From assembly GCA_034190875.2 (NCBI GenBank), contig CM067345.1, positions 27,061,019 through 27,125,018 on the forward strand: DNA of 64,000 nt. The letters are read 5' to 3'. Below are positions 1 through 64,000 of the stretch, piece after piece (the first letter of the stretch is position 1; the number at the start of each line of letters is the position of its first letter). The DNA comes from Urechis unicinctus (taxonomy: Eukaryota > Annelida > Polychaeta > Xenopneusta > Urechidae). The notes below the pieces were generated by a model. The model did no database searches. It was not told the origin of the DNA and saw only the letters and a list, made by a program, of their open reading frames with translations. The position numbers were made by a program, and so were the translations under genes.

Positions 1-294
1 TCCCTGTGAACCCGCGTCTTGTGAGTAGTCTCGCCTATGTTCCAATTGGTGAATCCTCCCGCTGGTCAGTTTCCGCCGCCTCGCCGCCATGTTGCCAAGT
101 CGGGCTCAGATATTACCGTTTGGTGTGTTTAGGCCAAAATACTTATTCACAGGATACTGTTGTTGCTGAAATTCAGCTTCTCGTCCTATAAATGTTTGGT
201 GAGTTGATTTTATTAGCTAAAACTAGGTAAAGCAGCGGAACTCTTGATGATTCCGTTGACTGATGCCGGGAATATGCGTTTGACGCCAGAACTA

Positions 295-338
295 AGAGGG
301 AGTGCATGCATCACTCCCGTACTTAGTTCGAAAGAGCT
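295..338 (+). repeat. Dispersed repeat, one of an inverted pair with 18074-18117
   Basis: This 44-base stretch recurs almost exactly as a reverse complement at 18074-18117. Its core is a hairpin: GGGAGTG, then CATGCAT, then CACTCCC. A short, well-preserved, dispersed piece with an internal palindrome looks like the terminus of a non-autonomous DNA transposon, but no partner terminus is seen nearby. Confidence 0.55.
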
Positions 339-1590
339 AGGAGAGAAGCTTATTTCATGACATTGTGAAATGTCTAGAGGAGGGAAAAGAATGAATAGAC
401 AAATAGGTAGTAAATCAAGCTATAAACGAAAAAAGCACGGAAATCACAAGAGAACTAGAATCTCGTAGTTGTAAAAATCGCCAGCTGATATCTGTGGTTT
501 ACGTCGATGTTGACATCCAGTCGTGCTATCAAGCACCTGCAGACGCCCCCGAATTTCTCACATATCGCTTGCTGTCAAAGGCTACCAATGTCAGAATGCA
601 GCAATATTGGACTAACAATTCCAGAACGATCAACACACAATGTTATAAGTGCAGTTACCAAAAACATGAAGACAAGCCGTAACATTCTATAAAACACTAA
701 ATTGGCTGCCATATTGAAAATTTTCCAAACCTACCTTCCATAAATACCCTCCGTAATTTTGCTTCGTTTTACAGGGCGTCGTAACTTGCCGCAATCGGCA
801 TTTCTCCTCTTCATAATTTGAACGATTCTAAGTTGACGATTTTGCACAAAAACGACCAGACTTAGAGAAGCAAGGGGTAATTGGAGCAGAATAATTCTTA
901 ACTGTAGGACTTTTGTTTTCTTCGTGTATATGTACTTGACATGCGCCAACTCTCGCTCTCGACAACGATTCGTTTCGCATTTCCGTAAGTGCCACGGAAA
1001 TAACCGAATCCAAAAAGCTCAATAATGCATTACGCCAGCAAGAATCTGAGGAATACGTCAGCCTAATGCAGAGTAGAAAACCAAATGTAACTTACTTATG
1101 ACATTGATATACTTATTGTAGAAGCTGACATCAAATGATTTTAATCAGTTTATTGAAGAGGTATTGGAGTCTTCAACGTGGTGATCCTTATGTTGTAAAA
1201 TTATAGAGCTGACTTGCCTTAAAACCAGATTAATGTGAGTGGTATCAATGCCAAGAAAGCTGAAAAATCTTAGTCAATTCAAGAAATTATTTTACCTCTT
1301 ATTCTACCATTAGCTGTTTTAATACCGCGACATCTGCTTTGTTCTTTGAACATTTATTTTCATAGAATATATATAGTTATCGTGTTCATGCATATTGTGT
1401 TGTCTATAAATAACCGTTTACTGTACTTGACTGAGATAATTATAAACTGCATATTCATTTAATACCCTGACGAAATGAAATATATTTTTGAGTTAGCAAT
1501 GAATCAAAAAACCATTATTGGATGTGTTCCGCCAAAAAAAATCTGGTTGTAACATTTTTTACTGTACATAATGTTTCGTTATCTCTAAAT

Positions 1591-1621
1591 CCCCCCCCCC
1601 CCCCCCACACACACACACACA
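1591..1621. repeat. Poly-C plus (AC)n microsatellite
   Basis: Sixteen C followed directly by about seven AC units. The length is likely to vary between alleles and to be error-prone in the assembly. Confidence 0.9.
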
Positions 1622-1747
1622 AATTCGGTTCTTTTGATATTATAGAAAACATTAACAAATTTGCCTAGGTTATTGTGCATGCGAAGAAAGATTCGAACAT
1701 GTAATCCTGCGACTGCATACTCTACGAGCATTAATTCACAAGACAAC

Positions 1748-4700
1748 ATGGCGCTGCACGTACCTAGAGCACCGGGCTTGTCCCAAATGTTGAAAGATGG
1801 CTCTAAGGTGAGTTGAAAATTAAATATTATATTCAAATTACATTTTTGAATACAGTATTTACTTGTTTGGTGTTTAAATAACTTTTTTTGTGATCAGTAA
1901 GGTGCAAATAATTACGATGTGAAGTATGACAGTTCAACATGTGCGCTGTCTGCATTGGAAACATGTCTAGTCGTGAAGGAAACGGCTCTCATCTGGACCA
2001 TTCTCGAATGTTCCTTTGACTTTTCACATACATTTTGTGTCACTATGTGGGGTCAATGTGATCATTTGAGATCTATGTGTATATTTTCTTTTGAATATTT
2101 TCCTAATTGTGTAAACAGCGTAAATTATAGTCGAAATGAAACTTAATGGGACATAGCCATTGGCTATTCCGAGTATTCGTACGGCAGCCATACAAATAGG
2201 GAGCTACTAATAGCCAGTTGGTAGGGGGGCCAATGACAAATTCTAAATGGTTGTACTGTATATGTTCATTGCAAAAAGCTTACTGTGAACATCCCAAAAC
2301 TGCTATCAAATTTGATAAATGTTTTGTAGTAAAACGATTGGGGTCAAATTTGGACACTGATGCAAAAAGTTGTCTTTCTAGGAAAATTGAATGCTTGATA
2401 ATGTTAATTTTAAACATTAACATACAAATTTCAATTGGGATATTTGTAGCCTCCTTGAAGAAATCATTCACTAAGAACTCCACATTTAAAGTGTTTATTT
2501 GTGATACAGATGACCAAAATGTTGATTTGGTGCTCTGTACTCCAAGCCATTTTCCCAATTATAGCCCTATTTTTGACAAATTATGCAAAATGTAAAATAA
2601 AATGTTTATGTGTTGTTACTGATGTCCAATTGCTGTATGGTAGAGAATATAATGACAAATTATTATGTCTGTAAATCAAATGCTTCATATCTAAAGACTG
2701 ATTTTACTATTTAAAAGCCTTTAATTAAAAACCTTTAATAGCTAGAAAGGTAGATTTGTTACTCATTTTCTCAATTTATGATGCATTAATGCTTATTTGG
2801 TCAACCATGCTCATTAAAAATCCAAAAGGAATACAATTAGTAAGTGTAAGACTATATGAAACGAAATCTCGTTGATCGTGGGGGTCATGTGACCGAATGC
2901 TTTCACGGAGTAGTGATTTTTCGATGTAAGCAGTTAAAGAGATGGGGTGTGGTTTTAGTGGGTTTGTGATCTCGTAACCAGTGTTGTAAACTTTGACACC
3001 CACTTCTGGCTAACCCTCTGATCAGCACTAATTTTAAACAAAAACCTTATGGAAGGATGTCAACTCCTGTATTACTATTAGGTACTAAAATTATATTCCA
3101 ATATACAAATATACTTTACTTACTCAGTAACCACCCTTAGTCATCATGAATTTAAAACAGAGCCAGTTTGGATCCCGACCATTAAGAAAATAGGATTTCA
3201 AGTAATGTTTGAAACCTGATTGTGTAGATACTGGTCTAGTCATATTGTTGTTTTGATGCAGGATGGTTATTCTGCTTACCTAGTCTTGTTTTAACCCATC
3301 ACCTGACGTTTGTGGTATTTGGGAGAGACTTCTAGACCAATGTATTTCAAAATGATTAGTTGAAATTTTTTCCATCAATATGATCATATGGAAGGCCTCT
3401 GCCAACCGCACGCAAGCCAGTCTGTTCACAAGACTGAAGCAGGCGTTTGACAACCGATGGAGTCTTTGTTTGTTTCAATCTTAGCAGAAGATTGTTAACC
3501 TTCCTCCATGCTTTTGATTGTGTTTATTCTAGCACTATTCTGGTGTGGATGAGGCCATTCTCAGAAATGTCACAGCTTGCAAGGAACTTGCACAGAAGAC
3601 CAAAGCTGCTTATGGCCCTTTTGGTAAATAACTGCTTCCTTCTTATGTGATCCCTGACCTTATGTAGGATGGTTTACTATTTGTGCATGGTAGCAGTACA
3701 AAAGCATGATTTTTCCCTATAATATTACGACTTTGATGATATTCATCTTTAATATCTTATTGTGTTCTTAATTCACTTGATTGACCAACGATTTTTGCTG
3801 CTTTTAACTTACAAGCTTGATTCACATTATTCAACCTTTGTTGTTGCATAATTCAGGACAGAACAAAATGGTGATTAACCATATACAGAAGCTCTTTGTC
3901 ACCAATGATGCAGCAACCATCATCAGAGAATTGGAGGTGTGTGTTAATGATGCATAGTTTATAAACACAAACTCATTGAATGTTGATATTTTAGCCTTCA
4001 TCTGTAAGTTATTATAGTTTTTATATTTCCTCTTTTACTGATAGATGGCCTTGAGTAACTGCCTTGTCTGTCACTAGGTGGAACATCCTGCTGCCAAGAT
4101 GATTGTCATGGCATCGCAGCAGCAAGAGCAGGAATGTGGGGATGGCACCAACTTCGTTCTCATGTTCGCAGGGGCTCTATTGGACAACGCCGAGGAGCTG
4201 GTGCGCATGGGACTCTCAGTGACCGAGGTCATTGCAGGTTATGAGCAGGCCATGAAGAAAGCGCTAGAAATTCTCCCAGGTACTGGTTACAAGTGATTGA
4301 TTGTAGATGTTTTGATAAGCTCCCTGTTTTCATGTTATATTACTAGGGTCTAGTTTTTGTGGGTTGTATGAACCTGATCTACATATCCCATTACATAACC
4401 CCCAACAAGACTACCAGTCAAATGCCCACTTGTAACATTGACCTGCATCTAGAGGTCATCTAGAGGTCGCCAGTCATCTCAGTTGCAGTGTATGTGGATG
4501 TCTGTTGTGGGGTTGGCTTCATCTGTCCCTGTGAGTTTTCATATACATGTGACCCTGTGTAATAAGACCTGGTGGTCGGGCGGGTGGACGACATTCGTAA
4601 CGAGAGCCAGGTTCAGAAAGCTGTACGCACGGCTGTCATGAGCAAACAATACGGCAATGAGGACTTTCTGGCCAAAACCATCACGGGAGCCTGTCGTAAG

Positions 4701-7700
4701 TTCCCTCCTCTCTCACTAGTCTATGCTGTGGCTCTCACGAAATGTGCCATGTTAATACTGACACAAATCTCATTTCAGTGTCTGTTATGAATGAGAAATC
4801 AAGCTTCAATGTGGACACCATTAGGATCAGTAAAATCCTGGTAAGTTTGGATATTTGCATTAAGTAAGATCTGATTGAATACATTGTTGATAAGGGATTG
4901 TATGGCATGATGGGAGGATCTTGTGCAGCCCGACTATAACCATGATGGTCAGCCTGGTTAAAGCCGGCCTGCTTTAACCATGGGTCAGCATGGTGCATGA
5001 GTTGACTGTATCATTGCTGGATTGTTACAGGGTCAGGGGGTCACAGGGTCAACTGTGATGCATGGGATGGTGTTCAAGCGAATGGTGGAAGGTGATGTGA
5101 CTAAGGCTAGCAACTGTAAGGTTGCAGTTTACTCCTGTCCCCTTGATCTCATGCAGACAGAAACCAAGGTGGGTCTACCAACAACCTCTCTTGTTTATGG
5201 TTTCGAGGCTGTGAAAGTTGTACCTTGACGCAACTATGGGTATTTAATTAAGTTTAGTTGTGACTGGCATGTTGCATGTGTTTGCTCAGGGTACAGTGAA
5301 GATAACAACAGCCCAGCAGTTGATGGACTTCAGCAAAGGAGAGGAGGAACAAGTGGAGGAGGTAGGTCCTACTCCATACAGCCATACTTTGCCCTGGTCA
5401 CATTCTCTCGCCCAATCAATGCCCTTATCTAATTTTCTCCCTCCATCCAATCAATGCCCTAATTCAATTCCTTCCTCCATAAAAAAAGCCATTATACAAT
5501 TCCTCCCTCCATCGAAAAAGCCCTTATTCTGTTTTTTCCCTCTATCCAAACAATGCCCTTATTCAATTCCTCCCTCCTTAAAAAAAACCCTTATAAATTC
5601 CTCCTTCCAAAAAAGCCCTCATTCTGTTCCCTCTCTCCCTCCCTCCCTCCATACAAACGATGCCACTATCCAATCATTTCATTCCATCCTTACAATGTAT
5701 TACTGATCCAATTCATGTATTCCACCAGAACAACTTCGCCCCCTTATCTCATAAATTCGCATTTTGTCTTTTCAGCAAATCAAATCGATTGCGGAGGCTG
5801 GCGTGAGTGTGATTGTGACCGGGGGTAAGGTGGGTGAGCTTCATCTCCACTACGCCAACCAGTACAAGCTGCTCGTTCTCAGACTCATGTCCAAGTGGGA
5901 TCTGCGTCGGCTCTGTCGCGCCATCTCTGCCACACCACTACCACGAATCGTACGAGCATCAGTCACTCCATGCATCCCAGCTTAGTGAGATAAACCTTTA
6001 CTCTGTCTGTGTGTGTAATTAGAGGCTAATGCTGTGTGTTGTTGATGCAGACCCCCCCTACCCCCGAGGAAGCCGGCCACTGTGATCAGATCCGTATGGA
6101 TGAGATCGGGGATACGCCTGTCATACTCTTCAAGCAAGGTACCCATTCTCGCTGATTGTCTCACAGAGAGAAATGAGATGTGCAACACCTGATTGTGTTA
6201 CACCTGTATCTATAACACCTGTTCTGATTGCATGTTGTGTGTATAGAGCAAGAAGAGGGTGCCATTGCTACGGTAGTTATCCGCGGTTCCAGTGACAACA
6301 TCATGGATGATATTGAGAGAGCTATCAATGACGGAGTGAACACATTCAAAGCTCTCACCAAGGTACAATCTCCTCAAACACACTCCTACAAGGTCACTGT
6401 GAGGTCAGCTGTCTGTCTGATATTGACTGATCCTTGCCATCTTAACATTACCCCTTTATGACATTAGACCGTTGAGTTATCAAAAAGATTGGCAGAGCTC
6501 CATGCCCTATCGGCCACAGAGAAATGAGATGTGCAACACCTGATTGTGTTACACCTGTATCTATAACACCTATTCTGATTGCATGTTGACCTATTGTGAT
6601 TATGTGTATGGTTTTGATGTATAGGACTCTAGGCTCGTTGCTGGGGCAGGAGCCACGGAAATCGAACTGGCCAAGAGAATCGCTTCTTATTCCCAGGTAC
6701 AACTGCATACTCCAGTAGATGTTCAATCAAAATGTGACAGCTGTTGTTATCCAGCAATTTTGTGTTTCGATTCATTTAAAGTTACAAAAGTGGTTCAAAT
6801 TAGTTGAGCCGGAAATACAACAGTTGTCACGGTTGGCTTTATCGGAGTACCATGACCTCCCATGTTGTCATTGCCATGACCTCGCATGCTGTCTTTGCCA
6901 TGAACAACCTATCTATCTGTACTGTGACCTCCCACGCTAAGTTCCATGACCTTCTAAGCTATGTACCTTGACCTCCAAAGCTTTCTATTCCATGGCCTCC
7001 CAAGCTATCTGTTCCATGACCTCCCACCCCTTCTGTACATTGATCTACCAAGCAAGATTTACCATGACCTCCCACTTTGTATCATGACCTTCCATATTAT
7101 CTCCAAAACTGTTTGAACCCCTTTCAAGGCAAGATTTTTTGCCAAAATTACCGCCTGTGACCTGTGTTAATGCCGTTATTCAGTTCCCTGACCTGAATTA
7201 AATTTGGACATCACTAAGACAAATGACCACTGAAGTTTAAAACCGTTTATTTGCAGCTTCCACTTGTAGCTACCTATACATGTCATGCATCAAAATAACT
7301 GTAAAGATCTGCAGAAGATGTGGGGCGTGGTTTGAAAGATGGCAAAGCTCGTCGTCTGTATTCTGGTTACCACAAAACAGCGTCGCCGTCGCTGTCAGAC
7401 TCAGAAGTGACAGCTCGCTGAACACTTTCGGCGCTCGATGAATCTTGCGAACTATCGCTATCAACGTCGGAATCGTCACCAATTCCTTGCTCAAAGAGCC
7501 TTCACACACGAACAGCGTCAGCTTGGGCTATTTCACCGTCATTAAAACCACCAAATTCCGCATCACTGGAGCTGATGGAATCATTGAATACCGCGCTTTC
7601 CGGCATAATGATAACCAAATCATAACCATCGTAACCTCACTTGTAATTGGATAAAACTAGTTCAAATCATGAATATTTATTATGCAAAATAACACAGAAT

Positions 7701-9707
7701 ACATAGGTCAAAGTCGAATGATGTCATGCACGATCATTCCAAGTGATTCTGGCTGAAAACGTCGCCGGTCAGAGGTCACAGTATAAAAGTTGCCTTAATG
7801 CAACTCGCGGTCAGAGACTCGGGATGCATCAATGCAACTCGCGGCCAGGCGTGCGTGATGCATTAATGCAACTCGCGCCGGGAAAGGGTTAACCTCCCTT
7901 GTTGTCTGTACTGTTACCTCTCATGCTGTCTTTGCCAAGACATTTCCTGCTATGTGTCCGTCTTTCCCATGGCCTCTCTGATGTGTGTCCATAAGATGAC
8001 CTCCCCTGCTGTGTATCAGTACTAAGATCACCCCTGCTGTGTCTGTACCATAACCTCCCCTCTTGTGTGTCTGTCCCATGACCTCCCCTGCTGTGTGTCT
8101 GTACCAAGACCTCACCTGCTGTGTCTGTACCATGACCTCTCCTGCTGTGTGTCTGTCCCATGACCTCCCCTGCTGTGTGTCTGTACCATGACCTCCCCTG
8201 CTGCGTCTGTATGATGACCTCCCCTGCTGTGTGTCTCTACCATGACCTCCCCTCTTGTGTCTGTACCATGACCTCTCCTGCTGTGTCTGTACCATGACCT
8301 CTCCTGTTGTGTCTGTATGATGACCTCTCCTGTTGTGTGTCTGTATGATAACCTCTCCTGCTGTGTGTCTGTATGATAACCTCCTCTGCTGTGTCAGTAC
8401 CTCCCTGCTGTGTCTGTATAATGACCTCCCCTTACTGTGTGTACAGACCTGCCCTGGGCTAGAACAGTATTCCATTGAAAAGTTTGCCGAGTCTTTTGAG
8501 ACAATGCCTAGAGCACTAGCTGAGAATGCAGGCATCAGGGTGAGTGCTTCACTCATATAGCCAAAATGGCCATTGTTCAGTGTAGGTCTGTCGGTATTAA
8601 ACAGCCTTTACTATGTCAGTAGTTGACATGGGGTACAGGTATGTTTTGTGGTTTCAGGCAAATGAGGTGATATCCCAGCTGTACGCTGCTCACCAGGAGA
8701 ATAAAGCCCATGTGGGAGTGGACATCGAGGTAACACACACGCTGCTGCCCTTTTTCACCACATCAATAATGGCCAAAAGGAATTCTTTCTTTTTTTGTTA
8801 TAGGAAAGTGTGAAGTTGAGTTAGGCGTGCTGCTTGTGTATGGGTTTATCAGGCGGGTTCGAGATGAATGACTTGTGATGTGTGTTAAGCTGGCCCTCTG
8901 ATATATGTGTAGTCATTTATGTTTGATTAGCCAGGTGTGCTGACCATGTGACGTGCGTGACTTTGTCACATGCATGGTTAAGCATGTGTGCTGACAATGC
9001 GACGTATGTTTAGGCTGGTGTGCTAACAATGTGATGTTCGTGTTTCGGCAGGTGTGCTTACAATGTGATGATCCAGTTCAGGCAGGTGTGCCGGCCATGT
9101 GACGTGTGTGATTAGGCTGGTGTGTTGACCATGTGATGTTTGTGTTTAGGCAGGTGTCCCAGCCGTGTGTGATGCGCTGGATGCCAACCTGGTGGACCTC
9201 TATGCGACCAAATACTGGGGCATCAAGTTTGCTGCAACAGCCGCGTGCACTGTTCTACGAGTGGACCAGGTGAGTGAGATGCCTGGATCTTATGCACCAT
9301 GTGCAGCAATAAACCCACACCAGCTTAATTTAACCCATTGTCTAAGCCATCTCCTGTAGTGGTTGTGCTGTTGCCCTCTCATTTCTTTCCTTTCTTAACT
9401 CGTGCCTTGATGGTCTCATTACGTAATATGTTCTTGGTAAGCCTCTCTTACGTTTCCTCTCACTTTAGTTATCTCACAGAATCGCCTCACCTTAGTTACC
9501 TTTACCTCACCTTAGTTACCTGGTTACCTGACATGGTCTTGATTCACCCTATGCTCGTTATTCGTCCACTTTTGTGTATTTGACGTCTGTTTTATGACCT
9601 TGTTATCACATGTTAACATGTATTCTTGCTGCCTTCAGATCATCATGGCTAAACAAGCTGGCGGACCTAAGCCGAAACAGAACAAAGACTGGGATGATGA
9701 TGATTAG
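1748..9707 (+). CDS. CCT8: T-complex protein 1 subunit theta (CCT8), 16 exons, complete
   Basis: Theta subunit of the cytosolic TRiC/CCT chaperonin, an ATP-driven double ring that folds actin, tubulin and other proteins. Exons read: 1748-1807, 3533-3623, 3857-3936, 4078-4279, 4567-4695, 4779-4840, 5031-5168, 5290-5361, 5776-5949, 6051-6138, 6247-6362, 6625-6696, 8447-8539, 8658-8729, 9150-9269, 9639-9707. All junctions are GT-AG and keep frame, giving 545 aa (human CCT8 is 548). The protein starts MALHVPRAPG and carries the group II chaperonin motifs NDAATI and GDGTN, the theta-like stretches SKQYGNE, SKWDLRRLC, MDDIERA and CPGLEQY, and the acidic tail KDWDDDD. One oddity: the usual GGGATE before the equatorial C-terminal part reads GAGATE. 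Most large introns hold minisatellites. Intron 12 (6697-8446) holds a piggyBac-like remnant. Confidence 0.97.
1808..3532 (+). other. CCT8 intron 1; no independent gene supported
   Basis: This 1.7 kb intron contains AT-rich sequence with a 125-codon open frame at 2218-2595 that is also partly open on the other strand. I see no recognisable domain, no splice logic and no repeat structure, so it is left as non-coding. Confidence 0.6.
5370..5690 (+). repeat. Imperfect pyrimidine-rich tandem repeat, about 37-45 bp unit, CCT8 intron 8
   Basis: Degenerate units built on CAATGCCCTTATTCAATTCC followed by TCCCTCCATC. They fill most of intron 8 between exon ends 5361 and 5776. The pyrimidine-rich strand matches the sense strand, so it may act as an extended polypyrimidine tract, but that is inference. 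Confidence 0.75.
6167..6237 (+). repeat. 71-bp direct duplicate shared by CCT8 introns 10 and 11 (first copy)
   Basis: Nearly identical (one mismatch seen) to 6518-6588. The two copies sit in neighbouring introns on either side of exon 11, so unequal exchange between them could delete or duplicate exon 11. Confidence 0.85.
6518..6588 (+). repeat. 71-bp direct duplicate, second copy (CCT8 intron 11)
   Basis: Second copy of 6167-6237, lying just before the acceptor of exon 12 (6625). Confidence 0.85.
6840..7110 (+). repeat. Minisatellite, about 25-27 bp units (CCATGACCTCCC...), left part
   Basis: Imperfect units containing CATGACCTCCCA and GCTGTCT. The same family resumes at 7893 after the inserted transposon remnant, so one original array was split. 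Confidence 0.8.
7113..7892 (-). mobile_element. piggyBac-like DNA transposon remnant in CCT8 intron 12
   Basis: The right edge reads GGGAAAGGG then TTAA (7889-7892), so on the minus strand it begins TTAA CCCTTTCCC. This is the TTAA target plus CCY-type terminus typical of piggyBac elements. The left edge near 7113-7130 (TTGAACCCCTTTC) is a decayed match. Three subterminal repeats containing ATGCAACTCGCG lie at 7797-7880. Inward from that end, the minus strand carries a broken open stretch (about 7645-7265) starting MPESAVFNDS, with an in-frame stop and a later acidic Ser/Asp run (DSDVDSDSSQDSSS). Acidic N-terminal regions of this kind occur in piggyBac transposases. No catalytic domain is present, so the copy is not autonomous. 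Confidence 0.7.
7893..8445 (+). repeat. Minisatellite, about 25-28 bp unit (ATGACCTCCCCTGCTGTGTG), right part
   Basis: About twenty units with alternating CTGTACC and CTGTATGA linkers. The last unit runs into the acceptor of exon 13, and the exon start ACCTGCCCTG resembles the repeat core ACCTCCCCTG. The array gives spurious open frames on both strands. Confidence 0.9.
8820..9174 (+). repeat. Degenerate 45-50 bp tandem repeat spanning the intron 14/exon 15 junction
   Basis: Units of the form TTTAGGCAGGTGTGCTGACC followed by ATGTGACGT recur about six times in intron 14. The true acceptor (TTTAG at 9145-9149) and the first 20-25 coding bases of exon 15 (GCAGGTGTCCCAGCCGTGTG) align as one more unit. 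Confidence 0.75.
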
Positions 9708-9938
9708 AGATCTCACTTGAGCACTGACCATCTCATCTCTCTCTCTTACCCTCTCTCTTCCCGTCATCTGTGTGTGTTTGTGTGTCTCTCTCCTCAGCCA
9801 GCTCTACACTGGCTTCTGTACCTCATGTAATCTCACAAGAGACGAGATCTTCTCGACCCCAACATGGAAAGTCTGGTGGTCGAGAGGGCGCCAAGTTGTC
9901 TGTGCTTCATGCTTTGTGATATGTTTCTCATTAGGAAA

Positions 9939-9944
9939 AATAAA
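9939..9944 (+). terminator. Probable polyadenylation signal AATAAA of CCT8
   Basis: Canonical hexamer 232 bases after the CCT8 stop codon, in an otherwise non-coding 3' region. Confidence 0.7.
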
Positions 9945-10966
9945 CCCTGAAGAAATGTCTCAATTGTTGTTTGCTCCGACCACTAGGTGGCCAGTAGTCG
10001 TGTATCATCTGGTTACCTTGTGTCGCTATTGAACTTTCACCTGATCCACACAGGTATATTTCCCCTATGTTGCTACCAAAGGTGGGTAGGCATGCTACAG
10101 AAAGAACCACGCATATAATGATATATACAATTGTAGTTGGCAGTTGGTTTTATTTTGCTTGAACTGTTTATCAGCCACAACATATTTATCTTGCTATTGT
10201 AATTAACCAGTTGGGCTGGAGCTCTAGGGATGCTCTGGTTCAGAATCCATTCTATTGTTACATTCCATCATTTCAACATTGATTTCTAAATAATCGATGA
10301 AGCTCTTCTTTTGTCAAGCCATTAAGGTATTTTTCTTATAAATCCATCTTTGAATTGCATTTCCCTGCCCACTCGGTTGGCCAGTTGATTGCCTCACCTA
10401 TTCTACCACCTTGTTTATTACCAAACAATTAAACAAACACCTATTGTACCGAACAATATACAACTGTATATTAGTGAACAATTGGGTGGGGGAGGGGGCA
10501 AGCCTTGGGTATTGAACAATCAAATAATCAACCACCTTGTACGCTGCTGAACAACTAAACGTTATGACAACACTCCGGGTATTGCGTTAACAGACTCCAT
10601 CGCTCTCGGAAGCTTGGCATCGGGAACCTCTCTTTAACTAGTTCCGAAACAACTGCACGACCAGGTTACTCGAGACGTGTAAAGTCTGGGGTCAAAATGA
10701 TCGAGCCTCAATACGATGTTATGGGTGCCAGAAAAACTCACAGGGATTCGTATCAGAAGGTAGGTTATAGATAGAAAGATATATATTTATCGATCTATGA
10801 CCCCCTATAGATGGTAGAACGAAGGTAATCGATCTAATGACCCCGCTACTACTTTCTCTCTTCGTTCTACCATCAAAACTGGGTCTAAACCGCGGAATAT
10901 CCCTGAGTTTTCTTCATGAAGAGGAGAAGACGAAATTCAGAGACGACTTCAGAATTCTGGAAGCTG
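9945..10966. other. CCT8 3' flank to next gene; palindromic element only
   Basis: No gene seen. CCT8 and the next gene on the minus strand converge here. The only structured element is the palindrome at 10731-10915. Confidence 0.6.
10731..10915. mobile_element. Palindromic MITE-like element with nested inverted repeats
   Basis: Inner arms are perfect over 15 bases: GATGGTAGAACGAAG at 10810-10824 and its complement at 10860-10874. Outer arms (GAAAAACTCACAGGGAT at 10731-10747; ATCCCTGAGTTTTCTTC ending 10915) are imperfect complements. A short direct duplication (ATCGATCTATGACCCC and a variant) lies inside. The size and symmetry fit a small non-autonomous transposon. No clear target-site duplication was identified. 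Confidence 0.55.
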
Positions 10967-10972
10967 TTTATT
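10967..10972 (-). terminator. Probable polyadenylation signal of the 11-13 kb minus-strand gene
   Basis: AATAAA on the minus strand, about 43 bases after the stop codon of the gene ending at 11015. Confidence 0.65.
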
Positions 10973-11014
10973 ATAAAATCAAGTACTATTGCCAGCATAG
11001 AAATCCATAAATTA

Positions 11015-13190
11015 TTACAAAACAGTAATTTGCGTGGTAGCAACACGCAAATAGCGACATGACTTCAAATTGGAGAGATCCTCTCCAATATTGCCATCGT
11101 TCTGGCCACGACCGACGACAGAAACTAATTGATTAACGCCAGTTGTTGATCCTGTCGAAGACGCACCCCTATCAGTGTTGTCTTTTTGTTTTTCTCTGTA
11201 CTGACGCCAAGTCATCTCCGAGTCACTAGTCGCTTTTTTATCGAAACTGAATGACGTCTGCTTTGCGTTCGTGATCTGCCCACTAGAGGTCCGCCATGAT
11301 GCCACACTTGTCGTGGCGTCAGGCAGTGTTTTCAGGAATTTCTTTACCTTGCCGGTGATCTCCATGGATTTGCACTCCTGGAATACGGAAAAAATAATTA
11401 ACATTTAATGTTATGACACTTGAAATAATTGGAATAGTATACTGTGAATTACCCGCAGTGAAAGATAACACACAGGGCATACTTGATTAAGTAAATCATC
11501 GTTCACATTGACAGCGATGAAAAGATTGAGCAAAAGGAATGACGCATAGATAATTTATACATTAAAACGTTTCAGATCACTAAGATCAAGTATAAAGCCT
11601 AGTCCTAGGGTTTAACGACAATCCATCGACTAAGCATTTCGTTTCAAGAATGTCTTTCGGATCATTTTATTTTGTGACTTACATTAATTTTCTTCATGTT
11701 TTTCATGGGGGGCACTTTTCTCGTGAAAGTCTTCCCGCCCTCTTTCGATGGAGGGTTCTTATCTGCATCGGGGTTGCTCCGTTTCTTCACCAACTTCTGT
11801 AATGTTTCCAGACTCGCAGCGTCAGAGATGGATGCCTTACACATGATCAGTCTGTAAGCGTTCTCGGAACTTCCGCTTACCTTCGCGGAGTGGCTAGATG
11901 CGTCGGCTGACGACCTTTTCATCTCAGCAACAGAGCGTTTGGTGAGGTTTTTGGCGGGCACGCTATAACTTGTCTCAATGGCGCTGCATGTGTGTCCCAG
12001 CCCTGTTGCTTGAACAGTAAGGGATGGAGAATTCGCTCGCTTAACCACTCCAGCACTGGATGAAAACATGCTTCGACCGGGATGATTTGAGGACAATTTC
12101 TTGTTCGAGAAAAACCGGTTGACTTAAGTCTTTTTTCGACGACTTTATCTGCTTTGCTTGATGTCATAGTATAGCCCAAACGTTTATTATTCATAGATGA
12201 TTTTCTGCCAGTTACCTGAAGCGAGGCTGATGAAACTGCTTGTAGAGAACGGACATATATGCCACTGGGAGCAATTTTCCATACACGCAATGGAGCAGAT
12301 GTATTTCCCTTTCTTGATGCGACTTCCTGGTGTTTCATTCGAAACTCGCACGCAACACAGCTTGCTCGGCTGCATTTCCTGGAAAATTTCTGGACACTGA
12401 CGCGTCTTGACTTGGACAATTTGGCTGAAGCAGTGTCCGCATCCTTTTTTATTCGTCGGTCTCGGAGGGCTGGTTCGGCGGCCGGTATCAGTGCTTGGGT
12501 TGGGTTGGATTTGGGAAGGTCGTTTGCATGCGCGCGCAAATATGTCAGGGAACGACGAACTAGTGAAATCCGCTGATTAATACTTCGCAGTTCCTTGCTA
12601 TTCTTGATTTCTTCCAGCTCTCTTTCAATCTTTTCGATTTCTTTCCTGATGCCGCAACTCTGCGTCTCTGTCTTTTCCGGCTTCCGGGCTGCGTCACCGC
12701 CTCCTGCTGTGGTCTGCTCTTCCTCAGTATCTTCCTTTCTACAGCTTTCCTCCACATTAGGGCCCCCGCGAGGTATATTTGTTATCTCTTTTTTCGATTC
12801 ATTTCTCCTGATTATATGACTTGACTTTGGAAGCACAAAACGAGCTGGTCTTCGAATATCCCCGTTGCTACGGAAGCGAAATCCAGGAGAAGCCAAAAAG
12901 GTCCTATCTATGTTCTCCGATTCTTCCCCTCCATCTGTCAAGTCTCTGTGTTGAAGCTGCAAGATGTGTTTCTCACCATGAACTTTGGCAAGACTTTTGT
13001 CTCTTTGTTGATCGAGTTGTTGGTGAGTTTTGAGAAGTTTTCTCATTTCCACCATGTTTTGTGCGCACTCGATAACCCTAGCTCCATGAAGGTAAGATTT
13101 CCGCGACACCAATTTAGCAACGTGATCTCTGTCACATCTCTTCTCCACCAAATAACGCTGCTTTTCTGATTGAGTTAATGCTTTTGCCAT
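11015..13190 (-). CDS. Uncharacterised basic coiled-coil protein, two exons, apparent 1-base frameshift
   Basis: I do not recognise this protein. Exon 1 runs from ATG at 13190 (context AAGATGGC) to 11683, followed by a GTAAGT donor. Exon 2 runs from 11377 (after CAG) to the stop at 11015. The splice is phase 0. The first reading frame is continuous to about 12115, then becomes non-protein-like. The coding signal resumes one frame over (from about 12110 down to 11683) and joins exon 2 cleanly. The shift falls at a run of five T (12110-12114 on the minus strand), as if one T were missing, so an assembly error or a recent mutation is likely. Repaired in concept, the product is about 620 residues. 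It is rich in Lys, Arg and Ser, with a charged heptad-like helix near residues 180-215 (IRKEIEKIERELEEIKNSKE) and a Ser/Thr-rich tail. No signal peptide or membrane segment is seen. A nuclear or cytoskeletal role is only a guess. Confidence 0.75.
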
Positions 13191-14990
13191 CTTTGAGGTC
13201 TGTATTCCTTTCTATGTATCGTTCATACACAGAGAGAAGTCTTGTGTAACAACACCCCAACAGTTCCTTTTACTATGCAGTGATGATGGACGCACCCCAT
13301 TGTGTGATGCGACAATAGGTAAGCCAATTTCGTTTCCATGGTAACATTTACTACCATAGAGGATTGCTTGCAGACAATGGTGTTATTTCAAAGCTGCTTT
13401 AGGCGTAAGTAATGGTTTGCTACAAACAATGTTACATGGCGCGATAATTAGGAAGCTATTTATTAGGTTCAGAAAACCATTACCTCAAACGTATACATGC
13501 TTACCTGTTTTGTCATTATGCTGTTGTTCTCGCATGTTTGGTTTTTATGGATTTATTTTGGAATTCATTATATTTCATTAAGAATCTCCGTTTTTCGTTT
13601 TTATCACACAAATATCTTGAAAGAGGATTATTAAGTTTATGTTGTGAAACCTTAATTAATCATCGAGTGTTGCAATATCTTCTCAAGTAACTCTCTGTAA
13701 ATGTCTAAATGGCTTTGTAATCAATCATTTTGTTGCCGCCATATTATATTACTTTTGTTCTTGGATCTATATTAGCCCTGACTACAGTGTTCCTCGTTAT
13801 TATTAAGGCTCATTCGTTGTTTATTGATCGGTGGGAGTGTCAAGAACGCATGTGTCTTTATTTGCAGACAAACGACAAGTGTTAACTGGTTAAGGGGTTG
13901 TTCGGAAAATCTATGTCCGTCAATTTGCTCTCTGATCGCTTGCTTTGCGACGAAACTATACAACATAATTAGTTGCTTTTAATATATCGTTGATAAATAT
14001 ATTGTAATATAGAGTAATATATCGGAAAAATACTTGAATAAACTGAATGTATTACAAAAGCATATTCACCTGGGTTATAGTGATCACATTGCGGAATGTT
14101 GTTCAGTGAAATCAAAATACTAACTATGTCAACACTTACTAAATTGCGTGTCAATATTTTTATACAAGGGTGATCGTGGCCTCTTTGCAGAAATGTTTGT
14201 AAATAAATTGCCAGAATTAGAGTCAGCAATTTGTTCCAGTTCAAGAGATGCAGTTGCTATAACTGAGCGCTGGACATGTGGGACTACTGGAAATACTGAA
14301 ATCACACTTTCAGGTTAACGGCTCATTAGGAAAGAAATGCAGGAGGCAACTGTTGATGATTGCAGTGACCTTGCATTGCATATGTGGTGTAAAATCAGGC
14401 ATGTTAACTTTGGAGTTGTATCCCGATCAATTAATTGCTCCCCGGAAGATAATGATCAACTCACTGATTTAGTGTCATTTGTTGCAGATAAGTAATGTCG
14501 GTGATTTTCACTTTCCCTGTTTTAACTGATAGGGTACAACCGATTTCGAACAAGTCCGTGATAATTCTGTGTTATGTTTTTGAACCAACTAGAATATTTT
14601 TGACCTTAATATATCGACTGGGGATGGAAGGGACAGTGATATCCACCAAAGAGCCCCATGAGGGACCAGTGTCCTTTTAATCCTAGAATATAACACATTT
14701 AACCGGTCTGTGAAATACACAGCTAATTACTGGCTTACAATCCAAAGTAAGCAAAAATTGGAAACACTTCTTAGAGGCAAACTTACAAAACACTTTCTCA
14801 AACATAGCTCATTGAATATAACTCAACACGGGTTGTCTGTGCAAAAGTCTGTAATCCTTGTGTTTTACATCCCTTTCAACAGGTCAGCGAGATTATATCG
14901 CGACGGTGATGATCGTGATGCTTGGACAACTGCCCTCGGCCCATAGGCTACTAAACCCACGCCTGTGGGTCGTAAGGCGACGCAGTTAAT
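13191..14990. other. Intergenic, no gene seen
   Basis: AT-rich sequence with short open frames of 60-90 codons on both strands, none with a recognisable motif or splice-supported continuation. It presumably includes the promoter of the minus-strand gene starting at 13190. Confidence 0.55.
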
Positions 14991-15000
14991 TACTAGGCCT

Positions 15001-15054
15001 TTGGAACCGTCTTCAAGTTCCTAGAGGATGTTACCAACATGTTGCGGGATCCTG
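15001..15054. repeat. Left arm of a 54-bp inverted repeat
   Basis: Reverse complement of 15290-15343 with two mismatches in 54 bases. The right arm interrupts a reverse-transcriptase fragment. Confidence 0.9.
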
Positions 15055-15169
15055 AAGATGTAATTAATTTTGACTTTCAAAATACGTCCGATAAAGTTCC
15101 CCGCCAAAGGATTAGCTAGCAAACCTATTACTCACAGTAGCAGTAGTAAAGTATGGACATGGATAAATG

Positions 15170-15420
15170 AAAAAGGCTCAGTAATAGCAGGCAGAGAGTG
15201 GTGGTAAATGGCATCGAATCAGATTGGATAAGGCTTATTAGTGGTGCCCCTCAAAGGTCGGTCATGGGACCATTTACCATTTACCACCTCAGGATCCCGC
15301 AACATGTTAGTAACATCCTCTAGGAACTTCAAGACGGTTCCAAGAACTCTTCGCAATCTATGTAAATGAAATTGAGAGTACTGATGACATTACGTTAAAA
15401 TAGATAGCAGATAGCACTGA
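15170..15420 (+). pseudogene. Non-LTR retrotransposon reverse-transcriptase fragment, interrupted
   Basis: From 15177 the plus strand reads LSNSRQRVVVNG and then continues to SGAPQRSVMGP. This corresponds to the conserved RT stretch usually seen as LSNRxQRVxVNG ... SGVPQGSVLGP in LINE-type polymerases. The reading breaks after MGP at about 15275, where an inserted inverted repeat (15290-15343) begins. It resumes at 15347 as LFAIYVNEI, the expected next motif (LFxIYINDL), then decays through IADSTELQ, where FADDTKL is expected. Stops and missing ends show that it is dead. Confidence 0.8.
15290..15343. repeat. Right arm of the 54-bp inverted repeat, inside the RT fragment
   Basis: Inverted copy of 15001-15054. 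It lies exactly between the MGP and LFAIYVNE parts of the reverse-transcriptase fragment, together with a short duplicated CATTTACC tract at 15271-15285. Confidence 0.9.
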
Positions 15421-15854
15421 ACTTCAGTAATGTGTTGAACAAAACCCAGGAACACAAATAACAACAAAGCCTACGGAACTGATTTGCAAATGTTTTTAAC
15501 CTCAATAAACATGAAAAACTTATCACAGCTGCCACACCAACCAACCGAATGACTCATTTAGTATATTTGATTGAGCGATACAAAATCGATGATTCTCATT
15601 TGTCAATAATTACTCTTTTTCTTTAAGTCAAATAATAACTGTGATTTCTAATAAAACATTTTGTAACATACGGCTTATTCATTTCCTTTAAAATTGACTA
15701 GTTACTTGGACCCAGTTAACCAAACATAAGCATTATCCGTGCGGCCATCATTAGTTATCACATTCATGAACAGATTTTCTCAGTTCGCAATTCAATAGCC
15801 ACTTTTCTGTATTGGCTCTGTTGACGACGAGATGACAGCTTGGTTCGGTGAAGC

Positions 15855-16695
15855 TCTAACCACAACATCCAACATCTCTCACCACATCATCCAACATCTT
15901 TCATCACACCATCCAACATCTTTCATTACCTCATACAATATCTCTCATCATACCATACATTACACCATCCATCATTTCTCATCATATCATCAATGACATG
16001 TCATCACATCATCCAACATCTCATCATACCATCCATTACATGTCATCACACCATCCAACATTTCATCATACCATCGTTGACCTGTCATCACACCATCCAA
16101 CATCTCATCATACCATCCATTACATGTTAACACACCATCCAACATCTCATCATACCATCAATTACATGTCATCACACCATCCAACATTTCATCATACCAT
16201 CCATTACATGTCATCACACCATCCAACATCTCATCATACCACCCATTACATGTCATCACACCTTCCAACATTTCATCATACCATCAATTACATGTCATCA
16301 CACCTTCCAACATTTCATCATACCATCAATTACATGTTATCACACCTTCCAACATTTCATCATACAATCCATTTCATGTTATCACACCATCCAACATTTC
16401 ATCATACCATCAATTACATGTTATCACACCTTCCAACATTTCATCATACAATCCATTTCATGTTATCACACCATCCAACATTTCATCATACCATCCATTA
16501 CATGTCATCACACCATCCAATATTTCATCATACCATCCATTACATGTCATCACACCATCCAACATCTCATCATACCATCAATTACATGTCATCACACCTT
16601 CCAACATCTCATCGTATCATCCATTACATGTCATCACACTATCCAACATTTCATCATACCATCCATTACATGTCATTTCACCATACAACATCTCT
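15855..16695 (+). repeat. Minisatellite with 42-bp unit (about 20 copies)
   Basis: Units of the type CATCACACCATCCAACATCT followed by CATCATACCATCCATTACATGT. Because 42 is divisible by three, the array is open for 256 codons as a His/Ser/Thr repeat. The lack of splice sites, a signal or a flanking domain argues that this is not a gene. Confidence 0.92.
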
Positions 16696-16779
16696 CATTA
16701 CACCCCGCGTCACCTGTGATTTTCACAGTTCATCGCTTCAAGTAGAGCGATGGAGAGGTGTTGGGTGAGTGGGGTGAGC

Positions 16780-17270
16780 CGATAAATGCATCCAACTCGA
16801 TGAGCAGAAACGCGCTATGCATTCCAGGCGGCTGGTAATCCGTCGTTTTTATCTCTGGTGAACTTGTTCGAGACAAGTGGCCGAGCCGGGGGTGCGGGGT
16901 GGGGTAGAGTTCCTTATGCATATCATGTTATTTGCTTGAAACGTGCGGTGCGGAAAGCGCTGTGTGCAGGCCGATACGAGCGGCTGACTCATGGTAGGTA
17001 TTTAAAGCCGCCTTGTGCACCAGCGTATATATTGACGACACGAGCGAGCTGTGTGTTAAGACCTGCGGGAGAGAGCGGGTTAAGTGAGCAAGTGGCGTGC
17101 GCGCACAACCAGCTCAGCACGAGTTGCCGTGTGGTGTGACACGGGCTGCCAGGGAGGTCGACTTCGCTTTCACTGCTTGTCGTCGCCCTAAAGTGACGAA
17201 CAGCGCTCACTCACACCAGCTCGGTCGTGTACTGGATTGTGTCTGTGATCGTTGTCAATACAGCGGTAAC
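16780..17270 (+). promoter_or_regulatory. Probable promoter/5' leader region of the CPT1-like gene
   Basis: GC content rises sharply compared with the AT-rich flanks, with several CpGs and TATA-like tracts (TATTTAAAG near 17000, GTATATAT near 17024). The start codon follows at 17271. The exact start of transcription cannot be set from sequence alone. Confidence 0.4.
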
Positions 17271-20200
17271 ATGTCGACGACTACAGCTCGACACCCGTTC
17301 ATGGCGCGGGAGAAACCGGCGTTCACTAGACTCTTCACGCCGACCTCGCTGGGTACTCTCATGGCGGCCGCTTTCGCTGCCTACCCGTCCTGGGATATGC
17401 CGGACACCCCGGCCGACAGTACCACCTTGCCCCTGGACATGGTGCCCGAGGCATTCGAAGCATTTACGTTCATCCCCTCCAAAGTGTACGTCGCCTTGGT
17501 TGGCTTTCTTGTCGGCTATCTGGCGTGCAAGTGGTTGGCTTGGGCCAGACTCCGCGCCTTGACAACGCTCTTCTACTACCAGGGCTGGATGCAGGATCCA
17601 AAATCTACTAAGACAAAGGTTTGTATTTTGCGGAACCATGTCTCTAACAAGCGGACGATGAAAGAGATTTCCCTGCTAAAAGGTTGTACCATTACGCTTT
17701 CTGACCTCTGACCCACTTTCCCCCCCATTCCCTTCGATCTCTTTCGGTACCAAAGACTCCTGCATCAAGTGTTCAGGTGTTGCCCCGCGAATACGAAATC
17801 AATTTTGCGCAGATATTATTCCCCGAGTAATTATGGAGCCTGGATGTGATTATCTGCGTGTCAACGAAATCCACTGAACGACCAGTGACAATGTTGTTTT
17901 CATCACACCAGCAATGTCGGGCCGTCAGGATGCTCGTATTTGTACCTAGCGCAATGTGGCGTGCTTGAGGGACAAAGAATAATTGGGTCAGGTCGAAGAG
18001 GCTTCGCGTAGCGCGTACAATCAGTCTGCGCCGCGTTGGTTGGGGACGTATACATTCTTTGATGGTGCCAAGTAGCTCTTTCAAACTAAGTACGGGAGTG
18101 ATGCATGCACTCCCTCTGACAAGGTGATAAATAGAACCTGACGTTGGTCTTTTGGGCTAGTGCCAAGGCGTGCTATAAATGGCTGCTGGCTTGTTTGGCT
18201 TAGTGTCGGTTGGGGTACGGGAGGGGCCAGCATGAAAACATTGCTTGTTTTCTTCGTTGGTCGCATACAATTGTGACAAAAGCTCTCATTGTTGGTCCAC
18301 CCGTAACCAATGGCAACCAGCGTTTACGTCCTCTTGTCACCTGAAGTTTGTGCTTTATGGTCTGGTCGCCTTTAACAACATCATGGACTCGTCCAGGGAG
18401 AAGGCCGTCCGTTGGTAAGGTGTTAACACCATACACAGCGGCGTAATTGATGGCAACCTTGCTATTTATGACCAGATCATGGGAAGGTATGCCCCACCCA
18501 CGCACACTCACCCATGTCGCGATATGCGACGGCGGATGACATACTAACCGATATATGTTACCTGTTTATAATAGTCAACAACAGACCAACAGCCAATCGG
18601 GTACGTTGTTAAGAGTCAAGAAGGAACGTCCGCAAGCTCCATTTGGTTAAAAAGAGCTAGTTTATAACCGCCACACCTGTTTCCCATTTGATGTTGCGCA
18701 CTAGCCGCGCACGACGGTAATATAAATATATACCAATAATAAGACGTCGTGCACGGCTAGTTGCGCACCTGCATGTGTTGTAGCCGTGTAGTCTTATTGA
18801 CGTCGTGCGATGATCGTAACCAAGTGCGGCGCGACAGTACATGAGTTTCAATTATACACGATAATTACACACATGTACATATGAAGAAGAATTTTTCACA
18901 TAATTGAATGTTTATTAACAAGTTGAGTTAGTTTACGTGTGAGATTCGTCAAAGGCGATTTAATCCGGCCAGACACATTTTGAAACGTTCATGTTTATTT
19001 TGAACGACAACATCGGTTTCTGCCTGCACGCGCAGACAAGGTTGTTCGCGAGCGAACCTTTTCTTTCTGAATTTTATTATATATGTGTCATTTTGTCAAT
19101 GATTATCTTTTGGAAATTCCTACTTTAGAAGGGCGATATGTATTTAACGATATCACATTGACATTGAAAAAAAGATAACACTTATTGATTCCCGCAGTCT
19201 GGAGGGGACACTTGGCGAAGTCCTGCGTAGGGGTGTGCCCCGGGATCTCAAAAACCTGTACCCGTCGTACAAGGTAAAAATGGCAAGAGCATACCCCATC
19301 CTACAAATATGAGGTCAACAAAACCCGTCCGGAGGCCGAAAAAAGCATACCCCGACATATGTAAACTACCTCTATATACTTAAGTGCCCCCTCCCCCGGG
19401 ACCTGCCGTCACATGGCGAGTGAAACTGGAACTTCGTAATGTGACGTCATATCTTCAAAACTGGGGCTGCCGCGAATGAAAGTTGTGATTCTAAAAGTTC
19501 ATTTGACAATTGCTAAATAATAACGAGACAGTGGATAACCAAAATAGGCCGCATAAGCGGATATTCATCGCATTTGTCGACATATATATTTACGTAAGTA
19601 CACAACTTGGTGGTAAGCCCCGGAGACGCAAATAACAAGAATTGCCACACGACCCACATACTTTCAGGCATGACGGTATATATTTATATTACCGTCGTGC
19701 GCGGCTACATGTGTTGGTGCAAAATTAATCCCACCCATAACTGGGCTGTTCTATTTATAGCATGATTCGTTATGGTACAATGATAGTAGGTTGTTCTTAA
19801 TTGCTTGTAGCCAGTGATTAAGTGAGACCTAAAGTGGGAGAGAAGTGGTCATGGCCTGATATGGCGGGTCGTTATTGCTGCTGCTCCTTTCCTACAAGAC
19901 AATGATCGTAGCCTCATGGCCTGATTATGACGCCGTCTCTGTGTCGCACTTCGGTAGAAGTCATTGCGTTTATCATATTTATGTAACCCAGATTTGACCG
20001 GGACTCGCTGACGTCATTGGGCAGATAGCAAACCCCCGGTATCTCTATATGAGCCAATTAACATGAGTTGTGACGTGACACCAGTCAATGTCATCTGACC
20101 CAGGGACGAGACTTGGATGTCACGCGAGGCCTATGTATGCCAATAAAAGCACGTAGACCATATCATGTGCGATTGTAGAATAGGATGGCCGCATTCATAG

Positions 20201-23200
20201 TAGTAGCAGTAGTCAAAGTGACATGTCAAACCCTTCTGCGATTGAAGCGTATTAGTCACCAGATGTCAAACCCTCCAACTAGAAGAGGTCTTAATTAAAA
20301 CAATGTGACGCCCTTAAAGGCGTTTCACCCAACCTTCACCGAACTAGTGTTGGTCACTTCTCTGGCAATACGACCATTAATGTAAAAAACAACCCCAATA
20401 CAAATCTAGTAATTGCTGTCAATTACAATTGTCCATTGCTGAATGCAGTCTTGACATTTGGGTTTATTTAACCCTATTTGGCAGAGAACTATGGTCACAA
20501 TAAGTACCCACCTGGTGTGTGTTTCCAGATTTGGGCAATCCTCGTCAAGTTGATTAAAGGACCTGCCCCCTACCAGACCTATGAATTCCAGAACCTACTT
20601 CCTAATCAGCCATTGCCTGACCTCAACTCGACACTGGACCGGTGAGCACACAGTTAAAGTGAATGATTTAAAGACTGAATGGATGTGAACAATATCAGCT
20701 GATGACAGGAAGAGTCATTATTGGTCCTTTCTCTGTAACAGACATTGGTCTCATGGGACATGTTATGGTCCTTTCCATATAACAGGGATGTTATAGTCTG
20801 TCCCTTATAACATACATTGGTCTTTTTGGATATGTGATGGTCCTTTCCCAATAACAGACATTGGTCTCATGGGACATGTTATGGTCTGTTCCTTATAACA
20901 GACATTGGTCTTTTTGGGCATGTTATGGTCCGTTCCTTATAACAGACATTGGGTTTGTGCAACATGTTATGGTCCGTTCCTTACAACAGACATGTTTTTG
21001 TGGGACATATTAGGGTCCGTTCCCTGTAACAGACATTGGTCTCATGGGACATGATATGGTTTGTTCCTTATAACAGACATTGTCTTATTTGACATGTTAT
21101 GGTCCTTTCCCTGTAACAGACATTGGTCTCATGGGACATGTTATGGTCTATTCCCTAAAATAAACATTGGTTGTGTGGAACATGTTATGGACATGTAGTG
21201 TTGTCAAGTGACTGGATATTATGGATAGCTGGAGGTCAGCTGTGGTTCAGTGGTAGGCATCTGGCTTCATTGTATGCGATATCTATTGTGTGTTCTAAAA
21301 GCAGCATGGACGTGACGTGAGATCAATGACTTAGGATATGACTGATTGAGATCTACTTAATCAACTAACTTCCTTTGGCAGATAAGATAGCAGGTTCCCC
21401 TTTCTATTTGTGTTGTGCATTCCATGGTTAGATAAGGATAAAGTCTTCCTGTTAATCTCTGTGTGGGTTATCTACGTGAGTATAGGAGTGTGGGTGCCAG
21501 GGTTAAAGTGGAGAGAGTGATAAGAAATCTGATAAGGTATCACAATAGCCAACAAGGTAAATGGTACCTGGATGAAAGTAATCTGTGTTTGGTAAAGGGT
21601 TGTGTCATTCTCATGATGCAGAGATAAACACAAGGACGATTGCATGGGTACGAGCAGCATCCTCTGCTCAGGAGATTGGGAATTGGTACCAGCTGGGTAC
21701 CAGCCATCTGCATGGTACCAGCCTTGTGTGTTGTTATTACAGATGAATGGTGATGGAATCCTCATCAACATAGCCCCATATTACATTAGTCAGCTTAATT
21801 TGCTGTCGATTCTGCTGTACGTACGAGTTAAGGGAGTCTGTCCCTTCTGTTGTACCTACGAGTTAATGGAGTCTGTCCCTTCTGTTGTACCTACGAGTAA
21901 AGGGAGTCTGTCCCTTCTGTTGTATGTAGTAGTTATGGGAGTCTGTATTTACAATAAACATCTGACAGCACAGGCACTCAAGTCAATACCCCCGAGTGAC
22001 AGTGACATGTATAATAATATAAGTCAGACGAAACCGAACATTACCGAATGCGCTTGTTGAATGAATTGACTTGAGTGCCTGTTATGGACTGAGGGAAGGG
22101 TGTGAGGTACCACTCGCTGGCATTGCTGTGTGTTTGTATTGGTTACAGATGGCTGAAAGTAACAAGTCAGTTGGTGAGTCGACAGGAGCATGCATCCACT
22201 CAGCAAGCCATCGAACTGTTCCGACGGAACGAGGGCCCCAGACTACAGCAGTTCCTTATCAACAAGTGAGTTGCCATCCTGGTGCTGGTATTTGTTGGCT
22301 TACTGTAGGATCTACTGTGTGATGTGAACTCGGTGGGGTCTGCCCCATGTGTGACGTGAATTTGGTGGGGTCAGCCCCATGTGTGAAGTGAACTCGATGG
22401 GGTCCGCCCCATAGCTTCTATTTGGTAGGTTCTCTCAGTCAGTAGGCCCCACTTGGTAGGCTCTGTATAGCTATTGTTGTCAATACATTGTATGCTATGT
22501 GATGTGCTTCAGGGCAACCACCGAGGTGAGCTGGCTCTCTGACTACTGGCTGACAGCAGCCTACCTCTCTTCCCGGGACCCCATCGCTGGTAAGTCACAC
22601 TTGGTACTGAGAGCCAATTGATGTCTAGAGTTGTTGCGTAAACACTAAGATGCAGTACATACTTTTAAGCAGTACTCGCTGCAATGCAGTACTCACCGTG
22701 ATGTAGTACTTGCTGTGATGCAGTGCTCACTTTTAAGTAGTACTTGTTGTGATGCAGTTTTCATTATGATCTTTGGTTAATTAGTTTACAGCAACTACTT
22801 CAACACTCTGAACGTCCCATCAGAACGCACTACCAACCAGTTGGCAAGAGCGGCATCTGTCACCAGGCTCCTCGCCCAGTATGTACTCTCAACACTAGAA
22901 CTTAGACCTGTGAACTGTTGATGTGAAATGAACATTGCCTGTCTCCCATTTATCATTATTTATGGTGTGTTGGAGTTTACACATGTGTGTGTGTTTTGTT
23001 ATTGTAGGTTTGAAGAGTTGACGGAGGAAGGGAAGATCGAGCCAGTACAGCTCCAGGATCTGGTGCCGCTGTGTATGACAGGTGGAAGGTAACTTCATTT
23101 TTGTCCTCTGTGCATACAAACAGTCAGTATCCAAGCAGAATGTCAGCAATGTGAGGAGTTAATTGAGTATCTTCAGCTAGGCAGAACATGGCATCAGTTT

Positions 23201-23766
23201 GACTTCCTCAGCTGGGGTGAAACTTGGCATCAGAATGACTTCCTCAGCTGGGGTGAAACTTGGCATCAGAATGACTTCCTCAGCTGGGGTGAAACATGGC
23301 ATCAGTATGACTATCTCAGCAGGACAGCTCTTATGTGAGAAGTTTGATGCAGGCAGTCGCCTACTTGCACTCACTTGAAGTGTCAACAATATTGTCCAAA
23401 GGTCTATTTCACATCCCCATTTTTAGTTGAACTGGGATGGTTGCATTACCCAGACCAGACAGATATAGCGGTAGAAGTGGGAAGTAGTTCTGGGGGGGAT
23501 ATCATGTTTCTGGTTCATTATCTGATGGTCCCACAGTTTCATGGCTCAATGTATAGTCACAGACCGTCGTCCCACAGTCCTACCGAATCTCCAGATGATG
23601 GTTAAACCTTAGTGTAATGTGCCAGGTACCTTCAGGTGATAATGAATAAGCTTTGTGTGGTAGATATCTTCAGAAGACGGTTCGCATTCCAGGGGAAAAC
23701 ATGGACACGGTCTCCCAGTATCGTGACTCCACTCATGTTGTTGTCCTCAAGTGAGTGATGGTTGTT

Positions 23767-23806
<40 letters not shown>

Positions 23807-26800
23807 CCCTCGTTGTCCTCATTCATCTCGTCATCAACCACGTCATAGTCATTTATATCATCACTATCCCCATGATATGATCATTTATATAATCAATATC
23901 ATCATAATAGTTGATATCATTATCAATGTCATCAAAATCAAAACCATTTACATCATCATTATAATTGTCATCATTGATATCTTTATTAGTTATATCAGCT
24001 GTATCATCGCTAATATTTTCATTGTTAATATCATATCCATTACCATCATCTTTATCAGTTACATTATAATTCTCATTATTAGTATCAGGGCCATCATCAT
24101 TCATATCATCTTTGTAATTATAAATATTAAGGTGGTCATCACCTGTATAATTGTTATCATCATCCACCTGCCATGTACATGAGTGGTCTTGATATGTTAG
24201 ATTGCCCGATAATATGTGATACCTGTTGGCAGGGATGGTATGTACTTCAAGATGGACTTGTATGCTCCTGATGGATCTGCAGCCGGACAGAAAACTCTCC
24301 TGTCTGCAATTGAGATCAAAAGGCAGCTGGAGAAAATTGTCCAAATGGCAAATGGTAATGACCTAGAATTCTCTAACTAGTCACCTCCAGAAACCTGAAG
24401 TACAGATGGTTGATGATGGCTTGTGTTGTCATTGTAACAGAGGCTGATGATAGCTGTGATGTTGCTGCACTTACCTCCCAGAATCGTACACAGTGGGCCA
24501 AGGTAAGTTGATGGTCATCATGGCGATGGTTATATTTATCTCCTAATTAGAACCATTACAATAGCAGCATCTGGATGGAGGCCACGTGTATCGCTGATGT
24601 ATGCCGAGGGTGGAAGGTGGAGATAAATTGACTGTTGTCCATCACCTCAATAATTCTCAGTTACATAAAATCTCATTGCTTTCTCATTTCCATTATATGT
24701 TAGAGCTGGAGAAGCTGACGTAGTACTTGTACAATAGAGATAAGGAAGCAGGATGATTCTTGTAAATTAGAGACAAAGAAGCAGGGATAGCTCTTGTAAA
24801 TTAGAGATAAAGAAGCAGGGATGATTCTTGTACATTAGAGTTAAGAAGCAGGATAATTCTTGTACATAAGAGATAAAGAAGCAGGATAATTCTTGTACAT
24901 TAGAAATAAAAGAAGCAGGGATGATTCTTGTACATCAGAGATAAAAGAAGCAGGGATGATTCTTGGACATCAGTGATAAAAGAAGCAGGGATGATTCTTG
25001 TACATCAGAGATAAAAGAAGCAGGGATGATTCTTGGACACATCAGGGATGATTCCTGTACATCAAAAAAAAAAGCAGGGATGATTCTTGTACATTAGAAA
25101 TAAAAGAACATCAGAGAAAAGAAGCAGGGATGATTCTTGGACATCAGAGATAAAAGAAGCAGGGATGATTCTTGTACATTAGAAATAAAAGAAGCAGGGA
25201 TGATTCTTGTACATCAGAGATAAAAGAAGCAGGATAATTCTTGTACATTAAAGATGAAGAAGCAGGAAGGATTCTTGCACATAAGAGATAAAAGAAGCAG
25301 GGATGATTCTTGTACATCAGGAAGGATTCTTGTACATAAGAGATAAAAGAAGCAGGGATGATTCTTGGGAAATGAAGCAGGGATGATTCTTGTACATCAG
25401 TGATAAAAGAAGCAGGGATGATTCTTGTACATCAGAGATAAAAGAAGCAGGGATGATTCTTGTACATCAGAGATAAAAGAAGTAGGGATGATTCTTGCAC
25501 ATTAGAAATAAAAGAAGCAGGGATGATTCTTGTACATCAGAGATAAAAGAAGCAGGATAATTCTTGTACATTAAAGATGAAGAAGCAGGGATATTTTTTG
25601 TTCTTTAGAGATGAAGAAGCAGGGATGATTCCTGTATGTTAGATATGAAGAAGCAGGGTAATTTTTTACTTATCAGGTTCTCTATTGATCAATCCTCAGC
25701 TCCATTGGTTTCGAAACCCAAGTAAAGTTTGAGTTGTGACACAATCAGCATTTTACCTGATAAGAAGAGATCATGAAAGCCGATTAGTTAGATAGTAATG
25801 ATAAACACATTTTGTTGCATTGACTGGTGCTTAGCATGATGGTGACTGTGGAATAATCAGGGAGAACATTGTAACCTTCACTGTCTCATGACAGTCATGC
25901 AATGTTGACAGCATCGTGAAGTCCTACAGAAGCGCAATGCAGAGGCACTCCTCGCGATTGAGTCAGCGATGTTCCTTGTCTGCCTCGATAACACAAGCTC
26001 CAAGGTAACTTCCTTTAAATGCCATTTTACAGAAGCACACCACGTGAGTGAGGGTGTGTAGCAGACAGCTTGTGGATGGGTCATGATGTTGGTGTTTGTG
26101 TAACAGACAGCGTCAGAACATTCAAAGCGATGTCTGGCTGGATCCGGCAATGACAGGTCACAAAACTTCTCTATTATTAACTTAGACCAAAACAGGTTAT
26201 GTCACTTACCACAAAGTACCAGTTGTTTATTCACATCAAGGTTGAGCTCCATTTCCTCGGCTGTCTGGATAGAATAATGAATTGATTGACTAAGTGTTTT
26301 CTTAACGATTTGAACAGCTGCTGCAGAACATAGTTGACTTCAGTGTAACCTATAATCATAACCTATAATATTGACCTTCTCTATGGTACTTTCACCTCTG
26401 TGTGGCCTACAGATGGTTTGATAAGAGCCTGACAACTATCATATCTCCCACGGGGCAGCTGGGCCACAACTTGGAACACTCCGTCTTAGATGCTTCTGTA
26501 AGTGGCAAGCACCCGCAAGTCGCTGGTCTTATGGATCACCATGCTCATCTCTAGTCGTTATAGATTGCCATGCCCATCTAGAGTCATTATAGATCACCAT
26601 TCTCATTTATAGTCGTTAATAGATTAACTTGCTCATCTCTAGTCGTTATGGATTTCCATGCTCATCTCTAGTCGTTATAGACTGCTTTGCTCATCTCTAG
26701 TGGTTATAGATCACCATGCTCATCTGTACTTGTTATAGTTTTCCATGCTCATCTCCAGTTGATTGCCATGCTTATATCTAGTCGTAACAGATCACCATGC

Positions 26801-29800
26801 TCATCTCTAGTCATTATAGATAGCCATGCTCATCTCTAGTCACCATGCTCATCTCTAGTGGTTATAGATCACCATGCTCATCTGTACTTGTTATAGATCA
26901 CCATGCTCATCTCTAGTCGTTATAGATCACCATGGTTATCTCTAGTGCATTCATGTTGGGCCTTGTTAATTTGCATTTAGATCTTCGCCTATGCCTGTGA
27001 TTACGTAATGGTTCAAGAGGCATTTGATGATAAAGGTGACATTCCCCTCAAGCCTGGTGAACTCATCAGGAAGCTACCGGACCCAGACAGGTGATTGTTC
27101 TTCCTATAACACTTACTGTAGTCAATGTACCATATACTGCTATCGTTTGAAAAATGTGTAAGTTTTGACTTGTGTTGCCCACCTCTGGTGTGAAGTTATC
27201 AGGGAGGTTAACATGGCTAATCTCTGGTTGTATTGACCTTCGTAGGTTGGTGTGGAATATTGGAGGACTTGAAGACGCGATCACATGTGCTATGAAACAT
27301 TACAAGACTGAGGTAGAGAAGAAGTGAGAGAAATGTACGATGTTCACTTGTGTGTGTTGTGCTTCATGCTAAGAGGTGATTTTGTTTGGTGATGTTCAGA
27401 TTGACAACATTGACATCATCAACTACAATGGTCCCTACGGCAAACGCTTCATGAAGAAACAGCGGCTCAGTCCTGATGGCTACATACAGGTGAGACATGA
27501 TTACAGGTGAGACATAAATACAAGTGAGACATGAATACAGGTGAGACATAACAGATGAGGCAAGTATACAGGTGAGACATGAATACAGGTGAGACATAAC
27601 AGATGAGCCATGAATACAGGTGAGACATGATAACAGAAAATGCATGAAAATAGATGAGGTATGATAGCAGAGGAGGCATTATAATAGGAGACATGATAAC
27701 AGACAACATGAATACAGGTGAGACATGATAACAGACAAGACATGATTACATGTGAGACATGATAACAGACAAGGCATTATAAGAGGAGACATGATAACAG
27801 ACAACATGAATACAGGTTAGACATGATAACAGACAAGACATAATTACAGGTGAGACATGATAACAGACGAGGCATTATAAGAGGAGACAAGATAACAGAC
27901 AACATGAAAGCAGGTGAGACATGATAACAGACAAGACATGATTACAGGTGAGACATGATAACAGATGAGGCATTATAAGAGGAGACATGAAAACAGACAA
28001 CATGAATACAGGTGAGACATGATTACAGGTGAGACATGATAACAGACGAGGCATTATAAGAGGAGACATGATAACAGACGACATGAATACAGTTGAGACA
28101 TAACAGACAAAACATGATTACCGGGTTAGACATGATTACAGGCAATATATAAATAAAGGTCATACATGATTACAGACGAGGCATGGTAAGAAATTAAAAC
28201 AGGTAATGCATGATGGCCTACAGAGACAATATTACATGAAAACCAGGATCTCCTTTGTCCTTACCCTTCAAAATACAGACCTGGTATTTCAGTTGCCCTT
28301 GCTCCTTCATGCATTCTGTCTGTGCCTCCAGATGGCACTCCAATTGGCTTATTACTACCTCTACAAGGAAGTGCCCAAGACATACGAACCCTCGACCGGA
28401 CGGTAAAAGTTGTCTCCCAAATAACAACAAAAGCCAATGAAGAATGAGGATGTCTACCAAGTGTTTCTGATTGGTTAGTTAAGATTCATAACAGCAGAAG
28501 CTTTGTTTGTGTTTTCAGGCTGTACAAACTGGGGCGCACAGAGACAGTTCATCCCGTGTCAAACCACTGTTGTGCCTGGCTCAAGTCCATGGTTGACCCA
28601 TCGGCAAGCAATGATGGACGTAAGCAGCATCTGAGGAAAGCAATTGAGTACCAGAATAAGTTCCGTCTGGAGGCGACGGTAGGGCAGGGCTGTGACCGTC
28701 ACCTGCTGGGTCTCTACATGGCCTCACGCGAGCTCGGGATGGATGTGCCTGCAATCTTCCTTGACAAGGTAACTTCATCTTCTCTGGGCCATGGTTACTG
28801 GAGTCTTAAGCTCAACAACAAAAAATCAAGGATAGTTCTGCACAACTGAAAATATACTGAGAAATATAGTTTTAGTTTGCAGAAGTTGAATCATCTTAAG
28901 TGGGCTGCTTTTGATCAGCTTATGTCCTAAAGTACATGGCCTCTTTGCTTGTGTGCAGGCATGGAGAATGCCATTCAAGCTGTCGACTTCACAGACACCA
29001 GTCTTTCTCTATAACTACAAGGTGGACATGGATTACCCCAATGTGATAGGTGGCTTCGCTCCCACAGCACCGGATGGTTATGGCGTGTCGTATGGACTAC
29101 ATGGTGAAGATATATGTGAGTTCAGTGTTTTATCATCTGTGCGCCTGAGCTGTTGAATGAAACCTGCTGATAAACGATACGTCTGACGCCACAACAGAAA
29201 ACCATTAATCATTGCCATTTCTAATGTACTTTATTTACTCATGTACGAGATGCAGGCTTGTTAAGGGAGACCCCCTCGTGCCATTTTGTGTGTTGAATTT
29301 TAATCAAAATTTTTATTCATGGCAAATTTTCTGGATAATGATGCCATTGCCTAGCAACTATATAGAGGGTCTGTTATGTACCATTGTATCTGCTAAAATC
29401 AGCCAGATTAATGCAGTTATAATGCAACTCTTGTAAATTGAGAGGCGGGACCAAATGAAAGATCAGCATCTGTTCCCCACGCTGTTTACCCTGAGGCTAC
29501 ATTCTCAAATCCTGATGTCAGAATGCCATGTTACTCAATGTATTGTCCTTCAGCTTAAACTTACCTGTTTACCCAAAACACGTGTTAAGGCTGAAGGATT
29601 GCAATGTTTTTGTTACTTGAAGCACTATGTTGAAGCACCGTGTTAAAATAATGACAGTTGGAAAACCTCTAACACAATGGTGTCCCAGCATTATTGCAAG
29701 CAACAATGCTGTTATTTATTCCAGATGGATGAGTTTCCAAACTTCATACTTACGTCCCAACCCATCTTTTCAGTGAAACTTATCCACTATTTTGCAACAT

Positions 29801-30015
29801 TCATAAGAATATATTGGATATTTAACAAGAGGCCTACATGTTCAGTGGACCAGTGGCCGTGTTCATCCTGACCACTTCGTGTCAATTTATTGGTTTCATG
29901 TTTTGCAGTGAACTTCGCAATCTCAAGTTACAATCGGGATGAGACGACAAGTTCGACTAAATTTGCTGAGGCTCTCCAGTGGTCGTTAGAGGCGATGCAA
30001 CGCTCATTCCAGTAG
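17271..30015 (+). CDS. CPT1: Carnitine O-palmitoyltransferase 1-like protein, 19 exons, complete
   Basis: Carnitine acyltransferase of the CPT1 type, which in mitochondria makes long-chain acylcarnitines for beta-oxidation. Exons read: 17271-17618, 20529-20641, 22149-22265, 22513-22589, 22785-22878, 23008-23088, 23664-23750, 24233-24354, 24441-24502, 25912-26004, 26107-26156, 26413-26497, 26981-27090, 27246-27312, 27400-27489, 28332-28402, 28519-28768, 28959-29115, 29909-30015. All keep frame and give 726 aa (vertebrate CPT1 about 773). Residues 72-92 form a membrane segment followed by YQGWM, as CPT1 has after its second membrane helix. The first helix is weak (about 26-41). Catalytic His437 lies in LEHSVLDA. 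GRTET (561-565), KLSTSQTP (646-653) and APDGYGVSY match the family. The N-terminus lacks the Glu3/His5 pattern linked to malonyl-CoA sensing in mammals, so regulation may differ. A divergent paralogue is possible. Confidence 0.9.
18074..18117 (-). repeat. Dispersed repeat, inverted partner of 295-338
   Basis: Reverse complement of 295-338 with one or two differences, inside intron 1 of the CPT1-like gene. The flanking 17.77-18.5 kb has minus-strand open stretches (17773-18084 and 18200-18511) without a domain I recognise. They may belong to the same unknown element. Confidence 0.6.
18695..18767. repeat. Hairpin-forming palindrome, about 22-bp arms
   Basis: The arm at 18695-18716 (TGCGCACTAGCCGCGCACGA...) pairs with 18745-18767 across a loop of about 28 bases of AT-rich sequence. 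Its left half plus loop is also repeated in inverted form at 19675-19707, which suggests a transposon terminus. Confidence 0.7.
18702..19707. mobile_element. Candidate non-autonomous DNA transposon bounded by perfect 33-bp inverted repeats
   Basis: 18702-18734 and 19675-19707 are perfect reverse complements over 33 bases, each including TAGCCGCGCACGACGG and an AT-rich tail. They enclose about 940 bases with no open frame of note. It lies in intron 1 of the CPT1-like gene. No target-site duplication was confirmed, so the true ends may lie slightly outside. Confidence 0.55.
20690..21190 (+). repeat. Minisatellite, about 44-bp unit, CPT1-like intron 2
   Basis: About eleven imperfect units with the core TAACAGACATTGGTCTCATG then GGACATGTTATGGTC. 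It starts about 50 bases after the exon 2 donor. Confidence 0.9.
21820..21950 (+). repeat. Short tandem repeat, 35-bp unit, about 4 copies (CPT1-like intron 2)
   Basis: Units GGAGTCTGTCCCTTCTGTTG followed by TACCTACGAGTTAAG; the last copy is diverged. Confidence 0.9.
21970..22082. repeat. Inverted repeat with perfect 17-bp arms
   Basis: ACAGGCACTCAAGTCAA at 21970-21986 is the exact reverse complement of 22066-22082, with a 79-base AT-rich middle. It could be a tiny MITE. It sits 66 bases before exon 3 of the CPT1-like gene. Confidence 0.75.
23190..23320 (+). repeat. Tandem repeat, 36-bp unit, about 3.5 copies (CPT1-like intron 6)
   Basis: Units CAGCTGGGGTGAAACTTGGC then ATCAGAATGACTTCCT, highly similar to each other. 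Confidence 0.9.
23765..24170 (+). repeat. (ATC)n run and derived ATC/ATT-rich low-complexity tract (CPT1-like intron 7)
   Basis: A pure ATC run (about 23765-23806) grades into a long degenerate tract of ATCATT, ATATCA and similar words. It is open on both strands as Ile/His- or Asp/Asn-rich low complexity and is not a gene. Confidence 0.9.
24715..25665 (+). repeat. Minisatellite, 35-bp unit, about 27 copies (CPT1-like intron 9)
   Basis: Units GAAGCAGGGATGATTCTTGT then ACATCAGAGATAAAA, with several truncated units. It fills most of the intron between exons 9 and 10. Confidence 0.95.
26525..26950 (+). repeat. Minisatellite, about 29-bp unit, about 14 copies (CPT1-like intron 12)
   Basis: Units built on GATCACCATGCTCATCTCTA followed by GTCGTTATA. 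It ends about 30 bases before the acceptor of exon 13. Confidence 0.93.
27483..28180 (+). repeat. Minisatellite carrying repeated 5' splice-site motifs (CPT1-like intron 15)
   Basis: The true donor after exon 15 reads TACATACAG|GTGAGACATG. The array repeats TACAGGTGAGACATGA about every 17-26 bases, mixed with ATAACAGACAAGACATG and GAGGCATTATAAGAGGAGAC units. I count at least ten further exact CAGGTGAGA words. The real donor is the first member of the array. Confidence 0.92.
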
Positions 30016-30310
30016 ACGCTGACTGCATACAGATCACCTAGCTTCTGATAAACTGATAACGGTTACTGATAGACGGATAAAGCTACCCTAGCTGTAAAGC
30101 CGGATACTGCAGCTGGACATGCCAGGATTATGTTGTGTTGTGATTAAAAACAAGTATGGAAGAGTTGAATGCAGCTGTCAACAGGTTTAGCATCCATTAA
30201 TGATTACCGACGAATATGTGTATTGTATCTTGTCTTCATATGTTTTGCATTGATCATGTGGTTGCTTTCATTGTCCTGATTGGATACAGATGCAAACATT
30301 ACTCACCAGG

Positions 30311-30316
30311 AATAAA
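30311..30316 (+). terminator. Possible polyadenylation signal AATAAA of the CPT1-like gene
   Basis: Canonical hexamer 296 bases after the stop codon at 30013-30015. Other downstream signals cannot be excluded. Confidence 0.5.
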
Positions 30317-32314
30317 CTCGAGCTTTATCTTATCACATTTTTATGCAAATGAATTTAGGGAGATTTGGTGTCAAATGTAACCATTGGGAGCATGTATATT
30401 TACAAAGTGAATCTGTGATCCCCACGGTATCCTCTACGAATCAGTGTAATTGTGTTAACACAGTCTGGCTTCCTTACACTTGCGATGTTAGATCATGACA
30501 GAATTCTTTCTTGATGTATGTGCCTCTTCCTCATCCATTTCGCAGGTGTCAGTTTCTACGAGATGAGTGACAGTGGTTGAGCTGGGTGTTATGACAACAA
30601 GGTAACAAGACTGTACATCGCTGATTGATCGAGTGAATGCTTCCTCTTCTCTTAGCTTACATATTTATCCTGCTGTTTGTTAGTCTGTGTTACTGCTGAG
30701 ATCAGCAAGACTAGCAGGTACTCTGCCTCTGTTTTAGAATTGTGCCTCTACTCAATGTGCTTTGTCTTTAATGTTGTTGAAGTCTTATGTTGTGTGACAT
30801 TAAACTGATGACAAATAGAGTGTTATATCGCTGTGTAATACTATTTGATTGCATCAAGAACAATTATTTACACACTGGCAGAGGTTATTTCCAATATTGT
30901 ATTGAGAACTAGTGGACATGTCTATTGTCAATTTTGATCCGACTTGCTTTGTATTTGATATTTGTATTGCAAGCTTGTGCACTAGAATTGAACATTTGTA
31001 TATTGCTGATGTCATCACTTATTTCTTCTTTGCTATTCTAGTGCTTATGTTTTACCATTACATTTGGTAATTAAAAATGAGCTGATTGAAGTTAAAACTA
31101 TATTTCTTATTTTTACTAGGTCTAATTGATGACTTTAACTTTGTGGGGCTTGTTCTTTTTGCAACTGAGTCTGCCATTCATTCTGTATATGAATCAATGA
31201 AGCCCAGTAATTTATGGACAGATTTAGATTAATTTATTATTTATATTCTATAGGCGCGGGGAGGGGCTGTTGGTTTTGTGGATCCACGATCATTGTGAAT
31301 TCTTATGTTAGCTTTCTCTCCCGGAGCTTGGCAGTTATTCCTCAGAACACAAATCATCATGAATGTGAAAACGATTCTCATAACCATGGAGTGATAAGTG
31401 ATAATTACTCCATTTAATAAAAAAGCTACTTGGGCACCAAATCGTGGCAAAGCCAAAGGGGCTGGGTAGGGCATAGCCCTGCACGACGTCCTATGATACA
31501 TATGTATACTACAGTACGACCACCTGGGGCTAAGCGGAGCATAGAAAAACTGGAGCCAGCATCGACTGCCGTACATGGCCAAAGATGCCAAAAACGCGAA
31601 ATAAAGAATGAATGAATACCGTACCGAGATATTCTTGTAAGGACAATTAGATGTCGGCGCTGCATTTACTTTTTTTGAGGCATGGATGGCGATAAAAACT
31701 CGCTTACGACCAGGTCGTCGGCAGATGACAGACGTTAGTACAGCAAAGAAAATCCGCCTCTGACAGCGCCGCGCTATTTACTACTGTAAGGTGGCATTAG
31801 GCAAAGAAACTCCGCCTCTGACAGCTCCGCACTGTTTACTACTTTCGATCTCTCACATCCGAGCTGTAGCCTAAGGTGTCATCAGATCATCAAAACACCA
31901 GGGGCGAGTTGCCTTGCCTAAGGTGGCATCAGATCATCAAAACACCAGGGGCGAGTGCCTTGCCTAACGTTAGTACGCCGCGCCACGGGCCAAACCGTAC
32001 AGGTGTACGGTAACTGCACCTATCGCGATTTTATCGGTTTATTATCTCCGACCAACCCCCAAACAAGTATGCAAATAACCGCCATGAATTTAAAGCCCAG
32101 AAGAAATGCCGCTCTTTAAATGGGTAATTTGGTAAAGCCTAAAGGTATGATTCAAAACAGTTGGTATGTAGGTCAGATGGTTTTCCCGCGGTTGTTGAGG
32201 AATTGATATTGTGATCGAGGCATTCCATGCTACATTGATTTGCGCTTTTGGTAATAGAAGCTGTGGGAAACGGTGTGGATCCAGAATAGATTCGATATAT
32301 TCAGTTACAGGTTA
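30317..32314. other. Intergenic between CPT1-like gene and the membrane-protein gene
   Basis: No gene seen. Two short tandem duplications occur upstream of the next gene: about 60 bases at 31738-31845 (core CCGCCTCTGACAGC) and about 50 bases at 31873-31968 (core CATCAGATCATCAAAACACC). They may lie in its regulatory region. Confidence 0.55.
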
Positions 32315-35300
32315 ATGGCTAGAGGAGGAGGTGCAGGTGATGGCAGGCACACTTTCCTGGGACGAATGCTGCTGGTTGGGATTTTCTCCACAGGTAAGTC
32401 GGGGCCTGGTGCGGCCAATAATCAGTCCAGATGAAACACGCATCGGTGTGTTGGCCAGGTATTATGAAAACTATACAAGTCCGATGGTCTATACCGAATC
32501 AAGCTTCAGTAAAGATCAGAAAATGAGATGGTAAATATTGACGGTGTTGTCTACCTGAAACAATTGAGTATACCTCAATGAATACCAACTATGTTCAGTT
32601 CATCTTAAGGACATCTCTAGGCCTATGCGTATTCATGACATTGACTTATTTAGTTGCAGTGATTCCAATTCTTGTATGATGTTGATAAACTCATTGATAG
32701 CTACTCGGAGGCGTGGTAACCTGTCCAATCTGTAATATGGCTCATTGACCAATGTCAAATACGGCTGTGCTGGTGCGAGTATTTACTTCATAGTTGGTGG
32801 TGGTAGGTCTTGTCCAACGAACAGGCGTATCTAACGTTATGACTGGAAATGGCCCTGATTCATTTTCTTGTCGCCACAGTTTGACGTAATAGATCATTAC
32901 ATAATCATATCAAACCACGACCGAGTAATAGTATTATGAATGCATACAGATAAAGACTTAACAGGCCAGAGTTTAAATCCCCACCCCCAACGGGTAAGCT
33001 CTAGATATGCTGTGTCATCTGGATGCTGCTGCTGCTGACTCAGTTAACCCTTGGTGACAACTGTGTCTGTGGTGTCTTCAGCTCACTGTCTGACCAGGGA
33101 GATGTGCCACGACCTTGGACCTCTCCTTGTCAATGCCTCAGACCCACTGACCCTCCTTGCCAGTCCCTCGTCCAGTCACGGTTGTCGCTGTCTAGTCACC
33201 GACCCTTCCAGTGAGGCGGTAGTGCAATACACCAACTCACTGATGATGAGAGGTGAAATGAGTGGATGTGGAGCAGGCCTGCTAGTTAACACAGACACAC
33301 TAGGCTACGTGGTGTGCTCAGGCAGCGCCCCAGCTATGGTGCGCCCTCTCACCACACCACTTTCCTTCCTGCTACACAACCCACAGCACGCGGAGATTCA
33401 CCACGTGGATATACATCTGGAAGGTACGCAGTGTCACAGGATCTTTAACCACATGTTCTGCTGATTGTGTGGGTTCATAATATCATGGAATCTTTAACCA
33501 CCTGTCCTGCTGATTGTGTGGGTTCAATGTTTCATGGGATATTTAACCACCTGTTCTGCTGATTGTGTGGGTTCAATGTTTCATGGAATCTTTAACCACC
33601 TGTCCTGCTGATTGTGTGGGTTCAATGTTTCATGGGATATTTAACCACCTGTTCTGCTGATTGTGTGGGTTCAATGTTTCATGGAATCTTTAACCACCTG
33701 TTCTGCTGATTGTGTGGGTTCATAATATCATGGAATCTTTAACCACCTGTTCTGCTGATTGTGTGGGTTCATAATGTCATGGGATCTTTAACCACCTGTC
33801 CTGCTGATTTTGTGGGTTCAATGTGTCATGGGATCTTTAACCACCTGTCCTGCTGATTGTGCGGGCTCAATTTAGGGCATACTTCAGATCAGTGAATTGC
33901 CATCATCGCCTCACTTCGGCCTGAATGTTTGATGTGTTTGTGGTTTGCTTTGCAGTATTGCAGGGCAGTGTTGATGTCACATGTAGCCTAGAACCTGGCC
34001 TGACTGACAGCTGTCTCTGTATCCATGACCCCACACCCACACCCAGACCGGTGGCAGAGATCACCCCCTTCAAAAACAGTAAGGGCTGAAAGCCATGTTA
34101 TAACTCAATAATCTCATCCGTGATTTCTCACTTATCACAGTAATTGTATAATCACAGCCATGTTATAACTAAAGCCATGTCATACCAAAAGCCTTGTTAT
34201 AACTACAGCAATGTTATAACTTCAGCCATGTTACAACTGCTGCCATGTTACAACTTCTGCCATGTTATAACTACAGCCATCTTATAACTACAGCCATCTT
34301 ATAACTGCAGCCGGGTTATAACTACAGCCATGTTATCTCACTTATCACAGCCATATTATAACTACAGCCATGTTACAACTGCCATGTTATAACAACAGCT
34401 ATGTTATAACTACAACCATGTTATAATTACATTCCTGTTATACCTTCAGCCATATTATAACTACAGCCATGACATAATTACATACATGTTATAACTAGTC
34501 CTGTTATTCCTACAGCCATCTTATAACTACAGCCATCTTATAACTATAGCCTTGTTATTACTACAACCATGTTATAACTACAGCCATCTTATAACTACAT
34601 CCATGGTTTTCATCACAAATCACTACTAATGCAGCGGCCATGTTGCTGTGCAGGAATCATAGCTGGCTTCGTCAGCGCCATTGTGTTTCTCGTCTGTGTT
34701 GCCATAGTAATAGCCATCAACAAGATTCGCAAAAGGTGTGTTATCGATGTTTTCATCTTGTTACTGGATGATTTTTATATTTGTTGCTTTGTCCCGGTTT
34801 ATACCGATCGATGTGGTATGACTACTTAAATGCCAGGTGGGCTCAGATGGTCATTGGCGTGCTGACATTCTGTCATGTTTTGTGTTGCTAGGAAGAATGA
34901 CGCTGGTGACGTCCCTAGTGGCGGGCCCGTGAAGGAGGCTGCGGCTAACCCTGGATTCACGTTCAATGAGCAAGGTCGTCATAGCTTCCTCTATGATGAG
35001 ATTGATCCTATAACCGGCCGCACCCGTATCCGCTTCGAACCGGACCCATCTCTCAACCTGACCCCTGACCCCAGCTATTCCACTATAGGAGCCTTAGAGA
35101 AGAAGGGCAGCAGTGACTCAGGTCTGAGTAGTTACTTGCGGGAGGGCACTGGTGATGTGGAGGAGATAACGCCTTACGCCTCTACGACTTCCACCTTACG
35201 GCATGGGAGGAGTCAGCCAATGCTGGCTGGGTTTGGGGATGTGGACCCCGTCTACCCAGGATACACGCCATCCTACACCAACACCTCCACATTACCCTCA

Positions 35301-35570
35301 GGCTACACGACACAGATCAGTTTCGTCTATCCCTCCTACGACCTTGACGTCGACATCCACCACCCTCAGCGTCCTCTAAGTGCTGAGGAGCTTGACGCTC
35401 TTTACGCCAAGCCCATGAAGCGTCCCCGTCCAGCTGATGCACATCCGTCTTCTGTAGACACCGCATCAAGGTCACAGGGTGACCTCCACGAGGAACTCGA
35501 TGTTGACATTCCACCAAATGTATCTGACCGACTGAATGAGAGCGTGGCAAGCGTAGAAACTGAAGTCTGA
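32315..35570 (+). CDS. Unrecognised single-pass membrane protein with long cytoplasmic tail, five exons
   Basis: I do not recognise the family. Exons read: 32315-32393, 33082-33423, 33956-34078, 34654-34735, 34892-35570. All splices are GT-AG and the phases match (1,1,1,2), giving 434 aa. Residues about 15-27 (LGRMLLVGIFSTG) form a hydrophobic stretch that may serve as a signal sequence. The ectodomain (about 28-181) has about ten cysteines, including CRC and CLC, and no domain I can name. Residues 183-204 (IIAGFVSAIVFLVCVAIVIA...) form a clear membrane helix followed by the stop-transfer NKIRKRK. The tail of about 225 residues is Ser/Thr/Pro/Tyr-rich, includes FLYDEIDP and several Tyr-Pro sites, and ends ETEV, a class I PDZ-ligand form. 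An adhesion or receptor-like role is inference. A longer reading of exon 2 starting after the earlier CAG near 33044 meets a stop, so the CAG before 33082 was chosen. Confidence 0.8.
33440..33875 (+). repeat. Minisatellite, 48-bp unit, about 9 copies (intron 2 of the membrane-protein gene)
   Basis: Units GGATCTTTAACCACCTGTTC then TGCTGATTGTGTGGGTTCAA then TGTTTCAT, with few differences. The array begins about 15 bases after the exon 2 donor. Confidence 0.95.
34085..34615 (+). repeat. Minisatellite, about 17-bp unit, about 30 copies (intron 3 of the membrane-protein gene)
   Basis: Units CAGCCATGTTATAACTA with many substitutions. It starts a few bases after the exon 3 donor and stops about 40 bases before exon 4. 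Confidence 0.93.
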
Positions 35571-35634
35571 CTGGCTGAAAGCAGTGACCCAGTTTCTAAT
35601 ACATAACTGATGAATGTGAATCGATGGAAAGTAT

Positions 35635-35885
35635 CATGACATCTGGTGATGCTGCATGTCATACCACCTGATGATGCTGCATGTCATACCACCTGGTGAT
35701 GCTGCATGTAACACCACCTGGTGATGTTGGATGTCATACCACATGGTGATACTGTATGTTATCCCGCCTGGTAATACTGCATGTAATACCACCTGGTGAT
35801 GTTGCATGTCATACCACCTGGTGATACTGCATGTCATACCACCTGGTGATACTGCATGTCATATTACCTGGTGATACTGCATGGG
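35635..35885 (+). repeat. Minisatellite, 25-bp unit, about 10 copies
   Basis: Units ACCTGGTGATACTGCATGTC then ATACC. It lies in the 3' flank, likely within the 3' UTR, of the membrane-protein gene. Confidence 0.95.
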
Positions 35886-36135
35886 GGTATTGTGGTGGCT
35901 GGTCATATGCTTTATGGCTCACCACTGGATCCCTTATGTCCCTGTCTGGCCAAAGATCTCTTCGTTAAAATTTTCACAAATGGCTTCTCGCTTGTTTCTT
36001 CAATTCTTACACATAATTCATGATAATGATATGGGAGATTTTATATCAGTGTATTTATATTTTTGTAGCACAACAGTGATTGTTATGATAAAAAAAGGAA
36101 TGTATTAATGATTTAGCTAATGATTTTGATAATGT

Positions 36136-36525
36136 TTAGCAGAGAGATCATAGGCCTCCCTGTCTGAAGCAGAAAGATCATAGGCCTCCCTGTCTAAAGC
36201 AGAGAGATCATAGACCTCCCTGTCTAAAGCAGAGAGATCATAGGCCTCCCTGTCTAAAGCACATAGGCCTCCCTGTCTAAAGCAGAGAGATCATAGACCT
36301 CCCTGTCTAAAGCAGAGAGATCATAGGCCTCCCTGTCTAAAGCAGAGAGATCATAGGCCTCCCTGTCTAAAGCGAAGAGATCATAGGCCTCCCTGTCTAA
36401 AGCAGAGAGATCATAGGCCTCCCTGTCTAAAGCGGAGAGATCATAGACCTCCCTGTCTAAAGTGGAGAGATCATAGGCCTCCCTGTCTAAAGCGGAGAGA
36501 TCATAGGCCTCCCTGTCTAAAGCCC
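36136..36525 (+). repeat. Minisatellite, 30-bp unit, about 13 copies
   Basis: Units AGAGAGATCATAGGCCTCCC then TGTCTAAAGC. The unit length divisible by three gives a spurious minus-strand open frame repeating ALDREAYDLS. Confidence 0.95.
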
Positions 36526-36598
36526 AGCCACCACGTGACGTATGTGGAACAGAATCCCCAGGATTGATGTCCTCTTCCTCTAATGGTAGGGATTTCAT

Positions 36599-38770
36599 CT
36601 ATCGAATCTTTGGGATCGTGTTGTCAAATGTCATGTAGAGATTGAACATCGAGGTCTTTGACTTCGCTGTAGTTGAGACAAGCATTTTCCTAATCAGCGT
36701 TTGTTGGGTTTGATGGAAGCAAGTGCTGAATTTCTTCCAGTTTGAAGTCACCCCACTTCCCCTGTGAAAGGAACCCCACTCAGGTTTTTGCTCCTCGTTC
36801 TGTTCACAGTCGGCCATCTCCTCGTCACGAGCCTCCATTTGGCGATACATGGGATGACCACACTTTAGCAAACACTGACCTCGCAGAGTCACTGAGTGGT
36901 ATATACCCCGCTCTGTATACCAACAGTTCAAGCACATTTGTACATGAAGGCAAAATTTGTATTTTTTATTTCTGTCATGCAGTACTTCATGTAAGCTGCA
37001 GCTGAATGGTCATTTTGTCCTCTGGCAAGTTCTGTACGGACATAAGACAGAACATTTTCATGCCCGAATGCCTCCCGTGCAGTGTCCTGCCCTTGTGGTG
37101 ATCGCTAACCTTGGTGTTTTGAGCTTTTGGCATTATCAGAGCAAAAATCAAACTACTCATCCACTTTTTCATAGAAAACCTCGCGAGTCATCTTCAACAG
37201 ACTCTTGAAAATGTTCATCTCAATATGACCAGGCCCTGGGCAGCAACAACTCAGTCAAATTCCTGGTCAAAGAAACCATGATCTCATCTGGCTCGGTATA
37301 ATTCAATGCTTCTTTTCCTCTGACCTCTTGACCTCATATGGTACAGACCATGAACACTTGGATGAGCTGAACAGCCCATGCATGTGGAACACCATTGCAT
37401 ATATTACAACAGCCCATTCGCGAGATCCAACACAACTTTTGATTCCAGACTCCTTGCCAGTCTGAGCGTGACCACTAGGTCGTCACATGAGCAAGGCTTG
37501 ACAAACACTGGCTTTGGTACAGTCACTTAGGGTACATTCACCAACTATAACATCAACAGCATGACATAATTAGCTATAACGGCAAGATATAGTATTAAAA
37601 ATTATAATCTATATTTCTATATCAGTAAAAATCACTTTTTGGACCATGGAGATGCCCATGGTTAGGGTATAAATGAAGATAGCATAAATGATTGGCACAA
37701 GTGACCGTGGAAACTTACAAGGTTGTGACCTCAAGGGCTGAGTATCATCCATGAACCTGACTGCCTCAGCCTTCTAAACCATAGCAGCAGTTACAAGGCT
37801 TTTGCACTGACGGCAGATTCACTGTTGTTTCATCGTGGACAGGTTTTGAGCTTTTAGTGTGTTTCTTTTGTCGCACTTGTTCATCAATGTTGTCCTCAAA
37901 ACATACCATCTCTAACCAAAATATGGCATCTTTAAGCACCTGTGCCATGTTCAGCAAAGTCTGTCCTCAAAACAAGTATATTGCATTTCGCTAATATGGT
38001 CCATTGCCGACTTAGTTAGGATGGTTTTATGATGCCATGAATGAGATGAGGTTGGCCTGATTGAGTTTTTCTAGGATACATGTGGGGAAATAGGGAAATT
38101 CACGTGTGCCATGGGGCAAAAGCAAAGTCTGTCCACATCTAATGTACAGGTGACAATTGAAGAAAGGAAACGAAGGAAGCATGGAGACAAGGCAGTCCAC
38201 TTTATTACCCAGAAGGAACTAACCGCAATAAATGCCAAAAAGAAGACAAAGTCTCACCTAATTGTCAGTTATAGCCGAACAGAGGTCCGTTTCGAGCTGA
38301 GTACAGTAGGTATATAAACTGTGCTGCTCAATCACAAATGGATGAGGTATATAAAGTGTGCTGCTCTTAGAAAAAGGGTTGAGATGGGTGTCCATGGTGC
38401 CCCATAGATTGCTCTCAGTATCTAAACAACCCAAAACGAGAAAAAGGGACCCACCAGCATAACAAATATTTGACAAATGGACTCGTTGATATACTGAACA
38501 AGCAAAAATTTACCCATTCATTTACCTAACTGAAATACACATCTTTGAGCGATCTGTCAGAGACGAGGAAAATGAATACGCTTTTACATCTATTTCTCCC
38601 AGTTCTGATGTAGCAGTTACTACCAGATGCATACATCTAACGAAAAGTGGCAAGAAATCGGTGTTTCGGTATCTGTGGCGTGAGAGAGGGAAGGGGTCGG
38701 TAGAGTGTGGGTCATCGAGCGCTGGAATCAGTAATGATGATGGAGGGTGAATACCAAACACGTCTTCATG
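36599..38770. other. Degraded coding-like scraps, no gene supported
   Basis: Several short open stretches have near-normal protein composition: minus strand at 36599-36937, 36987-37200 and 37766-37957; plus strand at 38111-38317 (MGQKQSLSTSNVQVTIEERK...). They change frame, lack splice support and match no domain I recognise. They are most simply read as remains of an old transposon or retrocopy. The 38111-38317 piece is the most protein-like and could be a single exon of an unseen gene. Confidence 0.35.
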
Positions 38771-40230
38771 GTATAAACATCAACAGCAGCACTGTGTGAG
38801 AGGCTATTGACTTGGTTACCCTCAATCGTCCGTTCTCCTCCAGTAGTCCTGTGATAGAGCTGCATCCTGGACCTCCATTGAACCAAATCACCAGGGGGTC
38901 ATCTGGCGGACTTCCCTCTGATTCTATCAACCTGTTTCACAAACAGCTTGGTGTTTGTTTCAAATGTGAAAACTTAGCAGTGGTGCAGCCTACATGTGCC
39001 AAGTCCTGGCAAACAATCAGAGTACTGGCGGAGAGGCAGGTCTGCATCTGCCCCAGGTAGATCGTTTATGAGGTTCACTTTTGCAATAGTTGTGTCATTC
39101 AAAGAGGCATTTATAAATTACCACTGCAGAATTCATATTATTATGGATATGCTACTATACAGCCTTAACTCAGAAGTAAGCATTACCCGTAGATTTGTGA
39201 CTGCTATGTAAGTGATACTGCACACAGCGACTAGAATACACAATCAACGTTGATCCATAACATCAAAACTGGAGCGAGGATCCCTTATAATCAAATTTGA
39301 AATGTTCCATTCAAAAATTGATCTAATACAAAAATAGCCCTGTAGACAATGGATATAGTTTTTTTTCCAGAGCACTTAAAATGCTCTGGCTTTTCTCTCA
39401 CGAACCGTGGGTAAATTCTCGCATACACATTCCGCGAACTGGAATCCCACATGATATGCTGTCACTTTCCCAAATAGACAACTACATTTTGCGTCCATAT
39501 TTGTGACCTATTAATATTTATGGAACTCCTCAATCGTTTCCTTTTTCGAGTCTCATATGTGCATTTGTTCGATAGATATTTGACGTGACCAACTTGGGGG
39601 ATACGATGTAAGAAGATCAGAGTCGGCTGCCTACAAATTTGTCACCCATCCAAGGAAGATCATCACCCATTCCCCATGTTATCATTCTCAATTGTGTACA
39701 ACGTTTTCAAGAGATCGCGTCGAACCCGCTACCTAGATTGGATCCTTATCGGGTACCAAGGAGGTCCCTCTGGACCTACCACGTCGGATGTGAGTCTCCT
39801 TATTTAACAGCCTCTGATGATCAGTCAAATACTTGTTTCGACTTAACTCTCACTTGGTATTGGGTTTGCTAGCATCAATATGTCCGAGTCCTCGTGTAGC
39901 TCTGCCTACCTTCTTTTGCGACTGAAATGTGGATATGTGGAGGCGCGTTCGCCTTGATCAGTAAGATGTCTCCAATACTTCTACATAAAGAACAGGACCA
40001 TGTGCTTTATTGATGTTCTGGTAGCGCCCTATGGCGGTGGACGTGCTGGAAATGCTAATGTCATAAGCCAATTAGTGTGAGCCCTGTTAGCGCAGGCTCC
40101 ACGGTTGTACCATACACAGCCATTAGTGAGGAAAGGGAAATCCTCGCTGAAAGCCGTTCTACCTCCGGAAGGCTTTCTTTTGGTTTCTTTTGGGAGTCAT
40201 TAATGCGGCAACTGGGAGCAGCATGATGTA
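38771..40230. other. Non-coding or degraded stretch, possible LINE scrap
   Basis: A plus-strand open stretch at 38812-39060 contains IELHPGPP, a weak resemblance to the DxExNPGP motif found near the start of some non-LTR retrotransposon proteins. Nothing else is recognisable. The stretch from 39100 to 40230 holds no supported feature. Confidence 0.3.
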
Positions 40231-40239
40231 TGTGGGCCG

Positions 40240-41385
40240 CCGAGACAGGGCTTTATATGGATGACTACGTGGGCTGCTGAGACAGGGTTTTATAGGGATG
40301 ACTACATGGGCTGCTGATTTTATAGGGATGACTACGTGGGCTGCTGAGACAGGGCTTTATATGGATGACTACATGGGCTGCTGAGACAGGGCTTTATATG
40401 GGTGACTACATGGGCTGCTGAGACAGGGCTTTATATGGGTGACTACATGGGCTGCTGAGACAGGGCTTTATATGGGTGACTACATGGGCTGCTGAGACAG
40501 GGCTTTATATGGGTGACTACATGGGCTGCTGAGACAGGGCTTTATATGGATGACCACGTGGGCTGCTGAGACAGGGTTTGATAGGGATGACCACGTTGGC
40601 TGCTGAGACAGGGTTTTACAGGGATGACCACGTGGGCTGCTGAGACAGGGCTTTATAGGGATGACTACGTGGGCTGCTGAGACAGGGCTTTATATGGGTG
40701 ACTACATGGGCTGCCGAGACAGGGCTTTATATGGGTGACTACATGGGCTGCTGAGACAGGGCTTTATATGGGTGACTACATGGGCTGCTGAGACAGGGCT
40801 TTATATGGATGACCACGTGGGCTGCTGAGACAGGGTTTATAGGATAGGGAGACAGACCACGTGGGCTGCTGAGACAGGGTTTTATAGGGATGACCACGTG
40901 GGCTGCTGAGACAGGGCTTATATAGGGGCTTTATGACTACGTGGGCTGCTGAGACAGGGCTTTATATGGGTGACTACATGGGCTGCTGAGACAGGGTTTT
41001 ATATGGATGACCACGTGGGCTGCTGAGATAGGGCTTTATAGGGATGACCACGTGGGCTGCTGAGACAGGGTTTATAGGAATAACCACGTGGGCTGCTGAG
41101 ACAGGGCTTTATAGGGATGACCACGTGGGCTGCTGAGACAGGGCTTTATAGGGATGACCACGTGGGCTGCTGAGGCAGGGTTTTATATGGATGACCACGT
41201 GGGCTGCTGAGACAGGGTTTTATAGGGATGACTACATGGGCTGCTGAGACAGGGTTTTATAGGGATGACTACGTGGGCTGCTGAGACAGGGTTTTATAGG
41301 GATGACTACATGGGCTGCTGAGACAGGGCTTTATAGGGATGACTACGTGGGCGCTGCTGAGACAGGGTTTTATAGGGATTACCGG
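40240..41385 (+). repeat. Minisatellite, 37-bp unit, about 30 copies, with repeated CACGTG E-boxes
   Basis: Units ATGACCACGTGGGCTGCTGA then GACAGGGCTTTATAGGG. The variable site reads CCACGTGGG, CTACGTGGG or CTACATGGG. Sub-blocks of one variant run together, showing local amplification. Confidence 0.95.
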
Positions 41386-41419
41386 GAGTTGTTTAGGTCA
41401 AACTTGAGATCGAATGCAG

Positions 41420-41460
41420 CGATTTGCCGCCGCCGATGCAACGTTTGGTTCGGCAAATCG
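41420..41460. repeat. Short hairpin, 10-bp arms
   Basis: CGATTTGCCG at 41420-41429 and its complement CGGCAAATCG at 41451-41460, directly after the 37-bp array. Confidence 0.6.
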
Positions 41461-41926
41461 AAAGCAATTTAACTCAAAGGCTGGGTCCATTGGCTTTACC
41501 TGAATGAGCTCCTCTGTGTCAAACTATCTACCCAAGTCTATTTGGACAGAAGGCGGATCCCTCTTGTACGTTCATGATGTGAAAGTGTCAGAAACTTGCT
41601 GGGCTCCAGCCAACTGAAGCTAGTTAAAGTGATACTCTAGCCAACTAAACGAGATGTTAATATCATGGACTTCACTCATTGAATATTTCCGAGTTTTAAA
41701 GACGGCGGTAAATATAGTTTCCTCGTTCTTTCGAATGCTTGGTCCGCTGTTGATTTCAATGTCGCCGCCATTTTTGTGATGTGACGTAACAGGCTCAAAA
41801 ATATGAACACGATATTCATGTACCCGGTAAGGGCATGGAATGGACATCTATATACCTGCTTATACATATGCCTTTATATATATACAAATGTATGTTAATA
41901 TATGTATATATATAAATATATGCACA

Positions 41927-41928
<2 letters not shown>

Positions 41929-41996
<68 letters not shown>
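41929..41996. repeat. (CA)n microsatellite
   Basis: An essentially pure run of about 34 units set in TATA-rich low-complexity sequence (41860-42140). Confidence 0.97.
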
Positions 41997-41998
<2 letters not shown>

Positions 41999-42137
41999 AA
42001 TATATATACAAATAAATACATATGCACATAGATATATATATATATATGTACGTATATATTGATACATATATATACATACATATGAATTAATATATACATA
42101 TATACAAACATACACACAGAGATATATATAATATATA

Positions 42138-42263
<126 letters not shown>

Positions 42264-42392
42264 ATATTTGTTTCATACTTCCGTCTCAATAGCCACGTTG
42301 GGTCTTTTAATCATCTCTGACATTGAAATTTAAAAATAGCAAGTGCCAATTCCCTGCTATAACAGAATATAGATATATTGTAAGGTTTGACT

Positions 42393-42674
42393 CGCATGGA
42401 AGTCTTAACAACCGATTTATGTCGCGCAACGTGCTCTACTCGTAAACGAACAATGTGCATTTACGATCATATGTGTGTGCGCAGAACATTGCATGTATTT
42501 GATTCCCAGACGGAATCGATCATTGAATTGCCGTTTCTATTACCACAAGCAACATTTGTTTAATAGTTTTTGACAGCTTGCTTACTACCTTAAAACCTAT
42601 AAAAACACATATATCATAACGTCGAATTTTCCCATACAGCCACTTCAGCTGACTACTCTGTGCAGTACTATCTC
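42393..42674 (+). promoter_or_regulatory. Promoter and leader of the SnoaL-like gene, with TATA box at 42598-42605
   Basis: TATAAAAA at 42598-42605 lies 70-77 bases before the start codon at 42675, so transcription should begin near 42625-42635. The whole stretch is duplicated in inverted form at 46021-46276. Between the copies the TATA-proximal 165 bases differ at only about eight positions, and the match stops one base before the base adjoining the ATG. That conservation supports a discrete unit. Confidence 0.65.
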
Positions 42675-44064
42675 ATGAACACGATGTGGCGAGTTCTTAT
42701 CGGCGTAGAGTTCATTCTCTCAGCAGTAACTCTTGCAAGTGCTGATTGTCCAATCTCAGATGGCTCGGATCCAGGTAAATTAAATAATTTGTGTTTCCGG
42801 ATTATCAATGCGATCGTTCATATTTTTCAAAGTTTAAGTAGCAGCAAATTATATATTTGTGACCGGAGAGATTCAATACACACTGTATTTGTTGGTCATT
42901 AATGTTGCTGGCTTTCAAAATTGTTTCAGATCGAGCTAAGCTTGTTGAAAACATGGTTCGTGAATACGAGTCTGTATACAACCAAGGAGACATAGATGGC
43001 ATCATAGCGATGCACACTGATGATGCTTGGGTAATGGTGAACGGCGTCGATACAGCGCAGGGCAAAAATGGTGAATACCTGTATTCTCATGTTACCACAA
43101 TAGCCTCTCTCGGTGCCTGAGCTGAGCAAGGACGTGCAATAGCTATCCCCTTTGTATGTCTTCGAGCTGATTTGATCAAATGAAAACATAACCCCTATAT
43201 ATTTGCAGCTTCTATAATGTGCATATTTTAGCCACGTTTCATGGATTCGTTATGTTTCCTGTAGCTGTAAGGGCTCTTGTGGAGACGACAGTTCGCAGGG
43301 ACGCAGGGAAATATATGAAACCGAAATGCGTTGAGATCAGTAATGTCGTCGGAGAGTATGCGATTCTTATCGCAACTTACAATGCCGGATACAGGTTTGA
43401 GTCCACACTTACACATAGCCACATGTTTGATTTGATGTTGAATGACTATTTTGTAACTTATTAGTATTGATATATGGACGAGATTAGTCTCTCACAGTCC
43501 CAGGGGGCCGTGGTTCCTGTAAAGTATTTCAATGCATGGAAGTTCGATCACCGCCTGCGCTCGTTCTTGGAGGAGTGCAAGTGAAGAATCAACGACCGGC
43601 TCAGTTTAACAGCTCTCTGGGTAGTTTAACAATGGGTCATTTGAAAGGAAGATTTCTATAAATTTAGCGGGGAAACGCGTAATGTATCTGGTTGGGTGTA
43701 CGCTAGCATATTTATAAGCTGTATGTTTGCAGGGTCTTGATCCTTATCAAGTTTGAGGACGACAAACCCAAATTCTACCGTATTATGGTCAATGAGGTTT
43801 GAGTGATCGCTAACCGAAAGACCACGTAATTCGTGCAACGTCAATTTCAAGATAATCTTTGCAGTTGCTACAATAAACTATGCGTCTCCACGGTTTTTCG
43901 GTCAATATACTACAACGCATGAATACATTTAAGCCAACATTCTGACCAAACTATTTCAAAACAACGGAACAAGGGGTAATGAAGAATTAAGTGTGTAAAA
44001 TAGCATCATCATAAGGTACAATATAACAGTATATTTATGGTGCCATAGTATCTCCTTGAGACAC

Positions 44065-44139
<75 letters not shown>

Positions 44140-45032
44140 TATATATATATTTATATATATATATATGTATATATTTATATATATGTGTATATATTAATAA
44201 CCATGAGTGCGCTATCACAACATTACATCGAAGCCTAAAATATAATTTTAAACAAGCACGGTACTTGCCCTGGTCGCGAGCATTGTATCCAATAAGACTT
44301 CGATAAACTTTGTTGTTTGCTGCTCAGGTCCTAGTGTATGTGTTTTTCTTAAATATGGTCCACATATATGAGTAACAAAATGTGTATATAAACCAGTAGT
44401 CGGGCGAGCCTTAACCGGAAGGGAATATTTTCCCTATTGCGAAAAAGAGTGAATAAGCTGGAGTGGGCAGTTTTCTTATTGGACGTGGCAAACCGTCGTT
44501 CTCGTGTCGGTCGTCCCTGAAGAAATGTGCAAGGGTATTTTTGCATACTGAATTATATTGCGACCAAGATACTTCGACGTATTCAACAATTTACGAGCGG
44601 TCGGATTGGTTGGCGCTAAATTTAACGCAGATGTCGAGCAAATTCTGAGGACAGTTAGACCTTAAAAGTTGTGGAAACCGAGATCCATCGAATATGTACC
44701 GGACATGAAAGCACAAATGACAATGGTACTAGTAGGCATTCCAGTGCCTGGCTTTTTAAGCACTTTATCCTAATTCTTCGGTAAATGATAATTACTCATT
44801 AAGTTCTGCTTGTTTCTGAAAGGAGTTCCTATCGACTGAAAAGTTCCACATCTACCATCATATTGCGAATATTGGGGCTTTCAAGAAGCATGTCGAGAGA
44901 CCGGATGGACCTCCGCATGTCGAGAAACCGGATGGACCTCCGCTATGTATGATCCATGTTTACGAAGACAAATACACTTACATGGAAGACGATATCATTT
45001 CGGTCAGGGGGCAATACCGCCTCATTGTCTAA
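42675..45032 (+). CDS. Secreted SnoaL/NTF2-fold (ketosteroid-isomerase-like) protein, five exons
   Basis: Small secreted protein of the SnoaL/DUF4440-like NTF2 fold. Exons read: 42675-42774, 42930-43070, 43265-43394, 43733-43796, 44823-45032; phases 1,1,2,0 all agree, giving 214 aa. Residues 1-23 are a signal peptide ([20 protein letters not shown], then DCPIS). The helix [20 protein letters not shown], the following [15 protein letters not shown], and the later strands [14 protein letters not shown] and [20 protein letters not shown] match the order of the fold. Exon 5 is less family-like and contains an in-frame 27-base duplication (HVERPDGPP then HVEKPDGPP). Substrate and role are unknown. 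Some members of the fold are enzymes, others bind ligands. Exon 5 membership is the weakest call because intron 4 is about 1 kb and includes an AT microsatellite. Confidence 0.78.
44070..44195. repeat. (TA)n microsatellite within intron 4 of the SnoaL-like gene
   Basis: Long near-pure TA run with a few CA and TG interruptions. Confidence 0.97.
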
Positions 45033-45574
45033 GTGGAAAGGTTTGTGAAACTGGTTCTATCAAGACATAGCACCAGAAATTCGATTGAATAATAACGAAT
45101 CTTGAATATTCAGAATCATGACTGTATCTGCACTGGATCGTACTTCCCGAGTAGCTTCTACTCTCTACCGCATTATCATCCAAATTCCACAGGTCAATGC
45201 CCGTTTCCCTTGGAACCTTTACGTAAGCTTATCATGCAATCAATCATGAGGGATTTCGAGCTAATTTACCAAATTTTAACAAGATACAAAATTGCCAGTA
45301 TATCGACCGATTGGCGATGGTCTGCCAAAGCAATTATCTTTGGATGAATATAAAGATTTTCCCTGTTCTCTCTATCTTGGCATGTTGTTATTTTGCTAGC
45401 TGTGCGCGATCACTGCCATATCGTGATGACATTATGATGACAAACATTATAACGTGAACGCCCTATGATAACACGCGGATGAATCGAAAGGTGAATATAT
45501 ATTATATTTAATGGATAAAATGACGATGTATCAGTTTGAAATAACCTCCTTTATACACACAGTCGGATTGGGCA

Positions 45575-45722
45575 GAGTGGGGTGAGTGGGGTGAGTGGGG
45601 AGAGTGGGGAGAGTGGGGAGGGGAGAGTGGGGAGAGTGGGGAGAGTGGGGAGAGAGTGGAGTGGGGAGAGAGGGGAGAGTGAGTGGGGAGAGGGGGAGAG
45701 TGGGGAGAGGGGGAGAGTGGGA
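45575..45722 (+). repeat. GA-rich low-complexity tract (GAGTGGGGA)n
   Basis: Purine-only strand built from GAGTGGGGA and GAGGGGGA words. Such tracts can form triplex or G-rich structures. It lies between the SnoaL-like gene and the inverted promoter copy. Confidence 0.9.
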
Positions 45723-46020
45723 TTCAAATGAAACCCCCGCCTCCCGACCACCACCCTCCCTTTTTTAATATAATGAAAAGACATGTGAAAATCCATATAG
45801 TTAGGAGCTGGAGGGGGGAGGGGGTCCCATCCATCCACCAGAACTAGGCACTTACTCATCGTCTTCGTTAATGTTGCTAGGCCACTCCCAACTCCCAGCT
45901 CATCAGGCAGATGTTTTTGCGTAAATGTATTATTAAATGCAGGGCAGTTGTTTGGGTGCTTCACTTGATAATAAGAGAAGGCAGTTGCTTTGGTGATTCA
46001 ATTGATGATAAGAAGTAGGC

Positions 46021-46276
46021 AGATAGTACTGCACGGAGTAGTCAGCTGTAGTGGCTGTATGGGAGAATTCGACGTTATGATATATGTGCTTTTATGGGTT
46101 TTAAGGTAAGTAAGCAAGCTGTCAAAACCATTAAACAAATGTTGCTTGTGGTAATAGAAACGGCAATTCAATGATCGATTCCGTCTGGGAATCAAAAACA
46201 TGTTCTGCGCACACACATATTGGGGTGAACTTACATGCACGAGTATAGACACGAGGCTGTTAAGACTTCCATGCGG
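46021..46276 (-). promoter_or_regulatory. Inverted duplicate of the SnoaL-like gene promoter and leader
   Basis: Reverse complement of 42393-42673. The TATA-proximal 165 bases are about 95% identical by hand count; the distal part is more diverged and about 25 bases shorter. The TATA box has changed from TATAAAAA to CATAAAAG. No signal-peptide exon follows on the minus strand, because similarity ends just before the start codon. Transcripts from this copy would run leftward, antisense to the SnoaL-like gene. Confidence 0.85.
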
Positions 46277-48450
46277 TATATTATTACCCAACGTCTAATC
46301 CTATTATAAATACAAATAACTAAAATAATGCAATGCACACAATAATTTCATCCGCCTCTGTAATAGGCGGGTTATTGATGATACAGTTAGATACATTGAC
46401 TCTTTCTGTGGGGATGATGTCATCCTATCTGGAGGGGTGCAATGGGATAGAGTATTGGATGGGCCATGGGGTGAGGCATGGGGTGAGGCATGGGGTGAGC
46501 GTAAGTTGGGGCATGCCTAGAAGTTGTTATATTAACACGTGCCTTATGTATGTTGTCGTCGTTGCAATAGACAAGTTATTGCCGGGCGTCGTGTCTAGTG
46601 TTCTATCGGCCGGATCTCCGCGGGCGGATTATTTTATAATGCATTCATTCCCACGCCTAACCTCCCACGCCACGATTGATTGTCTCCTTGCAAACCAATT
46701 AATCTAACTACGGGGCGCTGTAGCCAGGGGTGCCGTGTAGCAGTATACCGAAAGTGATCAGTAAGCCTTGTTTTGTAACGGAACATATAAAAAACTTCTG
46801 TGCTAATCTATTGATTCTTGAGCCAGTTTGCAGCTGACATCGAAATGGTGTCCAGGATAAGATGAGTGACAGGGTTGTATAAGATGAAGGGACTCGTGAA
46901 AGATCTGCCAGGTTTTGGCTGTACAAATGCAGCTCGAATATAACATCAATGTAAATTAGGATCAGATCAGAAGATTCTGCTGCTGAATATTCATTAAATG
47001 AACAACTTAAACCACAAAACAAAAGCAAACTAGGCCTGCTCTGACTAAGATGGACTTATGCTGGAAGTATCATTGATGGCTTTATCTCGACTACCTCTCG
47101 TGAGAAATCTGGTTTCGCACCAATTGCTCCAGTGATGTTGTATCAGCAGTATGTATGTCAGTGCATCGGCGTGATAGTATGCTTATTTCGTATCCAATAA
47201 AGCATATACAGCGCAAGATGTTAGACACCATTCAATGTGTTCTGATATAAATCATACACTTCTTAGCTGGGGCTAATCAAGATTATATTAAGGTGTTACG
47301 TTATGCTTATCCTTGCATAGAGAGGGTGTGTCAACGGCTTAAAACAGCTTAAGGTTGTACACAAATGCAATCAACGCACTATAAAGTCAGTTAGATAACC
47401 CGACCTGTCGGTTTCTTGCCATCAACATCATTTACCTGTTTTATGGAACAAATATCAAGAGTTATGCTGTAATCAAGACATGATAGCGAGGCTGCTTATG
47501 GGTCCTTGGGTACTGAAAGACCGGTATAGGCGATCCTCCAAACTGTATTTCGTTATGCGTCTTTAAGTTTAATCAGATCTAACGTACACTTAGCTTTATT
47601 TGCCACCTCCACGTTGACCACTGGCTCTTCTTGTCATTGCCATCAATCCTGCCCAGTGAATGTCTGGGCTATGGCCATACTACATCCATGCAGTGAGTGA
47701 GGAAGCAGAGACGCCTCGAGATCATCGCTAATGAATGTCACATCAGTGGGAACACTTCCGTCGGGGTGGGGGGGGGGGGGAGATTGGGCTATTCCATATT
47801 TGTATCATCCGCATGGTAATTAGTGATATTCCTTTTACCGCTTATTTTTTAACTTGCCCTCAACAGGCAGTTGGGCGGCTTAAAGAAATCAAAGGAAAGC
47901 TTGTATTGCAATGCACTGATGTATGTCTCTTATGATTAGTTACCCTACAGTTTTAACAAACTAAGGTTTGTTGGCTTCAAGATAGCCTTGTTAAGAGTCA
48001 CGTTAGAATGTGCTTAATGATTGTTGTTTTGGAAATATAGATTCAACCCTTTAATGTATAGTCGACTACATATAAAGTCCATCCGAAAATGATAACACTG
48101 TTTATTGAATGCCATCAAAATGCACAAATGGTGATAGTACAACAAATACAAATGTAGACAAAAATAACGTATTAACCATGAATTACTATTCATTTGATTT
48201 GTAGTCAAATTCAGTCGTACCCTTCTCGCTTGGGTTCGATACCCTTACAACCAACTCCAGTGCGTTGAGCCACTAATGTCAGTAGACATACCACGTTACA
48301 ACAGCGCAGAGATCAAGTGAATTCAACTAACCCCAGGGTGAGTTGTTTACGATACCCAGTCCGCCTGTCTGACGAGGGGAATTAAGATATGTTATCTGAA
48401 TCCACAGCCAGAATACAACGCGAATCGCTGCACTTACACAACTATTCATG
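46277..48450. other. Intergenic, no gene seen
   Basis: Short open frames only. Minor low-complexity items are a GGGTGAGGCAT triplication near 46470-46500 and a G run at 47767-47780. Confidence 0.55.
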
Positions 48451-48456
48451 AATGTA

Positions 48457-48587
48457 CATACATACATACATACAAACATACATACATACATACATACATA
48501 CATACTTATATACATGCATACATACTTATATACATGCATACATACATACATACATACATACATACATACATACATACATACATACAT

Positions 48588-48666
<79 letters not shown>

Positions 48667-48770
48667 TACATACATACATACATACATACATACATACATA
48701 CATACATACATACATACATACATACATACATACATACATACATACATACATACATACATACATACATACA
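48457..48770. repeat. (CATA)n tetranucleotide with central (CA)n
   Basis: About 35 CATA units, a CA run at 48605-48662, then about 28 more CATA units. All frames on both strands are open because the run contains no stops, which explains the many spurious open frames here. Confidence 0.97.
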
Positions 48771-48779
48771 CAGAAGAAG

Positions 48780-49656
48780 AGAGAAGAACTTGCATGTGAG
48801 CCGGATTGTCATCAGGTTGACAGCTTACCTTAAGCATATTGTTGCTTGTACAGCCACATAGCGCTTACAAAGCCAACCACATTATGTACATCATAAGAAC
48901 AAGTATTCCAATAAGGCTATCACGCTGAACACCCCGCGTGACAAGAGCCTGAACCGATCTCATGTTTTTGATGGGATATTGTTCATTTAAAGCTGCAGGT
49001 CGCATTCCCACAGATATGTGATAAAAGCTGAGGTGTATGTGTCAAAAACCTGACCAGATGACGCCAACATCCGCTTATGTTATAGCGGACCATTGCAGTC
49101 GATAGATTGAGTTGTACTAAGTTGATGCGACTTGTCGTCAACTGTTCGCACGCGCAAGGACTGTTAATTATCGTGCTATTGTTTTTACCCCTGAAAGTCA
49201 CACCAAACCGTGGGGTCCTAAATGCACAAAGGCGTCCGTTACGAGCACAACTGATTGATGAGATAACTGTAAGTCGTGGCGTATACCACGATGCCAGCCT
49301 CATGACATAATGAAGATCATGGTAGACATGAATTATGCATGTACCGGTAGGACCATGGGTCAAAATGATCCAATCAGTGTCAAGCAGTGTTTACATTATT
49401 CATAGACGGGAGAGACATGATGTAAGCATTAAAGTGAGGCATTTGGAAATATTGTCACTGGTATTTTCAAACCCTTGGGGAATACTTGAAGGACATAATT
49501 ACAGTAAATTTCCAACCATCCCGCAGTTACGAGGAGTTATACCCTCCCCACAACCCCTCGCAGATAGAGATCACGGCCTGCCCGCGTGCATGGTGGCGTG
49601 AGGCGTCAATCCAATAGCTTGACCTTGAGAGTCCGCGTGAATGACCAAGGGAGGTC
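48780..49656. other. 3' flank of the GPCR gene, no gene seen
   Basis: No repeat or coding signal of note, and no obvious minus-strand AATAAA near the GPCR stop. Confidence 0.5.
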
Positions 49657-50835
49657 TCAGACACGCGTCGTCATTGGCCTAGCATCAGTGTTGTTGGTAG
49701 CGGTGATAGTGGTAGTAGTGGCAGTAGGTCTGCGCGATGTAGTTCCACAAATGAAATTGTTCTTCTCTTTCCCAATACTACCCTTACAGGTTCCGAGCAC
49801 TCGTCTCCAGGCTCGCTGAACTGACTCAATCCAAGCCTTCCTCACTGTGCGATTTCCGAAACCATACAAGTAGGGATTTACGGCAGAATTACCAAACGCA
49901 AGGGTGATGCCCATATTGTAAAACCAATAGGGTAAAGTAGGCTTAATAGTGTGGACGTATTCAACAGTGAACCCTTTGTAAAGGAGCGCGTACCATATAA
50001 CAACCGGGAGCCACGAGAACAGGAAGTAGCCCACAACGATAGCGAGAATTCGTAAAGCGCGCCAGTTCTCGCGAGCCCTACCTGTGCTCCGTTGCCTTTG
50101 CATGGAACAAGACCATCTGCGTACTTTACTACGGCTGCCATTTTGATTACCACGAGATCGTAAGTAGATCCGGCCGTAAAGTATGATAAGGAGGATCCAA
50201 AGCGGAATGAAATGACCGGGGTACATAAAGGCTGCGAAGCTAGCAGGAATGACATTCTGATAGCGGCATTCAATGATATGAGGCGATATTACTTGAAGAG
50301 GGATGTTAGTCGGCGTTTCAAGGTCGTACTGCAGTGTTCCTGCCTCCATACTGTTATTGAGGTATATAGTGTTATGTCTCTCGTTGGAATTAGGGAGCAC
50401 AGCATTCCAGCCTACTAGCGGAAGACAGCCGACGAATGTCCCGTAGAGCCAGCAGAAAATAATCACGATCATTGTGTTACGGGTTGTCATAATGGCGTGA
50501 TGACGTAAAGGTCTTGTAATAGCAATGAAACGTTCCACAGCAATCACCATTAGAGTAAGGCAACTGACGAGGATGAGGATGATCGAGAGGCTGAATACAT
50601 ATAGGCAGGTTAAAGGCGAGGAGCCTAGGATACCCTCTTCTGCAGCCACCATCAGAGGCACCACCAAACACCCTACCAAGAGGTCGGATACCGCCAGTGA
50701 CAGGATGAGGTAATTAGTGACAGTACGCAGGCGCTTGTGGGTCAAGGTCACATGTATTAGCATACCATTACCGGTGATCATGAAGATAGAGAGGAGAGGT
50801 AAAGTCACGTGTTTCACGCCTACGTCAGGATCCAT
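49657..50835 (-). CDS. Class A (rhodopsin-type) GPCR, adenosine-receptor-like
   Basis: Seven-helix G-protein-coupled receptor of the plasma membrane; 392 aa from the first ATG at 50835. Helix landmarks in order: GNGMLIH (TM1), LAVSDLL (TM2), a Cys at the start of TM3 with the VERFIAI motif in place of DRY, CWLYG (TM4) followed by PLVGWN, a second loop with Cys and an NNS glycosylation site, FIPLW and LYGRIYL (TM5), FLFSWLPVVIW (TM6, Ser where CWLP is common), and NSAVNPYLYGFGNR (TM7). PLVGWN and the TM5-proximal ECRYQNVIPASF resemble adenosine receptors, so a purine ligand is possible but unproven. The frame stays open upstream to a TTG, and a CAG at 50874-50872 on the minus strand could be an acceptor, so an upstream exon may exist. 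The C-tail ends in a Thr/Asn-rich low-complexity stretch. Confidence 0.88.
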   Translation of the reverse strand: MDPDVGVKHVTLPLLSIFMITGNGMLIHVTLTHKRLRTVTNYLILSLAVSDLLVGCLVVPLMVAAEEGILGSSPLTCLYVFSLSIILILVSCLTLMVIAVERFIAITRPLRHHAIMTTRNTMIVIIFCWLYGTFVGCLPLVGWNAVLPNSNERHNTIYLNNSMEAGTLQYDLETPTNIPLQVISPHIIECRYQNVIPASFAAFMYPGHFIPLWILLIILYGRIYLRSRGNQNGSRSKVRRWSCSMQRQRSTGRARENWRALRILAIVVGYFLFSWLPVVIWYALLYKGFTVEYVHTIKPTLPYWFYNMGITLAFGNSAVNPYLYGFGNRTVRKAWIESVQRAWRRVLGTCKGSIGKEKNNFICGTTSRRPTATTTTITATNNTDARPMTTRV

Positions 50836-50879
50836 CGTGGCGTCCACGAGTGTGACGAAACTCAAGTACCTCTGAAACC

Positions 50880-51780
50880 AAACGTTACTGGTGTTTAAAT
50901 ATTAACGCAAGATTTTCCGAGGTTTAAGAACCAAGCATAAGCACTTCAAGACGATCGATCGATCGATTTTTGCGTATTCCGTTGCGTATATAGTTTTCAG
51001 TTCCCCAGTTTTGTAATGATTCGTTTAAATAGTTCCGTGTCTCGATTCATTGCTGTTTCCAAAATCTCGCCCAACTGGTGACAGCAATTGAGTTGGCTAC
51101 AGTTGTGTCCTGACCACGGGTTTCGATGATATCAGAGACACTGGCTGCAGCTAATTACGACGTCAGCGTCACACAAGGTATCAACTTCACATCGGTTATC
51201 CCTCACCGCACGTCTGACGTTGCGCTCAGCTGCTGTGGTCGGCATGGCTTACTCCCTGGCAAATGACACAGATTTCCCGCGCCTGGAAGAGCTAGCGTGA
51301 TGACAGCTGATGCTCGCCGGGAGATGCGCGCTGGCTGCGGAAGTATACTTGCTGTCTGCGTTGAGTGTTACGTAACCAAATATAGCACTCGCCGACGTGA
51401 TAGCCATCGTCATGTTATCACAATCGACATTATTAATTGGCGATGAAACACGCCTTTGTTATACGCAGCGAAGTGTAGCGAAACACGCTGGGTGTAAGTC
51501 GGTTTTCATCTGAGGCGATACCGCGATGGCGACGGATACGGGGCGGGGCCACCCGCCACTGGCACGGACAACGTCACCATAGAGTCATCGGAACAGGCGC
51601 ATGCGTAGCAAAGATTGACATGTAAAATCGCAATGAATAGAATAGGTTGAATGATTCAGATTCATTTGAATAGGTTTAATGATACAATTCGGTCGGTACA
51701 AGTTGAATCGTACAGGTTGAATAATAATGATAAACGATTCCGAATGAATGTGGAAGTTAGATGATACAGATTGAGTGATT
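50880..51780. other. Upstream flank of the GPCR gene; no gene seen
   Basis: Likely contains the receptor's promoter or a 5' leader exon. From about 51630 the sequence already shows diverged words of the neighbouring satellite (GGTTGAATGATTCAGATT). Confidence 0.5.
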
Positions 51781-51781
51781 C

Positions 51782-54700
51782 GTGGTTGTGTGGTAGCGGT
51801 CACATTGGAACAGACTGATAATCGAGCTGGTTGAGTGGTACTGGTTACATTGGAACAGACTGAATCGAGCTGGTTGAGTGGTACCGGTTACATTGGAGCA
51901 GACTGAAACGAGCTGGTTGTGTGGTAGCGGTTACATTGGAGCAGACTGAATCGAGCTGGTTGAGTGGTAGCGGTTACATTGGAACAGACTGAATCGGAGC
52001 GGTTACAATGGACAGACTGAATCGAGCTGGTTGAGTGGTAGCGGTTACATTGGAGCAGACTGAATCGAGCTGGTTGAGTGGTAGCGGTTACGGTTACATT
52101 GGAACAGACTGAATCGAGCTGGTTGAGTTGTGGTAGTGGTAGCGGTTACATTGGAACAGACTGAATCGAGCTGGTTGAGTGGTAGCGGTTACATTGGAAC
52201 AGACTGAATCGAGCTGGTTGAGTGGTAGCGGTTACATGGAACAGACTGAATCGAGCTGGTTGAGTGGTAGCGGTTACATTGGAACAGACAATCGACTGAG
52301 TGGTAGCGGTTACATTGGAGCTGAATCGAGCTGGTTGAGTGGTAGCGGTTACATTGGAACAGACTGAATCGAGCTGGTTGAGTGGTAGCGGTTACATTGG
52401 AACAGACTGAATCGAGCTGGTTGAGTGGTAGCGGTTACTGGTTGAATCGTGGTTGAGTGGTAGGTTTACATTGGAACAGACTGAATCGAGCGAGTGGTAG
52501 CGAGCTGGTTGAGTGGTAGCGGTTACATTGGAACAGACTGAATCGAGCTGGTTGAGTTACATTGGAACAGACTGAATCGAGCTGGTTGAGTGGTAGCGGT
52601 TACATTGGAACAGACTGAATCGAGCTGGTTGAGTGGTAGCGGTTACATTGGAACAGACTGAATCGAGCTGGTTGAGTGGTAGCGGTTACATTGGAACAGA
52701 CTGAATCGAGCTGGTTGAGTGGGTAGGTTACATTGGAACAGACTTACATTGGAGCAGACTGAATCGAATCGAGCTGGTTGAGTGGTAGCGGTTACATTGG
52801 AACAGACTGAATCGAGCTGGTTGAGTGGTAGCGGTTACATTGGAACAGACTGAATCGAGCTGGTTGAGTGGTAGCGGTTACATTGGAACAGACTGAATCG
52901 AGCTGGTTGAGTGGTAGCGGTTACATTGGAACAGACTGAATCGAGCTGGTTGAGTGGTAGCGGTTACATTGGAACAGACTGAATCGAGCGAGCTGGTTGA
53001 GTGGTAGCGGTTACATGGAACAGACTGAATCGAGCTGGTTGAGTGGTAGCGGTTACATTGGACAGACTGAATCGAGCTGGTTGAGTGGTAGCGGTTACAT
53101 GGAAACAGACTGACTGAATCGAGCTGGTTGAGTGGTAGCGGTTACAATGGAACAGACTGAATCGAGCTGGTTGAGTGGTAGCGGTTACATTGGAACAGAC
53201 TGAATCGAGCTGGTTGAGTGGTACCGGTTACATTGGAACAGACTGAATCGAGCTGGTTGAGTGGTAGCGGTTACAATGGAACAGACTGAATCGAGCTGGT
53301 TGAGTGGTAGCGGTTACATTGGAACAGACTGAATCGAGCTGGTTGAGTGGTAACAGACTGAATCGAGGTTACATTGGTACAACAGACTGAATCGAGCTGG
53401 TTGAGTGGTAGCGGTTACATTGGAACAGACTGAAGCGAGCTGGTTGAGTGGTAGCGGTTACATTGGAACAGACTGAATCGGAGGAACAGACTGAATCGAG
53501 CTGGTTGAGTGGTAGCATTGTTAACAGACTGAATCGAGCTGGTTGAGTGGTAGCGGTTACATTGGAACAGACTGAAACGAGCTGGTTGAGTGGTACCGGT
53601 TACAATGGAACAGACTGAATCGAGCTGGTTGAGTGGTAGCGGTTACATTGGAACAGACTGAATCGAGCTGGTTGAGTGGTAGCGGTTACAATGGAACAGA
53701 CTGAATCGAGCTGGTTGAGTGGTTACATTGGAACAGACTGAATCGAGCTGGTTGAGTGGTAGCGTTACATTGGAACAGACTGAATCGAGCTGGAGAGTGG
53801 TTGAGTGGTAACATACGGTACGGTTACAATGGAACAGACTGAATCGAGCTGGTTGAGTGGTAGCGGTTACATTGGAACAGACTGAATCGAGCTGGTTGAG
53901 TGGTAGTGGTAGCGGTTAGTGGTAGCGGTTACAATGGAACAGACTGAATCGAGCTGGTTGAGTGGTAGCGGTTACAATTGGACAGACTGAATCGAGCTGG
54001 TTGAGTGGTAGCGGTTACATTGGAACAGACTGAAGCGAGGTTACGGTTACATTGGAACAGACTGAATCGAGCTGGTTGAGTGGTAGAATCGGTTTGAGTG
54101 GGGAACAGACTGAAAGCGAGCTGGTTGAGTGGTCGGCATTACATTGAAACAGACTGAATCGAGCTGGTTGAGTGGTTGAGTGGTAGCGGTTACATTGGAA
54201 CAGACTGAATCGAGCTGGTTGAGTAGCGGTTACATTGGAACAGACTGATCGAGCTGGTTGAGTGGTAGCGGTTACTATGGAACAGACTGAATCGAGCTGG
54301 TTGAGTGGTAGCGGTTACATTGGAACAGACTGAATCGAGCTGGTTGAGTGGTAGCGGTTACATTGGAACAGACTGAATCGAGCTGGTTGAGTGGTAGCGG
54401 TTACATTGGACTGAATCGAGCTGGTTGAGTGGTAGCGGTTACATTGGAACAGACTGAATCGAGCTGGTTGAGTGGTAGCGGTTACATTGGAACAGACTGA
54501 ATCGAGCTGGTTGAGTGGTAGCGGTTACATTGGAACAGACTGAAACAGAGCGGTTACATTGGAACAGACTGAATCGAGCTGGTTGAGTGGTAGCGGTACA
54601 TTGGAACAGACTGAATCGAGCTTTGAGTGGTAGCGGTTACATTGGAACAGACTGAATCGAGCTGGTTGAACAGACTGAATCGAGCTGGTTGAGTGGTAGC

Positions 54701-56625
54701 GGTTACATTGGAACAGACTGAATCGAGCTGGTTGAGTGGTAGCGGTTACATTGGAACAGACTGAATCGAGCTGGTTGAGTGGTAGCGGTTACAATGGAAC
54801 AGACTGAATCGAGCTGGTTGAGTGGTAGCGGTTACAATGGAACAGACTGAATCGAGCTGGTTGAGTGGTAGCGGTTACTATGGAACAGACTGAATCGAGC
54901 TGGTTGAGTGGTAGCGGTTACATTGGAACAGACTGAAACGAGACTGGTAATCGAGCTGGTTGAGTGGTAGCGGTTACATGGAACAGACAATCGACGGTTA
55001 CATTGAAACAGACTGAATCGAGCTGGTTGAGTGGTAGCGGTTACATTGGAACAGACTGAATCGAGCTGGTTGAGTGGTAGCGGTTACATTGGAACAGACT
55101 GAATCGAGCTGGTTGAAGCGGTTACATTGGAACAGACTGAAACGAGCTGGTTGAGTGGTAGCGGTTACATTGGAACAGACTGAATCGAGCTGGTACAGTG
55201 GTAACAGGGAACAGACTGAATGGTTGAGTGGTAGCGGTTACATTGGAACAGACCGAATCGAGCTGGTTGAGTGGTACCGGTTACATTGGAACAGACTGAA
55301 TCGAGCTGGTTGAGTGGTAGCGGTTACAATAGAACAGACTGAATCGAGCTGGTTGAGTGGTACCGGTTACATTGGAACCGACTGAAACGAGCTGGTTGAG
55401 TGGTAGCGGTTACAATGGAACAGACTGAATCAAGCTGGTTGAGTGGTAGCGGTTACATTGGAACAGACTGAATCGAGCTGGTTGAGTGGTAGCGGTTACA
55501 ATGGAACAGACTGAATCGAGCTGGTTGAGTGGTAGCGGTTACATTGGAACAGACTGAATCGAGCTGGTTGAGTGGTAGCGGTTACATTGGAACAGACTGA
55601 AACGAGCTGGTTGAGTGGTAGCGGTTACATTGGAACATACTGAAGCGAGCTGGTTGAGTGGTAGCGGTTACAATGGAACAGACTGAATCGAGCTGGTTGA
55701 GTGGTAGCGGTTACATTGGAACATACTGAAGCGAGCTGGTTGAGTGGTACCGGTTACATTGGAACAGACTGAAACGAGCTGGTTGAGTGGTAGCGGTTAC
55801 AATAGAACAGACTGAATCGAGCTGGTTGAGTGGTAGCGGTTACATTGGAACATACTGAAGCGAGCTGGTTGAGTTGTACCGGTTACAATGGAACAGACTG
55901 AATCGAGCTGGTTGAGTGGTAGCGGTAACATTGGAACAGACTTAATCGAGCTGCTTGAGTGGTATGGTTACATTGGAACAGACTGAATCGAGCTGGTTGA
56001 GTGGTACCGGTTACGATGGAACAGACTGAATCGAGCTGGTTGGGTGGTACCGGTTACGATAGAACAGACTGAATCGAGCTGGTTGAGTGGTAGCGGTTTC
56101 AATAGAACAGACTGAATCGAGCTGGTTGAGTGGTAGCGGTTACATTGGAACAGACTGAATCGAGCTGGTTGAGTGGTAGCGGTTACAATAGAACAGACTG
56201 AATCGAGCTGGTTGAGTGGTAGCGGTTGCGATTGAACAGACTGAATCGAGCTGATTGAGTGGTAGCGGTTACAATAGAACTGACTGAATCGAGCTGGTTG
56301 AGTGGTAGCGGTTACAATAGAACAGACTGAATCGAGCTGGTTGAGTGGTACCGGTTACAATAGAACTGACTGAATCGAGCTGGTTGAGTGGTAGCGGTTA
56401 CAATAGAACAGACTGAATCGAGCTGGTTGAGTGGTACCGGTAACATTGGAACAGACTGAATCGAGCTGGTTGAGTGGTACCGGTTACATTGGAACAGGCT
56501 GAATCGAGCTGGTTGAGTGGTAGCGGTTACATTGGAACAGACTGAATCGAGCTGGTTGAGTGGTAGCGGTTACATTGGAACAGACTGATTCGAGCTGGTT
56601 GAGTGGTACCGGTGACAATGGTAAG
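51782..56625 (+). repeat. Large minisatellite/satellite array, 43-bp unit, about 110 copies
   Basis: Unit: GAATCGAGCTGGTTGAGTGG then TAGCGGTTACATTGGAACAG then ACT. The left part is homogeneous. The middle (about 53340-54130 and 54940-55240) has many truncated or fused units. The right part (55300-56600) is enriched for variants (ACCGG for AGCGG, AATAGAACAG for ATTGGAACAG). The unit is not divisible by three, so there is no coding potential. Confidence 0.97.
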
Positions 56626-56639
56626 AGTGACGGGGTATG

Positions 56640-57740
56640 GTGGCGGTCACGTGGTTCGTTGAATATACGTAATCGTCCAGGCCTTGAGGTACAGCATAGG
56701 GTGGTGTGAGGGCCGATTGTCGTGTTGGTACAGTTTTTGTTGCAAGGATATTTATCGCGCACCTGTTTTAACCTGCATCAAGCTGCTATTTAATGGAGCG
56801 ATTCTAGAAGGTTCTGCCATTTACACTGCCCCTTAGATCGCCAATATTATTGCACTGAATATGCAGCAGGTCTGGAATATGTGTCTGAGTTTGAAAAAGG
56901 TTGTTTATATCATAAGGCAATGGTTCATTTGCTAACACAGCCTTTAACGCTCTTATCCCTTGTAAATAGAATCATTGGTCTGGCGCCCTTGGCGTTTGAT
57001 ATACAACTCAAGAGTTCGCGCAATATGAGGTATAGCACTTATACAGGAAATGGGGCAATACCATTTGAAAACATTGGTGGCCAAGGTTGAGGGTAACAGA
57101 CCATATCGATTAATGTTTGGAAAACATCCTACAAAAAATGTTGTTGAGTTAAGTACCAATAACTAGAAGATGGGGGCGTCACCCCGATCACCTATACTCA
57201 TCATATATATACAAACGTTATAGAACGAATAGGTGAAAATCGTATGAATTTTGCAAGCCCACAAACCCAACCCACGCCACACCTCTCTGTTAATCCTCCT
57301 TAGTCCTCAGAGGGCAGTGTTAATTTATCCTCTCATCACCTGGTAATTATATATGGATTCCTTTTAAAGCAAACTGATAAAATCTTACGAACCTTCAAAC
57401 TTTAACCCACCCACGCAGCTCTGTAAATCTTCCTCAGTCCACAGAGGGCAGTGTGTTACCATCGCGTAAATATGAGGATGCAGTGACGGCTATAATTATA
57501 TATTGCTCGGAGGTGTTGATGAATCGGAATCTGCGCTCAGCATGATGGTATTGCTGTAACGTACGAATATAACGGCTAATTTAGATAGACGTAGTCTTCA
57601 CAACCATAGTTCAATGATATTTAGTAATTTATGCATGACCTCAAGCCAACGTACGGTGTTCTCGTGCAGGGATTGTTTCTATGCAATATTTGTACGAAGC
57701 TCCTCTCAGAATTCCGCTATTTATTACCTCATAGCGTGAT
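56640..57740. other. No gene seen; one imperfect 130-bp tandem duplication
   Basis: 57270-57330 and 57400-57460 are similar (both hold CCCACGC, TCCTCAGTCC and AGAGGGCAGTGT). Otherwise unremarkable. Confidence 0.5.
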
Positions 57741-57754
57741 TGAGGTTCACGTTA

Positions 57755-58145
57755 GAGGAGGTGTCCCGGTGGTATCAGAGGAGGTGTCCCGGTGGTGTCA
57801 GAGGAGGAGGTGTCCCGGTGGTGTCAGAGGAGGAGGTGTCCCGGTGGTGTCAGAGGAGGTGTCCCGGTGGTGTCAGAGGAGGAGGTGTCCCGGTGGTGTC
57901 AGAAGAGGTGTCCCGGTGGTTTCAGAGGAGGAGGTGTCCCGGTGGTGTCAGAGGAAGAGGTGTCCCGGTAGTGTCAGAGAAGGTGTCCCGGTGGTGTCAG
58001 AGGAGGAGGTGTCCCGGTGGTGTCAGAGGAGGAGGTGTCCCGGTGGTGTCAGAGGAGGAGGTGTCCCGGTGGTGTCAGAGAAGGAGGTGTCCCGGTGGTG
58101 TCAGAGGAGGAGGTGTCCCGGTGGTGTCAGAGGAGGAGATGTCCC
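57755..58145 (+). repeat. Minisatellite, 23/26-bp unit, about 15 copies
   Basis: Units AGAGGAGGAGGTGTCCCGGT then GGTGTC (26), or with one GAG fewer (23). The lack of stops leaves two plus-strand frames open at once (57631-58329 and 57740-58201), so openness is not evidence of coding. The stretch after the array (58146-58329) is moderately protein-like (LLMALRACVYYKKRT...), but nothing supports an exon. Confidence 0.93.
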
Positions 58146-58889
58146 GGTTGTGCCAGCCGCTGTGGAGGCGGCTGGCCACCTGGCTCACCAATCATTGTTG
58201 ATGGCCCTGCGCGCCTGTGTTTACTACAAAAAACGTACCATCTTGAGTGAGATCCATGATTTGAGTCAACAAACGGATCCCGTGTACGTAGATCGTCTGC
58301 TGCGGCGCCACCAGTCACTATTCTCGTGAGTGTTTAAGCATGGTCGATGATCAACGCATCTACCATTGCAAATTGTGTTATGTTTGAGAAAATGTGAAGC
58401 ACACCGCTCCGTCTTATACCCACCGTGCTAATACAGAAATGATGGCCGAACCAGAGATTAACCAGATTTCAACGTCACCTGACTCACCATATCTGTGGTA
58501 CTCAAAGGTGCTAACCTATGCTTTCAAAACAGCAATTGTAAAATGCCCAGTCTACTTAGCTATGTCCATGACTAAATCCAAATGAAATATTGGTAAAGCA
58601 TGCAACTTTCTAAAACGCAATTTTTCAAACGCGATGCTTGGATATGATGAAATTGTCAAATATACATCAATGTTAATGCTTCACGGCCGTACTGAGATGG
58701 GTAATATAAGAGTGGAAATAAGATTGTACAATAAGGTGACATCTGGAAAAGAGCATTACGCGCAAGAACACTGGTTCATTCGCGGCCTTACATACAAATC
58801 TTTGCCCCCGCCATATTCTGGACAAGATACCTTGAGTCAATTGAATTTCTGTTGATTTATATGAGGTACTAGCGGTCGTTTATTAACCA

Positions 58890-59100
58890 GCTAGTCACCG
58901 TGGCTTGGCCATTCGACCCACAGGCTGTGGGTTCGATCCCCAGGTGCAACAAACTGACTGGCTACTCGTGAATCGGTATGAAAGGGGATGTAAAAGATCG
59001 ACTGAGGACGACGGTGACTACCCTCAGAGTTACAACCCATTGCTAGTCGTACATAGCCGTATTTACTACAGACAACCATAATTAGAACAAACAAACCAAC
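58890..59100 (+). mobile_element. tRNA-derived SINE-like fragment
   Basis: 58910-58945 resembles the anticodon and T arms of a tRNA: CCCACAGGCTGTGGGTTCGA followed by TCCCC, including the Pol III B-box form GGTTCGATCCC. The A-box half is degenerate (CCGTGGCTTGGCC). A non-tRNA body follows. No proper acceptor stem is present, so it is not a functional tRNA. Confidence 0.45.
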
Positions 59101-60230
59101 AACGAGTATTGTCACTTAAAGTTGACCTATCGCGAAAGCAATGTAAATCTTGATGTCAACCCGGCATTAGGATTGAGTGATGTTAATGCCACCGTCACAG
59201 TCTCTCCATGGCCCCCACCCCACTTACCATATTGGTCTATATTAGATTTGAGCCACAATAAGCACATTTATCGTCAGCGTCACACCAAGAGTATATTAAG
59301 GACGAACTGGAACGCTAATACATGTAATGTAATAATGTGTTAATTATTTTGAAGTACACAATGCATGGTGTATTCGATGGAACCCGCAGAGAACGGCACT
59401 AGACATGAGATACGCTCGACACCTGAGGGGGCTTATACACTGCGGCCCTATTTTATTGCGTTGAAGCATGCGGGCAACGAGAAACTCGCAAAATACCCAT
59501 TGACCCTTCGATTTGGAAGGTATGAGAGCGGATGGAGACATTATCATGTAATATGATGGCAGTATGAATGAATGTCAAATTTCGTTTTTGTTTCGGAGCC
59601 GATTCCCTCTTCCTGCTTGTTTAGTTTTTGGGTCGGCCTAGCAACTGTATATCATGTTTCCGCTTGGAGGGAGGATCAATTGATTCCAAGTGTCTGTTGT
59701 TTCATTTATGAATCAATAGCGATGTTTGACTATGTAGCAGCACCGACTGGGTGATTTTCTCTACACACAACCCATCATATCAGCTTAAGAGGGTAGGATG
59801 TTACGTCGATGTGTCCGTCTACAAAGCGCCAGTAGTCTCTCACGACACTCCATGTGTACTTAAGGTTCTCAATATAGACGTTTACTACAACAACACAGAT
59901 TTCAATTAGTTGAAAGACACAGACAGGCTTTAGATAATTTACTACCATAAAATAGCCTTAAATACCGAAGCCTCCAAATACTGCATGGGCAACAGTGCAG
60001 CGCAGTGGTTCTTCTAACCTGTATTTGGGTTGATGGCGTCATCCCGTTCTGGCAGTAGTGGAAACTTTGAATTGCTTAGAGTAGCGCGTGAATTAAGTTC
60101 ATTCCTGTATTTAATAAGTCGAAGCCTATATTGAATGATATGATTGATGGTAATTAAATGTTCAATGAAGCTCCGTAATTTGTTGGCATAAGCATGAAAT
60201 TAGATAATTCTGCATGCCATGGCTTGGAAA
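59101..60230. other. Intergenic, no gene seen
   Basis: Only short open frames. A 59365-59556 plus-strand stretch of 63 codons has normal composition but no recognisable motif or splice context. Confidence 0.5.
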
Positions 60231-60235
60231 TTTCA

Positions 60236-60450
60236 GATGACAAGACCGAGATGATAAGACCCAGATGATAAGACCGAGATGATAAGACCGAGATGATAAG
60301 ACCGAGATGATAAGACCCAGATGATAAGACCCAGATGATAAGACCCAGATGACAAGACCCAGATGATAAGACCCAGATGATAAGACCGAGATGATAAGAC
60401 CCAGATGATAAGACCCAGATGATAAGACCCAGATGACAAGACCCAGATCA
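60236..60450 (+). repeat. Minisatellite, 14-bp unit, about 15 copies
   Basis: Units AGATGATAAGACCC or AGATGATAAGACCG, almost perfect. Confidence 0.96.
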
Positions 60451-60469
60451 CCTGACTACGGAAACGCAG

Positions 60470-61650
60470 ATACTAAGACACAAAAGACAAAAATCAAATG
60501 ACGAGGCACTGATCAATAAACGCAGATGACGAGGCAAAGTGGACGAAACCCAGTAAACACGGCACAGAACACAAAGCTCAAATGACGAGGCACAGATTAC
60601 ATTGTTCAGATTATAACACACAGAAGACAAATTTCAATTGACAAGGCCCAGACATGGCAAAACTCAAATGACAACACGCAGAAGGCCAAACTCTGATGAC
60701 GCAGTAAACAAAAATCAGATGACAAAACTGACACGACAACACAGAAGACAAAAATCAGAAAACAAGACACAGCAGACAAAACTCAGGTGATGAGGCACAG
60801 GTGAAAAGGCACATCTGCCTATACTCAGATGACAAGACACAGAAGGCATTAGTTGACAAGACACAGAAGACAAAATTCAGACGCAAAACACAGATGAAAC
60901 AGCACAGATGAGCAAACTCAGATGGCATGTCACAGGTGACAAAGTGTAGGCGACAAAAACAAGACTGACACTTCTCCACTCCGAAACAGGTACCAAGACA
61001 CAGGTGGCAAAACACAGGTGACAAAAGACAGGTGGCTAAATATCAGTGACAAGGCACAGCAAACAAGACCCAAGTGACCTGACACAGGTGACAAAAGGCA
61101 AATGACGTGACACAGGTGACAAAAAACAAGTGACGTGACATAGATGGCAAAAAGCAGGTGGCGTGACAGATGTGACAAAACAAAATTGACGTGATCCAAG
61201 TGACGAAACAAAGAAGTGATTTGACACAGCTGACAAGTGACACAGGTAAATGACGTGACACATGTGACAAAAAGCAGGTGGCGTGACAGATGTGACAAAA
61301 ACAAGTGACGTGACTCAAGTGACGAAAAAAATAAATGGCTTGACGTAGATGACGAAAAGCAAGTGACGTGACGTGGCAAAACATAGGTGACAGAACACAG
61401 GTGGTTAAACACAGGAGACTAAATACAGTTGCAGGGCACAGGAAACAAGACCCAAGTGACGTGACATAGGTGACAAAGAGCAAGTGACGTGACACAGGTG
61501 GCAAAAAGAAAGTGACGTGATACAGATGGCAAAAAGAAAGTGAAGTGACACAGGTGACAAAAAACAAGTGACGTGATACAGGTGACAAAAAACAAGTGCC
61601 ATCAGTACGAGCTAGCGTCCCCAAGTGACGTGACACAGGTGACAAAAAAT
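60470..61650 (+). repeat. Degenerate satellite continuing the 14-bp family, partly as 28-bp higher-order units
   Basis: From 60470 to about 61000 units are diverged CAGATGACAAGACACAGAAG words. From about 61060 a 28-base unit dominates: AAGTGACGTGACACAGGTGA then CAAAAAGC. That equals two 14-base steps. About eleven TGACGTGA words occur between 61090 and 61640. Long minus-strand open frames (up to 285 codons, Cys/His/Leu-rich) arise from the repeat and are not genes. Confidence 0.88.
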
Positions 61651-62430
61651 AAATGACAATAGTACGAGCGTGCGTTTGGCAAACAATGTCCTCGAATTCA
61701 TTAAGACGTGCACTGTTTTTTTGGCAACGTAACACCCTAGGAAAGTGTCCCTCCTTTGATGCTGTTTCTTTATTGGCCAAATGGATGCAAGATCCCCATG
61801 CGGGTAACACTACTCGCCACCCACCTAACGTGTTATTCGATTTGCTACCTATGTGCTCCGTCGTATATTGGTTCAGCAAATATTCCATATATGCACACAC
61901 AATTTTGTGAAGGTCTTATTTGTCCTTCAGCGGTAAGAAAGTACGGCAGCGTAGGCTCAGATCAAATGAAGTGTAAGATTCTCCGCGTGCTGTTTGCTAC
62001 CGGTTACAACGACTGTTCTTTGGGATACTTTACAACAAAAACAAAGCAATGAACTCATTTATATATATACACATAATGCATATACAGTTTTATAATTTGC
62101 TCAAAATACAATACTGTTTTGTGGTGATCAAAATCACTAATGAGTCTGCGACGGGGTATCGAGTTTTTGATGTGCTGCTCAAGGGCGATTACAGCATCGA
62201 ATCAATCAATAATGGATCGTCATTCTAGCATTCAACCAATCAGCAATTGAAACGTCGAATCATTCATGAAACGATATTAATCTAATAATCTGTCGATCTG
62301 CATCGGTTCATCAATCGATTGGTCAATCAATAACCCAGACAATCAAAATACCAGATGATCTTGGGTCATGCAATCGATGGAGCACCAACACGAGCAGCCT
62401 TAACTCTCCGCATGGTGATATTGTTATTAT
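61651..62430. other. Intergenic, no gene seen
   Basis: No supported coding or structural feature; a mild AATCAATC-type low complexity lies near 62195-62345. Confidence 0.5.
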
Positions 62431-62436
62431 CACAAA

Positions 62437-62637
62437 TCACCTTACTAACTTACCTGCATAATCACCATGCTTACTTACCTGCATAATCACCATACTAACT
62501 TACCTGCATAATCACCATACTAACGTACCTGCATAATCACCATTCTAACTTACGTACATAATCATCATATTCACTTACCTGCATAATCACCATACTAACT
62601 TACCTGCTTAATCACAATACTAACTTACCTGCATAAC
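62437..62637 (+). repeat. Tandem repeat, 25-bp unit, about 8 copies
   Basis: Units CATAATCACCATACTAACTT then ACCTG, with a few substitutions. Confidence 0.94.
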
Positions 62638-62639
62638 TG

Positions 62640-63414
62640 ATGTCCAATCAAGCACAGAACTTCACCCTAAGTAGCATATACTACCTGCGTTCAATAGCAT
62701 TCCCTAATCGGTGTGAATCGATGATCGCAATGTTCTGCAGCCGTTGTATGGAAATCGTCGTCTCGTCTAATGGTGGTTTTGCTTGGATCCACTTGCTTAG
62801 TTAACTTGGTATGAAAGTGTGGCCATCAGACTCTAACCAAGCCACGATTGCAGAATGTAATCTCTTACAAGAGCGTTATCCTAGACGGATTATCCTGGCC
62901 ACATTATTCTAATGATATGAATTCCAAACAGTGTACGAGCTCGATGGAGAAAAGTAATCATGCGGTCGTATTTCCCAGACAACGAAATTGTCCATTTAGT
63001 GCACAGCGACTTGTATGGCACTCTCCATTGTATAAGGCATGAATAATATGAGAAGGATTTTATGTTTGCATAATTTGTTTGTAATGTAGTTTTTGTGTTT
63101 TGCCCATGATTGGTCTGCATTATCTGCTTGTAATGCATTGCTATTGTTGTGTCGAATGTGATTTATCTTTGTAGTCCCCATATTGGTCGTGGATGACTTG
63201 AACAGCAATGCTAACATCAGATCCCTATCAACGTTTTGGAAATCACATGGTCATCAAAAGTGATGAATGCATGTCATGTGTTTAGCATTTTATTGCAAAT
63301 ATAGCTGTCTTAGCGCATATTTACCCAGGGTCTTTTTTTTAACACACTATATGCATATATTATTATTAATTATAAGTATATCATGCCAGTTAATCAATTT
63401 GGTCGGATGATATT
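62640..63414. other. Intergenic, no gene seen
   Basis: Short open frames on both strands only; no recognisable motif. Confidence 0.5.
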
Positions 63415-63662
63415 TACTCAGTGTTAGGGATGGTAATAAGATGTTAATATAGCGTTAGAGATGGTAATAAGATGTTAAAATAGTGTTAGAGATGGTAATA
63501 AGATGTTAACATAGTGTTAGAGATGGTAATAAGATGTTAACATAGTGTTAGAGATGGTAATAAGATGTTAACATAGTGTTAGAGATGGTAATAAGATGTT
63601 AACATAGTGTTAGAGATGGTAATAAGATGTTAACATAGTGTTAGAGATGGTAATAAGATGAT
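63415..63662 (+). repeat. Tandem repeat, 31-bp unit, about 8 copies
   Basis: Units TTAGAGATGGTAATAAGATG then TTAACATAGTG, the inner copies almost identical. Confidence 0.96.
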
Positions 63663-64000
63663 CATTGTAGTGAGGCGGAAATGTATAGCTGATGAAACAA
63701 TTTGTAAATAATAATTGACAAAAATATACGATTCGCGCACCTGTACAATTTTTCGTTTTTATTCCCATTTCACTATATACATATATATGAGAATATAACT
63801 TCTGACCTATCATCATAATATGAATGTTTTTCGGTTCAAAACACTTGCGGCCATATCATGTTCGTTCATTTTCTGTTATCTGCTGGGGCGTGCGACTCTC
63901 GCTTAAATTGTAAACAAAAAGGATTTACTGGCTATGAGGGTGATCAATCAACAGAGGCAATCATGCAACATACAACATATTGTACAATCGTTTGGTTCAG
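63663..64000. other. Window end, no feature seen
   Basis: AT-rich sequence with no supported gene, repeat or signal. Confidence 0.5.

Follow-up and report, generated by a model that had tools for sequence, protein, structure and literature searches.

The window, by which we mean the whole stretch of 64,000 nucleotides that was analyzed, carries on its plus strand a conceptual four-exon gene that would encode a 146-aa NTF2/SnoaL-like protein, with GT/AG at all three introns and a stop codon present. A putative promoter and leader (copy A) lies directly upstream of the coding sequence. A second copy of this piece (copy B), inverted and without a coding exon, lies at a distance of 3.35 kb on the other side of the gene. 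The features of the locus are as follows:

42393-42673, plus strand: copy A, the putative promoter and leader of the SnoaL-like gene (from alignment to copy B)
42598-42605, plus strand: TATA box of copy A, TATAAAAA
42675-42774, plus strand: exon 1, conceptual, with an N terminus that looks signal-peptide-like by eye; a donor GT follows (script translation)
42930-43070, plus strand: exon 2, conceptual
43265-43394, plus strand: exon 3, conceptual
43733-43802, plus strand: exon 4, conceptual, to the stop codon (TGA 43800-43802)
45569-45721, no strand: GA-rich tandem tract with a 9-base unit, between the gene and copy B (TRF)
45943-46022, no strand: 37-base tandem repeat, 2.1 copies, which meets the inner edge of copy B with a 2-base overlap (TRF)
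46021-46275, minus strand: copy B, the inverted orphan copy of the putative promoter and leader (from alignment to copy A)
46089-46096, minus strand: CATAAAAG, which occupies the TATA-box position of copy B

An AATAAA motif at 43872 lies 3' of the stop codon of the gene. Codon 4 is a second in-frame ATG, so that translation from the first ATG (42675) is presumed. A SnoaL-like identity of the predicted protein is plausible to likely, although its match to the Pfam family SnoaL_2 (24.0 bits) falls under the gathering cut-off of 27. In the PDB, the predicted protein matches 37 sequences at E values up to 1; a designed apixaban-binding protein ranks first (E 4.9e-5), and steroid delta-isomerases and other proteins come next, starting at E 9.9e-4. 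A scan of genome contigs for bacterial and archaeal relatives of the protein returned 25 pattern-matching stretches, none of which was confirmed. Further open frames were observed in the vicinity. On the minus strand, a frame at 38766-38936 matches serine carboxypeptidase (Peptidase_S10, 57.7 bits) and is probably one exon, and a long frame at 49657-50901 matches rhodopsin-type GPCRs (7tm_1, E 7.5e-38). On the plus strand, a 70-aa open frame with a 27-base in-frame tandem duplication (44820-45032) looks exon-like and has no Pfam match.

Local alignment and self-comparison of the window pair copy A, at 42393-42673 on the plus strand, with copy B, read from 46275 to 46021 on the minus strand. 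The core of this match (42469-42673 against 46220-46021) spans 206 columns at 93.7% identity in a BLAST self-search of the whole window (E 4.6e-82), which is far above background and bears out the inverted duplicate reported in the first-pass annotation. In a separate global alignment of the core, 192 of the 206 columns were identical, with seven substitutions and three indel events of 5, 1 and 1 bases; the substitution divergence is thus 7 in 199 paired columns (3.5%). The promoter-proximal 166 bases (42508-42673) contain six of these substitutions and two one-base indels, in agreement with the figure of about eight differences in 165 bases given previously. Distal to the core, an exact 18-base block (42393-42410) can be found inside a 21-base BLAST piece (95%, E 8e-4), and the stretch between this piece and the core is rearranged, occupying about 55 bases in A (42414-42468) and about 34 in B (46221-46254). 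The spans first proposed (42393-42673 and 46021-46276) therefore stand as an inverted match with copy B ending at 46275, not 46276, while the description of a full 281-base match holds for the core and the 18-base distal anchor and is overstated for 42414-42468. Position and sequence both support the view that a promoter and leader were duplicated in inverted orientation and face the gene, with the promoter itself remaining putative. The self-search of the 64-kb window found no third copy of A or B; the remaining matches had E values of 0.48 or worse.

Beyond the ends of the two copies, similarity was within the shuffled range in five out of five flank comparisons. They compared 42674-43900, which holds the gene, with 44200-45560 and with 45725-46020, both reversed, and the initial 350 bases on the gene side with 45726-46020; the two upstream flanks were covered as well, and the comparisons skipped an AT-repeat/low-complexity tract (43901-44199) and the GA tract (45561-45724). 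Since the flank scores were no better than those of shuffles, the gene-side limit of the duplication is 42673, just before the ATG at 42675 and with a single base between, as had been noted from the sequence. That the copied piece ends at this point is most likely a coincidence. The 37-base repeat was not found above shuffles at the left flank (42300-42392), at the outer flank of B or at the start of the gene (six out of six comparisons). The edge sequences of each copy, taken over 14-18 bases, share no 4- to 6-mers that could represent a target-site duplication, and no inverted repeat of at least 14 bases occurs within 45500-47600.

The first-pass annotation had also proposed that copy B could be what remains of a tail-to-tail paralogue. 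A tblastn search of the window with the predicted protein recovered its own four exons and 11 other matches with E values of 1.4 or worse, none of which falls between 43900 and 46275. The alignments of the gene to the reversed 44200-45560 and 45725-46020, which would reveal a coding or intron remnant, likewise scored no better than shuffles. The coding part is missing at copy B, and the absence of coding or intron similarity beside it leaves the paralogue remnant unsupported.

Copy B carries CATAAAAG where copy A has TATAAAAA, confirming the change in the TATA box that had been described, and this variant box has a further change, A to G, at its last base. The usual distance from a TATA box to the transcription start is 30 bases, which places the expected starts near 42628 in A and 46066 in B. 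Two of the seven substitutions fall in the 8-base TATA box, that is, in 8 of the 199 columns (P 0.027, for a test chosen after seeing the data), an excess that would be in keeping with lost constraint. The sequence CATAAAAG is a natural TATA variant that is often weaker. In the sections of PMC3570547 that deal with it, CATAAAA is named as the TATA box that human beta- and delta-globin naturally carry, with effects that range from little change in yeast TBP binding to 3-fold and 40-fold lower transcription. The earlier suggestion that the box of copy B may be weakened is therefore reasonable, but it is not certain, as the published effects vary so widely.

An antisense RNA that starts in copy B and crosses the GA tract and the gene is possible. 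The promoter layout is kept in B, its box is a variant that occurs naturally (PMC3570547), and AATAAA is absent from the minus strand between 46060 and 42601. However, the further A to G change adds to the variant TATA box, and ATTAAA motifs at 45769 and 45512 lie ~300 and ~550 bases past the expected start. GTRAGT donors can be found on the path of such an RNA at 45855, 44981, 43412 and 43380. Taken from these sequence features, it appears very unlikely that copy B is an active antisense promoter that would regulate the gene by transcription across it. We also considered an RNA-structured leader and rejected it, as neither leader folded better than its shuffled versions (z 0.98 and 0.52). The window contained no match to Rfam at the gathering cut-offs.

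With 16470 bases of tandem arrays masked, the window was searched for duplicate pairs at an E threshold of 1e-4, with 20 shuffles as control. Seven non-tandem pairs were found (four inverted and three direct), compared with none in each of the 20 shuffles, which makes short local duplications a background feature of the window. The pair formed by A and B is the longest of the seven, with 204 columns in the masked search, almost three times the 74 of the next. Two of the three direct pairs are nearly tandem, with 16 and 84 bases between their members. Of the remaining six pairs, three had their edges inspected. Pairs elsewhere in the window include a 74-base direct pair at 97% identity, about 280 bases apart (6164-6237 and 6515-6588); a 55-base inverted pair at 96%, 234 bases apart, which could be a small inverted-repeat element (15001-15055 and 15289-15343); a 45-base inverted pair at 98%, 17.7 kb apart (295-339 and 18073-18117); and an inverted pair of 33 identical bases whose members are separated by about 940 bases (18702-18734 and 19675-19707). 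A large tandem array occupies 51783-56630; the distances between its self-matches point to a unit of about 43 bases.

Our preferred reading, to which we assign a probability of about 0.5, is that a short templated inverted duplication of recent date gave rise to copy B, which would be an orphaned promoter with its leader, probably inert or weakly antisense. In this event the region upstream of the SnoaL-like gene would have been copied in inverted orientation, either by template switching or because a break captured a copied strand from nearby, and the copied piece would have been joined beside the 37-base tandem repeat, 3.35 kb from A. Lacking the coding exon, copy B would probably be inert, or at most provide a weak minus-strand start for a non-coding RNA. 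The bounded ends of the copy, the absence of a coding remnant beside B and the absence of a 4-6-base target-site duplication argue for such an origin, as does the presence of seven non-tandem pairs, which indicates that events of this kind are not rare in the window. Direct pairs are not made by inversions, and they favour a copying mechanism; they do so weakly, and mainly through the single pair at 6164/6515, as the other two are nearly tandem. We infer that the duplication is recent, provided that the window is amphioxus DNA, because the divergence of 7 in 199 columns is near the amphioxus heterozygosity of 3.2-4.2% quoted in PMC12500494. Templated inverted duplications at double-strand breaks resemble the pair described here in being local, inverted, bounded and high-identity copies of nearby sequence. 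Those documented in yeast foldback events, as far as the results summarized in PMC11724301 extend, are mostly 5-34 bases long, whereas the copy at this locus is far longer (255-281 bases) and lies 3.35 kb away from its source. A rearranged distal part with a kept 18-base end is also odd for one simple copying event.

The main rival to templated duplication is a micro-inversion with staggered breaks, which we regard as possible but rather less probable. The gene would originally have been encoded on the minus strand, with B as its promoter; after staggered breaks through that promoter, the inversion of ~3.35 kb would have carried a filled-in copy, A, along with the gene and left B behind as the original promoter site. 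This would explain both the full promoter at the gene and the lack of a coding part at B. Staggered breaks are reported to leave inverted duplicates at inversion breakpoints in Drosophila, and in the D. subobscura cases described in PMC5080602 an inverted duplicate sits at both ends of the inverted segment, just as A and B sit inverted at the two ends of 42674-46020. That geometry is weak evidence, since any inverted pair flanks a segment, and, unlike in D. subobscura, the segment here is merely 3.35 kb long and no uninverted arrangement is known. In amphioxus, translocations and inversions are put at ~30 times the human-chimpanzee rate (PMC12500494, citing Huang et al., 2014). A different mechanism would still be needed for the three direct pairs in the window, even if two of them are nearly tandem. 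At the left flank (42300-42392), the 37-base repeat that adjoins B does not rise above shuffles, but a micro-inversion does not require it to be there.

A transposable element that left both A and B as fragments, with one of them later recruited as the gene's promoter, is an unlikely source. Bounded ends and the tandem repeat that meets B would suit an element; only two copies occur in 64 kb, however, neither copy has a target-site duplication of 4-6 bases, 45500-47600 contains no inverted repeat of at least 14 bases, and Rfam gave no match at its gathering cut-offs. Some classes of element leave no target-site duplication or shorter ones. Haplotype duplications, for their part, are usually kilobase-sized and not inverted, whereas copy B is an inverted piece of about 255-281 bases with flanks unlike those of A. 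An assembly or haplotype artefact, in which a fragment of the other allele was misplaced and inverted, is therefore highly doubtful, even if A and B diverge by about as much as amphioxus alleles do (PMC12500494). The near-identical promoters that face inward, with homology that ends one base before the ATG, also call to mind a flip-flop cassette, in which recombination between A and B would invert the gene while leaving it joined to a promoter in other regulatory surroundings. An arm of 206 columns at 93% identity is short for recurrent inversion between repeats, and we consider this the most far-fetched of the readings. Inversions between inverted repeats do recur in humans, according to the portion of PMC3961182 on such events.

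In conclusion, copy B is real and looks recent, and it most likely remained behind after DNA was copied or repaired, instead of serving as an antisense switch. Among the literature matches listed (titles and abstract openings), we found no work that deals with this locus or with a promoter pair of this kind. As a repair scar, copy B would provide one more example of how short dispersed duplications originate. Under a micro-inversion or a flip-flop cassette, the locus would show a gene changing strand without loss of its promoter, and under the latter both orientations could be functional, segregate and differ in expression.
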